Source: Photobacterium swingsii
GTDB lineage: Bacteria > Pseudomonadota > Gammaproteobacteria > Enterobacterales > Vibrionaceae
NCBI RefSeq assembly: GCF_024346715.1
Contig: NZ_AP024852.1
Span: 1,612,001 to 1,676,000 of the forward strand
Reading direction: 5' to 3'
Length of the DNA: 64,000 nucleotides
Every line of letters begins with the position of its first letter. Position 1 is the stretch's first letter. Positions 1 to 64,000 of this stretch are shown here, in pieces. The notes under the pieces were generated by a model. The model was not told the origin of the DNA. It was given only the letters and a program-made list of their open reading frames with translations, and did not search any database. The translations under genes were made by a program, and so were the position numbers.

Positions 1-3000
1 CGGCGACAATCGATCCCGAGCGTTTCTCTAAGCATTTCCACAATGCACCTATTATTGAAGTGTCGGGTCGAACGTACCCAGTGGAAACGCGTTACCGCCC
101 AATTACTGAAGACGGTGATGATACCGATCGCGATCAACTTCAGGCGATTTTTGATGCGGTTGATGAACTGTGCGATGAAGGGCTAGGGGATATCCTGATC
201 TTCATGAACGGTGAGCGTGAAATTCGAGATACGGCCGATGCGTTAGAAAAGCGTAATTTGCGTGATACTGAAATTCTGCCACTCTATGCACGTTTGTCTG
301 CGGGCGAACAAAATCGGGTATTCCAGTCACATTCTGGTCGCCGTATTGTGCTATCAACCAACGTGGCTGAAACTTCACTAACCGTACCGGGTATTAAGTA
401 CGTTATCGACCCAGGTACAGCCCGTATCAGTCGCTATAGCTACCGTACCAAAGTACAGCGTCTACCGATTGAAGCGATTTCTCAAGCGAGTGCGAATCAG
501 CGTAAAGGTCGTTGTGGTCGTGTGCAGGAAGGTATCTGTATTCGCCTTTACTCGGAAGAAGATTTCTTATCGCGTCCTGAGTTTACTGATCCAGAAATTC
601 TGCGTACTAACTTAGCATCAGTTATTTTGCAGATGACCGCGATTGGTTTGGGTGATATTCAAGCCTTCCCGTTTGTTGAAGCGCCTGATAACCGTAACAT
701 CCAAGATGGTATCCGTCTCTTAGATGAGTTGGGTGCAATCAACAATAAAGCAACTGATCCGCGTAAGCGTTTAACGCAACTTGGTCGTCAACTTGCACGT
801 CTGCCGATTGATCCGCGTTTAGCGCGTATGGTACTTGAAGCGCCGAAACAAGGTGCGCTGCGAGAAGTGATGATCATCGCCTGCGCCTTGTCGATTCAAG
901 ATCCGCGTGAGCGTCCTTCAGAGAAAAAACAAGCCTCTGATGAGAAGCATCGTCGCTTTAACGACAAAGACTCTGATTTCTTAAGCTATGTAAACCTATG
1001 GGATTACGTGCAAGAACAGCAAAAAGAGTTATCAGGTAATCAGTTCCGCCGCCAGTGTAAAAAAGATTACCTGAACTACCTGCGTGTACGTGAATGGCAA
1101 GACATTTACTACCAAGTATCTCAGGTAGTGAAAGAGCTTGATTTCAGAATTAACGAACAAGAAGCCAGCTACCAAGGTGTTCATACCGCTTTACTTGCGG
1201 GTATGTTGTCGCATATTGGTTTGAAAGACCAAGAGAAAAATGAATACCAAGGTGCACGTAATGCGCGCTTTAATATTTTCCCTGGTTCTGGCATTTTCAA
1301 GAAACAGCCAAAGTGGGTGATGGTTGCTGAGTTGGTTGAAACCTCACGTTTATGGGGCCGTGTTGCTGCGAAAATTCAACCTGAATGGGTAGAGCCTCTC
1401 GCACAACACTTGATCAAGCGTAGCTACAGTGAACCGCACTGGGAGAAGAAACAAGCCGCAGTCTTCGCCTTTGAAAAAGTGATGCTTTATGGGATCCCTG
1501 TGGTTGGGAAACGTAAAGTGAATTACGGCAATATTGATGCGCAAGTCTCGCGTGAGATCTTTATTCGTTCAGCGCTGGTGGAAGGGGATTGGGAAACCAA
1601 GCATAAGTTCTTCCATCAAAACCGTAAGTTGCTGCGCGAAGTTGAAGAACTGGAGCATAAATCACGTCGTCGCGATATTTTGATCGACGATGATCAGCTG
1701 TTCGAGTTTTATGATCAACGCATAGAGCACGTTGTTGTGTCTGGTCGCCACTTCGATTCATGGTGGAAGAAAGCGTCTCGTGAAAACAATGAGCTATTGA
1801 ACTTTGAACGTGAAATGCTGTTCCGAGGTGATGCAAGCCATGTCACAGATTTGGATTATCCGAACTTCTGGCATCAAGGTGGGCTAAAACTTAAGCTGAG
1901 TTACCAGTTTGAACCGGGTGAAGATAACGATGGTGTGACTGTTCACATTCCATTGCCGATTTTGAACCAAGTTGAGCCTGATGGGTTTGATTGGCAAATT
2001 CCGGGTCTACGCCAAGAGTTGGTGATTGCGTTAATTAAGTCGCTGCCTAAGCCAATTCGCCGTAGCTTTGTGCCTGCGCCAAACTATGCTGACGCGTTTT
2101 TATCTCGTGTTGAAGCGCAATCCATGCCTTTACTTGATGCGCTTGAGAAAGAGCTTAAACGCATGACGGGTGTGACAGTCCTACGTGAAGACTGGAAGCC
2201 TGAACAAGTACCTGATCACTTGAAGATTACGTATCGCAGTGTTGATCACCGCAATCGTAAACTAAAAGAGAGCAAAGACTTGTTCGGGTTGAAAGAAAGC
2301 TTGAAAGACAAGGTGCAAGAAACACTGTCGCAAGTGGCAGATGATGATATTGAGCAAGAAGGCCTGAAAACCTGGAGTTTTGGCACGCTACCTGAGCGTT
2401 ACCAGCAAAAACGTGGTGGCTTTGAAGTGAAAGCCTTCCCTGCATTGGTTGATAACAAAGACTCGGTTGGCATTAAGCTGTTCGAAACTCAGGAAGAACA
2501 GCAAACGGTTATGCAGCAAGGTTTGCGCCGTTTGGTGTTACTGAATGTGCCTTCGCCGATTAAATACTTACATGCAAACTTACCGAATAAATCAAAGTTA
2601 GGTTTGTATTTTAACCCTTACGGGCGCGTGTTAGATTTAATTGATGACTGTATTGCATGTGGTATTGATAAGCTGCTAGAGCAACAAGGCGGATTAGTTT
2701 GGGAGTCGGAGAAATTTGAAGCTACCAAAGAGTTTATTCGTGCTGAACTTGGCGATACAGTTGTGGATGTCGCCAAGCAAGTGGAAGAAATTCTTACCAC
2801 GGCTTTCTCTATCAATAAGCGCTTAAAAGGTCGCGTTGATCTGACAATGGCGTTTGCTTTATCAGATATAAAAGCACAAATTGATGGCTTAATCTTTAAA
2901 GGCTTTGCCACTGAGTGTGGTTGGAAACGTTTGCCAGATATTCTTCGTTACATGCGTGCGATTGAACGTCGTATGGAGAAGTTGCCGATCGATCCAAATA

Positions 3001-3212
3001 AAGATCGTGTTCATATTTTGAAGATTGAGTCAGTTGTGAGTGACTACAAAGAACTACTGAACAAGATTCCAAAAGGGCAACCAGTACCAGAGCCAGTGAA
3101 AGAGATTCGCTGGATGATTGAAGAGCTGCGTGTAAGCTACTTTGCTCAGCAGTTAGGGACACCTTACCCAGTCTCTGATAAGCGTGTGCGTAACGCAATT
3201 AACGAGTGTTAA
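1..3212 (+). CDS. hrpA: ATP-dependent RNA helicase HrpA, C-terminal part (5' end outside window)
   Basis: This is the 3' two thirds or more of a DEAH-box RNA helicase. The reading frame is open from the first bases: SATID-like residues ATIDPERFSKHF precede the valine codon at position 60, so the gene starts upstream of the window. Helicase motif V (STNVAETSLTVPG) and motif VI (QRKGRCGR) are present, followed by the helicase-associated domain and a long C-terminal DUF3418-type region typical of HrpA, which is about 1300 residues in full. HrpA acts on mRNA and on stalled ribosomes in the cytoplasm. The preceding helicase motifs I-III lie outside the window. A terminator follows the stop codon. 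The family assignment is firm. Confidence 0.95.
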   Translation, partial: ATIDPERFSKHFHNAPIIEVSGRTYPVETRYRPITEDGDDTDRDQLQAIFDAVDELCDEGLGDILIFMNGEREIRDTADALEKRNLRDTEILPLYARLSAGEQNRVFQSHSGRRIVLSTNVAETSLTVPGIKYVIDPGTARISRYSYRTKVQRLPIEAISQASANQRKGRCGRVQEGICIRLYSEEDFLSRPEFTDPEILRTNLASVILQMTAIGLGDIQAFPFVEAPDNRNIQDGIRLLDELGAINNKATDPRKRLTQLGRQLARLPIDPRLARMVLEAPKQGALREVMIIACALSIQDPRERPSEKKQASDEKHRRFNDKDSDFLSYVNLWDYVQEQQKELSGNQFRRQCKKDYLNYLRVREWQDIYYQVSQVVKELDFRINEQEASYQGVHTALLAGMLSHIGLKDQEKNEYQGARNARFNIFPGSGIFKKQPKWVMVAELVETSRLWGRVAAKIQPEWVEPLAQHLIKRSYSEPHWEKKQAAVFAFEKVMLYGIPVVGKRKVNYGNIDAQVSREIFIRSALVEGDWETKHKFFHQNRKLLREVEELEHKSRRRDILIDDDQLFEFYDQRIEHVVVSGRHFDSWWKKASRENNELLNFEREMLFRGDASHVTDLDYPNFWHQGGLKLKLSYQFEPGEDNDGVTVHIPLPILNQVEPDGFDWQIPGLRQELVIALIKSLPKPIRRSFVPAPNYADAFLSRVEAQSMPLLDALEKELKRMTGVTVLREDWKPEQVPDHLKITYRSVDHRNRKLKESKDLFGLKESLKDKVQETLSQVADDDIEQEGLKTWSFGTLPERYQQKRGGFEVKAFPALVDNKDSVGIKLFETQEEQQTVMQQGLRRLVLLNVPSPIKYLHANLPNKSKLGLYFNPYGRVLDLIDDCIACGIDKLLEQQGGLVWESEKFEATKEFIRAELGDTVVDVAKQVEEILTTAFSINKRLKGRVDLTMAFALSDIKAQIDGLIFKGFATECGWKRLPDILRYMRAIERRMEKLPIDPNKDRVHILKIESVVSDYKELLNKIPKGQPVPEPVKEIRWMIEELRVSYFAQQLGTPYPVSDKRVRNAINEC

Positions 3213-3246
3213 TGCGAAACTAAAACGCGGACAATAAAAAACAAGA

Positions 3247-3280
3247 ACCGAAGTCTTAGTAATAAGGCTTCGGTTTTTTA
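3247..3280 (+). terminator. Intrinsic terminator of hrpA
   Basis: ACCGAAG pairs with CTTCGGT (extended by TCTTA/TAAGG) around a short loop and is followed by a run of T. It lies 35 bp after the hrpA stop. Confidence 0.85.
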
Positions 3281-3309
3281 TTGGCTAATATTGATGCGCA
3301 GCCAAAACA

Positions 3310-3335
3310 AAAAACGGAGCCTGAGCTCCGTTTTT
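3310..3335. terminator. Bidirectional terminator, mainly for gsk
   Basis: ACGGAGC-CTGA-GCTCCGT is flanked by A-run and T-run, so it can work on both strands. On the minus strand it comes about 35 bp after the gsk stop. Confidence 0.8.
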
Positions 3336-3367
3336 AGTCTATTGATGATCTTGCTAAGAAGTGGGAA

Positions 3368-4672
3368 TTAACGTTCCCAGTAATCTTCTTTCAGACAGTC
3401 TTCACGCTCTGGTAGACCACGTGATAGGCGAGGAGCGTGCTGTGTTAGCACTTCGTAGCTTACACGGTTAGAGTAGCGACAGATTTGTGAGAATGACGAG
3501 TAAGACAAGAACTCTGCTTGGTGCTTAGACGAATTTGGCACGTTCGCTTTGTGGAAGCCGTTAGCAGACATATCGTGCAGTAATGCAGATAGCGCAGCAT
3601 CACCAGCACCATTGGTGTTTTTGATTTCAACAGGGCCACCTAGGTAAGGTGCAATGTGTGAGTAAACACGTAGTGGTTTCACACAATCTGATTTACGCAT
3701 AGGACGGCTAAATTCGTATTTGTTGAATTCGGCAATTTGGCCAGGAAGAAGCGGGTGAGTAGACTCACGCTTTAATTCGTCTTCAGTGTAGCCAGCCATG
3801 TACAAGCCAACAGGGCCAGCAGTACATAGCACCATATCAACCCACTCAAGTGCTTTGTCAGCAGCTAATAGTGGATCTTTCTCACCTGTTAGGGCTTCAC
3901 CTTCTTCTTCGTTCATTGCTACACAAGTAACGTGCTCTTTTAAGAACTCAATCCACCATTCTTTCTTATCTTCGATCACGTATTTCGTGCCAAGTGTAAG
4001 AACGACAGGGACGTTGTGTTTTTTAGCAAATTCGATAGCACGTAATGCGGCATCTTTCATTGGGTCGGTTGGTTTACCGCGCACAAGGTAAGATGAAAGC
4101 ACTAAAGCTGCCGCATTTTCAAATGCGCACTCAGGGATGCTATCTGGACGAAGTTGGTTCATATCACCTTCGTTGATCGCAAACGTACGTTCGCCATCTT
4201 CAGTGATAAGGGTGTAGCAGCGGCCGATTGGACCATCGACAGGCTGTAAGAAATCTAAGTCCATACGGCTAGATGTATTACATAGGTAGCGGTAAGCGTA
4301 AGAACCAATTTTTAGATCTTTGCTCATTACACCCAGTAAAATTGACTTATCGTCTGCCAATACAGAGTAGTTATGTAGGGTATTACCTATAGTATCGCCA
4401 GGGTACTCGTGGCTGATCAGGTTTCGCTCTTTCAGTTCTTCGTAAAGCAGTTCAGCTTTATCTTGGTCAAGAACAAGCGAGTGTCCTTTACTCAGAGAAT
4501 GGCGAGCCAGAAACTCGTCATCAACACGTGCTTCAATATCAACAATGGTCTGACCGACGCCTACAATGTGAGCGCGAGCAAGTGGATTTTCTTGTTGAAT
4601 TTGAGCCATTAATGGATCGCGGGCATTGACTGGGAAGTAATGCTTAGACTTACGCTGACCAGGAAATTTCAT
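3368..4672 (-). CDS. gsk: Inosine-guanosine kinase
   Basis: Cytoplasmic PfkB/ribokinase-family kinase that phosphorylates inosine and guanosine to IMP and GMP in purine salvage. Its 434 residues match the length of E. coli Gsk, and the N-terminus (MKFPGQRKSKHYFPVNARDP) is nearly the same as the enterobacterial one. The PfkB signature NTNGAGDAAL begins at residue 352, with GAGD at 355-358 carrying the catalytic aspartate. The start is the ATG directly before this conserved N-terminus. The gene stands alone on the minus strand, convergent with hrpA, and ends at a strong terminator. Assignment is secure by length, N-terminus and signature. Confidence 0.95.
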   Translation of the reverse strand: MKFPGQRKSKHYFPVNARDPLMAQIQQENPLARAHIVGVGQTIVDIEARVDDEFLARHSLSKGHSLVLDQDKAELLYEELKERNLISHEYPGDTIGNTLHNYSVLADDKSILLGVMSKDLKIGSYAYRYLCNTSSRMDLDFLQPVDGPIGRCYTLITEDGERTFAINEGDMNQLRPDSIPECAFENAAALVLSSYLVRGKPTDPMKDAALRAIEFAKKHNVPVVLTLGTKYVIEDKKEWWIEFLKEHVTCVAMNEEEGEALTGEKDPLLAADKALEWVDMVLCTAGPVGLYMAGYTEDELKRESTHPLLPGQIAEFNKYEFSRPMRKSDCVKPLRVYSHIAPYLGGPVEIKNTNGAGDAALSALLHDMSANGFHKANVPNSSKHQAEFLSYSSFSQICRYSNRVSYEVLTQHAPRLSRGLPEREDCLKEDYWER

Positions 4673-5129
4673 GCTGTAGTAAAGGCTATTTGTTTAGGGG
4701 ATTTTGATTTGATTCTACCACAGAAATAAAAGAAACAACCGTTTTCATCACAAACTAATGACAAAAAGGTGCCTTACGGCTCTTTTTTAATCGACACTGG
4801 TCACGTTTTTGGTTCTTTGAGCGAAAAACGGAGCATGATAGTCCTTCAAATTTACTCTGTAGCTGGAGGTTACTCTTATTTATCTACGCATTGGTTGAAT
4901 TCGGGACGACATTCTTTATGAGAGCTAATTTGGCGTATGTTGTTTTATTCTTGCGGAAAATAGAATCATGTTAATGGGCAAAAAGAAAAAGAAAAAGAAA
5001 AAGAAAAAGAAAAAGAAAAAGAAATGAAGAGGGTAGAGTCAGGGGGAGATAGGTCAAGGAGAGCAAAGAGAAGAAATGATCACCTGAGCCAGCTTGTCGC
5101 ACAGGCAATCATTCATAGGATGGGCAAAG
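4673..5129. other. Intergenic region upstream of gsk
   Basis: This 457-bp stretch holds the presumed gsk promoter at its left edge and the AAAAAG hexanucleotide tract at 4980-5021. The short reading frame after the tract (5024-5230) overlaps the end of the DUF2786 gene on the other strand and looks spurious. I see no other gene. Confidence 0.6.
4980..5021 (+). repeat. (AAAAAG)7 hexanucleotide tandem repeat
   Basis: Seven exact AAAAAG units in a row, a pure purine tract on the + strand. It lies in the gap between the divergent side of gsk and the 3' side of the DUF2786 gene. Tracts like this can change length by slipped-strand mispairing. Confidence 0.95.
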
Positions 5130-5825
5130 TTAGTCGAGTAACAATTTCTCAGCAGGTCGACTACCATCGACAGGGCGGTTTACCGAGATACTACGGCCTT
5201 TTTTCATGCCTTTTTCATAGTCATCGGTGATGCCTTTCATCGCTTCTTGAAGCTGTTGCTTGAAAGTTTCGCGATCGATGTTTGCGAATTCTTTATCTAT
5301 GTAGTTGGTCAGGCGTTCTTCATGGTCATCATTAGAACTTAGCACGGGAAGTTTTTCTAATGCACCCTCTAACCAGCCAGCAAGAAATGATGATACACGG
5401 CGTGTAACTTCACTCGAACTTGCACCTGTACCTGCAAAGCTATTACGAAATTGTCCCGTTTGTTGGTTCATTTCACGGTAGACAATATCAAATGCAAATG
5501 CTGCGAAAATTGCGCGTTCAGCAACACCGATAAATTCTGCTTCTTTAAGCCCTTTATAGTTTGTTAACACACATTCCACGCCAAAACGGCGGTTAATGCC
5601 ACGGATGATCTTAAGAATCTGTGGGCTAACTTCACTTGGTAGCAGGGTTTTACTTTTGGTTTTACCCATTTTGATGAATTCAACATCGTCTTTGTCTAAG
5701 CCGTATTTCAACATCAAGCGGTGAGCCATGCGAATGGCTTGTGCGGCCTCGTTGACGTTAGCAGAGTTACCAAGCTCTAAGCATTTAGCAATTTTTTTCA
5801 GTGCTTTTCGCTTATTTTCAGACAT
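5130..5825 (-). CDS. DUF2786 domain protein
   Basis: A 231-residue soluble protein. The N-terminal 40-50 residues (from KALKKIAKCLELGNSANVNE to about MLKYGLDKDDVEF) have the helical pattern of DUF2786, found in many proteobacterial and phage proteins. The middle part (about 60-170) resembles the domain usually attached to it. The C-terminus is basic (YEKGMKKGRSIS). The function is not known. I see no signal peptide or membrane segment. The ATG at 5825 has only a weak GAG-type ribosome site (GAGTGTGATTGA). It is a single-gene unit. Confidence 0.75.
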   Translation of the reverse strand: MSENKRKALKKIAKCLELGNSANVNEAAQAIRMAHRLMLKYGLDKDDVEFIKMGKTKSKTLLPSEVSPQILKIIRGINRRFGVECVLTNYKGLKEAEFIGVAERAIFAAFAFDIVYREMNQQTGQFRNSFAGTGASSSEVTRRVSSFLAGWLEGALEKLPVLSSNDDHEERLTNYIDKEFANIDRETFKQQLQEAMKGITDDYEKGMKKGRSISVNRPVDGSRPAEKLLLD

Positions 5826-6003
5826 TCAATCACACTCACTATAAAACGGGGGACGTATTTTAACTGTTTTTGAATGAAATTTCAGAGAAAATTTTCGTCT
5901 AAGAGGAGGAGGCTGCCTTCATAAACTTGAGGAAAACAAGAAGGCTGAGCATAATGCGTTTATAACGTTACATACCGCCAATGGCATAAGTGCAGATATT
6001 CCT

Positions 6004-6978
6004 ATGACAGACCTTTATCAGTCAATCGATGTACCCTTCAACTATCGTCACACCTGCTGGTTCTGTGGTGAGCCTTATTTTGAATCATATGGGTTTATGC
6101 CATCGCCTAATTACGAGCATCAAGCTCACCCTTTGATGTTGCCATGCTGCCAAGAATGTTTCACTAGCTGTAAATCAATCAAGGTGAGTAGCTTAGATTT
6201 ATTGCGCGATAAAGTGAAAGAGCAGTTGCATAAGCGTTATGCAAAACATCTACAGATTGGCGTGAATTGGACAAAAGAAGAGTTAGAAGATTGCGAATTT
6301 GAAGGTAAAGCCTTAGAGGGCTTTCGTGAAAGTGCATGGGCGATGTTCGAGATCGCGAAAGAGCGGGTTAATTATCAGGGATGGCCGGTTAGCATTGATG
6401 GTATTCCTGTTGCTGGCATGACCAATGTTTTCCAGTTTGAATTTGACGGCATTTGTTACACAGGGTTAAATCATGCTGTGCAGCAGTTAGCATTGAAACA
6501 TGGCATTCCTCAACCTTATTTAGAGAAAGTTGTTGAGTTAGTTGGCCGCAGTAAAATGGCCTATGCTTTACGTTTTTGTAAAACGTCTTATGGGTATTCT
6601 GATGCACAAATTGCAGCCAGTTTAGATAGCTTAAAAGCGCTTCTTGCAGAAGAAGCCGTCAACGAGTCAATGGTGGATAGTCCTGCTGTTACGTCGACGC
6701 GATCACGCGAATTTTCGATAAGTGAGATCCATGATTTGATTTTGTATCGGACACAAATTTCAGCTTATGCGATTCAATGGGCACTGGAGCGAGGGATTGA
6801 CACCTTGCACAAACTTGCCGTTCAAGAAGATGCATTTTTCGAGCACTTTGCAAAAGACTCAGAAATGGTCGCTTTCACCTATTTTAATGGCTTACAGATC
6901 TACTTAGAAAAGCGGGAAACTGATCCTTTATGGGCAGAGCAGGAAGATCCAAATCGTGAGCTATTTGCGCGTTTGTAG
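6004..6978 (+). CDS. Conserved hypothetical protein with N-terminal Cys-rich zinc-binding-like motif
   Basis: I do not recognise this 324-residue protein. Near the N-terminus there is a CWFCGEP motif at about residue 19 and a second CCQECF motif at about 57, together a C-x2-C ... C-x2-C arrangement that could bind zinc in a treble-clef or ribbon fold. The rest is predicted soluble, rich in acidic residues and mostly helical, with no membrane segment. The ribosome site before the ATG at 6004 is weak. A hairpin at 7011-7037 follows. The base composition is like that of its neighbours, so it looks like a resident gene of the host group rather than a recent arrival. Confidence 0.65.
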   Translation: MTDLYQSIDVPFNYRHTCWFCGEPYFESYGFMPSPNYEHQAHPLMLPCCQECFTSCKSIKVSSLDLLRDKVKEQLHKRYAKHLQIGVNWTKEELEDCEFEGKALEGFRESAWAMFEIAKERVNYQGWPVSIDGIPVAGMTNVFQFEFDGICYTGLNHAVQQLALKHGIPQPYLEKVVELVGRSKMAYALRFCKTSYGYSDAQIAASLDSLKALLAEEAVNESMVDSPAVTSTRSREFSISEIHDLILYRTQISAYAIQWALERGIDTLHKLAVQEDAFFEHFAKDSEMVAFTYFNGLQIYLEKRETDPLWAEQEDPNRELFARL

Positions 6979-7010
6979 TATGGCGGTTTAATAGATAGTA
7001 GAAGAATAGT

Positions 7011-7037
7011 AAAACGCCCAGTATTGCTGGGCGTTGT
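7011..7037 (-). terminator. Hairpin terminator between convergent genes
   Basis: ACGCCCAG-TATT-GCTGGGCGT. The T-run (TTTT) is on the minus-strand side, so it best serves the DUF411 gene. Confidence 0.6.
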
Positions 7038-7065
7038 CGTATGACTAACTGTCTTTATGTGTCGT

Positions 7066-7509
7066 TTATTGGTTGTAGCGTGACCAAACCATGGTTCTAC
7101 CATTCTTATCGAATGCTAATACTTCAAATGCTTGTTTGGTATCGCCTTGCTCCATACCAGGTGAACCAATAGGCATGCCTGGTACGGTTAGACCAATCAT
7201 GCGCTGCGGTTTTTCTGCTAAAAAGCGTTTAATGTCTTCAGCTGGCACATGACCTTCAAAGGTATAACCGTCGATTTGGGCTGTATGGCATGACGCAAGT
7301 TCAGGCTGTAAGCCGAGCTTAATTTTAATGGGTGTCATTTCAGCTGTTTTTACTACATCTAAGTCAAAGCCATTTTCTTCCATATGCTCAACCCATGCGC
7401 CACAACAGCCACAATACGGTGATTGATAGTTTGTGCCTTGAATTGCTTTGGCCATTGAGAAAGAGCTAAAAGTAAGCAGTGATAGGGCAACTAAACGTGA
7501 AAATTTCAT
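7066..7509 (-). CDS. DUF411 family periplasmic metal-binding protein
   Basis: A 147-residue exported protein of the DUF411 family, often found next to copper-resistance genes. The chosen start is the ATG at 7509, preceded by AGGAG at good spacing; the longer frame to 7707 adds a non-conserved N-terminus and has no such site. A signal peptide (MKFSRLVALSLLTFSSFSMA) is followed by SPYCGCCGAWVEHM, the conserved CGCC motif. The central part contains the invariant ELASCHTA and GHVPAEDI, and then GLTVPGMPIGSPGME. The cysteines and methionines suggest binding of copper(I). The gene lies 221 bp downstream of, and on the same strand as, a Cys/His/Met-rich small protein, which supports a shared role in copper handling. 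Confidence 0.85.
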   Translation of the reverse strand: MKFSRLVALSLLTFSSFSMAKAIQGTNYQSPYCGCCGAWVEHMEENGFDLDVVKTAEMTPIKIKLGLQPELASCHTAQIDGYTFEGHVPAEDIKRFLAEKPQRMIGLTVPGMPIGSPGMEQGDTKQAFEVLAFDKNGRTMVWSRYNQ

Positions 7510-7730
7510 GGTAACTCCTAAAGTTCCCATTCTATTGTGAGTAAACGAGGCTTGTATGTATTGCACAAGGCTTTGCTTCGCGAATGAATAGAACAGGTTA
7601 ATATATTCAAGACCTCTATTTGCTTTTACTGAATAGAGGGTGTGTAAATCAATGAGATACGGCCATAGTTGAATGGCATGTAGCAAGCTTGCTATGACAA
7701 AAAGCACAGCAGCCCTAGGTACAGATTGAT

Positions 7731-8087
7731 TTATGCTTGAACAGGAGGCCTTAAAATACGTTCAGAATAGTCAAACAGTTGACTGACAGGGTCACCATAA
7801 TTATGGCTGTCTGGCATTGTCGACATAGTTAATTGATGAACAAATAAAATGGCAGATGCGGTTGTTGAATGACAATCACTGCTTTGGCAAGTTGTTTTTG
7901 AATCACCATCGCCTTGCATCGACATACAGTGAGATTGTTGCATCATTTCTGAGCTACAACAGTTCTCCATAGTATGTGTGAGGGAAGAGTTGTCAGCCAT
8001 TACAGAAGCACTTGCCGATAGTGGCAAGAAGGTAAGCAGTAGGGCTGCGATAACCCACTGGCATATGAAACGGTTAAACTGTTTCAT
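7731..8087 (-). CDS. Small exported Cys/His/Met-rich protein (copper-related, putative)
   Basis: A 118-residue protein with a clear signal peptide (cleavage near ASASVMA, about residue 28). The mature part is rich in possible metal ligands: ENCCSSEMMQQSHCMSMQ and CQSSDCHS. It ends with a hydrophilic tail. The spacing and composition resemble small periplasmic proteins found in copper-response operons of gamma-proteobacteria. The specific family cannot be named from the sequence alone. The ribosome site AGGAG sits 7 bp before the ATG. The DUF411 gene follows on the same strand. Confidence 0.65.
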   Translation of the reverse strand: MKQFNRFICQWVIAALLLTFLPLSASASVMADNSSLTHTMENCCSSEMMQQSHCMSMQGDGDSKTTCQSSDCHSTTASAILFVHQLTMSTMPDSHNYGDPVSQLFDYSERILRPPVQA

Positions 8088-8507
8088 ATTACGCTCCTGT
8101 AAATAATGGTGATTGAATACAGTGAATTATACGTGTGTTTTTATGTTTAGAAAGATAATTATGATTAAAATTGATAACGACCTCATCCTTAGGCTGTTCG
8201 ACTTGTCTTGTAGCTGGTTTATTTTACCTTAGCGAGACGCAAGTGAACTCTGACCGCGATTCCATTCTCTACTGTAATTTCCAACTAGGCGACAGTAATT
8301 GTTCAGATGTCGTTCTAAGAATGACTTTCTTTTTTCGTGTTTATAATCAAGTGGCGTAATAGCGATTTATCCTTAGTAAATGTTAGAAAAATATAAGTGT
8401 TTTTATTGCAGTTTGGCTAGCTATATCTCTTTGTTTTTCCGACATGTAACGACATAGATTCTAAGTATCACTTAAATACAGCGTCTATATAAAAAGGATT
8501 TATTCTA
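8088..8507. other. Intergenic region between divergent genes
   Basis: The 420-bp gap contains the promoters of the copper-related gene (minus) and the chitinase (plus). The right part is AT-rich. The short frame at 8171-8359 has no ribosome site and no recognisable product. I see no RNA gene. Confidence 0.5.
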
Positions 8508-10229
8508 ATGACTAAACTGAAACATCTTACCCTGTTAGTGGGTTGTAGCCTCGTTGCAAGTAGCTTAATCGCAAGTGCTCATGCAATGAATATCCAACCT
8601 GATCCCCTTAATCCAACTGGTTATATTATTTCGCGCGCCGATGTTGAAGCGGTCGAAAAGACGAAAACGGCGGACCCTATGTATGGGGTATGGGCGCAAG
8701 CACTCCGAACACTGCCAAATGTGCAAGTGGAAGCGATTGAGCCTGGCTTAGCAACTAACCCTGTTAACGTTAAGCGTGCTGAGCGTGTTTTTCCTTATGC
8801 GGAGTGGGATTTCCTAACCAAGATGGCTGCGCCAGAATATACCTATACTCGCTTCCTACGTGCGATAGGTAAATTCCCCGCATTTTGTGGTGATTATACT
8901 GATGGCCGAAACGCAGATGCTATTTGTAAGAAGTCTATCGTAACGGCCTTCGCACACTTTGCCCAAGAAACTGGTGGGCACATAGCGAAAGACAACCATT
9001 GGGATAACCCTTTGGGGCTGGAAGAATGGCAGCAAGCGCTTGTGCATGTGCGTGAGATGGGGTGGTCAGAAGGTCAAGTGGGTTATACCACAGGCTGTGG
9101 TCAGAATGATTGGCAAAATAAAAAATGGCCATGTGCTGCTGGGCAAGGGTACTTTGGACGCGGTGCTAAACAGCTCTCTTATCATTTTAACTACGGCGCA
9201 TTCTCTGAAGTTATGTATGATGGGGATGCAAGTGTACTCTTGAATAATCCTGGCTTGGTTGCCGACTCTTGGCTTAATCTCGCTTCTGCCATTTGGTTTT
9301 TCTTAACACCTCAAGCGCCTAAACCAGCCATGCTGCATGTTATTGATCGTACTTGGATACCTTCACAACGTGAAATTGATGCGGGTATAGGTTACGGTTT
9401 TGGTACCACAATTAATGTCATTAATGGTGGTATTGAATGTGGTGAACAAAACAAAGATAAAGGTCAGCCTGTTAACCGTATTCGTTATTGGGAAGGCTTA
9501 TCTTCGTATTATCAAATTCCGATTGAAGCTGATGAAACCAATACGTGCTGGCAGCAAACACCTTATGGTAGCTTAAACCTTAATGGTGCAACAGACGTGC
9601 TATACACCAACTGGGACGGTAACTGGAAATACTACGCTGATCGTCCTGAAGGGTTCTCGTTTGAGTGTTCATTAGTGGGCTTCCAAACAGCATATTCTGC
9701 GCTAGTTGCAGGTGATTATGAGAAGTGTGTGACTAACTTATATGAATCCCATGCAAGTTGGCCTGAAGTACGTGTAGTGGATAAGTTAGATCCACAGCCA
9801 CCTACACCAGGCCCAGATCCCGATCCAACGCCAGGGGAATTTACGCCTTGGGTACCAGGTGAAACCAAAGTCGCTAACGGTGATAAAGTGATTTATCAGA
9901 ACAAGTGCTTTGTAGCAAAGAATAACCCTGGTGTTTGGGATACACCGACACAGCCAAATTGGTTCTGGGATAGCATTCCTTGCGATGGGGCGCCTACACC
10001 AGACCCAAAGCCTGAACCAACCCCAGATCCGACGCCAGACCCAAAACCTGAACCTACGCCTGATCCAACGCCGGGTGAATATATTCAATGGCAGGCTGGT
10101 GTCACGAAAGTAGCAAATGGCGATAAAGTTACAAATGTGGGTAAATGTTTTGTCGCTAAAAATAACCCTGGGGTTTGGGAAACACCAACGGCTTCAAATT
10201 GGTTTTGGGCGGAAGAAGTTTGTAAATAA
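8508..10229 (+). CDS. Secreted GH19 chitinase with two C-terminal chitin-binding modules
   Basis: A 573-residue secreted chitinase that cleaves chitin to oligomers outside the cell. A signal peptide spans residues 1-26 (MTKLKHLTLLVGCSLVASSL...AHA). The catalytic glycoside hydrolase family 19 domain covers about 90-420, with FAHFAQETGGH placing the likely catalytic acid at Glu154, and GYFGRGAKQLSYHFNYGAFS as the second family signature. Two CBM5/12-type modules follow (about 445-492 and 525-573), each with KVANGDKV and CFVAKNNPGVW and aromatic residues for chitin binding. They are joined by a PTPDPKPEP proline-rich linker. AAGGAT precedes the ATG. The two modules share sequence but differ at synonymous positions, so the duplication is not recent. 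A good terminator follows. Confidence 0.93.
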   Translation: MTKLKHLTLLVGCSLVASSLIASAHAMNIQPDPLNPTGYIISRADVEAVEKTKTADPMYGVWAQALRTLPNVQVEAIEPGLATNPVNVKRAERVFPYAEWDFLTKMAAPEYTYTRFLRAIGKFPAFCGDYTDGRNADAICKKSIVTAFAHFAQETGGHIAKDNHWDNPLGLEEWQQALVHVREMGWSEGQVGYTTGCGQNDWQNKKWPCAAGQGYFGRGAKQLSYHFNYGAFSEVMYDGDASVLLNNPGLVADSWLNLASAIWFFLTPQAPKPAMLHVIDRTWIPSQREIDAGIGYGFGTTINVINGGIECGEQNKDKGQPVNRIRYWEGLSSYYQIPIEADETNTCWQQTPYGSLNLNGATDVLYTNWDGNWKYYADRPEGFSFECSLVGFQTAYSALVAGDYEKCVTNLYESHASWPEVRVVDKLDPQPPTPGPDPDPTPGEFTPWVPGETKVANGDKVIYQNKCFVAKNNPGVWDTPTQPNWFWDSIPCDGAPTPDPKPEPTPDPTPDPKPEPTPDPTPGEYIQWQAGVTKVANGDKVTNVGKCFVAKNNPGVWETPTASNWFWAEEVCK

Positions 10230-10273
10230 AACATCGGACTTGATACCAACTAAACGTTAATGAAGTGGTAAGT

Positions 10274-10307
10274 AAAATGGCTTTAAACTGAGTTTAAAGC
10301 CATTTTT
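10274..10307 (+). terminator. Terminator of the chitinase gene
   Basis: AAATGGCTTTAAACT pairs with AGTTTAAAGCCATTT, followed by T residues. Confidence 0.85.
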
Positions 10308-10414
10308 GTTTGTATCTGGTTCTTATATAGAACTAACTAGATCATTGCTCGTACTCTTAAGTAAGCCACTGAGCGCGGCCTTCTTCTGAGCGGCGCTATT
10401 CACTCGACTCAAGG

Positions 10415-12910
10415 TTAGTTTTCACACACAGCATGTTTTTCTAATTTTTCGATTAACACTTCTCGACGAAATGGTTTAGGAAGGTAATCATTCATGCCTG
10501 AATCAAAACAGCGTTGGATGTCATCATCAAGAATGGATGCAGTAAGCGCAATAATGTGCGTGCCACTGAGCTGTTGTTGCTGCTCGAAATCACGGATAGT
10601 CTGTGTTGCTTCAAACCCATCCATAATTGGCATCATGCAATCCATTAATATCAGCGATACCTTCTGGTGTTGCTGCTTAAATATCTCTACAGCTTCTGCA
10701 CCATTATTTGCAATCTCATAGTGGTACCCCAGTTTCTTTAGGTTGATAGAGACGACTTTTTGGTTAACGACGTTATCTTCAACAATTAATACCATGCCAT
10801 TGTGTTCAGAAGAAGAGATTGGTTTTGCTGTTGCTAATTCACCATCCTCATCGAGCTCACTATGACTTAACCTTGCATCGTATGCTTTTGCTGATTTAAT
10901 CAGCGCATCCAAACGGCTACCAAGTAGCGGTAAGGTTATGTAGCCTGCAACTTTATCACCATAATCAGGTTTGTCGGCATTGTTCTGACGTGCGAGCAGT
11001 AGTGGTAGGCGAGGGAACAATTCATGGATTGTATCGACTTCTTTTCCAAAAGCATCGACATCAAGAATGAGGACGGGCTCATGATTGTTTGTGGATATAC
11101 TGCTTTTTGTTACATGGTCATTCACTTGGTTAAGACCTGCAGCGAGATCTTTTGGTGACGTTAATAGGGTAATTGGGTAGCCCAGTGTTTGTAGGTTTTG
11201 CAGAAGTAATTCATCAGCTTTTGGCGAGCAGTAAACAATAGATTTATGCTCATTTTTTTGTACTTTTTTCTCTGGGTCTTTGGCAAGACGGATTGTGAAG
11301 TAGAATTCACATCCTTGGCCCTTTTCCGATGTGATTTCAATGTTACCACCCATCATCTTTATCATTTTGGATGAAATGGCTAACCCGAGGCCCGTACCAC
11401 CATAGGTTGTGGATGTACTGTTACTTTCTTGCTTGAACTCTTCAAAAACCTGGTCATGTTTGCTGCTATCAATGCCTATACCTGTATCTTTAACAGCAAA
11501 GTAAAATTTAAAACTATCGTCATTATGATTAACACGTTGAAGTGTGAAAGTGACAGTGCCTTTTTGAGTGAATTTGATGGCGTTTGATGCGAGATTCATC
11601 ATCACCTGGCGGATTTTTTGTTCATCAGCACGGACATAATCTGGGATATTGGCATCCATATTAATGCGCAAATCGACATTCTTTTGTTGGGCTTTAGGTG
11701 CAATAAGCGCAGCTGTATCGTAAATAATTTCACGAATATCGCAGGTATGGGCATTAACTTCCAAGTGACCTGATTCAATTTTGGAAAGGTCAAGCACATC
11801 GTTAATCAGCATCAGTAATGTTTGGGATGATGAATTAATGGTTGTGAGGTAATCTTTTTGAATCGCTGATAGCTTGGAATCTGCCAGTATTTCTGTCATG
11901 CCAATAATACCGTTCAATGGGGTACGAATTTCATGAGACATGTTGGCAAGGAATGAGCTTTTAGCACGGTTTGCTTTGGTTTCTTTTTCACGGGATCTGA
12001 CAAGCGCTGACTCTAAATTTGATACTGAGCGAATAACAAAACTCAGCACGGCAAGAATGGATAAGCCAAGTAAGCCAGCTAATAGGTTGTGATAGAACAT
12101 GTAATTAGACAGCTTATTTTGTATCAAGCTGGGAATAATATTGTAGAGACTACTTAAATTGGATTCGACGCTATGAATGGTTGCGCGCAGCTTGCCAAGT
12201 TGCCCAGAATTGTGGTCATAGCCGAGTGTTTCAAAATAGCCTTTTAATAGGTAGTAATGGTCTGAAAATTGAGAGAATTGAATCTTGAGCTGTTGGTTGT
12301 TTGTCTGTGTATTTACGCGTTGCTGAAGATTGTCAAAGGCTAGGTCTATTTGTGGAATAAGGGTGGTATCAAAATCTTTAAAAAATGCAATCAGTAAAGA
12401 TTGGAGGTCGATGAGTTGATAAGTCAATTGCTCATCATTAGCCGTAAAGGCAACTCGCTCAAAATCTAACGTTGACTGTTTGAGCTTATCGGCAGCCCCC
12501 GTGTTTTGAGTATCCCCATAAATAAGGTAGACCGTGTCGGTAAGGCGTTTGAATTGCGCTTGGTATGCATCAATGGCAGCCAGCGTGTTGTTATTATTAA
12601 AATCTGCCTTAAGCCTGTGTGCTGCCATATTATCGTCTATTGTCAGTAGGCGGGACTTAATGGCTTTAGCTTCATCTGACATTTTTGCAACGTACTTATT
12701 GTCGTGGCGAGCAAGAAAGTCTTTTTCATGTCGACGCATCATTAGCATCTGCTGGGATGATAATGCAATGTCTAGTTGCAATAGATGAAGTTCGTTTTCT
12801 TCTTTATCCAGTTGGCTGTTGGCGTAAAAGAAAATGAGAACTAAAGCCATAATAATGCCTGTTCCCCAGTAGAGTAGTGTCTGTATTGAATGCGTTTTTG
12901 CTCTGGTCAT
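10415..12910 (-). CDS. Membrane-bound hybrid sensor histidine kinase / response regulator
   Basis: An 831-residue hybrid kinase. A membrane helix at about 10-30 and another at about 273-294 enclose a mostly helical periplasmic sensor domain of 240 residues. The HisKA domain has the H-box SFLANMSHEIRTPLNG (His326). The ATPase domain shows the N-box (MNLASNAIKF), G1 (DTGIGID) and G2 (GGTGLGLAIS). A receiver-like segment without clear acceptor (about 565-690) precedes a true receiver domain with the acceptor at Asp757 (LILMDCMMPIMDGF) and the conserved Lys in YLPKPF. No HPt domain is present, so phosphotransfer to a separate HPt protein is expected. The signal is unknown. It is convergent with the chitinase, and no partner regulator is nearby. 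Confidence 0.9.
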   Translation of the reverse strand: MTRAKTHSIQTLLYWGTGIIMALVLIFFYANSQLDKEENELHLLQLDIALSSQQMLMMRRHEKDFLARHDNKYVAKMSDEAKAIKSRLLTIDDNMAAHRLKADFNNNNTLAAIDAYQAQFKRLTDTVYLIYGDTQNTGAADKLKQSTLDFERVAFTANDEQLTYQLIDLQSLLIAFFKDFDTTLIPQIDLAFDNLQQRVNTQTNNQQLKIQFSQFSDHYYLLKGYFETLGYDHNSGQLGKLRATIHSVESNLSSLYNIIPSLIQNKLSNYMFYHNLLAGLLGLSILAVLSFVIRSVSNLESALVRSREKETKANRAKSSFLANMSHEIRTPLNGIIGMTEILADSKLSAIQKDYLTTINSSSQTLLMLINDVLDLSKIESGHLEVNAHTCDIREIIYDTAALIAPKAQQKNVDLRINMDANIPDYVRADEQKIRQVMMNLASNAIKFTQKGTVTFTLQRVNHNDDSFKFYFAVKDTGIGIDSSKHDQVFEEFKQESNSTSTTYGGTGLGLAISSKMIKMMGGNIEITSEKGQGCEFYFTIRLAKDPEKKVQKNEHKSIVYCSPKADELLLQNLQTLGYPITLLTSPKDLAAGLNQVNDHVTKSSISTNNHEPVLILDVDAFGKEVDTIHELFPRLPLLLARQNNADKPDYGDKVAGYITLPLLGSRLDALIKSAKAYDARLSHSELDEDGELATAKPISSSEHNGMVLIVEDNVVNQKVVSINLKKLGYHYEIANNGAEAVEIFKQQHQKVSLILMDCMMPIMDGFEATQTIRDFEQQQQLSGTHIIALTASILDDDIQRCFDSGMNDYLPKPFRREVLIEKLEKHAVCEN

Positions 12911-13349
12911 TGAGATCTTCCTTGAAACAAAATATATCCCACCTTTAACTTACTAAAATATTCTTGTTTAGTGAGTGCGGAAGGTTGTTGCAGTCAGGTT
13001 TTTTATCAATATGCGAAGTGGGGCATTTATAAATCGGGTAAGTAGGATTACCACTGGTTATGTGGCTTAACTTGTAATGAGCGACGATGTTATGAGTTGT
13101 TGTGGGTGGAGAGCGAAAATTAGTCAGTTGTGGTGCAAAATAGACACAGATACATTTTGTTATGATTAAACACCTCAATGCTCGTAAGCCTTACGTTACG
13201 CTGACATTCAATACTGAACTATCGGCTCTAATACTTCAGTGCGCTAACACCACATCAACGGGTTTGATTAAGAAGAACTTAGCGTGATGTAGGCAGCAAT
13301 TAGTAACGATAAATAAAGCCACAAGGCTGAAGTGCGGCAGGAATTTGGG
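12911..13349. other. Intergenic region
   Basis: This gap of about 440 bp separates the kinase (minus) from the Xre-like gene (plus) and should contain both promoters. The frame at 12945-13178 has no recognisable product. I see no hairpin or RNA gene that I can support. Confidence 0.4.
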
Positions 13350-13715
13350 ATGCAATACACAGAAGAAGATCAACAAATATTACATGACACATGGATGAGC
13401 TATAAAGCGAAAATGCGTGTGACGCAGATTGAAATGGCAAAAAAACTGGGTATGAGTCAGTTGGTTTTTTCCGATATTCTACGAGGGAAACTGCCTTTAG
13501 AGCATAAGTTCGTGAATCAATTTTGTGATTTTATTGGCGTTGACCCTTTGTTAACACTTCCTTCATTACGCAAGAATATAGGAAGTACTAACAATGGCAG
13601 TGTATTGCTTACTAACCGTTTTATTCTAGATGGCGAGATACGCAATGTACGCTACAGCGGTAACCAGCTGATTGTTGAGTATGAACACGGCTCAAGTGAA
13701 ACAAACGCCCTTTAG
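13350..13715 (+). CDS. Small Xre-type helix-turn-helix regulator
   Basis: A 121-residue DNA-binding protein. The start is placed at the ATG at 13350, preceded by CAGGAA at suitable spacing, rather than at the GTG at 13332. An Xre/Cro-type helix-turn-helix occupies about residues 20-65 (TQIEMAKKLGMSQLVFSDIL followed by RGKLPLEHKFVNQFCDFIGV). The C-terminal 50 residues form a short beta-rich region (ILDGEIRNVRYSGNQLIVEY), which may be a dimer or ligand-binding part. It stands alone. Targets cannot be told from the sequence. A terminator with a 10-bp stem follows at 13745. Confidence 0.75.
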   Translation: MQYTEEDQQILHDTWMSYKAKMRVTQIEMAKKLGMSQLVFSDILRGKLPLEHKFVNQFCDFIGVDPLLTLPSLRKNIGSTNNGSVLLTNRFILDGEIRNVRYSGNQLIVEYEHGSSETNAL

Positions 13716-13744
13716 ATTATTGTTTTCGTAACTTTGCAACAACG

Positions 13745-13784
13745 ACCCTTATTCTTTTTTAATTAGAGTAGGGGTTTATTTTTC
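13745..13784 (+). terminator. Terminator of the Xre-like gene
   Basis: ACCCTTATTC pairs with GAGTAGGGGT over ten positions, including G-U pairs in RNA, followed by TTATTTTT. Confidence 0.65.
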
Positions 13785-14093
13785 TATACAAAAATAGCTT
13801 AAACTGTCGGCTATTCATTTATCTCTCATTTATATATTGGGTAAAGTAGAGCTGAATCTATTTTATCTTTGTAGCGATTAGTTACATTTATACTGCCGTG
13901 ATGACGCAGTGATTTATCCAAAGTTCCCCTTCAAACGATAAGTATCAATATTATAGTGTTATATCCATTCCTTTAGTTGATGTCGATTTAAATGCATTGC
14001 TACTATTTAATCAAGAAAGTTGTTTTAATTGGTATATATAACGCTTTTTTATCAATTAAATTAAATCCAATTTAATTCCACGAATATATATTG
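13785..14093. other. AT-rich intergenic region
   Basis: About 310 bp of AT-rich sequence before the prepilin-like gene. I see no gene or structured RNA. It presumably holds the promoter of the following gene. Confidence 0.4.
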
Positions 14094-14594
14094 ATGAATA
14101 TGCATAAAGAGAATGGCTTCACCCTCATAGAGTTAATTGTAGTCATAGTGTTAGTGAGTACATTAAGTCTAATAGCCTGGCCAAGGTTTTTTTCTATACA
14201 AGTCGATAGTCGTATTGCAGCGATGAATGGGCTTAAGGCTTCAATCTTAACTGCAAATGAACAGGTTTTTGGGAAATCAATTATAGAAGGGATCGATAAG
14301 CTCCCAGAGCATAAACTGGTAATAGATAGGAAGAATAATGTAGCTGTCTGGGTGCGGTATGGCTACCCTGTTTGGTTGGGTATGAGTGTACATGAGTTAT
14401 TACATGTGAACTTGGATGAGTGGTTCTATGGCGTCAATTCAGGAAATGAAAAAGAGCACACCCTTAGGTTTGGACTAAGTAAGATATTTAATACACCAAG
14501 AGATCTAATGAGTGATGATGCTAAGAAGTGTTTTGTTGTGGTTAAGAATACCCTAAAAGCAGTTAGTGTAGAGGTCATTTCTGACGAGTGTTAA
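14094..14594 (+). CDS. Type IV prepilin-like protein (pseudopilin)
   Basis: A 166-residue protein with a class III signal: a short charged leader (MNMHKENG) followed by the prepilin peptidase site G^FTLIELIVV with Glu at +5, and a hydrophobic helix to about residue 30. The body is small and soluble, with two cysteines near the C-terminus (KKCFVV and the terminal DEC) that may form the pilin disulfide loop. The ATG at 14094 or at 14100 could both start the protein; neither has a strong ribosome site. No other pilus or type II secretion gene is adjacent, so it is an orphan pilin or minor pseudopilin. The host machinery would have to be elsewhere. Confidence 0.75.
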   Translation: MNMHKENGFTLIELIVVIVLVSTLSLIAWPRFFSIQVDSRIAAMNGLKASILTANEQVFGKSIIEGIDKLPEHKLVIDRKNNVAVWVRYGYPVWLGMSVHELLHVNLDEWFYGVNSGNEKEHTLRFGLSKIFNTPRDLMSDDAKKCFVVVKNTLKAVSVEVISDEC

Positions 14595-14830
14595 ACCTGT
14601 CTCTTTGTGAGGTTAATAAATAAATTGTAGCGCTTGCGATATTTTACTTCTAGGGTTTGTTTTTTACTTCTAATTGTCGGATGAAGCACAATATAGCTTT
14701 TAAAAATAAAGAGTGGAGATAAAAAAGTGCAATTTTGTACTAGTTCGCTATTACAATTTGTTTTTTGATCTGTTACTTTAGTTTTGCACTTAGAGCTATT
14801 ATTACATTTATCATTAGAAGTTGTTAAATA

Positions 14831-15913
14831 ATGAAATTAAAACTATCAGCAGTATTGATCCCAACCCTTTTGTTCGCTGGCCAAGCTTCAGCAATTACCG
14901 TTTATGAAGATGATCAAACGACATTTGATGTAGGTGGTGTATTTGTACTGGATGCCTTTCAACCTAAATGGGGTGATGACGAAATTTTCTCGGCAGGTCG
15001 CAGTATCTTAAATTTTGGTTTTGAACGTCAATTAACTTCAGATACCAGCATAGACGCTAAATTAGAGTGGGATCAGTTTCTTAACTCGCCATCTTCTGGC
15101 AAGGCTAACTTCCGTAACCGCTTAGGTTATGTGACAGTGAAGAATGATACTTTTGGTAGCCTACGTTTTGGTAAACAATGGTCTGCATATCATGATGTTG
15201 CTCGTTACATGGATAACATGGTGATCATCGACCCTGATGCGACACCTATATACTCTGAAGGTACGGATGGTGGATTTGCGGCGACAGGTCGTGGTGATAA
15301 CTTGGCCGCATACCGTTACAGTAAAGATGGTTTGAATGTTTCTGCGCACTACGGTTTTACCAGTACCGATTCGACGTCTACGGTTGATGTGAAACGTGAC
15401 CATAACATTGCGGCGTCAACCAGTTACGATTTTGATTTTGGATTGAGCTTAGGTGTTGCTTACCTAGAAAACAAAGTGAGCGTTACAAGCGGTTCAGTTA
15501 ATGGCCTGAAAGACGGTGATAAGCAAACAGCGACAACCATTGGTGGTCAGTATGTGCGTGGTGGCTTGAAAGTTGCGACAGCGTACACTAAGGGTGAAAA
15601 AATCCATAAAGCAGGTTTGTTAGGTGGTGTTAGTACTGCTGAGTGGGCAGATGCTGATGCGTTCGATGTATATGCGCATTATGTGTTTGAATCGGGCTTC
15701 CGTCCATTTGCTTACGCCTCTAACGTGAACTTCAAAGAAGATGCTCGCGGTATTAACGGTGATCGTCAAGTGTACGCATTAGGTCTTGCTTATTCATTCA
15801 CGCCAGAAACGATTCTTACGTTTGAAGCGAAGCAAAACAAATTGAATGAGTTCAGTGCTAACTCTAGTACCACAGACAATGGCGGCGGTTTTAACTTTGT
15901 CTACTCGTTTTAA
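14831..15913 (+). CDS. Outer membrane porin (general Gram-negative porin family)
   Basis: A 360-residue outer membrane beta-barrel protein. The signal peptide is MKLKLSAVLIPTLLFAGQAS(A), and the sequence ends in GGGFNFVYSF, with the C-terminal phenylalanine required for insertion by the Bam complex. Alternating hydrophobic residues and the NRLGYVTVKNDTFGSLRFGK segment are typical of OmpU/OmpL-type vibrio porins, in which this region leads into the L3 constriction loop. It should let small hydrophilic solutes into the periplasm. The upstream AT-rich 230 bp holds the promoter. A strong terminator follows at 15949. Confidence 0.88.
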   Translation: MKLKLSAVLIPTLLFAGQASAITVYEDDQTTFDVGGVFVLDAFQPKWGDDEIFSAGRSILNFGFERQLTSDTSIDAKLEWDQFLNSPSSGKANFRNRLGYVTVKNDTFGSLRFGKQWSAYHDVARYMDNMVIIDPDATPIYSEGTDGGFAATGRGDNLAAYRYSKDGLNVSAHYGFTSTDSTSTVDVKRDHNIAASTSYDFDFGLSLGVAYLENKVSVTSGSVNGLKDGDKQTATTIGGQYVRGGLKVATAYTKGEKIHKAGLLGGVSTAEWADADAFDVYAHYVFESGFRPFAYASNVNFKEDARGINGDRQVYALGLAYSFTPETILTFEAKQNKLNEFSANSSTTDNGGGFNFVYSF

Positions 15914-15948
15914 TTATTACTAAGTCTTCTCACGGGAAGTCATGGTTA

Positions 15949-15985
15949 AGCCCTCGATGCTAGATAAAGCGTTCGAGGGCTTTTT
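15949..15985 (+). terminator. Terminator of the porin gene
   Basis: AGCCCTCGA ... TCGAGGGCT stem followed by TTTTT. Confidence 0.88.
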
Positions 15986-16028
15986 GATCCTAATAGGAGA
16001 GCAGATCTACGCGGTAGGTAGGAGTCCT

Positions 16029-16868
16029 CTAAATGAAAGTCCCGTTTTGATAGTCTTCAACGGCTTGGTTAATTTCATCCATGCTATTCATTACAAAAGG
16101 GCCGTAGTGCACAACCGGCTCATTGATTGGTGTACCCGCTAACAGTAAAACCCCACTTCGTTCATTGGCTGTTATTGCTAAACTTTCGCCTGTCGATAGC
16201 AAGGTTAAATGTCCTTGTGCGACGGAAATATCGCCAATACTGATTTCCCCTTGATACACATACAACATGGCTTGGAAATCTGGGTTTAAGCATGCTTGCA
16301 TTTTATCATTACTATCTGCTTGCCAGTCGGCTACGGTAAGCGGCACCCCCGTTTGTAGCAGCGGCCCTGTGAGGGTTTCACCATCAATAGTAAGATCACC
16401 TGCAATGATGCGGAGCAGGCTGTTATCACTAAGCTGTTTCTCGGTAATGACATTCGATTGAAAATCGTGATATTGAGGATCTGACATTTTTTTCGAGGCA
16501 GGGAGATTAATCCAAATCTGAAAGCCGTGCAGTTGTTCATTCGCCATGATTGGCATTTCACTATGAACGATCCCTTTACCTGCTGACATCCACTGTGCGC
16601 CGCCACTGCGAAGTTCACCAACATTTCCTAAGTGATCTTTATGCTGGAAATGGCCATTAAGCATATAGGTTAACGTTTCGATACCACGGTGTGGGTGGGG
16701 TGGAAATCCACCGATATAGTCATCAGGTGAGAGTGACTTGAGTTCATCAATCATTAAGAATGGGCTGAAGTGTGGGTTATCAAATCCGTGTACGCGCTGA
16801 ATACGTACACCGTCTCCATCAGATGACGAGTGTGATTTAAGAATTTGATTCACTGTTCGGTAGGCCAT
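16029..16868 (-). CDS. Pirin family protein
   Basis: A 279-residue cupin of the pirin family, often a quercetinase-like or regulatory Fe-binding protein. The metal ligands of the N-terminal cupin are visible in GGFPPHPHRGIETLTYML (two His) and in GKGIVHSEMP (His and Glu). The C-terminal cupin half is present up to the end (MNSMDEINQAVEDYQNG). The biological role in bacteria is unsettled; oxidation-sensing and enzymatic roles have both been reported for the family. The ATG start directly precedes the conserved RTVNQI region. It is a single gene, oriented like the next two. Confidence 0.9.
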   Translation of the reverse strand: MAYRTVNQILKSHSSSDGDGVRIQRVHGFDNPHFSPFLMIDELKSLSPDDYIGGFPPHPHRGIETLTYMLNGHFQHKDHLGNVGELRSGGAQWMSAGKGIVHSEMPIMANEQLHGFQIWINLPASKKMSDPQYHDFQSNVITEKQLSDNSLLRIIAGDLTIDGETLTGPLLQTGVPLTVADWQADSNDKMQACLNPDFQAMLYVYQGEISIGDISVAQGHLTLLSTGESLAITANERSGVLLLAGTPINEPVVHYGPFVMNSMDEINQAVEDYQNGTFI

Positions 16869-16990
16869 ATCTACTCCCTTGAGTCGCTATATAATTCATA
16901 GTGAGAGTGTAGGCTCAGCATAGTGTGAGAAAAAGAGGACTAAAACGAACAGCTTGTTCTAAAAATTTGAATGACTAATTTAAGTCGTGA

Positions 16991-17596
16991 TTATTGCAGT
17001 CGCTGCCAAGCCTCACAGATTGTACGAAACTTAATGGCATCGCCTGCTGGTCTATCAGGGTGCCAGCGTAAAGCAAGTTTTCGCCATTGTTTACGGATTT
17101 GTTGTGGTGTTGCATCGGCAGGTAGTTCAAACAAAGCGAGATCTTCAGGGCGAGCATTTGCGATGCTGATTTCAGCTTCTTGGTGGCCTATATGATCCTG
17201 GTAGCGTCGCCAGAAAGAAGAAAGTAGTTCCTGAATCGTATCACTGTCGGCATTGTAATTTGCCCAGTCTAAATAGTAACTGCGCAGTGGATCATTTATA
17301 TCAATGGTATTCTCTGCTGAGTGCTTATTGGGCATTAAGCAGATGTCCATCGCATGGGCCTGTAGCCATTGCTTAGGTAGCAGCATTTCTTGTAGTTGGT
17401 ACAGCGCATTCATTAATAGGAAGTTACGCTTGAACAAGTCTTTATCGGGATCATCATCCAGCTGAGACCATATACCTTGCTGCTTTAGTTCTTCAGACAG
17501 CGTATGGATCATCCAGCCTTTAGGCTGGTGTTGAAGGATAGAGATCATTGGCCAAATTAGCGGGTTGTCATATTCTGAATACTGATCAATCTGCAT
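16991..17596 (-). CDS. DnaJ-related protein with C-terminal J domain
   Basis: A 201-residue protein. The N-terminal two thirds (NPLIWPMISILQHQPKGWMI ... KRNFLLMNALYQLQEMLLP) match the DNAJ-related N-terminal region found in vibrios and relatives. The C-terminal 50 residues form a J domain with LALRWHPDRPAGD, which carries the HPD tripeptide needed to stimulate DnaK ATPase. It is likely a specialised DnaK co-chaperone in the cytoplasm; its client is unknown. It ends with the J domain, with no Gly/Phe linker or zinc centre, so it is not a full DnaJ. Confidence 0.85.
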   Translation of the reverse strand: MQIDQYSEYDNPLIWPMISILQHQPKGWMIHTLSEELKQQGIWSQLDDDPDKDLFKRNFLLMNALYQLQEMLLPKQWLQAHAMDICLMPNKHSAENTIDINDPLRSYYLDWANYNADSDTIQELLSSFWRRYQDHIGHQEAEISIANARPEDLALFELPADATPQQIRKQWRKLALRWHPDRPAGDAIKFRTICEAWQRLQ

Positions 17597-17730
17597 AAAT
17601 GTTCTTCTTGTTTATTCTTGTTTTTATCTGACTATTAGTGACTAGCTTACAAATAACATACTAACTTACACCCTATAACTCTAGCAGACTTGTGCTTTCC
17701 CTTGATACCGATTACTGAAATTTGGCTACA

Positions 17731-17755
17731 AAAAAGGCCATCAAATGATGGCCTT
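17731..17755 (-). terminator. Terminator of sdaC
   Basis: AAGGCCATCA-TTT-GATGGCCTT hairpin on the minus strand followed by a T-run. Confidence 0.85.
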
Positions 17756-17775
17756 AGTATTGTTTGTCTTAAACC

Positions 17776-19080
17776 TTACTGTGCAAGAGAGTAGAAAATT
17801 GCAGAGATAGAAATTAGACCAATAACTGTCACAAAGATGTTGCTCATTGCGCCAGAGTATTTACGCATAGATGGTACTTTGTTGATTGCGTACATCGGCA
17901 TGATGAATAGGATCATCGCGATGATAGGACCACCAAGACTTTCAATCATACCAAGAATACTTGGGTTGATAGTTGCAACTGCCCATGTTGTTACAAGCAT
18001 AAATAGCGCAGTGAAAGTGTTTAGCTTTTTAGGGCCAATTTCTTTGTTACGGTCACGTGCTAGTTTAACGACTAGACCATTTAGACCTTCACTTGCACCT
18101 AGGTAGTGACCTAGGAAAGATTTAGTAATTGCAATAATCGCAACAACAGGCGCAACGTAAGCAATTGTTGGTGCTTCAAAGTGCGTTGATAGGTACGTAA
18201 GAATCGAAACATTCTGTGCTTTAGCTTCTGCAAGGTTCGCAGGAGAAAGGCTAAGTACACAGCTGAATACGAAGAACATAACAACCATAACCATCATGAT
18301 GTGAGCGCGAGCAAGAATGCGAGAACATTGTTTCTCTGCTTGCTCACCGTACTCTTTTTGTTTCGCAACAGCGAAAGAAGAGATCACAGGAGAGTGGTTG
18401 AATGAGAACACCATTACAGGAAGGATTAACCACACAGCCATAAGGATAGTGGTGAAGCCGCCTTCAGTAGGCATTACTTGTTCAAAAATAGCACCATTCC
18501 AGTAAGGAACTAGGTAAAGCGCAAGCATCAGTAGAACAGCAACGAATGGGAATACCAGTACGCTCATCGCCTTGATGATCAATTGCTCACCAAGACGTAC
18601 AACAGCCATTAGGCCGATGATAAGTGCTAGTGCAAGAATTGCTCGTGCTGGTGGAACCATACCAAGCTGGTTCACCATGAAGCTTTCTACTGTGTTAGTC
18701 AGTGCAACGCTGTAAACCAATAGAATCGGGTAGATAGCGAAGAAGTAAAGTAAGGTGATTACTTTACCCATACCCGCACCAAAGTGTTCTTCAACTACTT
18801 CAGTAATATCTGCACCTGGGTTAGAGCTTGAAAGTACAAAACGTGTCATACCACGGTGTGCGAAGTAAGTCATAGGTAACGCAAGCAAAGTCATAACGAT
18901 TAGCGGGATCAAACCACCCACACCTGCGTTAATCGGCAAGAAAAGCGTACCAGCACCTACAGCAGTACCAAATAGGCCAAGAACCCAAATAGTATCGCTT
19001 TTGCTCCAGCCAAGTTTGGCTGCGCTGTTTACAGATGAAGAGTCAACAGTATTGTTTTTCACAGTGTCCATTATGGACAT
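17776..19080 (-). CDS. sdaC: Serine transporter SdaC (HAAAP family)
   Basis: A 434-residue inner-membrane proton-coupled serine transporter with about 11 membrane helices. It aligns with E. coli SdaC almost throughout: GTAVGAGTLFLPINAGVGG near residue 37, PMTYFAHRGMTRFVLS, NPGADITEVVEEHFG, and AIYPILLVYSVALTNTVESF. In many bacteria sdaC is paired with serine deaminase sdaB; here no deaminase gene is adjacent. An unusually long upstream region (more than 800 bp, with several hairpins at its promoter-proximal end) precedes it. Confidence 0.93.
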   Translation of the reverse strand: MSIMDTVKNNTVDSSSVNSAAKLGWSKSDTIWVLGLFGTAVGAGTLFLPINAGVGGLIPLIVMTLLALPMTYFAHRGMTRFVLSSSNPGADITEVVEEHFGAGMGKVITLLYFFAIYPILLVYSVALTNTVESFMVNQLGMVPPARAILALALIIGLMAVVRLGEQLIIKAMSVLVFPFVAVLLMLALYLVPYWNGAIFEQVMPTEGGFTTILMAVWLILPVMVFSFNHSPVISSFAVAKQKEYGEQAEKQCSRILARAHIMMVMVVMFFVFSCVLSLSPANLAEAKAQNVSILTYLSTHFEAPTIAYVAPVVAIIAITKSFLGHYLGASEGLNGLVVKLARDRNKEIGPKKLNTFTALFMLVTTWAVATINPSILGMIESLGGPIIAMILFIMPMYAINKVPSMRKYSGAMSNIFVTVIGLISISAIFYSLAQ

Positions 19081-19942
19081 CTCCTTTATAGGTATATTGA
19101 TATAGCCTTCAAAGGGTTTACGCTAGTGATACTCGTTACAGCCCAGTTGATGAGTTGGGCGGGAAAAAGTAATGCATCCATGTTTCGTCGAGGACGAACG
19201 ATAACAAGCAGTGAACATTGCCGTGCAGTACATACTGTACAGGCAAGAGAGAAGCAGATGGGTGATATTGTGTAACGAGCGTGAATTAAGATAATTCACA
19301 AAGCTAAACAAGCGACGGTTCCTAGGTCTAACGAGCGTATCCATACGGCCAAAAAAACTGCTAATGCCAATGTGTGCTGTGTATCTCTAATTAAAACCTT
19401 ATAAATACTAATGAAACCCTGATGACGTGGGAAGTATAGGGGATTAACTGTGGTACAACTATTGATTTCTGACAAGTTCTGCATCGTTTGTGTAAAAAAT
19501 ATCATTTGTATAACAAATTTTATTTTGTTGGTTGGCGTATATTTAAGCGATAAGTTTGCCATTTATACGTAACTGCTTAAATTAATGACAATGAATAAAA
19601 AATTATGAAATGTGTTTTTAAATTATATATCGTCAAAAAAGCTATTTAGGGACTTAGTTACCTATTTTTCACCTTGATGTAACCTTGGTTTTTATTACCG
19701 AATTGATTAATAAATGCACTGGATGCAAATGGAAAGAAATAGAAAAAGAACGGGTAAGAAAGAAATGTGTGAGAATAAGAACACAAAAAAGGCAGTGTTC
19801 AACCATTTCTAAAGAAAAATATGGGTAGAAAGTGGAATGCCAATGAGGAATAAGCTGGGTGAGGGGAATGGCTTGGTTTGCGAGATAAAAAAACGCACAG
19901 GCTTTTGACCTGTGCGTTTTAGCGATAAATCGATAACTAGGA
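19081..19942. other. Long intergenic region upstream of sdaC
   Basis: 862 bp with no convincing gene. On the sdaC side there are several small inverted repeats: GCCCA...TGGGC (19141-19160), GTTTCGTC-GAG-GACGAAC (19182-19199) and GTACATACTGTAC. These would lie in the sdaC leader RNA if transcription starts far upstream. The middle is AT-rich. The yajQ terminator is at its right end. It could hide a small RNA, but I cannot name one. Confidence 0.4.
19890..19920 (-). terminator. Terminator of yajQ
   Basis: AACGCACAGG ... CCTGTGCGTT hairpin with a T-run on the minus strand. Confidence 0.9.
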
Positions 19943-20425
19943 TTAGTCGCGGAAGTTATCAAACTGCAGTGGTTGACCCAATTCAGCTTCACGAATTGCC
20001 GCCATAGTTGCTTGCAGATCGTCTCGCTTTTTACCCGTTACACGCACTTTATCGCCTTGGATTGATGCTTGAACTTTTAGTTTGGCTTCTTTAATTAGCT
20101 TAACAACTTTCTTAGCGATAGCTTGATCAACACCTTGCTTGAATTCAACTACACATGAGAATGACTTGCCTGTACGCGTAGTGGCTTGCTGTTCCATTGA
20201 TTGTGCATCAACGTAACGCTTTGCAAGGTTACTGCGAAGGATGCTAACAAGTTGGCTAAGTTGGAAGTCAGATTCAGTTGTGATTTTAACTGCCTCTTTT
20301 TCTAGTTTGATGCTTGCATCAACACCGCGGAAATCGAAACGAGTTTCAAGTTCACGCGCTGAGTTGTCGACAGCATTTCTTACTTCTACTAGATCAACTT
20401 CAGAAATAATATCAAAAGATGGCAT
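19943..20425 (-). CDS. yajQ: YajQ family cyclic-di-GMP-binding / nucleotide-binding protein
   Basis: A 160-residue cytoplasmic protein of the YajQ family (the usual length is about 160-165). It starts with the hallmark [20 protein letters not shown] and continues with [26 protein letters not shown] and [12 protein letters not shown]. Family members bind RNA or nucleotides, and a Xanthomonas member binds cyclic di-GMP. The gene lies 58 bp downstream of the DAHP synthase gene on the same strand, with a small hairpin between them, so it may have its own promoter. Confidence 0.95.
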
Positions 20426-20454
20426 GTGTATAATCCTAATCTTATTAAGTTAAC

Positions 20455-20473
20455 AAAAAAGGGCGCACCCTTA
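20455..20473 (-). terminator. Short hairpin with T-run between DAHP synthase and yajQ
   Basis: AAGGG-TGCG-CCCTT followed by six T on the minus strand. The stem is short, so termination may be partial. Confidence 0.45.
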
Positions 20474-20483
20474 ATTTTAATGC

Positions 20484-21539
20484 TTATTGTTTATGTTTGA
20501 TTGCGTCTGCAAGCATATCAAGCATAGTTACTGTGTCTTCCCAGTTGATGCATGGGTCAGTAATAGACTGACCGTATGTTAGCTCATCAAGTTTACAGGT
20601 ATTCACAGCTTGGTTGCCTTCAGCAATAAAGCTTTCTGCCATAATACCAGCGATAGATGTGCTGCCATTACGAATTTGTGTACAAATATCTTCAGCAACG
20701 TTCAGTTGGCGGCGGTGCTGTTTCTGACAATTGCCGTGGCTGAAATCAACCACTAAACGAGGTGGTAATTCAAAGCCTTCAAGCGTATGACAAGCCGCTG
20801 CAATATCTGATGCTTTATAGTTTGGCTCATTACCACCACGAAGAATAATATGACCGTGTGGGTTACCAGACGTTCGGTAGATCGTCATTTGACCATCTTT
20901 GGCTGGTGAACAGAAAATGTGCGACTCACGCGTGGCGCGGATTGCATCAACAGCAATTTTAATATTGCCATCGGTACCATTTTTGAAACCAACTGGGCAT
21001 GAAAGGGCAGACGCCATTTCACGGTGAATTTGAGATTCAGTGGTACGTGCACCAATCGCACCCCACGAGATAAGATCGGCCAAATATTGACCTGTAATCA
21101 TATCGAGAAATTCAGTAGCTGTCGCCAGACCAAGCTTATTGATATCAACGAGCAGTTTACGTGCTTTATATAGACCCGTGACTAAATCTAGACTGCCATC
21201 TAAATGTGGATCAGAGACTAAACCTTTCCAGCCCACGACAGTGCGTGGTTTCTCGAAGTACGTTCGCATGACAATACAAAGTTCGTCTTTGTACTGGTCT
21301 TGAATATCAGCAAGGCGCTGAGCGTAATCCATCGCAGCATCGGTATCATGGACAGAACATGGACCCACAATCACCAAAAGGCGGGAGTCTTTACCAGTGA
21401 GGATGTTTTCAACTTGGCGACGACATTGCGCTACGTGCTCTGCAATATCATCTGTAATTGGGTAGGCCGCTTCAACTTCAGCAGGAGCAGGCATAGCCCC
21501 TAAGCTAACTGTGCGGAGTTCATCGGTTTTCATTGGCAT
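20484..21539 (-). CDS. aroH: 3-deoxy-7-phosphoheptulonate (DAHP) synthase, AroH-like
   Basis: First enzyme of the shikimate pathway; it joins PEP and erythrose 4-phosphate to make DAHP. The 351 residues are the type I length. Signatures: LLVIVGPCSVHD, MRTYFEKPRTVVGWKGL, GAIGARTTESQIHREMAS, and VVDFSHGNCQKQHRRQ. The forms TATEFLDM, DFSHGNCQKQHRRQ and QIRNGSTSIAGIMAES match E. coli AroH (tryptophan-sensitive) better than AroG. This is why the symbol aroH is proposed, but feedback specificity cannot be proved from sequence alone. I found no clear TrpR operator upstream. Confidence 0.85.
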   Translation of the reverse strand: MPMKTDELRTVSLGAMPAPAEVEAAYPITDDIAEHVAQCRRQVENILTGKDSRLLVIVGPCSVHDTDAAMDYAQRLADIQDQYKDELCIVMRTYFEKPRTVVGWKGLVSDPHLDGSLDLVTGLYKARKLLVDINKLGLATATEFLDMITGQYLADLISWGAIGARTTESQIHREMASALSCPVGFKNGTDGNIKIAVDAIRATRESHIFCSPAKDGQMTIYRTSGNPHGHIILRGGNEPNYKASDIAAACHTLEGFELPPRLVVDFSHGNCQKQHRRQLNVAEDICTQIRNGSTSIAGIMAESFIAEGNQAVNTCKLDELTYGQSITDPCINWEDTVTMLDMLADAIKHKQ

Positions 21540-21833
21540 AATACGTGCGCCTACCTTGGTATCTCTAAAATTAACGACGCGTTAAGATAGCCCAAAAGCC
21601 AACAGGAATAAACCAAACATGTGATATGACATAAGTTTTTCCTTAAAAATCCATCGAGTTGTTACGAATCTACAACGCATTGCTAACTAAACGTTATTTA
21701 GCTAATTCACTAAAGAATAGATAAGGTGAATAAAACCTTTCAATTTTTCTTGATAAAAGAAGCCTTATACGTCATGTTGCAAACGTATGTATTTTGTTTT
21801 CGTCATGGAAGATAGGAGTGAAATTAGAGCCTT

Positions 21834-22724
21834 ATGACCAACACCACCCAATCCGTTATTGCGACCTCCATCGTCTTAACTCAACCCTCCCTGTTAGCAC
21901 AATCAGACACCATTGGGCTGTTTTCGTTAGACGATGTTGTCAAGCATCAGTTTCCTTATCATCCGTATGCTTATTCACACCTTGCTGCTTTAAATCCAGA
22001 AGAACAGGCGTCGATCATTAAAGATTGTGGTGATTGTCCACCCGCAGAGCATTATGTTACGGAGTTAAGCAATCTTTTGATCCAAGCGGCGAAGCACCTG
22101 AAAGATCTGCCATTACGTGTGGCACTTTCTAGTGTTGAATCATCGTCGCGTGTAGATCGTGTGGGCAGTGAGTTAGAACCCCTTGAAACAAATCCGGCAA
22201 TGGGGTTACGCGGGGTATCTCGCTATGCCAATACAGCACACCGGAAAAGTTTTATTTTAGATTGCGAAGCGATTAAACGAGCCCGTTCGGAGGAAGGTTG
22301 CCAGAATATTGAACTGGTGATCCCATTTGTTCGGACTTTTAGTGAAGCCGCAACCATTATTGATTTATTAGCAGAGCAAGGTTTATGCCGTGGTGCTCAA
22401 GGGCTGAAAGTGCATATTTTGGCTGAGTTGCCAGCGAATGCCTTACTTGCCGAAACCTTCTTACAGTATTTTGATGGCATGGTGGTGGATATTGATGTGT
22501 TAGCACAGTTTACGTTGGCGTTAGATCCTGACCACCAAGCACTGACGTATTTATACGATGAGCAAAATGAAGCCGTTTTGACCTTGTTACGCCAAGTGCT
22601 TAAAGCTTCAGAAAAAGCAGGGAAACCGTGTGAGTTGATCAGCCGACATCTAGATGATTCCCCCAAATTGGTACGTTGGCTACACGAGCAAGGTATTGAG
22701 CACGTCATCAAGCCAAGCCTTTAG
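21834..22724 (+). CDS. Orphan PEP synthase C-terminal domain-like protein
   Basis: A 296-residue protein that corresponds only to the C-terminal TIM-barrel (PEP/pyruvate-binding) domain of PEP synthase. Shared blocks are NPAMGLRGVSRYANTAHR, FILDCEAIKRARSEEG, ELVIPFVRTFSEA, GLKVHILAELPANALLAETF and YFDGMVVDIDVLAQFTLALD. It lacks the ATP-grasp and phosphohistidine domains. The catalytic CG motif (ICGQGPSDHP in PEP synthase) is replaced by LISRHLDDSP, and the Asn of the SND motif is also lost. It is therefore unlikely to make PEP and may be regulatory or bind a PEP-like ligand. It is divergent from the DAHP synthase gene, whose substrate is PEP. The start ATG at 21834 lacks a strong ribosome site. 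Confidence 0.8.
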   Translation: MTNTTQSVIATSIVLTQPSLLAQSDTIGLFSLDDVVKHQFPYHPYAYSHLAALNPEEQASIIKDCGDCPPAEHYVTELSNLLIQAAKHLKDLPLRVALSSVESSSRVDRVGSELEPLETNPAMGLRGVSRYANTAHRKSFILDCEAIKRARSEEGCQNIELVIPFVRTFSEAATIIDLLAEQGLCRGAQGLKVHILAELPANALLAETFLQYFDGMVVDIDVLAQFTLALDPDHQALTYLYDEQNEAVLTLLRQVLKASEKAGKPCELISRHLDDSPKLVRWLHEQGIEHVIKPSL

Positions 22725-22737
22725 AGCTAAATAGAAA

Positions 22738-22763
22738 ACGACCAACATAGGCTTGGTCGTTAT
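22738..22763 (+). terminator. Hairpin after the PEP synthase-like gene
   Basis: ACGACCAA ... TTGGTCGT stem followed by an AT-rich tail; a modest terminator. Confidence 0.55.
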
Positions 22764-22842
22764 TATATTACTAACAATGTTTATTCGATCGCTTTGAGGC
22801 CTTTGCGTATCTCTGTTGCATTTCTGTTTATTCCAGCACCTT

Positions 22843-23241
22843 TTATTCAAGTACCTTGGCAGAACAACTGATTGCGATTGTTGGCTGTAGCATAAGGCAA
22901 ACATGACAGTGTTTTGATACCGCTTCTTGTGCGGCTGAAATGATATCGTCTTCTGTTAGATGAGTGCCTGATGCAGTGAAATGTAGGTTGGCCGATTCAT
23001 AGAGTCGAGGTTCATCTTCCGTCAAGGTGTATGTCACTTCATTTTCTAAATGAGTGATGTTAAAACCTTTTTCTTGAAGGAGTAAAACGACATCCGTCGC
23101 ACTGCATGAGCCTAAAGCTGATAATAATATCTCTGTTGGGCAAGGGGCGGTATTACTGGTTGCATCAACCTTGAAGCTAAAACCGCCTTCTGTTGTGATA
23201 TTAAACTGGCTGTCGCCCGTCCATGTTAATTGAATACTCAT
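22843..23241 (-). CDS. OsmC/Ohr family peroxiredoxin-like protein (YhfA-like)
   Basis: A 132-residue OsmC-superfamily protein. The two family cysteines are present, in SALGSCSATDVVLLLQ and in SKHCHVCLML, placed as in YhfA/OsmC proteins that reduce organic hydroperoxides or bind hydrophobic ligands. It is slightly shorter than OsmC itself and closer to the YhfA branch. Cytoplasmic. It lies 22 bp upstream of the acyltransferase stop on the same strand, but the order (acyltransferase first, then this gene) and the lack of a terminator allow co-transcription. Confidence 0.85.
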   Translation of the reverse strand: MSIQLTWTGDSQFNITTEGGFSFKVDATSNTAPCPTEILLSALGSCSATDVVLLLQEKGFNITHLENEVTYTLTEDEPRLYESANLHFTASGTHLTEDDIISAAQEAVSKHCHVCLMLQPTIAISCSAKVLE

Positions 23242-23263
23242 ACTAGCGTTCTCTGTTTTAAGC

Positions 23264-24322
23264 TTAGCGAAGTAACACGCGTTGAAGTGGTGTCTTGTTG
23301 ATTAACCGAGTAATACCGATAGAGATCAGCAAGACCAGTGGGATAATACTAATATCTAGCCACAGGCCTTCAACACCGATTAGGCGGGCTATATTGAAAA
23401 CGTAAATAACCACCAGTAAATGCACGACATACATACCCAATACATCTTTACTGGCATCTAAAATTGCAGTTCGTATTCTTGGTCGACTTTCACCACAGTG
23501 AGGCTTGGCTAATAACGCCATGAAGAGGCCTAACGACCAAAACGGTGTACCGACTAAAAAGTCATGTGTATTAAATGGAGCATCAAAGCGCAGTAAATAA
23601 GTGGCTTCAAAAAAGTGTAATAGCATACCAAGTAGCGCTAACGTAACGGCATAATGGTATTGACAGTGCCAGTTGTTTCTTCGTATTTCAAATCCCATAA
23701 CGACCAGTAGACAACTAAAGAATGGCCCATTACGTGTAAAAATAGGGGCTTCTAAGTCAAATATTGGCTGATAACTGCCAGCCATTAAACCGTAGATGTA
23801 TAAGGCGATCGCGAGTGGTAGTAAGAGGTTACTTTTATTATAACGAATCAGTAGCGCAATAATGCTAATTGCACAAACTAATGCAGGAATATACCAAAGG
23901 TGAACAAGCCCCCCTTCAAATAACGTATTGAGAGGGTTATTCAATAGAAACTGCCAGTAGCCGTGACGCTCAGCAAGGTAACCCTGCTCAAAGAATACGG
24001 TCAGATTAAAAGGGGCTAATAAGCAAATAATACTCCATGCGAACCAGACTTTTAAAAGCGGTAAACTGTAGCGCTTTAGGGTATTAAAGGGACTATTAAG
24101 TAGTTTTGGCGCAATGAAATAGCCCGCCAATAAAAAGAAGAGGGGAACAGCAAAACGACCAGCTTGATTTAAAACTAATGAAAGCCAAGGCTCGCCATCG
24201 AAAAGCGGGGCTGTTGAAAAGGGTTTTGCATGAATAGTAATAATCGCGATGAGCGCAATAATACGCCAACATTCTACACTCATTATTTTGGTCGGAACCA
24301 TCGATTGGCTTTGCGTTTTCAT
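23264..24322 (-). CDS. Membrane acyltransferase, family 3
   Basis: An inner-membrane acyltransferase-3 family protein of about 352 residues with some ten membrane helices. The opening VECWRIIALIAIITIHAKPF contains the family's R and catalytic H, followed by GRFAVPLFFLLAGYF. Relatives such as WecH and OafA put acetyl groups on surface polysaccharides. The acceptor is not known here, because no polysaccharide genes are adjacent. The start is uncertain: a TTG at 24334, an ATG at 24322 (chosen) and further internal ATG codons are all possible, and none has a strong ribosome site. Confidence 0.8.
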   Translation of the reverse strand: MKTQSQSMVPTKIMSVECWRIIALIAIITIHAKPFSTAPLFDGEPWLSLVLNQAGRFAVPLFFLLAGYFIAPKLLNSPFNTLKRYSLPLLKVWFAWSIICLLAPFNLTVFFEQGYLAERHGYWQFLLNNPLNTLFEGGLVHLWYIPALVCAISIIALLIRYNKSNLLLPLAIALYIYGLMAGSYQPIFDLEAPIFTRNGPFFSCLLVVMGFEIRRNNWHCQYHYAVTLALLGMLLHFFEATYLLRFDAPFNTHDFLVGTPFWSLGLFMALLAKPHCGESRPRIRTAILDASKDVLGMYVVHLLVVIYVFNIARLIGVEGLWLDISIIPLVLLISIGITRLINKTPLQRVLLR

Positions 24323-24538
24323 GAAGTAATGCAATTAAGATCTGAATTAAATTAGAGCTGTCAGTATCCTGAATCCGTTTTAAATTACTAGTTTTATAAA
24401 ACGCAAAATTGATTGAAATGGTGAGATAACAAAGAAGATGTTTTGAGTTGTGAGTGAGGTCGATTTTTTACACAGCAGCATAATGTTAGCAAGGTAATAT
24501 TATGCTGCGTACAGCGTGGTGACTTATAGGGTGGTTGA

Positions 24539-26116
24539 TTAAGAGCTGCAGCTGATCGTTAACGTTTTTCCCCACTCAGGTGGAAGTTTGGCCATCGATT
24601 GATGTTTGGGGTGCTCATCAAAGGGGGATGCCAGCACCTCCATCAACGATTCTATACGCGAATAGTCGCCTTGTTCTGCTTCTTGGATAGCGAGTTGGGC
24701 TAAGTAGTTACGCAATATAAATTTGGGGTTGCTTGCCAGCATCAGGTGTTGGCGAGCTTGATCGCTATGCTTGTTACCACCCTTTATTTCAGAATCTATC
24801 AGTTCAAAACTCACACGTTGCTGGTATTCATTCAGCCACGTTGCTAGTTGTGCTCTGTACTCATTGTTTTGGTTTTCTTTTTTGTTACGAACACTCTCGG
24901 TGCTGGTATCGTCTGCTTTTAACGATGTATTGTCAGAAGCCACCGCGAATAGCCTGTCTGCACTTGAGGCAATATCAGTAGCAGGGATTGATGACAGTGT
25001 TCTGAAAAATAAGGTGTAATCCAGCTGTAACGCTGTTAAGCAGTTAAATAGATTTTTAAATAAATACCCATCTTGGTCACTATCCGTTATTAACCCTAAT
25101 TTAGCCCGCATCTTTTTGCTGTAAGCCGTCTGTAGTAAAGGCTCAAAAGTATCTAACACTGCGTTGGCTGTATCTGATTCGATTAACGGAGAAAGTGCGT
25201 AACCCAGTGCGGCCAAATTCCATAAAGCGATACTCGGTTGTTGGTTGAAGGCATAGCGGCCTGAGTAGTCTGAATGATTACAAATATAGTGGGGATTGTA
25301 ATTATCGAGGAAGCCATAGGGACCGTAATCGAAGGTTAGCCCTAAAATAGACATATTGTCGGTATTCATTACTCCGTGTGCGAATCCAACGCTTTGCCAA
25401 TCCGCAATTAACGTCGCGGTTAGCTCAACAATGCGTTGGTACATAGCTGCATAGGGGGTGGAATGCGAACTTAAATCAGAGAAGTGGTGTTCAATGATGT
25501 AATCAGCAAGCTGTTTTAAATCACCATGCTGCTGGGTATAAAAAAGGTATTCAAAATGGCCAAACCGCACATGGCTTTCAGCAACTCTGATCAAGGTAGC
25601 ACCTTGCTCTACTTGTTCTCGATAAACAGGTGTTGTACTGCCGATAATAGCGAGCGCATGTGTTGTTGCTATGCCTAATCCTGCCATCGCAGCACTGGCG
25701 AGGTACTCACGGATGCTGGAGCGTAAAACGGCGCGACCATCCCCTTGACGTGAATAGGGGGTAAGCCCCGAGCCTTTTAAATGCAAATCCCACTTAGCAC
25801 CAGTAGAGGTCACAACCTCACCAAGTAATACACCACGACCATCACCTAAATCAGGGTTATATTGACCAAATTGGTGCCCGGTATATTTCATTGCAAGAGG
25901 TGAAAAGCGTGGGTGAACTTGGTTGCCACTGAATATCTGAGCAAAACGCTGCGTGGTTACCTCCTCATGACTGAATTCGAGTAACTGACACACCTTAGGA
26001 TTAAAGCTCACTAGGTGTGGTTCGCTTAACGCTTGAGGTATTACCGAAGTGTAAAAGGAGGCAGGAAGCTGGCTGAAGCTATTATTAAAAACGAGTTGGT
26101 CTAATGTACGCGTCAT
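24539..26116 (-). CDS. selO: Protein adenylyltransferase SelO (YdiU)
   Basis: A 525-residue pseudokinase-fold enzyme that transfers AMP from ATP to Ser, Thr or Tyr of target proteins, in redox control. Recognised by MKYTGHQFGQYNPDLGDGRG, DLHLKGSGLTPYSRQGDGRA, RSSIREYLASAAMAGLGI, GVMNTDNMSILGLTFDYGPY and the C-terminal SCSS, where the cysteine corresponds to the selenocysteine of the eukaryotic SelO. There is an acidic, less conserved insert around residues 390-420 (ADDTSTESVRNKKENQNNEY). Single gene with its own promoter. Confidence 0.95.
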   Translation of the reverse strand: MTRTLDQLVFNNSFSQLPASFYTSVIPQALSEPHLVSFNPKVCQLLEFSHEEVTTQRFAQIFSGNQVHPRFSPLAMKYTGHQFGQYNPDLGDGRGVLLGEVVTSTGAKWDLHLKGSGLTPYSRQGDGRAVLRSSIREYLASAAMAGLGIATTHALAIIGSTTPVYREQVEQGATLIRVAESHVRFGHFEYLFYTQQHGDLKQLADYIIEHHFSDLSSHSTPYAAMYQRIVELTATLIADWQSVGFAHGVMNTDNMSILGLTFDYGPYGFLDNYNPHYICNHSDYSGRYAFNQQPSIALWNLAALGYALSPLIESDTANAVLDTFEPLLQTAYSKKMRAKLGLITDSDQDGYLFKNLFNCLTALQLDYTLFFRTLSSIPATDIASSADRLFAVASDNTSLKADDTSTESVRNKKENQNNEYRAQLATWLNEYQQRVSFELIDSEIKGGNKHSDQARQHLMLASNPKFILRNYLAQLAIQEAEQGDYSRIESLMEVLASPFDEHPKHQSMAKLPPEWGKTLTISCSS

Positions 26117-26345
26117 GACAACGAATCCTTTTACAATCTGAAATAGGCGAAGTGATCACAACTTCATACTGGCTGTAATGTATATCTAAGCCGTAAGTGA
26201 TCACGTGTTGCGATAGCTATAAGGTAGCAATATTTCAGCGGCTAACAAGGGACAAAAAGTAGGGTTATCTTCGCTTTACGAATTAAACCCTATCTAGTGC
26301 CATACCATTAGTGTAGCCATTCACTGTTACAGGAAGGGGGTTGCG

Positions 26346-27782
26346 TTAGAATATGGGTAACTGTTCGTCTTTATTTGGTGCGTTGTCGTCTTTACTTTGC
26401 GTATCCGTTTTATTCGCAGATGATTTTTTCTTCGGTGTTAGGTCTATTGCTTCAATGTCGACCACTTTTGAACGGTTCATAATGATTTTCCAACGCTGAA
26501 TACGCGTCGTATTGTCTTCATCGGTTTCTTGCGTGATCAAGTTGATGAGATGACGCTTTTCAACGGAATCTTTGGTAACTTGCCCGTCTTTAAGTTGGTA
26601 AATACGCTGCGACCCTTTTTCCATTAAGCTCGCAACTACACGAAGATCAAGCATGATAGATTCACGAGTCTGTTCATAACCACTCAGGAATTTGATCGGT
26701 GACATTCGGGTGGTGCTTTTATAGTGCAGTACGGCCTCTTCGCGTTGAGAAACCTTGTGCTTACGTGCTTTACGTATTTCACTGTCGAGCTTACTGAACT
26801 GAGTATACTCTAGCCACTCCAACTGACGTCCGATTAGATGACCACTATTGGCATCAAAAAATTGCTTGCGCCACTTAGGTTTATTTTTACGAACTAAGCG
26901 CCATAGCACTTGTTTTAAATCATCCTTAAAGACTTCACGTGCGGCATAAATGAAAGACAGCACAACGATGAAAGAGGCAGTAATATCACCCAATACACCA
27001 CGGGCTTTTATTAGCATGATGGTCACGAAGATCATCACAAAGCCTGCAGCAAAACCTGTCACGATTTTTCGCGTGTTATTACCCAGCTCAATGGTTTTCT
27101 CGTTCATGGTGACAGGGTATTCGATCAAACGACGCAATAAGCGCATTTTGTTCGACATACGCGTCGGATCTTGCAAGGCTTTGTTAGAGTTATAATTGTG
27201 TTTAGTACGGTGCTCGGATTCTTTATTGCATACATCGAGCAACATATCGCGGATTTCATTGTAGTCGTTACCGCGAGGCAAGTGCGCGACTAAGGCAAGG
27301 CAACGTTGTTCAGTAAACCAAGAGAGGTAATTATCGATATTTTCGTAGTATTTTAGGAGCTTCTTGTCGGTTGGAATACTACGGCGTAATCGTTTTAGAA
27401 TACGAACCGTCAGTTGTGCAACTTCTTCCACTTCTTCAATGGTACGCTCTTGCTTATCATCTAAAAGCTGCTCAGAGGTTTTTTCAAGCGCCAATGCGTA
27501 CTGATAGGCGTACAAGCTCAAGCTCAAGCGATATTGTTCAGTAGATAGTTTGCCACGGCTAGCAAGGCGACTGTGGACAAGAGGAAGGTGGTTAACGTCA
27601 CTAAAGTAGGTGCGTTTGCCATGAATAGCATTGTGATAAAACTCATCTTCGCTCACGATTTTATCCGTAAGCCCTAGTTCACCAGGCACGAAGATATAGA
27701 AATCTAACTGTCGATTGGTTGTTTCTTGAATAACATGGGAAATCTTAAGTTTATGCCCATCTTTTTTTTCAACAGTGATCAC
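26346..27782 (-). CDS. Conserved hypothetical membrane protein
   Basis: I do not recognise this 478-residue protein. The N-terminal 230 residues are soluble and charged. Two membrane helices follow at about residues 233-255 (IVTGFAAGFVMIFVTIMLIK and the next stretch, DITASFIVVLSFIYAAREVF), and a C-terminal soluble part ends in a Lys/Asp-rich tail (KKKSSANKTDTQSKDDNAPN). The hairpin-like pair of helices suggests both soluble ends face the cytoplasm. No catalytic motif stands out. Its codon use looks like the neighbouring core genes. It is divergent from cvfB. Confidence 0.65.
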   Translation of the reverse strand: MITVEKKDGHKLKISHVIQETTNRQLDFYIFVPGELGLTDKIVSEDEFYHNAIHGKRTYFSDVNHLPLVHSRLASRGKLSTEQYRLSLSLYAYQYALALEKTSEQLLDDKQERTIEEVEEVAQLTVRILKRLRRSIPTDKKLLKYYENIDNYLSWFTEQRCLALVAHLPRGNDYNEIRDMLLDVCNKESEHRTKHNYNSNKALQDPTRMSNKMRLLRRLIEYPVTMNEKTIELGNNTRKIVTGFAAGFVMIFVTIMLIKARGVLGDITASFIVVLSFIYAAREVFKDDLKQVLWRLVRKNKPKWRKQFFDANSGHLIGRQLEWLEYTQFSKLDSEIRKARKHKVSQREEAVLHYKSTTRMSPIKFLSGYEQTRESIMLDLRVVASLMEKGSQRIYQLKDGQVTKDSVEKRHLINLITQETDEDNTTRIQRWKIIMNRSKVVDIEAIDLTPKKKSSANKTDTQSKDDNAPNKDEQLPIF

Positions 27783-27981
27783 GCTGACAATATACCTCTT
27801 GTTAGTTTTTCTTATTCTAGTTGATTTAAGTTACGTTTAGCAGTTGATTTTATAGCGCTAAATGTCAATAGCATGAAAATTCATCAAAAATATTCCAGAT
27901 TGGTCAGGCAGCGTTGTTTAACATCACGTATAATGCGCTCAGCAATACTATTGAAATTATTTACCCTGAGAGTGTCATAGA

Positions 27982-28824
27982 ATGATTAGAATTGGACAAT
28001 ACAACACATTAGAAGTCGTCAAATTAGTAGATTTTGGCGTTTTTCTTGATGGTGGTGATGACTTTGGCAATATCTTACTGCCGAAATCCTCTGTCCCTGA
28101 GGGCACTCAACTAGGTGATAAGATCGAAGTATTTATCTACTTTGACTCGAACGATGAAATTATTGCGACAACAACGCAGCCAAAAGCAAAAGTGGGCGAT
28201 TTCGCATTACTGCGCGTTGTTGGTACATGTGAAATTGGTGCGTTTGTTGATTGGGGGCTAATGAAAGATTTATTAGTACCATTCAGTGAGCAACGTCGTC
28301 GTTTAGAAGTTGGCCAAGATGTTATGGTACGTATCTATACAGATAAAGCATCTGGTCGTATCGTTGGCTCGACTAAGTTCAACCGATTCCTTGATAAAAC
28401 ACCGGCTAAGTACAAAGTTGGCCAAGAAGTTCGTGTAATCATTGCTGAAATTACGGATCTTGGTTTTAAAGCTGTGATTGAAGGTCAACACTGGGGTCTA
28501 TTATTTAAGACTGAAGCTTTTGGTAAGCTATTTATTGGTAAGAGCCTAAAAGTTTACATTAAAGAAATTCGCGAAGATGGCAAAATCAATTTGTCACTGC
28601 AAAAAGCGGGCAAAGCGGGTGTTGACGATCTAGCGGATAAAGTATTGACTACGCTAGGTAAAAAAGGTGGCTTCATTCCATTGAGTGATAAATCATCGCC
28701 AGACGAGATCTTCAAAGAGTTTCGTACCAGTAAAGCATTGTTTAAAAAGACAATCGGTGGCTTGTATAAGAAAGGTCTGATTGTTATTGAGCGTGAAGGT
28801 ATTCGCTTAAACGATAACGACTAA
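27982..28824 (+). CDS. cvfB: S1-domain RNA-binding protein, CvfB family
   Basis: A 280-residue protein of the CvfB/YitL family with three S1-like RNA-binding domains in tandem (about 1-60, 65-130 and 145-210) followed by a winged-helix end (SPDEIFKEFRTSKALFKKTI). Family signatures include VDFGVFLDGGDDFGNILLP, EIGAFVDWGLMKDLLVPFSE and EDGKINLSLQK. CvfB binds RNA and is linked to virulence regulation in Staphylococcus; its role in vibrios is not settled. The ATG at 27982 has a weak site. A strong terminator follows. Confidence 0.92.
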   Translation: MIRIGQYNTLEVVKLVDFGVFLDGGDDFGNILLPKSSVPEGTQLGDKIEVFIYFDSNDEIIATTTQPKAKVGDFALLRVVGTCEIGAFVDWGLMKDLLVPFSEQRRRLEVGQDVMVRIYTDKASGRIVGSTKFNRFLDKTPAKYKVGQEVRVIIAEITDLGFKAVIEGQHWGLLFKTEAFGKLFIGKSLKVYIKEIREDGKINLSLQKAGKAGVDDLADKVLTTLGKKGGFIPLSDKSSPDEIFKEFRTSKALFKKTIGGLYKKGLIVIEREGIRLNDND

Positions 28825-28848
28825 GTCGCCGCCAAGTAAAGACTCTAG

Positions 28849-28879
28849 ACGCCGTTGCTTCATAGTAACGGCGTTTTTT
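28849..28879 (+). terminator. Terminator of cvfB
   Basis: ACGCCGTT ... AACGGCGT followed by six T. Confidence 0.9.
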
Positions 28880-29182
28880 ATGTCTAAAAATCAATGAAGA
28901 GCTTTGAACGCTATATCACACTGGCTGGAAGGGATATAAACAGGATAAGTGGTTTCAGTGCAAAAAAACGCCACTGTAAGTCATGTTTTTGAGGAAAAAA
29001 CTAGTCAAGTCTACCTTTTCTCGTTATACATGTACGAGTATTTGGACTTGTTCGACATGGTTAATAGAAACAAGCAGTTATGACATGATGGATGAGTGTT
29101 GTACCTAATACCTCGCGATATAATGTTTACCTCGCGAGCATGACAAGAATTCAACGATTACGTACACATAAAAGGATTTTAT
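28880..29182. other. Upstream region of the OppA-like gene
   Basis: About 300 bp holding the presumed promoter. CCTCGCGA occurs twice (29111 and 29130), 19 bp apart, flanking a TATAATG-like -10 element. I see no gene here. Confidence 0.4.
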
Positions 29183-30799
29183 ATGAATGCGTTAAAAAGC
29201 TCTGTGGTTGCAATAGCAGTTGCAATGGCTTGTGCGGCAAATGTTCAAGCTGCTGATGTACCTGCTGGCGTTAAGTTGGCGAAAGTACAAGAAATTGTAC
29301 GTGGTAACGGTGATGAAGTACCAACACTGGATCCGACGTTTTCGTCTGACACTGCAAGTTCACGCGTAATTCAAGACATGTTTGAAGGGCTTGTTTCTGA
29401 AGGGCTAAATGGGGATGTTGTACCGGCACTTGCTGAAAGCTGGGAAGTGGATGATACCGGTATGGTCTACACCTACCATTTACGCAAAGACGCAAAATGG
29501 TCAAACGGTGAACCAATCACAGCAGCCGATTTTGAATACAGTCTAAAACGTGCAATTAATCCAGCAACGGCAGCACCGTATGCGTGGTATTTAACCATGG
29601 CACGTTTTAATAATGCAGAAGCAATCAACAAAGGTGAGAAGCCCATTGATGAGCTTGGGGTTAAAGCCGTTGATGCCCACACATTGAAGATCACCTTAGA
29701 TCAGCCAGTTCCTTACTTTACTAAAATGATGGTTCATCCATCGACTTACCCAGTTTATAAAGAGGTGGTTGAAAAGTACGGTGACAACTGGACTAAACCT
29801 GAGCACATAGTTACAAGCAGTGCGTACAAGCTATCTAAATGGGTATTGAATGAGCGTATCGTCCTTGAGCGTAACGAACGTTATTGGAATAATGATAAGA
29901 CAGTGATTAACCAAGTCACTTATTTACCAATTCAAGATCTAACGGCTGAATATAACCGCTTCCGCACCGGTGAAATTGATATCACTTCTTCATTCCCGCT
30001 AGAACAATATAAAGCGATTAAGAAAGAGCGCCCAGATGAATTATTAACTATGCCGTCATTGGGTACGTATTACTATTTATTCAATATGGATAAAGCCCCG
30101 TTTGATGATGCGCGCGTTCGTAAAGCTCTTGCATATTCAATCGATCGTAATGTTGTTACGGATATTATTCTAGGCCAAGGCCAACTTCCTGCTTATGGTG
30201 TAACACCACCGTCAGTATCGGGCTTTGAAGCGCCGAAACTGGCGTGGGGTGAAATTAGTCAGAAAGAGCGTAATAAGAAAGCAAAAGAATTGTTAGCTGA
30301 AGCAGGGTATGGTCCAAATAACCCACTGGAATTTGAGCTGGTTTATAACACCAGTGAATCTCATAAAAAACTCGCTTTGGTTGTTTCTTCAATGTGGAAG
30401 AAAAACCTTGGTGTGAATGTAGAGCTTGCTAACCAAGAGTGGAAAACCTTCCTAGAGAAACTTCGCGAGAAGAACTTTGAGTTGGCACGTTATGCATGGG
30501 TTGGGGATTACAACGAAGCATCAACATTCTTGTCGTATTTCGAAAGCCACGGTATGAACTATTCTGGCTGGAGCAATATTGATTACGATAAAGCGATGTC
30601 GAGTGCAATTAAAGCGCCTAACGATAATAAGCGTAATCAGTTCTACCAGAAAGCGGAACAAGTTTTCGCTGAAGAAATGCCTGCAATTCCACTCTACTTC
30701 TATACACGCTCAGTGTTGAAGCAAACGAAAGTTGGTGGTTACTCAATTGAAAATGCGGGTGATGCACGTTTTACTCGTGATATGTATATCACGCAATAA
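29183..30799 (+). CDS. oppA: Oligopeptide ABC transporter periplasmic binding protein (OppA-like)
   Basis: A 538-residue periplasmic solute-binding protein of family 5 (OppA/DppA type). The signal peptide ends at about residue 23 (AANVQA^ADVP). Characteristic regions are EVPTLDPTFSSDTASSRVIQ, LAESWEVDDTGMVYTYHLRK with DAKWSNGEPITAADFEYSLK, and FNMDKAPFDDARVRKALAYS, with GYGPNNPLEFELVYNTSESH further on. It should deliver short peptides to an Opp permease. No oppBCDF genes follow; a terminator closes the unit after this gene, so it is an orphan or an added binding protein that works with a transporter elsewhere. Confidence 0.92.
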   Translation: MNALKSSVVAIAVAMACAANVQAADVPAGVKLAKVQEIVRGNGDEVPTLDPTFSSDTASSRVIQDMFEGLVSEGLNGDVVPALAESWEVDDTGMVYTYHLRKDAKWSNGEPITAADFEYSLKRAINPATAAPYAWYLTMARFNNAEAINKGEKPIDELGVKAVDAHTLKITLDQPVPYFTKMMVHPSTYPVYKEVVEKYGDNWTKPEHIVTSSAYKLSKWVLNERIVLERNERYWNNDKTVINQVTYLPIQDLTAEYNRFRTGEIDITSSFPLEQYKAIKKERPDELLTMPSLGTYYYLFNMDKAPFDDARVRKALAYSIDRNVVTDIILGQGQLPAYGVTPPSVSGFEAPKLAWGEISQKERNKKAKELLAEAGYGPNNPLEFELVYNTSESHKKLALVVSSMWKKNLGVNVELANQEWKTFLEKLREKNFELARYAWVGDYNEASTFLSYFESHGMNYSGWSNIDYDKAMSSAIKAPNDNKRNQFYQKAEQVFAEEMPAIPLYFYTRSVLKQTKVGGYSIENAGDARFTRDMYITQ

Positions 30800-30845
30800 C
30801 ACCGCACTAGCAACCTAAGCGTTGCAGATGAGTATGATGAAATGA

Positions 30846-30871
30846 AACCGAGCAGCGATGCTCGGTTTTTT
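30846..30871 (+). terminator. Terminator of the OppA-like gene
   Basis: ACCGAGCA-GCGA-TGCTCGGT followed by TTTTTT. Confidence 0.92.
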
Positions 30872-31113
30872 ATTTGATCAGCCGTGACGATATAGCAATA
30901 AGAATAACTCATAGTGACTTTTTAAAGTATGAAGGGCTTTTCGCTGAGAAAAGAGGAGGGCGTACATTGTTCGGCTAATATCAAGATTCAACTTTTTCTT
31001 TTTGAAATCAACATATAATCTTGCGAGGTGAATCCATATTACTTTTTATCTTCACTGCTGTTTTAAGCATGATTTGGTACTGTTTGTTCTTATTTCGCAG
31101 CAGGAAAAGAACA
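30872..31113. other. Intergenic region
   Basis: Presumed promoter region of the OmpA-like lipoprotein gene. I see no further feature. Confidence 0.4.
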
Positions 31114-31668
31114 ATGAAATGGATGAAGGTTGGTGCTCTGGCTATTGCATCTTTAGTTATGGTGGGATGCCAGTCGAATGGTAGTGGTCAGTCTCAGGCT
31201 CAAGAAACGTATAACGAGTCTGCCGCTGATCGCTATATGACGCAGCTTTACACTAAAGCTGAACGTATTGTTGAGCGCGAAGATGGTGTTATTAGCCGCA
31301 ACGGTGATCAGATCACTATTTTGCTGGATGGCGATCGTAGTTTCGATTACAACAGTGCTTACATTCGTAGCGATAGCCATAAAGTGTTGAGTGCCTTATC
31401 TGCGCTGATTGCAAAAAATGAAAAATCGAAAGTGTTTATTGGGGGTCATACTGATAGCTTAGGCCGCGATGAATACAACCGTTCGTTATCAGATAAGCGC
31501 GCAAAATCTGTTGCTAATTACCTCACACTACGTGGCGTTGATAAAGAGCAAGTGAATACCTACGGGTTTGGTGAAGTCAGTCCAATCGCAGATAATGATA
31601 CGGCTGCAGGGCGACAAAAAAACCGTCGTATTGATATTCGAATTACACCCGATTTCGATCAATTTTAA
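31114..31668 (+). CDS. OmpA-family lipoprotein
   Basis: A 184-residue outer-membrane lipoprotein. The start is the ATG at 31114, preceded by AGGA; the open frame to 31021 adds an implausible hydrophobic extension. The signal ends in a lipobox-like VMVG^C with the lipidated Cys at 19. The C-terminal OmpA/MotB-like domain (about 75-180) has VFIGGHTDSLGRDEYNRSLS, KRAKSVANYLTLRGV and GRQKNRRIDIRI, with the conserved Asp and Arg that bind the meso-diaminopimelate of peptidoglycan. It should tether the outer membrane to the cell wall. The lipobox has Met at -3, which is not standard. Confidence 0.9.
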   Translation: MKWMKVGALAIASLVMVGCQSNGSGQSQAQETYNESAADRYMTQLYTKAERIVEREDGVISRNGDQITILLDGDRSFDYNSAYIRSDSHKVLSALSALIAKNEKSKVFIGGHTDSLGRDEYNRSLSDKRAKSVANYLTLRGVDKEQVNTYGFGEVSPIADNDTAAGRQKNRRIDIRITPDFDQF

Positions 31669-31779
31669 TGATTGATGTCATGCGGCTATAACATGTAGCC
31701 GCTAATTTAGTGACTAATCGTTACTTGTTTGCAATAACAAATGTACTGTGTGGTTTAATTAAGATTATAGGGAAATAAA

Positions 31780-31875
31780 ATGTCTGCAAATGCGGCTATG
31801 ACTTGGGCCAGTTATTTTGTAAGTTTTGCGTTCTTCTTATCATTAGCTTTGGGGGTGATTGTCGCACACGGATAG
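31780..31875 (+). CDS. Small membrane protein of 31 residues
   Basis: A short frame (ATG at 31780, TAG at 31873) preceded by a good AGGG site at proper spacing. The product begins MSANAAMTWASYFV and continues as one hydrophobic helix (FAFFLSLALGVIVAHG), with a small polar N-terminus. Size and pattern resemble the small single-helix membrane proteins attached to respiratory enzymes, such as YnhF/CydH of cytochrome bd oxidase, but no oxidase gene is adjacent and the sequence is not identical to any that I recall. It is followed by a terminator-like hairpin at 31982. Confidence 0.55.
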   Translation: MSANAAMTWASYFVSFAFFLSLALGVIVAHG

Positions 31876-31981
31876 TAATCGTTAGGGGATAAGTCAGCCA
31901 ATAGTGTTGGGATAGATAAGAATAATAGCGTAATTGAGGCAGTGTGTGTGATTACGATAATGATGAAAACACGAAAAGATA

Positions 31982-32020
31982 AAACACCGCGATTAATATC
32001 ATTTAGCGCGGTGTTTTTAT
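31982..32020. terminator. Bidirectional terminator between the small membrane protein and moeB
   Basis: AACACCGCG ... CGCGGTGTT with A-run and T-run on either side; on the minus strand it closes the moeAB unit. Confidence 0.85.
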
Positions 32021-32053
32021 TTCTTTAAAATTGAACAGGCAGAATACGATGAA

Positions 32054-32800
32054 TTAGCCGCACACTGAGCAGTTTGCTTGCTTACCTAATTTCATTTCAC
32101 GCCAATTCATCGACATGGCATCAAGCATTAGGATTTTACCGGTTAGCGGTGTGCCTAAATTAGCGGCGACTTTGATTGCTTCCATTGCTTGAACAGCGCC
32201 AACGATACCGACAACGGGTGACATGATCCCAGCTTCCACACAGGTTAAGGCTTGCTGGCCAAATAAGGCACTTAAACACTCGTAGCAAGGCTGATCGTCT
32301 TGATAAGTGTAAACACTGATTTGACCTTCCATACGAATGGCAGCACCAGAAATCAATGGTGTTTTAGTTCGGAAACATAAACGATTCAGTTGGTTGCGAG
32401 TCTCGACATTATCGCTGCAGTCAAGCACTAAGTTATGTTGCTCAATCAATGTTAGCAATTCGGCATCGTCTAGACGCTTCGCAATAGTTTCAACGTGTAG
32501 ATGAGGGTTAATCGTTTCAAGGGCGCGTTTTGCCGAATCAACTTTTAGCTGACCCACAGTGCTATCGTTATGCAATACTTGACGCTGTAAGTTAGACACT
32601 TCAACGTTATCATCGTCGATGAGTGTGAGCTTGCCAACGCCCGCTGCAGCCAGATACTGCGTAGAGGCACAGCCTAAACCACCTGCACCAAGAATAAGCA
32701 TAGATGATGCTTTGAGCGCTTCTTGACCATCAAAATCAAATTGACGCAGAATAATTTGACGGTTATAGCGAAGCATTTCTGCATCGGTTAATTCAACCAC
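32054..32800 (-). CDS. moeB: Molybdopterin-synthase adenylyltransferase
   Basis: A 248-residue E1-like enzyme that adenylates the C-terminus of MoaD so that it can receive sulfur for molybdopterin synthesis. ATP-binding GAGGLGCAST is at residues 38-47 and NLQRQVLH follows. The zinc site uses CYECL (about 171) and the terminal NCSVCG. The length equals that of E. coli MoeB (249). It lies 90 bp downstream of moeA on the same strand, the usual moeAB order, with a perfect hairpin between them. Confidence 0.95.
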   Translation of the reverse strand: MVELTDAEMLRYNRQIILRQFDFDGQEALKASSMLILGAGGLGCASTQYLAAAGVGKLTLIDDDNVEVSNLQRQVLHNDSTVGQLKVDSAKRALETINPHLHVETIAKRLDDAELLTLIEQHNLVLDCSDNVETRNQLNRLCFRTKTPLISGAAIRMEGQISVYTYQDDQPCYECLSALFGQQALTCVEAGIMSPVVGIVGAVQAMEAIKVAANLGTPLTGKILMLDAMSMNWREMKLGKQANCSVCG

Positions 32801-32836
32801 AGTAAATCCTATTTAAACGTAACGTTTTAAATCAAG

Positions 32837-32867
32837 GAATAAGCGCATTGATTAAATGCGCTTATTC
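32837..32867 (-). other. Perfect inverted repeat between moeA and moeB
   Basis: GAATAAGCGCATT and its exact complement around the loop GATTA, a 13-bp stem. There is no T-run, so it is more likely an mRNA processing or stability element than a terminator. Confidence 0.6.
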
Positions 32868-32890
32868 AGCGTGAAGCGGTATCACTGTAC

Positions 32891-34126
32891 TTAGTACATA
32901 GTGTGATTGAATAGCTCAATCGTCACATCTTCACCCGCTTGAACACGACCACGTTCCTGCTCAAGTACGACAAAACAGTTAGCATGGTGCATAGAGTTAA
33001 ACGCGCCAGACCCTTGGTTACCCGTTGTTGCCACCTCAACTTGGCCACTAGCATTAATGCTGTAAATACCACGTTGGAAATCAGTACGGCCAGGGCGCTT
33101 TTTAAACATAGTACTTGCTTTTGCCGTTAGGCGTTGCGGTGCTTGATACTGTGTGTGACCCGCAAGTTTAGCTAGCATAGGTTGGACTAATTGATACAGA
33201 GTCAGCATGGCTGAAACTGGGTTACCCGGTAAGCCACAGAACCATGCATTATTGATAGTACCAAAAGCAAATGGCTTGCCTGGTTTCATGGCTATTTTCC
33301 AAAAGCCAATTTCACCTTGTTCGTCCAAAATGTCTTTGGTGTAGTCGGCTTCACCCACACTCACACCGCCTGATGTAACCACCACATCGGCTTCAGTCGA
33401 TGCTTTATGGAAAGCGGCACGAAGTTGCTCTGGGCTGTCAGGAATAATGCCAAGATCTAAAACATCACAGCCAAACTTTTCAAGTAGGGCGCGAATACCG
33501 TAGCGATTGCTGTCGTAGATTTGTCCCGCTTCAAGTGGTTCACCTAATGGGCGAAGTTCATCACCTGTCGAGAAAAAAGCCACTTTAGGGCGAACAAGCA
33601 CAGAAACGGTTGCGATACCTAAAGATGCTAGCAGGGGCATTTCACGTGCTGTCACGCGTGAGCCTTTCGCAACCACCACATCATTTAAACGCACGTCGTC
33701 ACCAATAGGGCGCACGTTGTCGTTTGCTGGTGGCTTGATCAAGAAACGAATTGTGTCGCCATCGACTTCGGTTTCTTCTTGCATGATAACGGCATCAGCA
33801 CCTTCTGGCATTTGCGCGCCTGTCATGATGCGAATACATTGGCCCGCTTGACACTCGCCATCAAAAGGAATACCTGCAAAGGATTTACCCGCAAGGGTTA
33901 GTGTGTCTGTATCGACCAGATCGGCTGTACGAACGGCATAGCCATCCATCGCTGAATTGGCAAAAGGAGGGACATTAATCGGAGAGCGGATATCGTCTGC
34001 AATTACATGCCCCATTGCATCGGGTAGGGCAATGGTACTTTTGGTTTCAAGTGCTGTTACTTGATCAAGAATTTTTTCTAGCGCTGTTTCAACAGGCATT
34101 AGGCCCGGCGTATCGCAACATCCCAT
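32891..34126 (-). CDS. moeA: Molybdopterin molybdenumtransferase
   Basis: A 411-residue enzyme that inserts molybdate into adenylated molybdopterin. Domains as in E. coli MoeA (411 residues): NVPPFANSAMDGYAVR in domain I, IRIMTGAQMPEGADAVIMQE, the MoCF-type domain with VVTSGGVSVGEADYTKDIL, and KPGKPFAFG with GLPGNPVSAMLT. Cytoplasmic. First gene of the moeAB unit; the promoter lies in the 376-bp gap shared with folE. I see no motif there that I can call a Moco riboswitch. Confidence 0.95.
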   Translation of the reverse strand: MGCCDTPGLMPVETALEKILDQVTALETKSTIALPDAMGHVIADDIRSPINVPPFANSAMDGYAVRTADLVDTDTLTLAGKSFAGIPFDGECQAGQCIRIMTGAQMPEGADAVIMQEETEVDGDTIRFLIKPPANDNVRPIGDDVRLNDVVVAKGSRVTAREMPLLASLGIATVSVLVRPKVAFFSTGDELRPLGEPLEAGQIYDSNRYGIRALLEKFGCDVLDLGIIPDSPEQLRAAFHKASTEADVVVTSGGVSVGEADYTKDILDEQGEIGFWKIAMKPGKPFAFGTINNAWFCGLPGNPVSAMLTLYQLVQPMLAKLAGHTQYQAPQRLTAKASTMFKKRPGRTDFQRGIYSINASGQVEVATTGNQGSGAFNSMHHANCFVVLEQERGRVQAGEDVTIELFNHTMY

Positions 34127-34502
34127 AATCAGTCATGTCCGTCGTTAGTGATGTACCCACCAAGCATAGTCGGTGGGACTAAATGATAAGTCTTGGCTTA
34201 TTTCGTTATCAGGAAAAGAACCTTAGATAGAACAATGATTTTTCTATTGATTCCTTTTGCGTTAATTATGACAAAAAATACGACTATGCCCTATACCAAA
34301 TATGGCTAAATCGCAGAATCTCTTGCTTGTAAGGCTTATATATTGCGCCTCTTGGTGAGAAAACGTTTGCGACAGACTAAACACCTACTAATTACGAGGT
34401 GTAATTCTTCTCATTTGGCGGTATCCTTCGGGGCAGATTTAAGCACTGGCGTTGTAAATTAGGCTATTTCGCATTCAAGCCTGAGCCAAGTGGAGGGAAA
34501 GA
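34127..34502. other. Divergent promoter region of moeA and folE
   Basis: 376 bp between divergent genes. A CACCT ... AGGTG inverted repeat lies near 34382-34401, upstream of folE. The sequence between it and folE (with GGTATCCTTCGGGGCAG) could fold, but does not match a riboswitch that I know. Confidence 0.4.
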
Positions 34503-35156
34503 ATGACAGCATTAAGTGAATCCGCACTGTTAGTGCGCGATGCCCTAGCGGCACGTGGCCTTGAAACTCCGATGACCGAAAAAGCGGTAAGTCGAGAAGA
34601 GAAAAAAGAGAAAATTGAATTCCACATGCGTGAGATCTTAGAGTTACTCTCGCTTGATTTAAGCGATGACAGCTTGATGGAAACTCCACATCGCATTGCG
34701 AAAATGTATGTTGATGAAGTTTTCTCTGGGTTAGATTACGCGAATTTCCCTAAAATTACCGTCATCGAAAATAAGATGAAGTGTGATGAAATGGTGCGGG
34801 TTAAAAACATTACCTTAACCAGTACTTGTGAGCACCACTTGGTTACTATCGATGGTAAAGCAACGGTGGCCTATATTCCGCGTGGTAAAATTATTGGTCT
34901 ATCCAAGATTAACCGTATTGTGCGTTTTTTCGCACAGCGCCCACAAGTACAAGAGCGCTTAACGCAGCAAATCTTAGTGGCTTTACAAACGCTACTGGAA
35001 AGCGATGACGTTGCCGTAACTATCGATGCAACGCACTATTGTGTGAAATCACGTGGTGTGATGGACGCAACCAGTGAAACGACAACCACAGCACTGGGCG
35101 GTATCTTTAAGAAGAATCCAGCGACTCGCGCCGAGTTTCTGCACGGCATTCGCTAG
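34503..35156 (+). CDS. folE: GTP cyclohydrolase I
   Basis: A 217-residue type I GTP cyclohydrolase, which turns GTP into dihydroneopterin triphosphate for folate and related pterins. The zinc ligands are seen in [10 protein letters not shown] (Cys109, His112) and in [10 protein letters not shown], with [18 protein letters not shown] between. The length matches E. coli FolE (222). GGAGG lies 7 bp before the ATG. It is divergent from moeAB, which shares pterin chemistry. A strong terminator follows. Confidence 0.95.
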
Positions 35157-35203
35157 TTACGTGTACTCGCGATAAGCACCAGATGTAAAAGTATCTAGAT
35201 ATA

Positions 35204-35231
35204 AAAAAACCGCGAAATTTCGCGGTTTTTT
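35204..35231. terminator. Bidirectional terminator between folE and the TerC gene
   Basis: AAAAAACCGCGAAA mirrored by TTTCGCGGTTTTTT, a perfect palindrome with A and T runs. Confidence 0.92.
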
Positions 35232-35292
35232 ATTATCTGATTTTCGGTTCGATCAGTATTTGCGGCTGACTGTTAACCGTTATCGGAAAGCC

Positions 35293-36273
35293 TTATAACT
35301 CATTGTTTGCTTTAACATCCGCTTTTACAGTAACGGCTTGGTCGCGTGTTTTCCATAGCGAGGCCGAAATCGCGATCGTGATAGTTAATGCAATCACAGC
35401 TAAAGAAACTGGTGTTGGAATTGCGTAAGCCGTTTCCATCAATAGCATCTTGATACCAATGAAGCTCAGAATGAACGCCAATGCGACACGCAAGTAGCAG
35501 AAACGTGTCAACATGCCTTCCAATACAAAGTACAGTGAACGTAAGCCCAACAGTGCGAACACATTTGCCGTAAGAACCAAGAAAGGTTCTTGTGTCACAG
35601 CAAAGATTGCAGGAATGGAATCTAGCGCAAACATCACATCGGTTAACGCAATCACTGCCACAACAATCAGTAACGGTGTTGCGATCCAGCCTGTTTTTCC
35701 TTTGAACAACATTTTGTTGCCATGGTATTCATCCGAGACTGGAACACATTTTTTCACAAGACGAACAGGCAAGCTGTTTGAGAAATCCTCTTGTTCTTCG
35801 TCATCTTCACGCCACAATTTGTAGCCTGTGTAGAGTAAGAATGCCGCAAAGATGTATAGCACCCAATGGAACTCAGCCAATAGCTGTGCGCCCACACTGA
35901 TCATGACTGCACGCAATAACAATGCACCGACCACACCCAACATCAATACACGAGGGCGTAAATGTTCAGGTACAGCAAACTGACCGAAAATCAATGCGAA
36001 AACAAAGAGGTTGTCTACGCTAAGCGATTTTTCGAGTAAGTAACCAGTTAAAAATGCGGTTGCCGCTTCATTGCTGGTGTAACTACTTTCTGGCGCCATA
36101 ACAGGCCAGTAAAAGTAGATAACAACATTAAAGATTAACGCTAACGCAACCCAAAATAAGCTCCAAATAGCCGCTTTTTTGATGGTGATTTTACCACCAC
36201 GGGTTTGATATAAATCGAGCGCTAACATTAACAATGTTAAAACGGCGAAGCCTTCGTAAGAAAAAAGGCTCAT
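35293..36273 (-). CDS. alx: TerC/Alx family membrane protein (probable Mn2+ exporter)
   Basis: A 326-residue inner-membrane protein of the TerC family with about nine helices. It aligns with E. coli Alx in AFLTGYLLEKSLSVDNLFVF, VLYIFAAFLLYTGYKLW, DVMFALDSIPAIFAVTQEPF and NVFALLGLRSLYFVLEGML. The intramembrane acidic residues (EKSLSVDN, LTDVMFALDS) are the expected metal ligands. Alx and related proteins move manganese out of the cell. The upstream RNA has the yybP-ykoY (Mn2+) riboswitch core, as in E. coli alx, which supports the role. GGAGTAAACCCT precedes the ATG. Confidence 0.9.
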   Translation of the reverse strand: MSLFSYEGFAVLTLLMLALDLYQTRGGKITIKKAAIWSLFWVALALIFNVVIYFYWPVMAPESSYTSNEAATAFLTGYLLEKSLSVDNLFVFALIFGQFAVPEHLRPRVLMLGVVGALLLRAVMISVGAQLLAEFHWVLYIFAAFLLYTGYKLWREDDEEQEDFSNSLPVRLVKKCVPVSDEYHGNKMLFKGKTGWIATPLLIVVAVIALTDVMFALDSIPAIFAVTQEPFLVLTANVFALLGLRSLYFVLEGMLTRFCYLRVALAFILSFIGIKMLLMETAYAIPTPVSLAVIALTITIAISASLWKTRDQAVTVKADVKANNEL

Positions 36274-36321
36274 AGGGTTTACTCCTTCCAGATCACGCGG
36301 AAGGCAAGAGCACTAATAAAG

Positions 36322-36530
36322 AGGGCTGACGTTGACCTTCCGCGCATAACGTACAGATACACCTAGGGTGTACACATTAATGGCGTTGGTCTTGTCAAAG
36401 CTGATGAAAGGTCATTAACTTACGGCTGCCGGGAGCATGAGGCTCCGGGATGACGACAGGCGAACATTCACTGTTTGTAGCTAGCCAGCAATGGCTAATT
36501 ACAGTCAGTAGAGTGTGACTACTCCCCAAA
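36322..36530 (-). promoter_or_regulatory. yybP-ykoY (Mn2+-sensing) riboswitch upstream of the TerC/Alx gene
   Basis: On the minus strand the leader contains TTGGGGAGTAGTCA (around 36527-36518), which matches the GGGGAGUAG start of the yybP-ykoY aptamer. The second conserved box is GGTCAACGTCAGCCC (36337-36323), with a GACAAGACC-like element between. A GC-rich stem (CCCGGAGC ... GCTCCCGG) lies in the variable arm. It ends about 50 bp before the TerC/Alx start codon, in line with control of translation or readthrough by manganese. Extent is approximate. Confidence 0.75.
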
Positions 36531-36693
36531 CAAGTGGATTCTATTCCTGAAAATGTATTCACGCCAGCGCTTTTTTCGATCTTGGCTATAAAGATAATTT
36601 CTATGACAGAAAAAAGACCAAAATGAACTTTCTGTGTCAATGCCACCGCATGTATTGAGCCTCAAATCGTTTTTGGTAAAGTAGTTATTAAGT

Positions 36694-36711
36694 TGCTGGT
36701 CTATACCAGTA
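36694..36711. promoter_or_regulatory. PhnR-type operator upstream of the FAD oxidoreductase
   Basis: CTGGT-CTAT-ACCAG at 36696-36709, 29 bp before the ATG. The arms match those of the operators before phnT, phnS and phnW. Confidence 0.7.
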
Positions 36712-36738
36712 AATTTCCATTAACAGTCTGGATGAATT

Positions 36739-38211
36739 ATGCCAACAGAAAAAGAAGCAGGTACAGAAACAAAGCAGGCGTTGAAATCGGGCAAGGTGAG
36801 CAAAGCAAATGACAGTTGCTTTCAACCTTTTTGGTTTGCTCAAGCAATGGAACAAGAGCCGCCTTCGACGATCAATGTATTGACACGAGATATACAAACC
36901 GACGTGTGTATTGTCGGTGGGGGTTACACTGGCTTATGGACTGCCATTAATATTAAACAGCAGCAACCAGAGCTGGATGTGGTTGTGATAGACAAAGGCT
37001 TATGTGGGAGTGGGGCATCTGGCCGTAATGGTGGCTGCATGCTGACATGGTCCACCAAGTATTTGTCGATGAAGAAACTCTACGGTGAGCAAGAGGCTAT
37101 CCGTTTAGTCCAAGCGTCGGAACAAGCAATTTTTGAAATTGAACGCTTTTGCCAGCTGCATGGTATTGATGCTGAGTTGCGTGTTGATGGCACCTTATAT
37201 ACCGCCACAAACGCAGCACAGCAAGGCAGTATGGATCCTGTACTCAAAGCACTAGATCAACATGAAATCAATAGTTGGCAGCAATGGCAAATAGATCGTG
37301 TACAGCAAGATGCGGGATCCGATCTTCCTTGTGAAGGTTATTACTCATCAGCAGCTGCAAGTGTTCAGCCCGCGAAATTGGCGCGTGGCTTAAAGCGTGT
37401 TGCTGAAAAAATGGGAGTAGTCATTTATGAAAATACGCCAATGGAGGACATAAATACTGATGTACCTATTACGATAACCACACCAGAAGCGGATATCTAT
37501 GCAGGTAAGGTCGTGTTAGCTTTAAATGCTTGGATGATGGAGAAATTCCCAGAATTTAAGCGCAGTGTGGTATTAGTTTCATCGGATATGGCGATTACAG
37601 CCCCTGTTCCTGAAAAGCTAAAGGTGATAGGCATAAATGACGGTAAAACGATCGTTGATTCACGGATATTTGTTCATTATTACCGAACGACTGTGGACGG
37701 TCGATTAATGTTAGGCAAAGGGGGCAACTATTTTTCGTTTGCGAATAAGTTAAGCAAAGTGTTTGATCAACCAAGTCGGTACACAAAGATATTACGTCAG
37801 TCATTTAATCGTTTATTTCCATCGCTGTCGCAACAAAGTTTCGATGCTACTTGGACGGGGGCATCAGACCGTTCAACGACAGGGTTACCTTTTTTTGGCA
37901 AGATGAAGCAGAACGCGAATATTTATTATGGGCTAGGGTATTCTGGTAACGGTGTTGCTCAAACATGGATAGGCGGGAAAATATTATCGTCGATGGTGTT
38001 AGAGCAAGATAATAAATGGAGTCGATGTGGACTAACTTCGGGGCCAAAAGGGCAATTCCCGCCTGAGCCTATTCGTTGGATAGGCGTTATGATTGTACGT
38101 GACGCTATTCGTCGAAAAGAAGCGGCAGAAGATGAAAATAAAACACCGCTCTGGCTTGATAGGCAACTGGCTAAGTTTGCCAATGCTGCGGGAAAAGCTG
38201 ATAAAGGTTAA
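36739..38211 (+). CDS. FAD-dependent oxidoreductase of the DAO family, phosphonate-regulon member
   Basis: A 490-residue flavoprotein. After an N-terminal extension of about 50 residues, the dinucleotide-binding motif DVCIVGGGYTGLWTA appears at residues 55-69, then a GSGASGRNGGCM segment and a C-terminal FAD contact (YYGLGYSGNGVAQTWIGGK). A 60-residue tail follows (RWIGVMIVRDAIRRKEAAED ...). It belongs to the DAO/GlyD-like amine oxidases. Enzymes of this kind (PbfC, PbfD) recur in bacterial phosphonate clusters, where they oxidise N-substituted aminophosphonates to feed the AEP pathway. An operator like those of phnSTU and phnW lies just upstream, so it is probably induced with them. The substrate is not proven. 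Confidence 0.82.
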   Translation: MPTEKEAGTETKQALKSGKVSKANDSCFQPFWFAQAMEQEPPSTINVLTRDIQTDVCIVGGGYTGLWTAINIKQQQPELDVVVIDKGLCGSGASGRNGGCMLTWSTKYLSMKKLYGEQEAIRLVQASEQAIFEIERFCQLHGIDAELRVDGTLYTATNAAQQGSMDPVLKALDQHEINSWQQWQIDRVQQDAGSDLPCEGYYSSAAASVQPAKLARGLKRVAEKMGVVIYENTPMEDINTDVPITITTPEADIYAGKVVLALNAWMMEKFPEFKRSVVLVSSDMAITAPVPEKLKVIGINDGKTIVDSRIFVHYYRTTVDGRLMLGKGGNYFSFANKLSKVFDQPSRYTKILRQSFNRLFPSLSQQSFDATWTGASDRSTTGLPFFGKMKQNANIYYGLGYSGNGVAQTWIGGKILSSMVLEQDNKWSRCGLTSGPKGQFPPEPIRWIGVMIVRDAIRRKEAAEDENKTPLWLDRQLAKFANAAGKADKG

Positions 38212-38650
38212 TTCTGCGATAGATTATATTGCTTATTTTTAAGTGTTAATGGCATGTCTATAGCGAGAAACTTAATGAGTGGGCACCTTTGTATACTTAT
38301 CATTCATGTGGTTGGTTTTAAATAGAATAATAGTCTGAAATTGCGAGTTAAGTAGCGTTACTAGAATAGATATTGATGTAAGGTCAACCTCCTATAACAA
38401 TCAGAAGTGATTGTGAAAGTAATATGTATAGATATTAATCTAATTTTCCAGCCTATTTTATATGCTAATGTTCGTCCTGCTTTTTTTAGTACGCTTTACT
38501 GCTTGCCACCTGGGCTGGTGAATTGGTTTTAGAGTAATGATTCTACTGTAATGCTATGTAATTAAAGAGAATTAAACTTAACAAAAGTTAATTTGAGTAT
38601 CTTTCCTTCGTAAGACAAACTAGTCTGCCTTAAACGACAGGAAGAGAAAA
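38212..38650. other. AT-rich intergenic region
   Basis: 439 bp between the FAD oxidoreductase and the first of the four paralogous small genes. No terminator with a T-run and no gene is evident. The promoter of the small-gene cluster is expected in the right part. Confidence 0.4.
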
Positions 38651-39019
38651 ATGAATAATAATAACGTGACTAACATCAAAGAAATGCTAGAGGTTATTCG
38701 AAGTGTTGGGATTAAACTTGATGATAACAACGTTGAAGAAGCGTTAGAAAGCCTAGAGATGAAATCTAACTTGAAAAGTGTTTTGGGTGTTGCAAAGGCT
38801 TGTGAGTTAGATATTAGTACTGATAAAGTTAAAGTCGCAATAACGATAGTTGCTATGAACTACAAAAAATGTGAAGGCCAGGTTGAGTCAAACTTGCATA
38901 GCATCATAGAATCGCCATGCCACTCATTATTTTTAACAACTATAAAAATGACGCCTCAATTTCAAGAATTACTCAACATTACTGGAGATGCTGTTTGTTA
39001 TAACAAATATCTTTGGTAA
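38651..39019 (+). CDS. Hypothetical small protein, member A of four tandem paralogues
   Basis: A 122-residue protein with a strong AGGAAGAG ribosome site. The first 40 residues (rich in Asn, Asp and Glu) are unique to this copy. From about residue 41 the sequence follows the same pattern as the next three genes: hydrophobic-charged helix (LKSVLGVAKACELDIS), a K-x5-I-V-A-M segment (DKVKVAITIVAMNYK), then SPCHSLFLTTIKMTPQFQEL. No known domain, signal peptide or membrane segment is seen. The function is unknown; the array suggests a lineage-specific family that grew by duplication. Confidence 0.7.
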   Translation: MNNNNVTNIKEMLEVIRSVGIKLDDNNVEEALESLEMKSNLKSVLGVAKACELDISTDKVKVAITIVAMNYKKCEGQVESNLHSIIESPCHSLFLTTIKMTPQFQELLNITGDAVCYNKYLW

Positions 39020-39059
39020 GAATGCTTCCTATTATATGAAATGTTAACTATTTAATAAT

Positions 39060-39335
39060 ATGATAATTGTTAATAAACTTAGAAAGTTAATTCGCTTTGG
39101 TAATATGATGGAAATAAATCTTGCTGATGATAATGTGAAATCGTGTATCGTGGCTGTTTCAATGAATGAAAATATTCATGATAATCAATTGGGCGCAGCA
39201 TTAATGTCTGCTTACCGAACACAATCTTCGTTATTTATCAGTGCACTCAATAACACCTCTGAATTTAAGGTTGCACTTGATATTCTTAACGATGAAATGA
39301 GTGATTTTATAAAAAACAGCAAGGTTGATCATTAA
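39060..39335 (+). CDS. Hypothetical small protein, member B of four tandem paralogues
   Basis: A 91-residue protein 40 bp downstream of member A. Pattern shared with C and D: NKLRKLIRFGNMMEINLADD, NVKSCIVAVSMNENIHDNQL, GAALMSAYRTQSSLFISALN, then NTSEFKVALDILNDEM. It is likely all-helical and soluble. The ribosome site before ATG 39060 is poor (AT-rich leader), which leaves the exact start open, although the alignment with C and D starts within two residues of it. No function is known. Confidence 0.7.
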   Translation: MIIVNKLRKLIRFGNMMEINLADDNVKSCIVAVSMNENIHDNQLGAALMSAYRTQSSLFISALNNTSEFKVALDILNDEMSDFIKNSKVDH

Positions 39336-39484
39336 GATTTCACTTTAGTGATAATCGATTGGGTCAAAATATACCTCAAATTTACATAATGAGGGATATT
39401 GAGTAAAGTTACTGGATAACTTCTCAGTTAATTGATAAGTTCACACCTAATGGAAACGATGTTTTATTAATAGGTAGATATCCA

Positions 39485-39733
39485 ATGATCCGTAATCGAG
39501 TAAAGTGGTTAATACAATTTTGCCAAGAAATGGATGTAAATATTCACAATAACAAGGCTAAAGCAAGTATTGTTGCGATATCGATGAGTGATAGTCTTCA
39601 AGATAGTGAATTGGGTGACTGTTTTATTCACGCATACCAAGCACCATCAAGCATCTTTATGGATGCTCTTCAAACAACAGATGAATTTAACGCTATTCTC
39701 AATATTCTTAATGAACAGCTGTTGGAAGTGTGA
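39485..39733 (+). CDS. Hypothetical small protein, member C of four tandem paralogues
   Basis: An 82-residue protein. AGGT lies 8 bp before the ATG. It aligns with member D from its first residue (MIRNRVKWLIQFCQEMDVN against MIQNRIRSLIQLCRVVELN) and shares KASIVAISMSDSLQDSELGD, AYQAPSSIFMDALQTTDEF and a leucine-rich end (NAILNILNEQLLEV). No cysteine pair, signal or membrane helix is present. Unknown function. Confidence 0.72.
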   Translation: MIRNRVKWLIQFCQEMDVNIHNNKAKASIVAISMSDSLQDSELGDCFIHAYQAPSSIFMDALQTTDEFNAILNILNEQLLEV

Positions 39734-39962
39734 CTCCTGTTGTTGATGGGAGAGGTTGCTTTTGTGTTATGCATAACTCCCCATAACCTTTAAGTGTTAT
39801 ATTAAACAGTTTTTGTAAATTCCCTTGAATTTAGTAGCGTAGTTTTGCTACAGTTCACCCTCATTTAAAACATTGTTTTATTTGGTTTTTACTCATAATA
39901 AAAATTAACCGTCCGATTTAACCTTTGGGTTTGATTTAACAGGATGTATGACAGGTTACACA

Positions 39963-40211
39963 ATGATTCAAAATAGAATAAGAAGCTTAATACAGTTATG
40001 CCGTGTGGTAGAACTAAACGCTAATGATGAAAAAGTACAAGCATGCATAGCTGCTGTTGCATTAGATGATAGTTTGGAGGTGAATATGCAAGGAGAAGCG
40101 CTATTGAGTGCGTTTCGCTCACAAGCCTTGCCTTTCATTAATGCGCTAAAGCGTACGACTGAATTTAGTGAAACAATGGCAATGCTGCGCGAAGAACTTT
40201 GCAATAATTAA
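39963..40211 (+). CDS. Hypothetical small protein, member D of four tandem paralogues
   Basis: The fourth copy, 82 residues if it starts at the ATG at 39963, which aligns with the start of member C and has AGG at proper spacing; an ATG at 39948 gives five more residues. It keeps the family pattern: MIQNRIRSLIQLCRVVELN, KVQACIAAVALDDSLEVN, GEALLSAFRSQALPFINALK and RTTEFSETMAMLREEL. A strong terminator 23 bp after the stop closes the cluster. Confidence 0.72.
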   Translation: MIQNRIRSLIQLCRVVELNANDEKVQACIAAVALDDSLEVNMQGEALLSAFRSQALPFINALKRTTEFSETMAMLREELCNN

Positions 40212-40233
40212 TTAGAAATAGCGACTGATTAAG

Positions 40234-40272
40234 GCAAGAACGATGAGGGTATCTCGTTCTTGCTTTTTTTTA
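40234..40272 (+). terminator. Terminator of the small-paralogue cluster
   Basis: GCAAGAACGA ... TCGTTCTTGC stem followed by eight T. Confidence 0.9.
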
Positions 40273-40285
40273 CACTTCGTTGGTA

Positions 40286-40993
40286 TTAGCCTTTCGATAA
40301 GGTTGCAACAGATTCAATACTTAATGCATCGTGCCGCCAATACTCCAAATCACAATCAATCATATTGCCATGCTGGTCGTAATTTAATCGCTCGATAAAC
40401 ATCGCAGGGCTACCTGCTGTTGCTCGTAAGGCTTGTGCAGTTTCCCCAAGTAATGATGTGGTACTGACACGATAACGTGTTTTGGCATACAGGGTATTGT
40501 AGTGTTCGCGGTAAGTGTCTGTAAGCGAGGTTGTCACATCATGTTCAAGCAAGTTCGGAAAATATTCAGGCAGAACGAAATTGGTCACTACCATGACAGG
40601 GCGCTCATCTAGAAAGCGCAAACGGTCAATACGGTAAACTTCAGAAAAAGGAGAGATGTCTAGTAACGAAGCTGCTCTTCGACTTGCTGGTACACGCTTG
40701 GCATCAATGAGTTCAGATCGTGCAACGCGGCCTTGAGCGCTTGCCATGGACGAAAAGTTTGTCGTTAGTGTTGGGTCATAGCGCAATGGTTCGGGTGACA
40801 CAAACCAGCCTCGACGATCTTCACGGTATAGCTTCCCTTCTGATTCAAGTAATGCCAAAGACTCACGCAAGGTAACACGTGTTGTGTTGAATGATTCAGC
40901 AAGTTTTCTTTCAGCTGGAAGTTTGTTGCCTGGTGCTAATAGTCCCGCGTCAATTTGTTCATTGATCGCTTCCATGATTTTGATGTACTGCAC
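40286..40993 (-). CDS. phnR: GntR-family regulator of 2-aminoethylphosphonate genes
   Basis: A 235-residue transcription factor of the HutC/UTRA branch of GntR. The winged-helix DNA-binding domain (about 1-70) has LAPGNKLPAERKLAESFNTT and RVTLRESLALLESEGKLYRE; the UTRA ligand-binding domain (about 85-230) has the pattern VYRIDRLRFLDERPVMVVTN. A GTG start with AAGG upstream fits best. UTRA regulators in this context (PhnR) respond to AEP or related phosphonates. TGGT-N4-ACCA palindromes, which match operators known for this branch, sit before phnT, phnS, phnW and the FAD oxidoreductase. None is visible upstream of phnR itself. Confidence 0.88.
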   Translation of the reverse strand: MQYIKIMEAINEQIDAGLLAPGNKLPAERKLAESFNTTRVTLRESLALLESEGKLYREDRRGWFVSPEPLRYDPTLTTNFSSMASAQGRVARSELIDAKRVPASRRAASLLDISPFSEVYRIDRLRFLDERPVMVVTNFVLPEYFPNLLEHDVTTSLTDTYREHYNTLYAKTRYRVSTTSLLGETAQALRATAGSPAMFIERLNYDQHGNMIDCDLEYWRHDALSIESVATLSKG

Positions 40994-41251
40994 AGTTTGC
41001 CTTCTGGTTAAATGCCAATTCGATTACGCACTCTGTGATAACAAAATGTGTTAACAAAACGCCTTGAAGCGCTTTATTTAATCATCAATCGGATAAGCAT
41101 TATGATGCCAAAGAGTGAAGAATAATGGAATGTGAAATATGGCGTCGTGCTAATAATAGGGGGGGAATAGAAATGAAAAAGCACTGCAAAATGTAGATTA
41201 CAGCGCTTATTCATCATGTCTATTCACAGTGCGAATAAATAGCTTAGCCTG

Positions 41252-42973
41252 TTAGCGTTTACGCCATGCTTGGGTGTAATGGTCGAGTGTTTTGTTTAAT
41301 CCTACATGTGCTAGCTTCATTGCGGCAGCCGTTAATAAAATCATAACGGACATAGCTGCTGCTGGGCCTGTTTGACCTGCGTCATCCATGTTAAGTACAG
41401 AAACAGAAGCAGGCATAGTGTCTGTGGCATACAGGAATACTATGGCTGAGGTTGTTGTCATGGCATTGACAAACAAGTACACCGCAATCTCTAAAATGGC
41501 CGGTGCACAAACAGGTACAGTAACTTTAAAAAAGGTTTTGTACTGTGGCATTTTGATAGAGGCTGAAATCGCTTCTACCTCGGCAGGGAGTTGTTTAAGG
41601 GCTGTTAGCGCTGTCATGTGTCCGACAGTGTAGTAGTGAATTATGGTGTTGATAACCAATATGGCCATGGTGCCATACAGCATAGACAGCGGGTTCGCTT
41701 GATGGTTAAAGAAGAAAATATAACCTAAGCCCAATACCAACCCAGGCACAGCCATAGGGATGATGGCAAACATTTGTAATAAACTACGTAATGCACCAAA
41801 ACTACGGCCTTTCTCGATGCAGTATGCTCCTAAGAAAATAACGATTGTTCCCACAACGGCAACCAAGCTCCCCAGTTTTAATGAATTAAAATACGGCTCC
41901 CAACCATAAGTACTGAATTCCGCAAAGTTGTAGTTATTTAAACTCAGGGTTAAGTTCCACGGCCAAAAGGTAACGAGTGAACCATAAATTGCCATACCAA
42001 TTATTGCTAGAATCGCAAACGAAATAACAGAGCAAAAGATGAAGCAAACCCCATCACGTAGCGGGCTTGGTGTCGGTACATAAGCGACAGAGCGTGAATC
42101 AAACATACCTTTTTGTTTTTTCTGTACCCAGCGGTCGCCAAAAAAAGCTAATACAGCGGGTAGTAATAGCACTACGCTGGCCACCGCACCCATTGAAAAA
42201 TTTTGTTGCCCGACAACTTGTTTAAAAATGTCTGTTGCTAATACGTTGTAGTGGCCGCCAATGACTTTAGGTACACCAAAGTCACATACAACCAAGGTGA
42301 AGACGACAATTAAGGTACTGATTAACCCGTATTTCGCGGCGGGTAATGTCACTACAAAAAAGGTTTTGAAAGCAGAGGTATCTAGCGCTCGTGCGGCTTC
42401 ATATAATCGAGCATCGGAAGTTTTCAAAGACGTCGATAATATCATCAGAGCGTGTGGAAATGTCCAGAAGATCAAACCTATCGCAATACCGATTGGACCA
42501 TAAATCGATTGTCCCAATAGTAGCTCTTTGGCGATGCCTTGATTGCCAAAGAGGTAAATTAAACTGATAGCGGGTAAAAGCGATGGTGCAAGAATAGGGG
42601 CAGCTCCTAAAACGGTAAACACCCCTTTAAATGGCATGCAGCTTCGGGTCAGCGCATAGGCATAACCAAACGCCAATATGCCAACACTCAAGGTCACAAT
42701 TAACCCTATGGTGACGGTATTTTGTAATGACTGCCACAAGGCTGGCGATGTTAAGTACTCGGCAAAGTTAGCCATACCCACATAATTGCCTTGGGTGTCT
42801 TGCACACTTTTTTGCAGCATACTGACCAGTGGCCCAAGAACAAACAAAGCCATGGTTAAGGTGAGCAAGATCAGTATGATTGCTAGAGTGACGTTGTCAC
42901 GACTTAATTTGGCTTTAAGTTGGGTTAAATACTGGCTGCCCATTGACTGAGATGGGGTCATCGTCGTATCCAT
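41252..42973 (-). CDS. phnU: 2-aminoethylphosphonate ABC transporter permease (two permease halves fused)
   Basis: A 573-residue inner-membrane permease with about 12 helices in two homologous halves, each ending in the EAA-like loop (YEAARALDTSAFKTFFVVTL near 190-210 and VEAISASIKMPQYKTFFKVT near 470-490). It matches the AEP-transporter permease type in which the two subunits are fused. The gene starts 15 bp downstream of phnT and has AAAGG before its ATG, so the two are co-transcribed. It imports AEP together with PhnT and PhnS. Confidence 0.9.
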   Translation of the reverse strand: MDTTMTPSQSMGSQYLTQLKAKLSRDNVTLAIILILLTLTMALFVLGPLVSMLQKSVQDTQGNYVGMANFAEYLTSPALWQSLQNTVTIGLIVTLSVGILAFGYAYALTRSCMPFKGVFTVLGAAPILAPSLLPAISLIYLFGNQGIAKELLLGQSIYGPIGIAIGLIFWTFPHALMILSTSLKTSDARLYEAARALDTSAFKTFFVVTLPAAKYGLISTLIVVFTLVVCDFGVPKVIGGHYNVLATDIFKQVVGQQNFSMGAVASVVLLLPAVLAFFGDRWVQKKQKGMFDSRSVAYVPTPSPLRDGVCFIFCSVISFAILAIIGMAIYGSLVTFWPWNLTLSLNNYNFAEFSTYGWEPYFNSLKLGSLVAVVGTIVIFLGAYCIEKGRSFGALRSLLQMFAIIPMAVPGLVLGLGYIFFFNHQANPLSMLYGTMAILVINTIIHYYTVGHMTALTALKQLPAEVEAISASIKMPQYKTFFKVTVPVCAPAILEIAVYLFVNAMTTTSAIVFLYATDTMPASVSVLNMDDAGQTGPAAAMSVMILLTAAAMKLAHVGLNKTLDHYTQAWRKR

Positions 42974-42988
42974 AATGTGTACATGCCT

Positions 42989-44065
42989 TTATCGATTAAG
43001 CTGGAAAATATGTGCGTGTTTTTTCGATATATTGAGGTGCATGAAATGGCCACGCTCTAAACCTAATTGGCGTGTTTCACGAATAGGCACATCAACTTTG
43101 ATGGGTTTAGCATGATAGTCACCTTGCAAGGTGCATTCGGCGCGCACAAAGGTACCTTGGAACTCAAGATCTTCGATCTGAACAGGAAAAGAGGTTTCAG
43201 ATTGCTGCTCATCGACACTGAAACGAAGATCCTCAGGGCGAAGTGCGAGTTCAAAACGATCACCGCGGTTGAGTGATTCACAGGGCTTTTCTAACAAAGA
43301 CTCCCCAATGCGAATTTCGTGATCACTCACCACAGAGCTTGGAATGAAATTCATATTACCTACAAACTCAGCAACAAAGCGTGAAGCGGGTTGTTGGTAG
43401 ATCTCTTGAGGTGTGCCGACTTGCTCAATAACACCATGATTCATCACAACAATACGATCTGCCATCGCGAGTGCTTCTTCTTGATCATGGGTCACCATAA
43501 TCGTGGTGATCCCGAGTTGACGCTGCAAGCGACGGATCTCTTCACGAAGATGTGTACGTACTTTTGCATCTAAAGCTGACAAAGGTTCATCAAGCAGTAA
43601 CAAACCTGGTGATAATGATAAGGCACGGGCTAGTGCTATGCGCTGTTGCTGGCCACCGGATAATTGGTTAGGAAACTTAATGCCAGCTTTAGGTAAGCCA
43701 ATTACTGATAACCAGTGGTTAACGATATCATCCGTTTCTTTGTTGCTTTTACCTTGGTTGCGAAGACCTAACGCGATGTTGTCGAAAACGCTTAAGTTTG
43801 GAAAGAGTGCATAAGATTGAAAGACGATACCAAAGTCACGCTTTTCTGGGGATAAGAAAGTCGTGTCTTTCTCATTTTGGATGATGGTACCTGAGCTGGC
43901 GAGATCTAAGCCTGCAATAGCACGTAATAGGGTGGTTTTACCGCACCCTGAAGGACCAAGAAAACAGATGAATTCACCTTTATTGATCGTAAGAGAAATG
44001 TTCTCTAAAGCAGTGAATTGTCCAAATTGTTTACTCACATTCTTAATCTGTAGATACGTTTCCAT
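42989..44065 (-). CDS. phnT: 2-aminoethylphosphonate ABC transporter ATPase
   Basis: A 358-residue ABC ATPase. Walker A GPSGCGKT at residues 37-44, signature LSGGQQQR, Walker B LLLLDEP and the H-loop TIMVTHDQEEALAMADRI are all present; a C-terminal TOBE-like regulatory region follows (about 245-350). The start is the ATG at 44065 with GAGTGAG upstream, in preference to the GTG at 44077. A perfect 16-bp palindrome (operator) lies 17 bp before this start. It powers AEP uptake. Confidence 0.9.
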   Translation of the reverse strand: METYLQIKNVSKQFGQFTALENISLTINKGEFICFLGPSGCGKTTLLRAIAGLDLASSGTIIQNEKDTTFLSPEKRDFGIVFQSYALFPNLSVFDNIALGLRNQGKSNKETDDIVNHWLSVIGLPKAGIKFPNQLSGGQQQRIALARALSLSPGLLLLDEPLSALDAKVRTHLREEIRRLQRQLGITTIMVTHDQEEALAMADRIVVMNHGVIEQVGTPQEIYQQPASRFVAEFVGNMNFIPSSVVSDHEIRIGESLLEKPCESLNRGDRFELALRPEDLRFSVDEQQSETSFPVQIEDLEFQGTFVRAECTLQGDYHAKPIKVDVPIRETRQLGLERGHFMHLNISKKHAHIFQLNR

Positions 44066-44081
44066 GTTAAAACTCACTCAT

Positions 44082-44097
44082 TTTGGTATATACCAAA
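44082..44097. promoter_or_regulatory. PhnR-type operator upstream of phnT
   Basis: TTTGGTATATACCAAA, a perfect 16-bp palindrome 17 bp before the phnT start. Confidence 0.8.
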
Positions 44098-44307
44098 TCT
44101 ACCGAGTAGGCGTTACAATATAATGACATTAGATTGACGAAAAAAAGACAACACCATAGTGGTGAAAATAAGCAACAGAGTTAATACTTAATGTTTGCTG
44201 AATCACGCATTATTTGTCGAACTAAAAAAAGAAATTGAATCGCTGGTCATTTTTTAGTCGACTCAAGTTTGTTATTTTTGAATGGAACAAGTAGATAAGG
44301 AATAGTT

Positions 44308-44475
44308 ATGGAAATGAAAATGCTTCGTCGAAATATTTCTTATATGGAACGTGAGCTGTCAGAGATGAAAAGAGAGTTAGCCGTTTTAGAAGAGCGCGAG
44401 TTCCAGACTAAGAAATTGAATCCAGTATTTCAACCTGATCCGCTCGTTATAACTGAGCTCAGTGTTGTTGATTAA
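44308..44475 (+). CDS. Small coiled-coil protein of 55 residues between phnT and phnS
   Basis: An unannotated-size frame with an AAGGA ribosome site 7 bp before ATG 44308 and a TAA at 44473. The product is charged and helical: MEMKMLRRNISYMERELSEM, then KRELAVLEEREFQTKKL, with heptad-like Leu/Met/Ile spacing that suggests a short coiled coil, and a final PDPLVITELSVVD. It is on the opposite strand to phnT and phnS and followed by its own terminator at 44526. The function is unknown; it might interact with a regulator or a transporter subunit. Confidence 0.6.
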   Translation: MEMKMLRRNISYMERELSEMKRELAVLEEREFQTKKLNPVFQPDPLVITELSVVD

Positions 44476-44525
44476 GGGAATGATAGTTACCTTCTTTCTC
44501 TTATTTTTGAACAAATAAGACGAAA

Positions 44526-44551
44526 TAAACGGTGCACTAGGCACCGTTTTA
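44526..44551. terminator. Terminator between the 55-residue gene and phnS
   Basis: AACGGTGC-ACTAG-GCACCGTT with flanking A and T runs; works for both the small gene and, on the minus strand, phnS. Confidence 0.85.
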
Positions 44552-44620
44552 ACTTTATGTTGTTTATCAATATTGCAGTGATAAAGATTATTTGTGGCCT
44601 AATATATTGATTAGTAAAAC

Positions 44621-45637
44621 TTAACCACGAGGCTCTGATTTCGCATCAAATCGGTTAGACCAAGCTTTCAGCACTTCACTACGGTTTGCGGCCATTTTAG
44701 AGAAGTTCATTTTCACCATGGCTTCTTCAACATTTGGGTAGTTTTTCACGGGTGTGCTGACATTGCTGTGGCCAACAACAGGGTAGAACTCGTTGTAGAG
44801 TTTATTGGCTTCTCTAGAGATAGACCAATCCACTAAGCGTTTTGCCGCATCTGATTGAGGGTTAACAAGACCAACCGCTTCAGATTCCCAACCGACACCG
44901 CCTTTCGGCAGAATAATGTCTATCGGTGCGCCTTGCGATTTCAACTTAGCACCACGAATTGCCATCGAAATACCAATCGCGACTTCCCCCATACCTGCTT
45001 GCACGCAAGGCTTAGAACCTGAGTGGGTGTAATGCGCAATATTGTTATCCAGTTTGCTCATGTAATCCCAGGCTGCATCTTCACCCATGAGTTCCATCCA
45101 TGCTGACACTTGCATGTAACCCGTTCCTGATGAGGCAGGGTTTGGCATTGCAATTTGCCCTTTATATTCAGGCTTTAGGAGGTCATCCCATGTTTCTGGC
45201 TTAGACAGGTTCTGCGCCTTTGCGACCGCTTCGTTGAAACATACGGCATTGAAGAAAGCATCGTTACCAAACCATGCTTTGTTGTTTTCAGGATCAACCA
45301 TAGTGGTGCGAATTTGATCTAAACCTTTAGGCGAATAAGGTTTCAGTACGCCGTTGTCTTTGAGCAGTGCCATGGATGAACCTGCCAACCCCCAAACGAC
45401 ATCAGCATGAGGATTGTTTTTCTCTGCCAGCAACTTCGCCGTCATTATCCCCGTAGAATCGCGTACCCATTTGATCTTGATATCTGGGTTTGCTTGTTCA
45501 AAACCTGATTTAAATTTCGCGAGCATATCCGTTTCAAAAGCGGTGTATACCGTTAGCTCTTCGGCAGCAAAAGCAGGGGTAGCAGTAAGAGCAGCTATTG
45601 CAGTCAAAGGTGCAATGATCCAACGGTTTTTCATCAT
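44621..45637 (-). CDS. phnS: 2-aminoethylphosphonate ABC transporter binding protein
   Basis: A 338-residue periplasmic binding protein of the iron/AEP family 1 type. Signal peptide MMKNRWIIAPLTAIAALTA...AFA is followed by EELTVYTAFETDMLAKFKSG, typical of PhnS. Other family regions: KWVRDSTGIMTAKLLAEK, PHADVVWGLAGSS and MPNPASSGTGYMQVSAWME. GGAGAAAGA precedes the first ATG. It has its own operator-controlled promoter and is separated from phnTU by the small + strand gene, an arrangement different from a simple phnSTU operon. Confidence 0.92.
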   Translation of the reverse strand: MMKNRWIIAPLTAIAALTATPAFAAEELTVYTAFETDMLAKFKSGFEQANPDIKIKWVRDSTGIMTAKLLAEKNNPHADVVWGLAGSSMALLKDNGVLKPYSPKGLDQIRTTMVDPENNKAWFGNDAFFNAVCFNEAVAKAQNLSKPETWDDLLKPEYKGQIAMPNPASSGTGYMQVSAWMELMGEDAAWDYMSKLDNNIAHYTHSGSKPCVQAGMGEVAIGISMAIRGAKLKSQGAPIDIILPKGGVGWESEAVGLVNPQSDAAKRLVDWSISREANKLYNEFYPVVGHSNVSTPVKNYPNVEEAMVKMNFSKMAANRSEVLKAWSNRFDAKSEPRG

Positions 45638-45656
45638 TCTTTCTCCATGAATTGAG

Positions 45657-45672
45657 TTTGGTATGTACCAGA
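45657..45672. promoter_or_regulatory. PhnR-type operator upstream of phnS
   Basis: TTTGGTATGTACCAGA, 20 bp before the phnS start, differing at two positions from the phnT operator. Confidence 0.78.
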
Positions 45673-45872
45673 TTGTTGCGACAGGAATGATGCTAGAGCG
45701 GCAATATGACAGTTCAATGATTACCGGGTTTCACTTTGTTAACAGTTTTATGTGGCTGCGATGACAGCTTAAAAACAGGCTAGTAAAGGGTGCATACTGA
45801 AATGTGAAAGTTTTATTAACTCTATGGTTGAGGGATTTACAGTTAATCCTCGGAGTCGTTATAGTTTTTCTA

Positions 45873-45888
45873 TCTGGTATAGTCCAAA
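45873..45888. promoter_or_regulatory. PhnR-type operator upstream of phnW
   Basis: TCTGGTATAGTCCAAA, 14 bp before the phnW start; three differences from the phnT palindrome. Confidence 0.65.
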
Positions 45889-45901
45889 TGGAAAGAGCGC
45901 A

Positions 45902-47020
45902 ATGGAAAACGTTGATAATCAATATTTACTGTTAACACCGGGCCCACTAACGACGTCACCGAGTGTACGTGAAGCCATGCTAAAAGATTGGTGCACATGG
46001 GATGATGACTATAACAAAGGCATTGTTCAGGTGATCCGTCAGCAGCTGGTGCAGATGGCAACGCAGCATCATGGCTACACAAGTGTCTTAATGCAGGGGA
46101 GTGGTACAGCCTCTGTTGAGGCAACCATTGGTAGCGTTATTCCTGCTGATGGCAAGCTATTAGTGGTCAACAATGGTGCTTACGGTGAGCGTATTGGGCA
46201 AATTGCGCAATACCTTAATATTGCTCACCATGTCATTGAGTTAGACGAAGTGACTCAGCCAAGTGTTGAACAGTTAATTGATGTGTTAGAAACCGATCAT
46301 ACAATCACTCATGTTGCTATGGTGCACTGTGAAACCACTACTGGTATGTTGAATCCGATTGAGGCTGTGTGTGATGTAGTTAAATCGCACAACAAAGTCA
46401 TGATCCTTGATGCAATGTCGAGCTTTGGTGGTATCCCTATGGATATTGGCGAGCTTGGCATCGACTTTATGATCAGCTCTGCAAACAAATGTATTCAGGG
46501 CGTACCGGGCTTTGGTTTTGTGATTGCGAAACAAACCGAACTTGAACGTTGTAAAGGCTTAGCGCGTTCGCTATCGCTGGATCTTTATGATCAATGGCAA
46601 TGCATGGAGATCAACCAAGGGAAGTGGCGTTTTACTTCACCAACACATACGGTTAGAGCGTTTCATCAAGCACTGATTGAGTTGACCGAAGAAGGAGGCG
46701 TTGCTGCTCGCTTTGATCGCTATTCGATGAACCAAAAAATTCTGGTCGAAGGCATGGAAAAGCTCGGTATCCAATGTTTACTACCATGTGATTTACATTC
46801 ACCAATCATCACCTCTTTCTTCTCGCCAGAACATCCAGATTATGACTTTAAGCAGTTCTACAATTTGCTGAAACAAAAGGGTTTCGTTATTTACCCTGGC
46901 AAGGTCTCGAACGCTGATTGCTTCCGAATAGGTAACATCGGTGATGTGCACAACCATGATATTGAAAACTTAATCACAGCAGTGAGTGAGTCTATGTACT
47001 GGCTGGCAGGTAACCAATAA
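45902..47020 (+). CDS. phnW: 2-aminoethylphosphonate:pyruvate aminotransferase
   Basis: A 372-residue PLP enzyme that moves the amino group of AEP to pyruvate, giving phosphonoacetaldehyde and alanine. It begins [19 protein letters not shown] at the ATG at 45902 with GGAAAGAG upstream; the longer frame from 45824 adds unrelated residues. [12 protein letters not shown] contains the PLP lysine. [39 protein letters not shown] and [17 protein letters not shown] match Salmonella PhnW. Its stop codon overlaps the start of pbfA by one base (TAATG), so translation is coupled. Confidence 0.96.
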
Positions 47021-48450
47021 TGGATAGGTTACAGGGTCACACTGTGGCGAGTCAGCTCCCCAATCAAATAACAACTCACATGGATATGCGCGCGTTACGC
47101 AGTGAAGGTGATACCAATATAACCCCCGCTCGTGAGCGTTGGGTGGCATCGATTGCCGATCTACAAACGCAGACCATGCTAACGCAAGACAGCCAGTATT
47201 TTTTGCATCAAGCCATGTCGACACCCTGTTTAGACGCACTAGTTGGGGCGAATGGTATTTATCTTGAAGATGCAGCGGGTAAGCGCTACATGGACTTTCA
47301 TGGCAATAATGTCCATCAATTAGGCTATGGTCATCCTCATGTATTAGGTCGGATTCAACAACAATTGGCGAGCCTTCCTTTTTCGCCACGTCGCTTTACC
47401 AACCAAACAGCGATAGATTGCGCGAAGAAACTCACTGAGATTGCTGGTGGCGATCTTAATCGTGTGCTGTTCGCACCGGGGGGCACTTCTGTGGTGGGAA
47501 TGGCGTTGAAATTAGCGCGTTATATTACGGGCAATTACAAGGTGGTTTCCTTATGGGATTCTTTTCACGGTGCGTCATTAGATGCCATTTCTGTGGGGGG
47601 AGAGGCTTGTTTCCGTGAAGGTATGGGGCCGCTAATGGCGGGTGTTGAACGTATACCGCCTGCAGTGAGTTACCGCGGCGCATTTCCTTCATCAGAGGGG
47701 AGCGATGTGCATTATGCCGACTACCTTGAATACGTGATTGAGAAAGAAGGTGGCATTGGGGCGTTCATTGCTGAAGGTGTGCGCAATACTGATGTGCAAG
47801 TGCCGAGTAAAGCCTACTGGCAACGCATTCGAGAAATTTGTGATCGTCACAATGTGATGCTTATTATCGATGATATTCCTAATGGCATGGGGCGTACGGG
47901 TGAATGGTTTACGCACCAAGCCATGGGGATCGAACCCGATATGCTCTGCATTGGTAAAGGGCTAGGTGGCGGCGTTGTGCCCATGGCGGCTTTGATCACT
48001 AAAGATGAATACAACACGGCTGCGCATGTCTCTTTAGGGCATTACACCCACGAGAAAAGCCCGATTGGTTGTGCTGCTGCGCTTGCAACAATGGAAGTGA
48101 TCGAACAGCAAAATCTGTTAGTGAAAGTGCGAGATGATGCTGCTTATGTTGCCGAACGTTTAGAGAGTATGAAACAACGTTTTCCTATTATTGGGGATGT
48201 TCGTGGCATTGGCTTACTGTGGGGGATCGAGCTCGTTACCGATAGGCTAACCAAAGAGCGGGCGTTTGATGCTGCTGAGCAGGTGTTATATCGCAGCTTA
48301 GCGCTTGGTGTGAGCTTCAAAGTCTCACAAGGCAATGTGTTACAACTGAGTCCCCCTTTGATCATTGAGCGAAAAGACTTAGCTAAAGCCCTCGATATTG
48401 TCGAGCAAGCCATTTCAGAAGTTGTTCATTCGACTGATTTAACAACGTAA
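47020..48450 (+). CDS. pbfA: (R)-1-hydroxy-2-aminoethylphosphonate ammonia-lyase (PbfA-like)
   Basis: A 476-residue class III aminotransferase-fold PLP enzyme between phnW and phnX. PbfA of vibrios turns (R)-1-hydroxy-AEP into phosphonoacetaldehyde and ammonia, so hydroxylated AEP can enter the same route. The PLP lysine is in MLCIGKGLGGGVVPMAALI. The usual DEVQTGFGRTG of class III transaminases is replaced by IDDIPNGMGRTGEWF, which is a mark of this branch, and the N-terminal part (MDFHGNNVHQLGYGHPHV) is also typical. The start overlaps phnW by one base. Function inferred by context and sequence type, not proved. Confidence 0.88.
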   Translation: MDRLQGHTVASQLPNQITTHMDMRALRSEGDTNITPARERWVASIADLQTQTMLTQDSQYFLHQAMSTPCLDALVGANGIYLEDAAGKRYMDFHGNNVHQLGYGHPHVLGRIQQQLASLPFSPRRFTNQTAIDCAKKLTEIAGGDLNRVLFAPGGTSVVGMALKLARYITGNYKVVSLWDSFHGASLDAISVGGEACFREGMGPLMAGVERIPPAVSYRGAFPSSEGSDVHYADYLEYVIEKEGGIGAFIAEGVRNTDVQVPSKAYWQRIREICDRHNVMLIIDDIPNGMGRTGEWFTHQAMGIEPDMLCIGKGLGGGVVPMAALITKDEYNTAAHVSLGHYTHEKSPIGCAAALATMEVIEQQNLLVKVRDDAAYVAERLESMKQRFPIIGDVRGIGLLWGIELVTDRLTKERAFDAAEQVLYRSLALGVSFKVSQGNVLQLSPPLIIERKDLAKALDIVEQAISEVVHSTDLTT

Positions 48451-48482
48451 TGTGACTCCATAACAAATTTAGGATTGTAAAC

Positions 48483-49292
48483 ATGAAACAAGTACAAGCG
48501 GTAATGTTTGACTGGGCTGGTACAGTTGTTGATTTTGGCTCATTTGCACCGACATCTATCTTCGTTGAAGCATTTAAACGTGAATATGGTTTTGATATCT
48601 CGTTAGAAGAAGCACGCGTGCCGATGGGGCTTGGTAAGTGGGATCACATCAAATGTGTTGGCGAATTACCTGAAGTGGCTCAACGCTGGCTGGCTCAATT
48701 CGGTAAGCCGATGGATACCAATGACATCGATAAAATTTACCAAACCTTCATGCCATTGCAAATTGCCAAAGTTGCTCAGCATGCTGACTTGATCCCTGGT
48801 ACAAAAAGTGTGGTTGATGGATTTCGCGAGCAAGGTATTAAGATAGGCTCATGCACAGGCTACCCGCGCGTTGTCTTGAATGAACTCTTGCCTGCAGCCA
48901 AAGCAAACGGTTTTAGCCCTGATTGTGCGGTTGCCACGGATGACCTTGCTGCGGGTGGCCGACCGGCACCTTACATGTTGCTTAAGAACATGATTGAACT
49001 AGCAGTCGATGATGTAAAAACATGTGTGAAGGTGGACGATTCAATACCAGGCATTACGGAAGGGCTGAATGCCGGTATGTGGACTGTGGCATTGTTACTA
49101 TCGGGTAATGAAGCGGGTTTAACGCAGCAAGAGTTTGAGGCTGCAGATACTGAGCGACTAGCGCAAGCACGCAATAAGGCAAAAGATGCGTTTGCAATGT
49201 CGGGGGCGCATTATCAGATTGACACAGTGGCACAACTTCCAGAAGTGATTGCCGATATTAATCGTCGTTTGGCGCAAGGTGAGCGACCATAG
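48483..49292 (+). CDS. phnX: Phosphonoacetaldehyde hydrolase
   Basis: A 269-residue HAD-superfamily enzyme that splits phosphonoacetaldehyde into acetaldehyde and phosphate. MFDWAGTVVDFGSFAP holds the nucleophilic Asp and the second Asp is replaced by Ala, as usual in PhnX. MGLGKWDHIK carries the Schiff-base lysine in the cap domain. GSCTGYPRVV and KVDDSIPGITEGLNAGMW complete the HAD motifs. It lies 32 bp downstream of pbfA and ends the operon at a strong terminator. Confidence 0.95.
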   Translation: MKQVQAVMFDWAGTVVDFGSFAPTSIFVEAFKREYGFDISLEEARVPMGLGKWDHIKCVGELPEVAQRWLAQFGKPMDTNDIDKIYQTFMPLQIAKVAQHADLIPGTKSVVDGFREQGIKIGSCTGYPRVVLNELLPAAKANGFSPDCAVATDDLAAGGRPAPYMLLKNMIELAVDDVKTCVKVDDSIPGITEGLNAGMWTVALLLSGNEAGLTQQEFEAADTERLAQARNKAKDAFAMSGAHYQIDTVAQLPEVIADINRRLAQGERP

Positions 49293-49339
49293 ATGAGATT
49301 GATCTAAGTACGCCGATCTTTACCGCGAGCAATAAACAC

Positions 49340-49375
49340 AGCAGCCTCTAGTGTATAGAGGCTGCTTAGCTTTTG
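49340..49375 (+). terminator. Terminator of the phnW-pbfA-phnX operon
   Basis: AGCAGCCTCTA-GTGTA-TAGAGGCTGCT, an 11-bp perfect stem followed by a T-rich tail. Confidence 0.88.
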
Positions 49376-49480
49376 CTTATCACTTTCAGTGACTTTTAGG
49401 TGTGTTTGCTATTTTAATTGCTTGTATTTGAGTTGCTTGTCTTTGAACTGTCTGTATTTGAATCGGTTACGTGATTACTT

Positions 49481-50317
49481 TCAGGCCGCGTGAGTCAGAA
49501 TAGGGGGAAGCTCACATAAAGCATCTAAAATCTCCTTGGTTTGTCTTGAACAAATGAGGTTGTCTTTGGCACCTACCAATTGGATCATTTTCACCTTTCC
49601 CGACAAAACACAATGACGGAGAGTACGAAGGATCATTTTATTATTAAGACGATTATTGTCATCAAATCCAGCACTAGGCATCAAGGCTGCGAGATCTATG
49701 GTAATAACAAGGTGATCGCAGTGGCTGGTATAGCTTAATAGTTGAGACTTATGCGAGGTGCGATTTCGGAAGCTATATTCATCCGACGATAGCCAGTTCA
49801 CCCCCAGATCTTCAGCATATTCATACAGCTGACCTGTTTGGATTTCTTCATCAATGCCCAAACAAAGTAAGCGTGTATTGTCATAGCGATTTAACGCAAA
49901 ATGATAAACAGAGCCGACTTGTACATCTAATGTTTGTTTTAGATCGAAACGATGCCCAATGTTAATCAAACCAATCTCTTTATCTTTCAGTGCAACAATG
50001 GGTAGAGCATGCAGTAAGGTTTCATGGCAGTTTGATAGCACGACAGGGATAGAGTGCAACCCTAGATGCTTGCTCAGGCAGTGCTGAAAAGCGACATCAT
50101 TATTGCCTTCCAGCACAAAGTGCCCTGCGTCAGAATAATTCGGGTTAGACTCTTGCGGGTATAGCCAGTATGAAGCCAGTTCTAGGCTTTGTTGAGCAAA
50201 TTCAAACGAAGCCTGAGACATGGGCTTTACGCGTTCACATACCGTCATTAGTGTAAAAGGGTGCACGGGTTGGTTGTGATTGTGACGCATACGGTAGCGT
50301 TTGAATATGCTTAACAT
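49481..50317 (-). CDS. Arginase/HutG-fold protein with degenerate metal site
   Basis: A 278-residue protein that follows the arginase/agmatinase/formimidoylglutamase fold: VALKDKEIGLINIGHRFDLK, SHCDHLVITIDLAALMPSAG and NNRLNNKMILRTLRHCV line up with the family's DAHxD and SxDxD regions. The normal ligands are altered: IGHRFD in place of IDAHFD and TIDLAAL in place of SLDIDVLDP. The GGDHS motif is not seen either (SNCHETLLH). It likely no longer carries a di-manganese centre. The start is uncertain between several ATG codons in the first 33 residues. It lies 6 bp after the IclR gene and is probably co-transcribed with it. Confidence 0.7.
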   Translation of the reverse strand: MLSIFKRYRMRHNHNQPVHPFTLMTVCERVKPMSQASFEFAQQSLELASYWLYPQESNPNYSDAGHFVLEGNNDVAFQHCLSKHLGLHSIPVVLSNCHETLLHALPIVALKDKEIGLINIGHRFDLKQTLDVQVGSVYHFALNRYDNTRLLCLGIDEEIQTGQLYEYAEDLGVNWLSSDEYSFRNRTSHKSQLLSYTSHCDHLVITIDLAALMPSAGFDDNNRLNNKMILRTLRHCVLSGKVKMIQLVGAKDNLICSRQTKEILDALCELPPILTHAA

Positions 50318-50323
50318 TGTGAA

Positions 50324-51058
50324 TTACCTTTCTGGTGGCAACACGCGTGCTGCCTGTAATACATGTAAGATGATCCGTTCTTTATTGGCTTCAACGCGGT
50401 GCGCTGGGGCCATTACAGAAATAGCACCGATCAACTTACTCCTTTTCATCACAGGGGCGCTAATGCCAGATACACCGGGATCAATTTCCGATGTACTAAC
50501 AGCAAAGCCGTTGCGACGTATCTTTTCTAGCTCTGTTTGCCATGCATCCATTCGGTCTTCTTCACCAAAATAACGCAGGATTTTTTCACAGCGCTGAGTG
50601 GGTAAGTACGCCAGCATGACCTTAGATGAAGCCCCGCGAAGTAGTGGTTGGCTTTGTCCTTGTACAAAACTACAGCGAAGTGCTTGCATACTTTCTTTCT
50701 GACTTACACATAGGGCACGATAGCCGACAGGTACCATATATGCCGCCATCTCACCGGTTTGCTTTTGAAGTCGATTTAATACCGCATCGACAGCATCTAA
50801 GTTGTGCTGGCTTGTTTCGTAACTGCGCATTAATAACAATGCCGCTGAGCCTATAATCAGCGTTTTGTCGTAAGGACTTTCTTCAATTAAATTCCACTCT
50901 TTCAACACTTTTAAATGGCGATACAGACTGCTAATGGGTACTTGAAGCTGCTCGCTTAACACCTTGGCTGAAACAGGGGCTTCATTCACGGCAACTTGCA
51001 TCAAAAGCTGTAAGGCCTTTTCATTTACTTGATTGGCAGCGCTTTTTTTCTCTTTCAT
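50324..51058 (-). CDS. IclR-family transcriptional regulator
   Basis: A 244-residue regulator. The N-terminal winged helix (about 15-75) has QLQVPISSLYRHLKVLKEWN and the C-terminal IclR effector domain (about 80-240) has the conserved RGASSKVMLAYLP, EIDPGVSGISAPVMKRSKLI and GAISVMAPAHRV. It is the first gene of a two-gene unit with the degenerate arginase-like gene. The effector is not known. It may control that gene and the region upstream. Confidence 0.88.
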   Translation of the reverse strand: MKEKKSAANQVNEKALQLLMQVAVNEAPVSAKVLSEQLQVPISSLYRHLKVLKEWNLIEESPYDKTLIIGSAALLLMRSYETSQHNLDAVDAVLNRLQKQTGEMAAYMVPVGYRALCVSQKESMQALRCSFVQGQSQPLLRGASSKVMLAYLPTQRCEKILRYFGEEDRMDAWQTELEKIRRNGFAVSTSEIDPGVSGISAPVMKRSKLIGAISVMAPAHRVEANKERIILHVLQAARVLPPER

Positions 51059-52020
51059 GCTTATTTTTATCCCTATTTATCGGACTCCTCAACTGTAATT
51101 CTTATCTGGTGCGAATACGAGGTTAACAAGGTGGGTATTTTCTCATTTGATGAGAAAGTTGATAAAAATCAGTAAATGTAATGATGAATACGAAGGGGAT
51201 GGTATGTTTGTGTTCGAGGATAGGGTGTTGCTGCTTTGATAAAAAGAGTGGCAATCGTGAACTGTTGTTTACAGGTTTTTAAAATCCAAGTCTTAAATTT
51301 ACCTCCAATAGTGAATCGTGCTGGTAGAAGTGTCTTTTGGACGAAAATAAAACAATGAAGAATATTACTCTTAATAATGGGTGGGAATTATCAGAATAAA
51401 GCACTGGCACTATCCGTAATGAACAATGTAATTAATTGCTACTTCCCCTTAATGAGGTGAAGTATATTTCAATTTAATCTTGGATGTTCATTTTATATGG
51501 TATGAATGTGAGTTGGTTATTTTAGCTTGTTCTATTGGATAATTTGCTGGTTGAATATTGTTGTTTCGTCTTATCTTGTTGTTTTATAGTTGTTTTTACC
51601 TTTTTCTTGGTGTGGTGATAACATTAGATTGCACACGTGAGTCACCTTAAAAGCACATTATCGCCACTTGAATAATGTTTTCTTAATTGATGGTATTAAT
51701 CTTTTCTGCTTTTATTGCGTACATTGTAAATATTATAACGATTAGCTGTTTTATTTTGATTAACTATTTTAATATCAAATTATCGTATTTAGGGAGTGTT
51801 GTTTTCATCTCGTTTTTTAGTTGTTAATTAATTGTTCTCAATGTATTTAATTAATGATTTTAATAACTAAAAAGCAAGATCGAACGCAAATTTTCATGAT
51901 TTTGAAATACCCTAGAGGCAAGTTAAACGTATATTAAATACAAGGCATAAAGATTTCATTGGGCATATACTCTGTTTTCTGAAAGAGCGTAACGTACCAT
52001 GTTTCGTATTAAGGATAGAT
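51059..52020. other. Long AT-rich intergenic region
   Basis: 962 bp, clearly more AT-rich than the neighbours, with no frame of useful length on either strand and no repeat that stands out. It includes promoters for the IclR gene (left edge) and the small hypothetical gene at 52021 (right edge). I see nothing else. Confidence 0.45.
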
Positions 52021-52422
52021 ATGAAAGCATATAGCGAAATCGTAGATAGCGAGAAGGTGGTATTTGATTACACATCTTTTCTTTCAGCGTCTTGCCAGCA
52101 ACACCATTTAACGTTTATGGATGCGCTTAAATCGATGATCCCAGCCTTTGAGATGTCTTGGAAGTCATCTGGGCCAAGTGGATTATCAGATTCTGAGAAG
52201 CTGCAATTACAAGCGTTGAAGGTGTTGTCTACAAGCGTAAGTGATGCAAATAACGTGATACGGCTACTTCGGCTTGCACGCACAGAGGGAATAATGTGCC
52301 TGCTCATCACCATGCCGTATGCGCTCGATTATGATCAGCTTGAGATGATCACAGATAAAACGGACTGTGAGATCACGTTTGAAGATGATAATGGGGAAGT
52401 ATTGAGTATTTGTATTCACTAG
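52021..52422 (+). CDS. Hypothetical protein
   Basis: I do not recognise this 133-residue protein. AAGGATAG precedes the ATG at good spacing, and a strong bidirectional terminator follows. The first half is helical with a hydrophobic patch (FLSASCQQHHLTFMDALKSM); the second half has a CLLITMPYALDYDQLEMITD stretch and an acidic beta-like end (CEITFEDDNGEVLSICIH). No signal peptide, membrane helix or known motif. It is not clearly related to the tandem small proteins at 38.6-40.2 kb. Confidence 0.6.
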   Translation: MKAYSEIVDSEKVVFDYTSFLSASCQQHHLTFMDALKSMIPAFEMSWKSSGPSGLSDSEKLQLQALKVLSTSVSDANNVIRLLRLARTEGIMCLLITMPYALDYDQLEMITDKTDCEITFEDDNGEVLSICIH

Positions 52423-52453
52423 CTTTGTTTCGTCTTACGACGGGTTTGATACT

Positions 52454-52480
52454 AAAAAGCCAGCGATCGCTGGCTTTTTT
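52454..52480. terminator. Bidirectional terminator
   Basis: AAAAAGCCAGC-GATC-GCTGGCTTTTT between the hypothetical gene and the arcD-like gene. Confidence 0.92.
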
Positions 52481-52511
52481 ATCTGTGGTGAAAATACCGA
52501 GTCGTAATTGC

Positions 52512-53930
52512 TTAAAGCATACCGCGCCATAGCATGCCAACGGCTAGAGTTGCAGCTACCGTTAGTAAGCCTGCTGCAGCTTTTTCTTTGCCCATAAATG
52601 CGGATACCCCTTGTTCTCGCTTCGCTTTCACGTAGAAGTAAAGGCCAGGTAGGTATAGCAATGCTGACAGTAATAGGTAATTAAGGCCTGATGCATACAG
52701 TAGCCACAATCCATATACAGTGGCGCAAATGCCAACGATCAGTAGCTTACCTCGGTTTTTTTGCTCGATAGCCACACGAAGGGTATAAGCACCAACAAGG
52801 AAATAAGGGACCAAGATCATTTCAGATGCGATGGCTAATAAAGTGTCGTATGTACCACCGGCAAAGACAACGAAGAACAGCGAAAGTTGCACACAAATGT
52901 TTGTGAGCTTCAGTGACTTAACTGGGCTACCAGCGGCATTTTGTTCAGTATAAGCACGTGGGAACATGTTTGACTTGGCGGCAAGGTAGGGGGCTTCAGA
53001 TGCCAGTACCGTCCAGCTTAGGAAAGCACCGCAAACTGACACCAATAAACCAACACCGATAATCACACCGCCCCAAGGGCCTAGAATATGCGTTAACACT
53101 TTTGCCATTGATGGGTTTTGCAGCTGGGCAAGTGCCTCTGTGCTAATCACCCCCATAGAAAGCAAGGTAACGAATACGTAAATTGATAGCGCAGTCAGCA
53201 GACCAAGAATAGTTGCTCTACCAATGTCTTTACGGTGACGAGCACGGCTAGAGACAACCACTGCACCTTCTATACCAATAAATACCCATACAGTGATCAG
53301 CATGGTGCCTTTCACTTGTGAGAGTAGATCGTGCTGCTCACCGAAATGTAAGCCTGTGAAGTCGAATACGAAGGTATTCCATTTAAAAGCAATCGAGGCA
53401 GCAATAATAAAGATAACGAGAGGAACGAGTTTTGCGATCGTTGTAATGAGGTTGATGATGGCTGCGGTTTGAACACCACGTAACACAAGATTGTGTACAG
53501 CCCAAAGTAAAATGGAGGCTCCTGCAACGGCTAACCAAGTATTGCCCTCGCCAAACAACACTAGCTCAGGCGTATCGAAAAACATGCCTAAGGTACTAAA
53601 AACAATCACAAGGTAAGAAACGTTCGCCAACATGGCACTGAGCCAGTAGCCCCAAGCAGAGCAGAATCCAATGAAATCACCAAAACCTGCTTGGGCATAT
53701 CCGAAGACACCACTTTCTATATGTGGCTTCATTTGGGAAAGAAATTGGAATGAAAGAGCAAGGAAAATCATTCCGATGCCAGTGATCGTCCAACCTATAA
53801 TAACAGCGGCTGGGCTGGCAACTGCGGCCATATTCTGTGGAAGGCTAAAGACACCCGCGCCGATCATTGAACCGATCACGAGCGCTGTCATAGAGCCTAA
53901 TCCGAGTTTGTTATCCAAAATTGCACCCAC
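52512..53930 (-). CDS. arcD: Arginine:ornithine antiporter, ArcD/YdgI type (APC family)
   Basis: An inner-membrane APC-family exchanger of about 473 residues with 12 or more helices. It follows Pseudomonas ArcD closely: LGSMTALVIGSMIGAGVFSL, ESGVFGYAQAGFGDFIGFCS, WGYWLSAMLANVSYLVIVFS, LITVWVFIGIEGAVVVSSRA and YGLWLLYASGLNYLLLSALL. The GTG at 53930 is chosen because the alignment begins there; the frame runs on to 54053 but adds about 41 residues unlike the family. No arc pathway genes are adjacent, so the substrate (arginine/ornithine or another basic amino acid) is inferred from the family. Confidence 0.85.
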   Translation of the reverse strand: MGAILDNKLGLGSMTALVIGSMIGAGVFSLPQNMAAVASPAAVIIGWTITGIGMIFLALSFQFLSQMKPHIESGVFGYAQAGFGDFIGFCSAWGYWLSAMLANVSYLVIVFSTLGMFFDTPELVLFGEGNTWLAVAGASILLWAVHNLVLRGVQTAAIINLITTIAKLVPLVIFIIAASIAFKWNTFVFDFTGLHFGEQHDLLSQVKGTMLITVWVFIGIEGAVVVSSRARHRKDIGRATILGLLTALSIYVFVTLLSMGVISTEALAQLQNPSMAKVLTHILGPWGGVIIGVGLLVSVCGAFLSWTVLASEAPYLAAKSNMFPRAYTEQNAAGSPVKSLKLTNICVQLSLFFVVFAGGTYDTLLAIASEMILVPYFLVGAYTLRVAIEQKNRGKLLIVGICATVYGLWLLYASGLNYLLLSALLYLPGLYFYVKAKREQGVSAFMGKEKAAAGLLTVAATLAVGMLWRGML

Positions 53931-54109
53931 TATAAATTCTTCGTGGGGGAGATAATAAAGGATCTTATTTTGCTTATTCGTGTGTTTGCACAAATTTTGT
54001 GACCTAGGGTGTTCATATCTAAGTAAATTAGACTGTTCATTGCCTTGGATCAATTATCAACTAAGTCATCAGTTAAAGTAATGATAGTGTCGATATGACA
54101 TATTTGTGC

Positions 54110-54589
54110 TTAATGAAACGTAATGCGCTGTTGAGCTTGCTCCTTATTGATCACAAATGCTAAAGATTTTCCCTCATGTGCTGCTTGGCGAATCGCTGCT
54201 GTTTGAAAGAGTTCAATATCACCTGTCGCGATGACGGCACTGCAATTCCCACTTATTAATGCTTTTTCCATCAGGCAGGCTAGCGGTTTACCTTTGGTTT
54301 TGTGAAGTACGAGCACTTTGCTCAAATTAATACCTGCATTTGTTAGCAGCTTTTTATCCAATAAAGCGTCGTGACTAATAAACATGATCCAGCGATTTTC
54401 TAGATTGGCTTGTTTAAGCAATCGTAGGAAGTAGGCCAACTGCGCTTGATGCTCATCGCTGAAGGTGACTTCAATTGGGCAACTAACAGACTGAGCAATA
54501 GAAAGAGGTGTACCTTGTAAGGATGAGTACGTTGATTTGTACGCCTGTGAAACAGAAACAGAGTGTTGTGATTCAAATAGTTCAGCCAT
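54110..54589 (-). CDS. sulA: SOS cell division inhibitor SulA-like
   Basis: A protein of about 159 residues of the SulA superfamily, which blocks FtsZ polymerisation after DNA damage. The central region matches E. coli SulA: NRWIMFISHDALLDKKLLTN, INLSKVLVLH and MEKALISGNCSAVIATGDIE. The N-terminus is variable as usual. ATG codons at 54598, 54595 and 54589 are in frame; 54589 has the best distance to AAGG. A perfect LexA box lies 35 bp upstream at 54624, which supports both identity and SOS control. Confidence 0.83.
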   Translation of the reverse strand: MAELFESQHSVSVSQAYKSTYSSLQGTPLSIAQSVSCPIEVTFSDEHQAQLAYFLRLLKQANLENRWIMFISHDALLDKKLLTNAGINLSKVLVLHKTKGKPLACLMEKALISGNCSAVIATGDIELFQTAAIRQAAHEGKSLAFVINKEQAQQRITFH

Positions 54590-54623
54590 TGTCATCATCC
54601 TTACTAGTGGTTATCTATACATG

Positions 54624-54639
54624 CTGTATGTATATACAG
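54624..54639. promoter_or_regulatory. LexA (SOS) box upstream of sulA
   Basis: CTGTATGTATATACAG, a full CTGT-N8-ACAG match at the expected distance from the sulA start. Confidence 0.9.
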
Positions 54640-54836
54640 TATTGTGAAATTGGACATTTAGCAACTGATAATTTTGCATTTACTTGCTTGCAACGAGGGA
54701 GGGTGATTAGCAATATCTGTGTGGTATGTTTTTATCTATCTGTTTTTAAATGGGTTTTATTGGTTTCGCTAGAGGGGGTATTTGGTGATATAAAAATGCG
54801 GCAAAAAATGGTGTTGTGTTTTTCTGACATGGCTCA

Positions 54837-54937
54837 CACTGTATACAGTGGTTTATACAGTGGTTTATACAGTGGTTTATACAGTGGTTTATACAGTGGT
54901 TTATACAGTGGTTTATACAGTGGTTTATACAGTTGTC
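54837..54937 (+). repeat. 12-bp tandem repeat array, unit TATACAGTGGTT
   Basis: Seven exact units from 54842 to 54925, plus a degenerate eighth (TATACAGTTGTC). The array opens with the 14-bp palindrome CACTGTATACAGTG (54837-54850). The unit length is a multiple of three, and one frame translates as repeated SGLY, but I see no convincing gene start. Confidence 0.95.
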
Positions 54938-54970
54938 AGTTCCAGTGTCAGTTCCAGTGTCAGTTCCAGC
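54935..54970 (+). repeat. Second 12-bp tandem repeat array, unit GTCAGTTCCAGT
   Basis: Three units directly after the first array, differing from it in sequence but equal in period. Confidence 0.93.
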
Positions 54971-55620
54971 CTCATTTGGGATTCTGTATAGCTAAATGAG
55001 ATTCTGATTTTCTTCTTATCCTACTGTTTTTAATCGTTTTATTACTTAATGAGCATTTTGATGCAAATCAGCTTGTCTAATTTAGGTAGTGGAAACCTGA
55101 AAAGTGAGAGTCTAGTAGCTTGAATTACATCACGCCTGCAAAGAGAACTGTATAGAGTGAATATTGGCCGGTATTACGTGAGGGTTTGTCACTGCTGGTG
55201 GTTAGAACCTAATCAAATTAGATCCCGCGATGCAGAACATGAGTTAAGTGCGTGATTTTCCTTCCTGTGTAGCCTTACATAGCCGATAGATTTCAATGTG
55301 GTGAACACCTGTCTGCCAGGTAGCGCTTGAAAATTGCGCATTTAGCTCTTGTTGTCTTATAAGTCGGCAGTTAAAGCCTAGTTAATTAGACTTTTATCAA
55401 GTTACATATCCAATCAGTTGGTATTATACCGCCTGCATTTTGTTACTACGCATGCGGGGACGTACCCGAGGGCGGTAGCGTATTTAATGCTCTTCATTAT
55501 TGAAGTTGTTGTATGCGGCTTGGGTGATCTTTGGAGAGATATATACGAACACAGATCGTATATCTTGCGCGTATATCTGCGGATTTGGTGGGGATATACG
55601 AATTCAATTCGTAGAAGAAA
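54971..55620. other. Intergenic region at the left edge of the cassette array
   Basis: About 650 bp without a supported gene. Near the right end the heptamers GATATAC/GTATATC recur in both orientations (55538, 55558, 55571, 55593). The core GTTAGGC at 55623-55629 marks the likely start of the first cassette. No integrase gene or clear attI is seen. Confidence 0.45.
55538..55599. promoter_or_regulatory. Cluster of GATATAC/GTATATC sites, possible operator
   Basis: GATATATAC (55538), GTATATC (55558), GTATATC (55571) and GATATAC (55593): inverted and direct copies of one heptamer just before the first cassette gene, arranged like a multi-site operator or a foldable recombination site. Confidence 0.4.
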
Positions 55621-55641
55621 ATGTTAGGCCAAAGGAAAAAT

Positions 55642-56829
55642 ATGGGATCTTATACAGAATTATATGTTGATAATCACCCAGTGTTATCTTCTAAAAGCTA
55701 TGTTTATTCAGAAGTTATGACGATCTTTTCAGAGTCAGATAAAGTTACTGAAAAAAGAAAAGTTTCTCAGCGGAACCCATTAGTATGGGGCGTCATAGAT
55801 GATCATTCATATGAGGTTACGCATGAATACGTAACAACAGTTGGCAAGGCAATTGATCGATTAGAAATTATGGGATTTAACCTTGAAAGGTCGCTGGGTG
55901 AAGAAATTGAACTAATGGATGAATACATCGCAGCTTTTAAAGAAATAAGAGAAAATAATGTTCCATTGACTCCTTTTTTTAAAAGCGAAGAACATAATTT
56001 ATCTGAATTTGCTATAAGCTTGGCAAGAAATGATGGTTGGATGTATAACTTCCCTGCGAATGATCTCCGTTCATATTTAAGAGTGTTATTAGAATCGGCA
56101 GATCGAGACCAATTGGTTACACAAGATTTAACAGAAGTAACACATGCAGGATATTATGATCACGAGACAAAGGTTAGGGATAATGAAGTTGATAGTTTAA
56201 CTGCTGACTTTGAGGTAAATTCAAAGATTATTATTTTAACTGAAGGAAGTTCAGATCGTACTATAATTGAACGTTCTTTAAGTGTTTTATACCCGCATCT
56301 GTCTGATTATTACTCGTTTATGGATTTTGGTTTAGCTAATGCATCAGGTGGAGCTAGTTCTCTAGTCGCAAATGTCAAAGCATTTGTTGGTACGGGTATT
56401 AAAAATAAAGTTGTTGCTATTTTGGATAACGATACAGCTGCTTTTGTTGCGGTAAAGGGAGTATCTAAAATAAGCCTTCCTGATAATATTAAAGTTATAC
56501 ATTATCCTTATTTACCTTTCGCAGAGAAATATCCAACACTTGGGCCAACAGGAAACCAGCGAGCTAATATCAATGGTTTAGCTGGGAGTGTTGAATTATA
56601 TCTAGGTGAGGATGTTTTAAAAAATAAGTCAGGTTTTATACCGATACAATGGAAAGGTTATGAAAAATCCCTTGAAAGATATCAAGGAGAGATAATGGAT
56701 AAGACAAAAATACAACAAGAATTTTATAAAAAACTGGAAGTATGTGAGAAAGACCGAAGCCAAATAGATAACTATGATTGGTCTGGTATGCATCTGTTAT
56801 TGCAAAGTATTTTTAAAGCTTTTCGTTGA
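55642..56829 (+). CDS. HEPN/Toprim-associated domain protein (putative defence protein)
   Basis: A protein of 395 residues starting at the ATG at 55642 (AAAGGA upstream). The beginning MGSYTELYVDNHPVLSSKSY is typical of the HEPN/Toprim N-terminal domain family. A Toprim-like segment follows at about 195-275, with IIILTEGSSDRTIIERSL (conserved Glu) and VVAILDNDTAAFVA (acidic DxD-type pair). Proteins with this architecture are thought to be nucleases of anti-phage or abortive-infection systems; this is inferred from domain reports, not from a tested homologue. The gene is AT-rich and sits between a GTTAGGC core and the complementary GCCTAAC, as expected for an integron cassette. Confidence 0.75.
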   Translation: MGSYTELYVDNHPVLSSKSYVYSEVMTIFSESDKVTEKRKVSQRNPLVWGVIDDHSYEVTHEYVTTVGKAIDRLEIMGFNLERSLGEEIELMDEYIAAFKEIRENNVPLTPFFKSEEHNLSEFAISLARNDGWMYNFPANDLRSYLRVLLESADRDQLVTQDLTEVTHAGYYDHETKVRDNEVDSLTADFEVNSKIIILTEGSSDRTIIERSLSVLYPHLSDYYSFMDFGLANASGGASSLVANVKAFVGTGIKNKVVAILDNDTAAFVAVKGVSKISLPDNIKVIHYPYLPFAEKYPTLGPTGNQRANINGLAGSVELYLGEDVLKNKSGFIPIQWKGYEKSLERYQGEIMDKTKIQQEFYKKLEVCEKDRSQIDNYDWSGMHLLLQSIFKAFR

Positions 56830-56838
56830 GTTAGTATG

Positions 56839-56850
56839 GCCTAACACATA
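56839..56850 (+). repeat. attC-like site 1, 5' part (split by insertion elements)
   Basis: GCCTAAC at 56839-56845 is the R'' core and complements the cassette start GTTAGGC at 55623. The rest of this attC appears at 58450-58540 (with the stem GCAATCAAGGTG / CACCTTATTGC) and at 59903-59910, after two insertion elements. Confidence 0.6.
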
Positions 56851-56859
56851 TGAGCCTTC

Positions 56860-57323
56860 GGGCGTCAAGCGGCAAAGTGGATCCTATCGACCGCGTTAGC
56901 GGTCGACTCAAAGTCGATTAACAAGCGCGTCCTCTTCGTTAGTCAGAATGGCCTTCAAGTCACGCTTGCGGCAAACACATATTGAGGATCTCTTATGCAG
57001 TCTCAACTGCTGCCTGTTTAGTTGCATTCCATTGCGGTGAAACAGGGTCGCTAGACATTTATCGGTTAACCCACATCTGGCACTATTCAAAGGGTGATGG
57101 TTACGATATTCGTACCAGTTAGTTTCAGGCTCAGTGCGGGTGCAAACGTTCTTGTTAATCGTATTAATGCACGTCAGTGAAAGGGCTAATCAAAGCATCG
57201 TGCTCTGGTTTATTGGTACACGCGTCAGTTGTAAGGTCATGGCCTTATCTCATGGTTTAATGACTGCGATTCGTACTCGACCATATTGGCACAGTTAGAC
57301 GATGAGCCTCTTTCACTGCGTGA
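56860..57323 (-). ncRNA. Noncoding right end of element A, candidate bridge RNA region
   Basis: 464 bp with no gene, downstream of the transposase stop. In IS1111-group elements this end encodes the bridge RNA that pairs with donor and target DNA. The sequence has several possible stems (for instance GACCGCGTTAGCGGTC at 56889-56904). Assignment is by position only. Confidence 0.35.
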
Positions 57324-58367
57324 CTAACGCTTCATAAATTGATCTTCATTGAATAGTGTTTTGTTCCTTAACATGAAGTAAACACATCGCCCTAATTTGT
57401 GAGCGAGTACAGATAGGGCTTTCGACTTTGGCATTCTGCGTTGAAGCTTGGCTAAATAGCGTTGGGCATCATCATTACCTCGAAGATAAAGTACGCAAGC
57501 TTCAGAGAACGCCCATTTAAGATGAGCATTTCCAATTTTGGCACCTGAAGTACCATAGATTTTACCTGCTGATTCAGCTTTGCATTTGACTAGGCGAGAG
57601 TAAGAAGCAAACTTCTGTACTGAATCAAAGCGTTGGATGTCACCGATTTCATAGAGAATGGTGAGGGCGAGTATTTTACCGACCCCTTTGATAGATTTGA
57701 GTAAATGGTATTCACGGTAGAAGTGTTTGATGGCATGGTTTTCCACCTGTTTTTCTATCTGTCGAAGTTCTTTATCGTAATGTTCAACGAGGTTTAAATC
57801 GAGATTGATATTAGCTTGAACGTATTTATCGTCAAAGGTCTCGCGTAGTGCATCTCGTGCCTGGCTATAGCGAAGATTGGTTCCATGGGCGGGTAAGTTA
57901 TATTGACTCAAAGTGTTACTGACGTGTGCTTTAAGCATTGCGCCATGACGGATAATTTTCATTCGGCGACGTAATAAGTCACGTGTAGCACGCATTGATT
58001 TAGGGTAATGATAGGCGACAGGGAATGTACCACCACGAAGTAGTTTAGCTATTTTAAAAGAATCAATTTTGTCGGTTTTAGCTTTACCGCCGTGAATCGC
58101 TTTCATGTACAAAGCATGTCCGAGAATAAAGTCGACCGCATTGTCTTCGCACCAGTCGGCTACCCAATACCAACAATGCATACATTCAACGCCGACAATA
58201 ATATTCCCGATATAGGGTTCAAGAATTCTCATTAAATGTTCAGGTGAGGCTTTAATCTCTTGATGGATACATATTTCACCATCATGGTTGATGATGCAGA
58301 CATATAAAGAACGGGCATGGAGATCTATCCCGCAGTAATAAGGGTGGTTCTTCGTATAAAATTGCAT
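57324..58367 (-). CDS. IS110-family transposase (element A)
   Basis: A 347-residue DEDD (RuvC-like) transposase. The start is the ATG at 58367 with GGAG upstream; the frame to 58442 is not needed. YYCGIDLHARSLYVCIINHD contains the first catalytic Asp, VGVECMHCWYWVADW the Glu, and KAKTDKIDSFKIAKLLRGG the following acidic pair. The C-terminal transposase_20 domain has SIKGVGKILALTILYEIG and a Ser-containing YGTSGAKIGNAHLKWAF, where the serine nucleophile lies. Intact. Confidence 0.9.
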   Translation of the reverse strand: MQFYTKNHPYYCGIDLHARSLYVCIINHDGEICIHQEIKASPEHLMRILEPYIGNIIVGVECMHCWYWVADWCEDNAVDFILGHALYMKAIHGGKAKTDKIDSFKIAKLLRGGTFPVAYHYPKSMRATRDLLRRRMKIIRHGAMLKAHVSNTLSQYNLPAHGTNLRYSQARDALRETFDDKYVQANINLDLNLVEHYDKELRQIEKQVENHAIKHFYREYHLLKSIKGVGKILALTILYEIGDIQRFDSVQKFASYSRLVKCKAESAGKIYGTSGAKIGNAHLKWAFSEACVLYLRGNDDAQRYLAKLQRRMPKSKALSVLAHKLGRCVYFMLRNKTLFNEDQFMKR

Positions 58368-58449
58368 ATGAGTCTTCTCCGTTTTTTGGTTTAGTCGCCT
58401 TCCAGCATACTCCTTTGGGGCATGTTGTCGGAGAAGGCTCAATAAGTAT

Positions 58450-58540
58450 CAAGGCAATCAAGGTGATGCGTTACACTCGGCGGTTTTAGTATGGAGTTCA
58501 GTGTGCTTTGTGGGTTCAATGGGGCACACCTTATTGCAGG
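58450..58540 (+). repeat. attC-like site 1, main part
   Basis: GCAATCAAGGTG (58454-58465) pairs with CACCTTATTGC (58527-58537), leaving one extra base unpaired, as is normal for attC stems. TACACTCGGC in the middle also occurs in attC 3. Element A precedes and element B follows. Confidence 0.6.
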
Positions 58541-58806
58541 CTACATGGACTCCCCCGATTGTCAACAACAGCGTCAGGTAATATAAGGTTTGGGACTGCC
58601 GCTCTACATTCGGTCTGTTTATTGGCATATTTGCCATGACCCTGATGAAACTACGCGGTTGCGGTTCCTTATTCGTTAGAAGGCATTTTTATTGCCCGCC
58701 TGCATATCAGGTTTTCCCGCAAATGGTCTGAACCATATATCATCATTGGCTATTGCTATGACCCGGTGAAGTTTATTACTCCCTTTTAAATGGGCTTCTA
58801 CAGCTG
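58541..58806 (-). ncRNA. Noncoding right end of element B, candidate bridge RNA
   Basis: Lies between the transposase stop and the inverted repeat. Its outer 94 bp recur with one change in element C and the outer 45 or so recur in element D, as expected for a conserved scaffold followed by variable loops. Bridge RNAs of IS1111-group elements are encoded at this place. Confidence 0.45.
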
Positions 58807-59826
58807 TTAGTTTTTAATCGGTTCGTAGTCGGTATCGTGACGAAGTAGCGACCAGATAATTCGCGCATTCTTGGCTGCCAGTGCCACGGTCGCCCGTTTG
58901 AAGCCTCGTCGCTCAACGAGGCCTTTACACCAGAGGCTGAGCCTGTCGGTTTTATCACCGAGGTTGGCAATGACTGCCCGCGCACCATGTATCAGCAATG
59001 TTCGAAGGTACTTATCGCCTCTCTTAGTGATACGGCCTAGCCGAGGTTTACCGCCAGTCGAGTATTGGGAAGGAACGAGGCCCAGCCACGCAGCAAAGTC
59101 ACGGCCTTTATCGAACTGCTCACCCTTACCGATACTGGCAATAACTGCCGTAGCCGTGATTGGGCCAATACCCGCTACTTTCATTATTTTCTTGGCATTA
59201 TGGCTACGTGATACCAGCATATTGAAGCAGTTTTCTTGATCTTCAATGCGTTGGTTGAGTGTTAAAAGATGGTCGTAACAATCGGCGATAATCGCCCTCG
59301 ATAAATCAGGTAGTTGGTTATCGGCATCTTCCAATGCTTCGGGTATTGCGCGTTGGAGAGCATGCCGACCGACAGGGGCGATGACACCAAATTCGGCGAG
59401 CATAGCTCGAACTTGATTGAGTAATCCAGTACGTTCATGCACCCAGTTTTCACGCGCACGGTGAAGTAACAGAATGGCTTGTTGGTCTGCAGATTTGATT
59501 TTAATGCAGCGCGTTGAAGGACGGGCGACAGCAACACAAATAGCAACGGCATCATTGAGGTCGTTTTTGGCGCCCGTTCTGAAAGGTGCCACATATTTGG
59601 CCGCCATAATTTTTGGCGTATGACCGAGTTTAGTCAGTTCACGAGCCCAATAATGCGAAGCCCCACAGGCCTCCATACCGATGATAGCCGGTGGGATATT
59701 GGCAAACGTCGTTAAAACGTTAGACCGCGTTATTGTTTTGTGGATCAGTACCTTGCCTGTAGGATCTTCGCCGTGGATACTAAAGCTATGCTTGGCTAAA
59801 TCAATGCCATAGATAGAGAGTGACAT
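58807..59826 (-). CDS. IS110-family transposase, IS1111 group (element B)
   Basis: A 339-residue DEDD transposase. GGAGG lies 5 bp before the ATG at 59826. YGIDLAKHSFSIHGEDPTGK has the first catalytic Asp, PPAIIGMEACGASHYWAREL the Glu, and GAKNDLNDAVAI the acidic pair. The transposase_20 domain is clear (VAGIGPITATAVIASIGKG) with the serine-containing LVPSQYSTGGKPRLGRITKR and the closing KYLRTLLIHGARAV. Intact. Confidence 0.93.
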   Translation of the reverse strand: MSLSIYGIDLAKHSFSIHGEDPTGKVLIHKTITRSNVLTTFANIPPAIIGMEACGASHYWARELTKLGHTPKIMAAKYVAPFRTGAKNDLNDAVAICVAVARPSTRCIKIKSADQQAILLLHRARENWVHERTGLLNQVRAMLAEFGVIAPVGRHALQRAIPEALEDADNQLPDLSRAIIADCYDHLLTLNQRIEDQENCFNMLVSRSHNAKKIMKVAGIGPITATAVIASIGKGEQFDKGRDFAAWLGLVPSQYSTGGKPRLGRITKRGDKYLRTLLIHGARAVIANLGDKTDRLSLWCKGLVERRGFKRATVALAAKNARIIWSLLRHDTDYEPIKN

Positions 59827-59902
59827 GGTGGCCTCCAATAAATTTGGTCGTCAGACATTACCAAGTGTGGCAGAGCCTGATGAGAGGGGAGTCCATGCCA
59901 TT

Positions 59903-59910
59903 CGTTAGTT
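59903..59910 (+). repeat. attC-like site 1, 3' core
   Basis: CGTTAGTT directly after element B: the R' core. GTTAGTT is the start of the next cassette and is complementary to AACTAAC at 60679. Confidence 0.6.
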
Positions 59911-59925
59911 TTATGGAGAGTGTAA

Positions 59926-60678
59926 ATGAACAAGCGGGCGATAGAATGTGTTTTTGGTTCATTTAGAAATGACTTCATCAATATCAAAAAATTGGAATGT
60001 GCTGATAAGTACAAAATTTCGCTTTACTTGTGTCTGATTGATGGCATTTCTAACTTTTCGTTGCCGAGTGAAAAGAAAAATAGAAATCGCTTTATTAGCA
60101 CCCTGAAGAAGTTCAGTGATTGGACTGATGGAAGGTTAATTAGCATCCAACAACTCAATGCGTTCATTCACTCTGATGTAAAAGACATTGATGAGCTTAA
60201 GTGTTTAGCAACTGAAGAAATGTCTATTTTCGTCAAAAGTAGGTTATTTCCGACAGATGAAACGCTAGCGGTATCAGGTTTTACCGCTATCTCACAAGTA
60301 GATATAAAGTCTGAGGAGATCATCACTTTATGGAATAAATATGCTAGTGATAATGGTAAGTTACATAAAGCGTACATAGACCAATTTTCTCACTTTAGTT
60401 TGCTATACGAGCTTCGAAATAACTTGATTCATAGCTTCCAAAACTGTTCTGGTGCAAGTTACGGTATCTACAATGAACCCGGATATAAAGTTGTCAATAT
60501 TGCCTCTAATTCAGAGGAGCAACTAGTTTCTGGTCATAGAGTCGAACTAGTATATCCATTAACTTTTATTGAAAAGGTTACCGAAAGAGTGTTGGTAAAT
60601 ACTCAAAGCTACTTTGAGTCTAATGATATTGATGTTTTGCAGTATATAGACGAAAGTGAAGTTTGGCGGATGCAATAA
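59926..60678 (+). CDS. HEPN-like hypothetical protein (cassette gene)
   Basis: A 250-residue protein of unknown function with GGAG 8 bp before ATG 59926. At about residues 160-172 it has LLYELRNNLIHSFQN, an R-N-x-x-x-H pattern of HEPN-type ribonucleases. The rest is helical, with no signal or membrane segment. The stop is directly followed by AACTAAC, the complement of the cassette start GTTAGTT, so the gene fills one complete cassette. HEPN families are common in toxin-antitoxin and anti-phage systems; no antitoxin partner is seen inside the cassette. Confidence 0.7.
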   Translation: MNKRAIECVFGSFRNDFINIKKLECADKYKISLYLCLIDGISNFSLPSEKKNRNRFISTLKKFSDWTDGRLISIQQLNAFIHSDVKDIDELKCLATEEMSIFVKSRLFPTDETLAVSGFTAISQVDIKSEEIITLWNKYASDNGKLHKAYIDQFSHFSLLYELRNNLIHSFQNCSGASYGIYNEPGYKVVNIASNSEEQLVSGHRVELVYPLTFIEKVTERVLVNTQSYFESNDIDVLQYIDESEVWRMQ

Positions 60679-60804
60679 AACTAACAAACAATTTAAGAGT
60701 GATTCGGCACGCGTGGCATTTTTACTATGCGTTGGTTTTAGTGATTAAGGTAGTATGCGGTGGCATCGGTATTGCGTGCCTCACACCTTAATTGGGCGTT
60801 ACCC
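60679..60804 (+). repeat. Integron attC site 2 (intact)
   Basis: 126 bp. R'' core AACTAAC, R' core region GTTACCC (60798-60804). The stem CAATTTAAGAGTG...CGGCACGCG pairs with GCGTGCCTCACACCTTAATTG. The central part (TACTATGCG ... GCGGTGGCATCGGTATTGCG) resembles the vibrio VCR-type repeats and attC 4. Confidence 0.8.
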
Positions 60805-60872
60805 GACAGAGTACCCCACGTTTTGTAGACACTTTACTAAGTTAGATCTAGGGTCTAATTGTGAGGTGAACT

Positions 60873-61181
60873 ATGGGTAAACATCGAAATCCAGCGTACA
60901 CAGAAGAGTTCCGCAAAGAAGCGGTTCGTCTCTCTGAACTTCCAGACAGAACTGCAGCGTCAGTAGCCAAAGAGTTGGGCGTAAGCGCCCAGCAGATCGC
61001 GAACTGGAAGCGTCAGTTTAATCGGCTGTCTGATAAACAGTTTAACACCCTTGAGGGTGTTGATTACTCTAAGAAAGAGTCTGAAGAACTTCGAGCAATT
61101 AAGCGTGAAAACAAGCGTTTAAAAGAAGAGATGGCGTTCTTAAAAAAGGTCTCGGCGTACTTCGCGAAGCAGCAAGAGTGA
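60873..61181 (+). CDS. IS3-family transposase OrfA
   Basis: A 102-residue protein with a helix-turn-helix (SVAKELGVSAQQIANWKRQF) followed by a leucine-zipper-like coiled coil (ELRAIKRENKRLKEEMAFLK). GAGGTG precedes the ATG. The sequence A AAA AAG at 61142-61148 in the correct frame is a -1 frameshift site, so an OrfAB fusion can be made. OrfB is in the -1 frame. Confidence 0.93.
   Translation: MGKHRNPAYTEEFRKEAVRLSELPDRTAASVAKELGVSAQQIANWKRQFNRLSDKQFNTLEGVDYSKKESEELRAIKRENKRLKEEMAFLKKVSAYFAKQQE
61142..61148 (+). promoter_or_regulatory. Programmed -1 frameshift site
   Basis: A AAA AAG slippery heptamer near the end of orfA, in the X-XXY-YYZ register. It joins orfA to orfB. Confidence 0.75.
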
Positions 61182-62035
61182 AGTACGAGTTCATTAGAAG
61201 TTATGTGGATGAGTATCCGATAGCCCTGATGTGTCGCGCTTTAGATGTCTCACGAGGTGGTTACTATCGGTGGTTTGAGCGCTCGCCTAGCGAGCGAGCA
61301 AAGCGTCGTGAACGCTTTGAGCAACTCATCATGCGGACGTATGCTGAGTATCGAGCTCGTTACGGCGCGGTAAGGATCGCGCGTGAATTAAATGAATTAG
61401 GTTCAGACTGTAGCGTTAACTATGTTGCTGATATTATGTCAAAAAAAGGCATTAAAGCACGTAACGGAAAGTCGTTTAAATACAGTAAGGATGTGGCAGC
61501 GATGACGAATGTTGCCGATAATTTATTACGTAGAGACTTTCAATCCGATACCGCTAATCGCAAGTGGGTCACCGATATTACTTATATCTGGGTGAAGAAG
61601 CAGTGGTTGTACTTAGCGACAGTGCTGGATCTTCATTCACGACGTATTGTCGGTTGGTCACTCGATACGACGATGACGGAAGTACTCATTACAAACGCCC
61701 TCAAAATGGCGTTCAAGTCGCGTCGTCCGACTAAAGGGCTTATCGTGCACTCAGATCGAGGCGTACAATATCGCGCTTATAAGTATCAAGACTTCATGCG
61801 CAAGCATGGAGGCGTGCCGAGCATGAGCCGCCAGGGTAACTGTTGGGACAATGCGGTCATGGAATCATTCTTCAGTCGACTTAAAGTTGAGCTGATCTAC
61901 GCAGAAGATTATCAGTCACTCGATGAAGCAAGGGTGGGTATCTTTGAGTACATCGAAGTATTTTATAACCGCAAGAGAAGGCACTCAGCCTTGGGTTATG
62001 TAAGCCCAGTTGAGTACGAGCAAATGGCAAGTTAA
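61178..62035 (+). CDS. IS3-family transposase OrfB (integrase core)
   Basis: A 285-residue DDE recombinase. The DDE residues are seen in RKWVTDITYIWVKK (Asp), LIVHSDRGVQYRAYKYQDF (Asp) and GNCWDNAVMESFFSRLKVEL (Glu). Starts at GTG 61178, overlapping the orfA stop by four bases, or is made as OrfAB after frameshifting. Intact to the stop just before the right inverted repeat. Confidence 0.94.
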   Translation: MKYEFIRSYVDEYPIALMCRALDVSRGGYYRWFERSPSERAKRRERFEQLIMRTYAEYRARYGAVRIARELNELGSDCSVNYVADIMSKKGIKARNGKSFKYSKDVAAMTNVADNLLRRDFQSDTANRKWVTDITYIWVKKQWLYLATVLDLHSRRIVGWSLDTTMTEVLITNALKMAFKSRRPTKGLIVHSDRGVQYRAYKYQDFMRKHGGVPSMSRQGNCWDNAVMESFFSRLKVELIYAEDYQSLDEARVGIFEYIEVFYNRKRRHSALGYVSPVEYEQMAS

Positions 62036-62089
62036 CAGGTGTCTACTTTTTGTGGGGTACACCAAAAAATCAATGAAATTTGAGTAAAA

Positions 62090-62566
62090 ATGAAATTAAT
62101 ACATATAAATCCAAATGTTAAGTATAATGAATCTTTCCTTGAAGATACATACAGAATGGCAACTTACACCTCTTTAAATCTTGGAGGTAAAACTGAGTTA
62201 TTTATATTAAAAATGCACCTTTGTATTGAAGAAATGTTTGAAAAAATAATTAAGAAATCATTTCCTTATCCAAATTCAATTTTAAAAAGTGAATTGTCAT
62301 TTTCACAGAAGCATGGAATCATTAAAGCTATATTATATCGTGATGACATAGCACTAATGTTTAGAGATATTGATCTTCTAAATAAAATTAGAAATGAGCT
62401 GGCTCATAATTTAGAAAGTCAAAAATATGCTCAGAGGTTAGCTGAATTAGATACCAATTTAGAAATCAGCTCGGGATTTGAATTAACACCAGAGTCATTG
62501 AATCTTCTTCAGAAACGGTATCAATGTTTATATGGATCTCTTTTAGATATATATAGTCAAATCTAA
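62090..62566 (+). CDS. HEPN-like hypothetical protein (cassette gene)
   Basis: A 158-residue protein of unknown function in an AT-rich cassette. LLNKIRNELAHNLESQKYA holds an R-N-x-x-x-H motif of HEPN type (about residues 104-109). The rest is helical. The start ATG at 62090 has GAG upstream, but the IS3 element ends only 30 bp before it, so its native promoter may have been replaced or cut off. Size and motif resemble the HEPN toxins of two-gene systems, but no nucleotidyltransferase partner is present. Confidence 0.65.
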   Translation: MKLIHINPNVKYNESFLEDTYRMATYTSLNLGGKTELFILKMHLCIEEMFEKIIKKSFPYPNSILKSELSFSQKHGIIKAILYRDDIALMFRDIDLLNKIRNELAHNLESQKYAQRLAELDTNLEISSGFELTPESLNLLQKRYQCLYGSLLDIYSQI

Positions 62567-62583
62567 ACGCGCTTTAAGGATTT

Positions 62584-62702
62584 TTATAACAAATGCATCA
62601 ACACGATTTGCTACACTCGGCATTGTCAGTTTGCCTTTAGTTTCAGTGATTAAGGCGTTAAAATTCAGCTAAGTCTGTATCGTAGCAAACGTGTTATGCA
62701 GG
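62584..62702 (+). repeat. attC-like site 3, 5' and central part (split by element C)
   Basis: TTATAAC (62584) is the R''-like core. ATGCATCAACACG...TTTGCTAC pairs with GTAGCAAACGTGTTATGCA (62682-62700). TACACTCGGC is shared with attC 1. The 3' core CGTTAGGC is at 62994-63001, after element C. Confidence 0.68.
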
Positions 62703-62993
62703 CTACATGGACTCCCCCGGTTGTCAACAACAGCGTCAGGTAATATAAGGTTTGGGACTGCCGCTCTACATTCGGTCTGTTTATTGGCATATTTGCTCTT
62801 GTTGTCAGTAGTTTAGAGCGGGTCACTGACTTATGAAGTATGACCTTGCCGTTTTGGTCTACGGCATGAAGACTAAAGTGGTTTTTAGCTAGGTCGATAC
62901 CACAGAAATAAGAATAATCAGACATGGTGCCTCCGATGCAATTAAGTACCACATAAGTGTGGCAGATCCTCGGTAGGGGGAATCCATGTCATT
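62703..62993 (-). mobile_element. Internally deleted IS1111-type element (element C)
   Basis: 291 bp. Left end ATGGACTCCCC (62707-62717); right end GGGGAATCCAT (62977-62987), one mismatch in the repeat. The left 94 bp are the noncoding end of element B with one change; the right part holds the start of a different transposase. It is a non-autonomous derivative or recombinant in the same attC position as element B. Confidence 0.8.
62797..62925 (-). pseudogene. IS1111 transposase N-terminal remnant
   Basis: About 43 codons from the ATG at 62925: MSDYSYFCGIDLAKNHFSLH and on to KSVTRSKLLTT. It resembles element B's transposase start (MSLSIYGIDLAKHSFSIH) but differs in many residues, so it comes from a related, not identical, IS. 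The rest of the gene is missing; noncoding end sequence follows directly at 62796. Confidence 0.85.
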
Positions 62994-63001
62994 CGTTAGG
63001 C
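62994..63001 (+). repeat. attC-like site 3, 3' core
   Basis: CGTTAGGC after element C; GTTAGGC begins the next cassette. Confidence 0.6.
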
Positions 63002-63021
63002 AATATACACAGAAGGAAATT

Positions 63022-63747
63022 GTGGTGGCAAAAATAACCGAAGAACAAGTAGCATTCGCTTACATGACTAGTAAGGATGTGTTTTTGGGAATATTAAAAA
63101 AGGCAGATGGCATAGCAATCTTGTCGTGTACATATGGTTTAAATAAAACGAGCGCCGGAGATTTCATAAATTGTTTTAAATATATGTTAGAAGGTCGGCT
63201 ATTTCAAAGGGCGATGAGCCACAGCGCAATGGATTATTTTCTATGTAATATCGCGAAGGATTTCCCATCATCGTATTTGAAAAATGCTTTAGACGCTTTG
63301 ATAAAGCATATTGAATATTGGGAGGCTCACTACAAGACGAATGCGATATCGATGAGAAAAGTTGAATCGCATTATCGTAAAGTTTTTCAAGCGGAGGAAA
63401 CTGCTGAACTAGTACAAAGCAAATTTGAAAATGATGTCTTTAAGTCTCTTAAATTGACTCGTTCAGAGCGATTAAAAAAGATCGAAGAGGCTCCTACTAA
63501 ACCTCGTAGAATCGTCGTTACTACGTCAATTTATCAACGCAATCCTTATGTTGTTGCTGAGCGCTTGACTATTGCTGACGGTTCTTGTGAAAAATGTGGT
63601 CAAATAGCGCCTTTTATTCGTTTAAAAGACAGCACACCTTACCTTGAAGTTCATCATATAAAACGTTTATGTGATGGTGGCTTAGATATTTTAGAAAATA
63701 CTACGGCGCTGTGCCCTAATTGTCATAGAGAAATGCACTTTGGGTAA
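63022..63747 (+). CDS. HNH endonuclease (cassette gene)
   Basis: A protein of about 241 residues starting at GTG 63022 (or the next GTG) with AAGGAA upstream; the ATG at 62986 lies inside the insertion element end and is less likely. The C-terminus is an HNH/McrA-type nuclease domain: CEKCGQIAPF for the first zinc pair, YLEVHHIKRLCDGGLDILEN for the His-His core and CPNCHREMHFG for the second pair. The N-terminal 150 residues are helical and unrecognised, and may bind DNA or a regulator. It fills a cassette between GTTAGGC and the R''-like GCCATAC. Confidence 0.82.
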   Translation: MVAKITEEQVAFAYMTSKDVFLGILKKADGIAILSCTYGLNKTSAGDFINCFKYMLEGRLFQRAMSHSAMDYFLCNIAKDFPSSYLKNALDALIKHIEYWEAHYKTNAISMRKVESHYRKVFQAEETAELVQSKFENDVFKSLKLTRSERLKKIEEAPTKPRRIVVTTSIYQRNPYVVAERLTIADGSCEKCGQIAPFIRLKDSTPYLEVHHIKRLCDGGLDILENTTALCPNCHREMHFG

Positions 63748-63753
63748 TTAAAT

Positions 63754-63854
63754 GCCATACAGGCATTTAAGAGTGATTTGGCTTTACTATGCGCTGCGTT
63801 AGTGTTTACAGTGGTCTGCGGCAGCTCGGTATTGCGTTGTTCTCCATTTAACGA
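63754..63854 (+). repeat. attC-like site 4 (interrupted by element D)
   Basis: GCCATAC (63754-63760) stands where GCCTAAC would be expected. CATTTAAGAGTGATTTGG and TACTATGCG, then GCGGC-GCTCGGTATTGCGTT, match attC 2 over most of its length. The 3' core is beyond the window. Confidence 0.6.
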
Positions 63855-64000
63855 CTACATGGACTCCCTCGGTTCTCAACAATAGTGTCAGGTAATATAA
63901 GGTCTTGGTTTGGCTTTCATAATGACGCCTCTAGTCGCCTTATTGGGTATTATGAAGGGTAAATAAAACATTGCGATAGTCTTTGTGTTTGAGTTGAGTA
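63855..64000 (-). mobile_element. Left end of another IS1111-type element (element D, runs off window)
   Basis: Starts CTACATGGACTCCCT, with GGTTCTCAACAATAGTGTCA and GGTAATATAAGGT next, as at the same end of elements B and C; it then diverges. Only the noncoding end lies inside the window. Confidence 0.75.

Follow-up and report, generated by a model that had tools for sequence, protein, structure and literature searches.

Organization of the phn and pbfB genes

The window, by which we mean the whole 64,000-nucleotide stretch of Photobacterium swingsii DNA analysed here (NZ_AP024852.1, positions 1,612,001 to 1,676,000), carries a pbfB-type gene linked with an AEP cluster of the phnW/phnX type (Table 1). 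The pbfB and phnR genes are convergent, and the end of pbfB lies 2.1 kb from phnR. In the preliminary description, the oxidoreductase gene stood several kilobases away, beyond four unrelated small genes; the small genes do lie in between, but the distance is shorter than that. These four genes recur in 2 of 60 relatives' loci, both from the closest relatives (two of the four queries were run in the wrong frame, one of which was repeated correctly). The likely start of phnW is ATG 45902, as the TIGR02326 match covers the longest ORF only from residue 32 onwards. The phnT ORF reaches an alternative start, GTG 44077, from which the gap to the operator would be only 4 bp. All four operators proposed in the preliminary description are present in the sequence, those of pbfB and phnW as imperfect palindromes.

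Table 1. Genes and candidate control elements of the phn/pbfB region (window coordinates)
Feature	Position	Strand	Details
pbfB operator	36696..36709	+	CTGGTCTATACCAG; 19.3 bits; 29 bp before ATG 36739; putative PhnR-type
pbfB-type FAD-dependent aminophosphonate oxidoreductase, 490 aa	36739..38211	+	TIGR03329 752.6 bits (cut-off 632.8); PF01266 198 bits
phnR, GntR/UTRA (HutC-type) regulator, converges on pbfB	40286..40993	-	TIGR03337 336.8 bits (cut-off 296.75); GntR + UTRA
phnU, AEP ABC permease	41252..42973	-	TIGR03262
phnT, AEP ABC ATPase	42989..44065	-	TIGR03265; ATG 44065
phnT operator	44082..44097	.	TTTGGTATATACCAAA; perfect palindrome; 24.8 bits; 16 bp to ATG 44065 (minus strand)
Four 11-bp direct repeats like tandem PhoB boxes	44112..44151	-	14 bp before phnT operator; 11/14 positions
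phnS, AEP-binding protein	44621..45637	-	TIGR03261
phnS operator	45657..45672	.	TTTGGTATGTACCAGA; 22.2 bits; 19 bp to start 45637
phnS candidate PhoB box and -10	45690..45723	-	Box 45706-45723 and TAGCAT 45690-45695, 10 bp apart; inferred layout
phnW operator	45873..45888	.	TCTGGTATAGTCCAAA; 19.8 bits; 13 bp to ATG 45902
phnW, AEP transaminase	45902..47020	+	TIGR02326 620.6 bits
pbfA, (R)-1-hydroxy-AEP ammonia-lyase	47020..48450	+	NF049939 727 bits (cut-off 525)
phnX, phosphonoacetaldehyde hydrolase	48483..49292	+	TIGR01422 329.1 bits (cut-off 220)

Genome-wide rank of the four operators

We scored the operators with a matrix built from 123 phnS, phnT and phnW sites of relatives, admitted with at most one mismatch; the strain's own genome was left out and no pbfB site was used. 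By this matrix, the four operators are the top four places of the window, where the next best scores 11.0, and the top four of the 5.65-Mb genome. The genome-wide scan, proposed in the preliminary description and run here with the relatives' matrix, consisted of a search with the pattern TGGWVYRBWCCA, which has 36 places, all scored with the matrix, and of a calculation of the highest score possible outside the pattern: no other 16-mer can have more than 18.7 bits. The fifth and sixth of the 36 scored places have 17.2 bits each and both lie within long ORFs. Two more exact TGGTNTATACCA places on contig 2 were rejected as sites, as they score 12.7 and 15.6 bits and fall inside ORFs.

In number, the pattern is not enriched in the genome (36 places versus 42 for the reversed control), and the evidence for the operators is therefore their rank, place and conservation. 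With one mismatch allowed, the 12-mer gives at least 81 + 78 matches against at least 49 + 48 for the reversed control, a difference that we do not count as evidence. The four operators are real, and chance does not account for them.

Conservation of the sites in Photobacterium and beyond

Conservation was followed in 61 loci, comprising the window and 60 relatives; of the 86 TIGR03329 genes above the cut-off, the 25 left out all belong to genus g12. In 24 of the 25 Photobacterium pbfB genes, a matrix scan finds a site scoring 16 bits or more directly upstream, with the relatives' upstream regions counted from ORFs instead of from starts extrapolated from the longer N terminus of the window enzyme, which shift the positions. 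The site is present whether pbfB adjoins phnR, sits approximately 14 kb away or follows phnX. Its core is conserved at 0.97 and its flanks at 0.44 and 0.49 across 13 non-redundant genomes, figures that come from an alignment anchored at the top-scoring 16-mer, a procedure biased towards the core, and from a set whose redundancy filter removed the one damaged site described below. The exact 13-mer TTGGTCTATACCA occurs at 23 places in 52 Photobacterium genomes, not enriched in number over its reversed control (29), and 15 of the 23 are directly before pbfB. In front of phnT, the core matches TGGTNTANACCA without mismatch in 43 of 46 regions and with one mismatch in the other three (L097 and L123, where the phnT start is off the locus, are not counted). 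The 61 loci, 1.23 Mb in all, contain 161 sites scoring 16 bits or more, of which 159 stand at the starts of pbfB, phnS, phnT or phnW. This holds partly by construction for the last three, most of whose sites trained the matrix, but not for pbfB. The phnR gene has no site of its own, the best match showing 2 to 4 mismatches in all 57 upstream regions, and we read it as part of phnTUR.

Outside Photobacterium the picture differs. Among 36 other Vibrionaceae pbfB loci, one has a site, which it shares with phnW, and in 18 pbfB lies directly behind phnS, phnR, phnX or phn_DUF6. In the remaining 17, pbfB lacks a site of its own and is not immediately preceded by a phn gene, with phn_DUF6 counted as one; in one of these (L099), pbfB follows a gene 34% like pbfA. 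Because these 17 loci fit neither option, we rejected a family-wide rule by which pbfB is either an operon member or has its own operator. The operator before pbfB is a trait of the genus Photobacterium and is not Vibrionaceae-wide.

The absence of the site from other genera would suit a chance match or a functionless relic in this strain, as would the damaged copy (8.1 bits) in P. sanguinicancri (L095), which ranks among the two closest of the 60 relatives. Yet the site is intact at 19.3 bits in the closest genome (G089, locus L092) and is kept across the genus, its core preserved while the flanks diverged, which makes either reading very improbable. We give equally little credence to a promoter element, namely an extended -10 (TGGTATA). 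The motif does lie near start codons with a core like TGNTATAAT, which we take to be the consensus of such elements, but its ACCA half is conserved like its TGGT half when the 123 sites are counted symmetrically. GG and CC are moreover found without exception in all 246 strand counts, a result favoured by the admission of training sites with at most one mismatch. A -10 candidate stands upstream of the phnS operator at Pho-box spacing, and another adjoins the phnT operator.

PhnR as the candidate regulator

The cluster encodes a UTRA-type GntR regulator, as previously described: PhnR contains PF00392 and PF07702 and, among the matches listed (to about 302 bits), is the only protein of the genome above the TIGR03337 cut-off of 296.75. 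The operator motif agrees with the HutC consensus published in PMC4494728 (NyGTMTAKACNy). That consensus is broad, and HutC paralogues may have operators of this kind in common; the likeness of the pbfB site to the phn operators might reflect a family preference, with another HutC-type GntR regulator of overlapping preference controlling pbfB. At E values of 1e-3 or below, the PhnR model matches at least nine GntR-type proteins of the genome, and the pbfB site has the asymmetric form TGGTCTATACCA in most Photobacterium. Against this, the four sites are the genome's best four with no other place near, as a second regulator's might be, pbfB is functionally tied to the phn genes and PhnR is its neighbour; we consider a different regulator improbable. 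The proposal that the oxidoreductase belongs to the phn regulon has strong comparative support in the Photobacterium operators, and PhnR is the predicted binder.

PhoB-box-like repeats

For scoring PhoB boxes we used 14 positions of what we take to be the consensus. Thirteen of the 14 phnT promoters of Photobacterium and 7 of the 15 phnS promoters match at least 11 of these positions within 70 bp of the operator; for phnT, this level is reached by 0.5% of mononucleotide shuffles. The candidate box of the window's phnS, 33 bp before the operator, matches 11 of 14. No PhoB box was found before the window's pbfB or phnW (8/14 each versus shuffled means of 8.2 and 7.9), and 10 of 24 Photobacterium pbfB upstream regions reach 11/14. 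By likeness of sequence, phnT and phnS appear to belong to the Pho regulon.

Family and reaction of the oxidoreductase

The enzyme is of a kind already described. PbfB-, PbfC- and PbfD-kind enzymes turn N-methyl-AEP into phosphonoacetaldehyde (Zangelmi et al. 2023, PMC10590968), a family result that backs the earlier suggestion that the window enzyme may oxidize N-alkylated AEP and that, being published, leaves this idea not new. The same suggestion had the product feeding PhnW, PbfA and PhnX; only PhnX would be needed downstream because the published enzymes give phosphonoacetaldehyde directly. By BLASTP, the window enzyme is PuuB-like, with 27% identity to E. coli PuuB over 392 aa; V. vulnificus PbfB is reported at 31.2% to PuuB over the domain by another method (PMC10590968). 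It scores only 23.9 bits to TIGR03364, the model named for PbfD1 (PMC10590968), and may belong to the clade of V. vulnificus WP_049798008, the PbfB reference, apart from PbfC and PbfD. A sequence search found no close solved structure of the oxidoreductase, the best being glycine oxidase (8.6e-11).

Proposed mechanism

The same short control sequence stands before the uptake, breakdown and oxidase genes, so that aminophosphonate uptake and breakdown and the separate oxidase gene are probably switched on by a single regulator. We are confident that the best explanation as a whole is a PhnR regulon that includes pbfB and whose repression is relieved by an aminophosphonate signal. PhnR, as a HutC-type GntR repressor, would sit at the TGGTNTANACCA operator before phnT(U,R), phnS, phnW(-pbfA-phnX) and pbfB. 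Each operator would lie where transcription starts or just after, so that bound PhnR would block transcription. A ligand marking incoming aminophosphonate, which may be AEP, N-methyl-AEP or phosphonoacetaldehyde, would release PhnR, and the importer, the AEP branch and the N-methyl-AEP oxidase would then be made together. PhnSTU would carry out import, and three routes would converge on phosphonoacetaldehyde: PhnW from AEP, PbfA from hydroxy-AEP and PbfB from N-methyl-AEP. PhnX would split this product into acetaldehyde and phosphate. Uptake may in addition require phosphate starvation, through the PhoB-like boxes that precede the phnT and phnS operators.

In Photobacterium, this would put the N-methyl-AEP oxidase under the same switch as AEP uptake, an arrangement suggesting that N-methyl-AEP is, for the cell, a regular substrate alongside AEP. 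The analysis also yields a 16-bp operator that can be tested for a regulator of marine aminophosphonate use that has received little study. Given how closely strong sites keep to phn and pbfB starts in the 61 loci, the motif can help to locate more phosphonate genes in such bacteria. In two Photobacterium genomes (L107, where it is intact, and L103, where it is interrupted), a gene between phnX and pbfB is directly preceded by a 21.6-bit site and encodes a protein that is presumably secreted and contains an Exo_endo_phos domain; sphingomyelinases are among the enzymes with this fold. Should this protein cleave ceramide-bound (N-methyl-)AEP, the regulon would connect extracellular lipid cleavage, uptake and PbfB oxidation. 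That PhnR controls scavenging of marine-animal aminophosphonate lipids is doubtful, and it would be a lineage-specific extension, because a homology search found no homologue in the window's own genome.

Comparison with known systems

Our search of published papers found no report of an operator or regulatory link between PhnR and pbfB; RegPrecise may hold a PhnR regulog. The Salmonella phn cluster uses another transporter subfamily. Salmonella phnR (STM0430) and the PhnR-clade STM3602 likewise place a GntR-family regulator with phosphonate use, and the accessible part of PMC5351497 gives no operator for either. The HutC-subfamily regulons of PMC4494728 share the UTRA regulator and the GT-N4-AC core operator; in the portion of its main text available, PhnR is absent and alkylphosphonates appear only as a PhnF ligand. 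In P. putida BIRD-1 phnWX/aep (PMC9311074), a substrate-specific regulator plus PhoBR likewise acts on AEP genes, but the regulator is the LysR-type AepR, acting with PhoBR, NtrBC and CbrAB, in contrast to the GntR-type presumed repressor here. The PbfB, PbfC and PbfD enzymes of PMC10590968, whose text does not mention regulation, an operon or PhnR, resemble the window enzyme in their FAD, PF01266 fold, AEP clusters with phnW/phnX and occurrence in Vibrionaceae. The window pbfB differs in being a separate transcription unit that converges on phnR and has its own operator. The finding is a modest regulon extension rather than a new kind of system.

Predicted PhnR operators before pbfB and the phn genes

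The FAD oxidoreductase encoded by pbfB matches the NCBIfam profile TIGR03329, "putative aminophosphonate oxidoreductase", at 752.6 bits (cut-off 632.8), and the nearby regulator PhnR carries a UTRA domain. The preliminary description had proposed that one type of operator precedes pbfB, phnT, phnS and phnW. We scored candidate sites with a 16-column matrix built from 123 phnT, phnS and phnW upstream sites; the window and five loci with already known pbfB sites were excluded from this training set. TIGR03329 exceeds its cut-off in 86 of 247 Vibrionaceae genomes; 60 neighbourhoods from relatives, together with the window, gave 61 loci, and 25 others, all from a single genus, were left out.

The four proposed sites rank first to fourth in the window at 24.8, 22.2, 19.8 and 19.3 bits, with the fifth-best site at 11.0 bits, and they lie 13-29 bp upstream of their start codons. 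When each of the 36 places in the whole genome that match TGGWVYRBWCCA was scored, the same four remained on top, followed by two places at 17.2 bits, both within long ORFs; for 16-mers outside this pattern the computed genome-wide upper bound is 18.7 bits. The genome-wide matrix scan suggested earlier thus bears out the four operators as the best-scoring sites, but the pattern itself is not enriched (36 places versus 42 for the reversed control), so that rank and position carry the argument.

Features of the window and of two related loci
Feature	Position	Strand	Remark
pbfB (FAD oxidoreductase)	36739-38211		TIGR03329; left of phnR, converging on phnR
Small ORF 1	38651-39019	+	array 38651-40211, between pbfB and phnR
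Small ORF 2	39060-39335	+	same array
Small ORF 3	39485-39733	+	same array
Small ORF 4	39948-40211	+	same array
phnR, phnU, phnT, phnS		-	
phnW, pbfA, phnX		+	
Gene between phnX and pbfB	L107:6939-9143		21.6-bit predicted PhnR site at start
Gene between phnX and pbfB	L103:10858-12980		21.6-bit predicted PhnR site at start

The last three small ORFs are related: the third shares 38% identity with the second and 34% with the fourth. Pfam and NCBIfam scans of the first two gave no match. Nine of 121 Vibrionaceae genomes contain matches to the third, and the tandem arrangement recurs in the closest genome (G089) and in G017.

Conservation of the operators

Nearly all loci keep the phnT, phnS and phnW operators: 46/46, 46/46 and 45/45 upstream regions, respectively, contain TGGTNTANACCA with 0 or 1 mismatch, after removal of two mislocated phnT regions and with some sites counted twice where the 340-base phnS and phnW regions overlap in the divergent promoter. 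In 24 of 25 Photobacterium, a site of at least 16 bits (16.0 bits in two) lies between -400 and +150 relative to the pbfB ORF start, and it is kept whether pbfB adjoins phnR, lies ~14 kb away or stands behind phnX. In 20 of these 24, the 12-bp core of the site stops 9-19 bp short of the first in-frame start codon that can be used. In an alignment anchored on the best-scoring 16-mer, the mean major-base frequency is 0.97 in the core versus 0.44 upstream and 0.49 downstream (13 non-redundant genomes, the redundancy filter having removed the window and P. sanguinicancri). As a control, we looked for sites over the same range at the other ORFs (100 aa or longer) of the Photobacterium loci. Only 8/243 have one: five divergent neighbours of pbfB, an unlabelled ORF at the phnS/phnW promoter, and the Exo_endo_phos gene described below in both of its genomes.

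The sole exception is L095, probably P. sanguinicancri, at 8.1 bits. Its pbfB operator is altered at a position that never varies among the training sites, while its phn operators are intact.

The pbfB site more commonly takes the form TTGGTCTATACCA, a 13-mer whose exact matches are not enriched in 52 Photobacterium genomes (23 places versus 29 for the reversed control), a count that does not include the window's own site, which begins CTGG. Fifteen of the 23 places lie directly before pbfB, and another, in a genome that lacks pbfB, is ~3 kb away from phnR.

Outside Photobacterium, we examined 36 pbfB loci. The gene directly follows phnS in 12, phnR in two, phnX in one and a phn_DUF6 membrane-protein gene in three (L077, L079 and L118, which belong to one cluster; TIGR03340 in L118); in one the site is common to pbfB and the divergent phnW promoter, and the other 17 lack both a site and a directly upstream phn gene. 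Among the control ORFs outside Photobacterium, again 100 aa or longer, 4/367 have a site over that range. Given these counts, a pbfB operator of its own is a Photobacterium trait.

Several other genes accompany these clusters. An EamA-type membrane-protein gene occurs in the phn neighbourhood of 30/61 loci (e.g. L067:8266-9174), with TIGR03340 (phn_DUF6) in all three tested. Between pbfB and phnT, a TonB-dependent receptor gene is encoded on the other strand (L106:7704-9887, with a relative in L108), and the divergent neighbour of one operator-less pbfB (L121:2688-3506) has a weak type I phosphodiesterase match (PF01663, 1.7e-6).

Sites of at least 16 bits number 161 in the 61 loci, and 159 of them lie at pbfB, phnS, phnT or phnW starts. 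The remaining two precede the gene between phnX and pbfB in L107 and L103, whose product has an Exo_endo_phos domain and, as read from its sequence, a signal-peptide-like start; it is presumably secreted. NCBIfam gave only weak exonuclease III matches, and a search of solved chains gave none. The gene is intact in L107 and interrupted in L103; a search of 52 genomes of the genus found matches in five and none in the window's genome.

PhoB-box-like repeats and a possible mode of control

We called PhoB-box-like pairs at 11 or more of 14 positions of the general PhoB-box consensus, within 70 bp of an operator. In Photobacterium, such a pair precedes the phnT operator by 14 or 15 bp in 13/14 cases and the phnS operator by 33 bp in 7/15, compared with 0.5-0.8% of mononucleotide shuffles, and none occurs at phnW (0/12). 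For pbfB, 10/24 have a pair, which in seven precedes the operator by 27 or 28 bp; the window's pbfB, at 8/14 positions, has none. Other genera show pairs at phnT in 29/32 (14, 15, 36 or 47 bp away, spacings consistent with arrays of 11-bp repeats), at phnS in 10/30 and at phnW in 0/21.

At phnS, the candidate PhoB box is followed after 10 bp by a -10-like TAGCAT, which would place the transcription start just 5' of the operator. This layout would suit a repressor that acts by blocking the start site.

Comparison with known systems

Rank, position and conservation make the proposed regulon link between the oxidoreductase and the phn genes well supported, with control by PhnR putative. The accompanying guess, that the enzyme oxidizes a modified aminophosphonate such as N-methyl-AEP for use by PhnW, PbfA and PhnX, is right in kind but already in print: PbfB, PbfC and PbfD are reported to convert N-methyl-AEP to phosphonoacetaldehyde (PMC10590968), a product that goes directly to PhnX. 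As described there, PbfB activity was shown in cell extracts only, with no phosphate released from plain AEP.

Searches of the open-access literature turned up no description of a PhnR operator upstream of pbfB. The phn and pbfB sites fit the HutC consensus NyGTMTAKACNy given in PMC4494728. For the AEP genes of Pseudomonas putida, joint control by a substrate regulator and PhoBR is already known, but the regulator there is LysR-type (PMC9311074); a 2023 review covers LysR regulators of such operons, and no mention of GntR was found in it (PMC10574752). With its pbfB operator, the cluster extends an established type of regulon in a modest but well-founded way.
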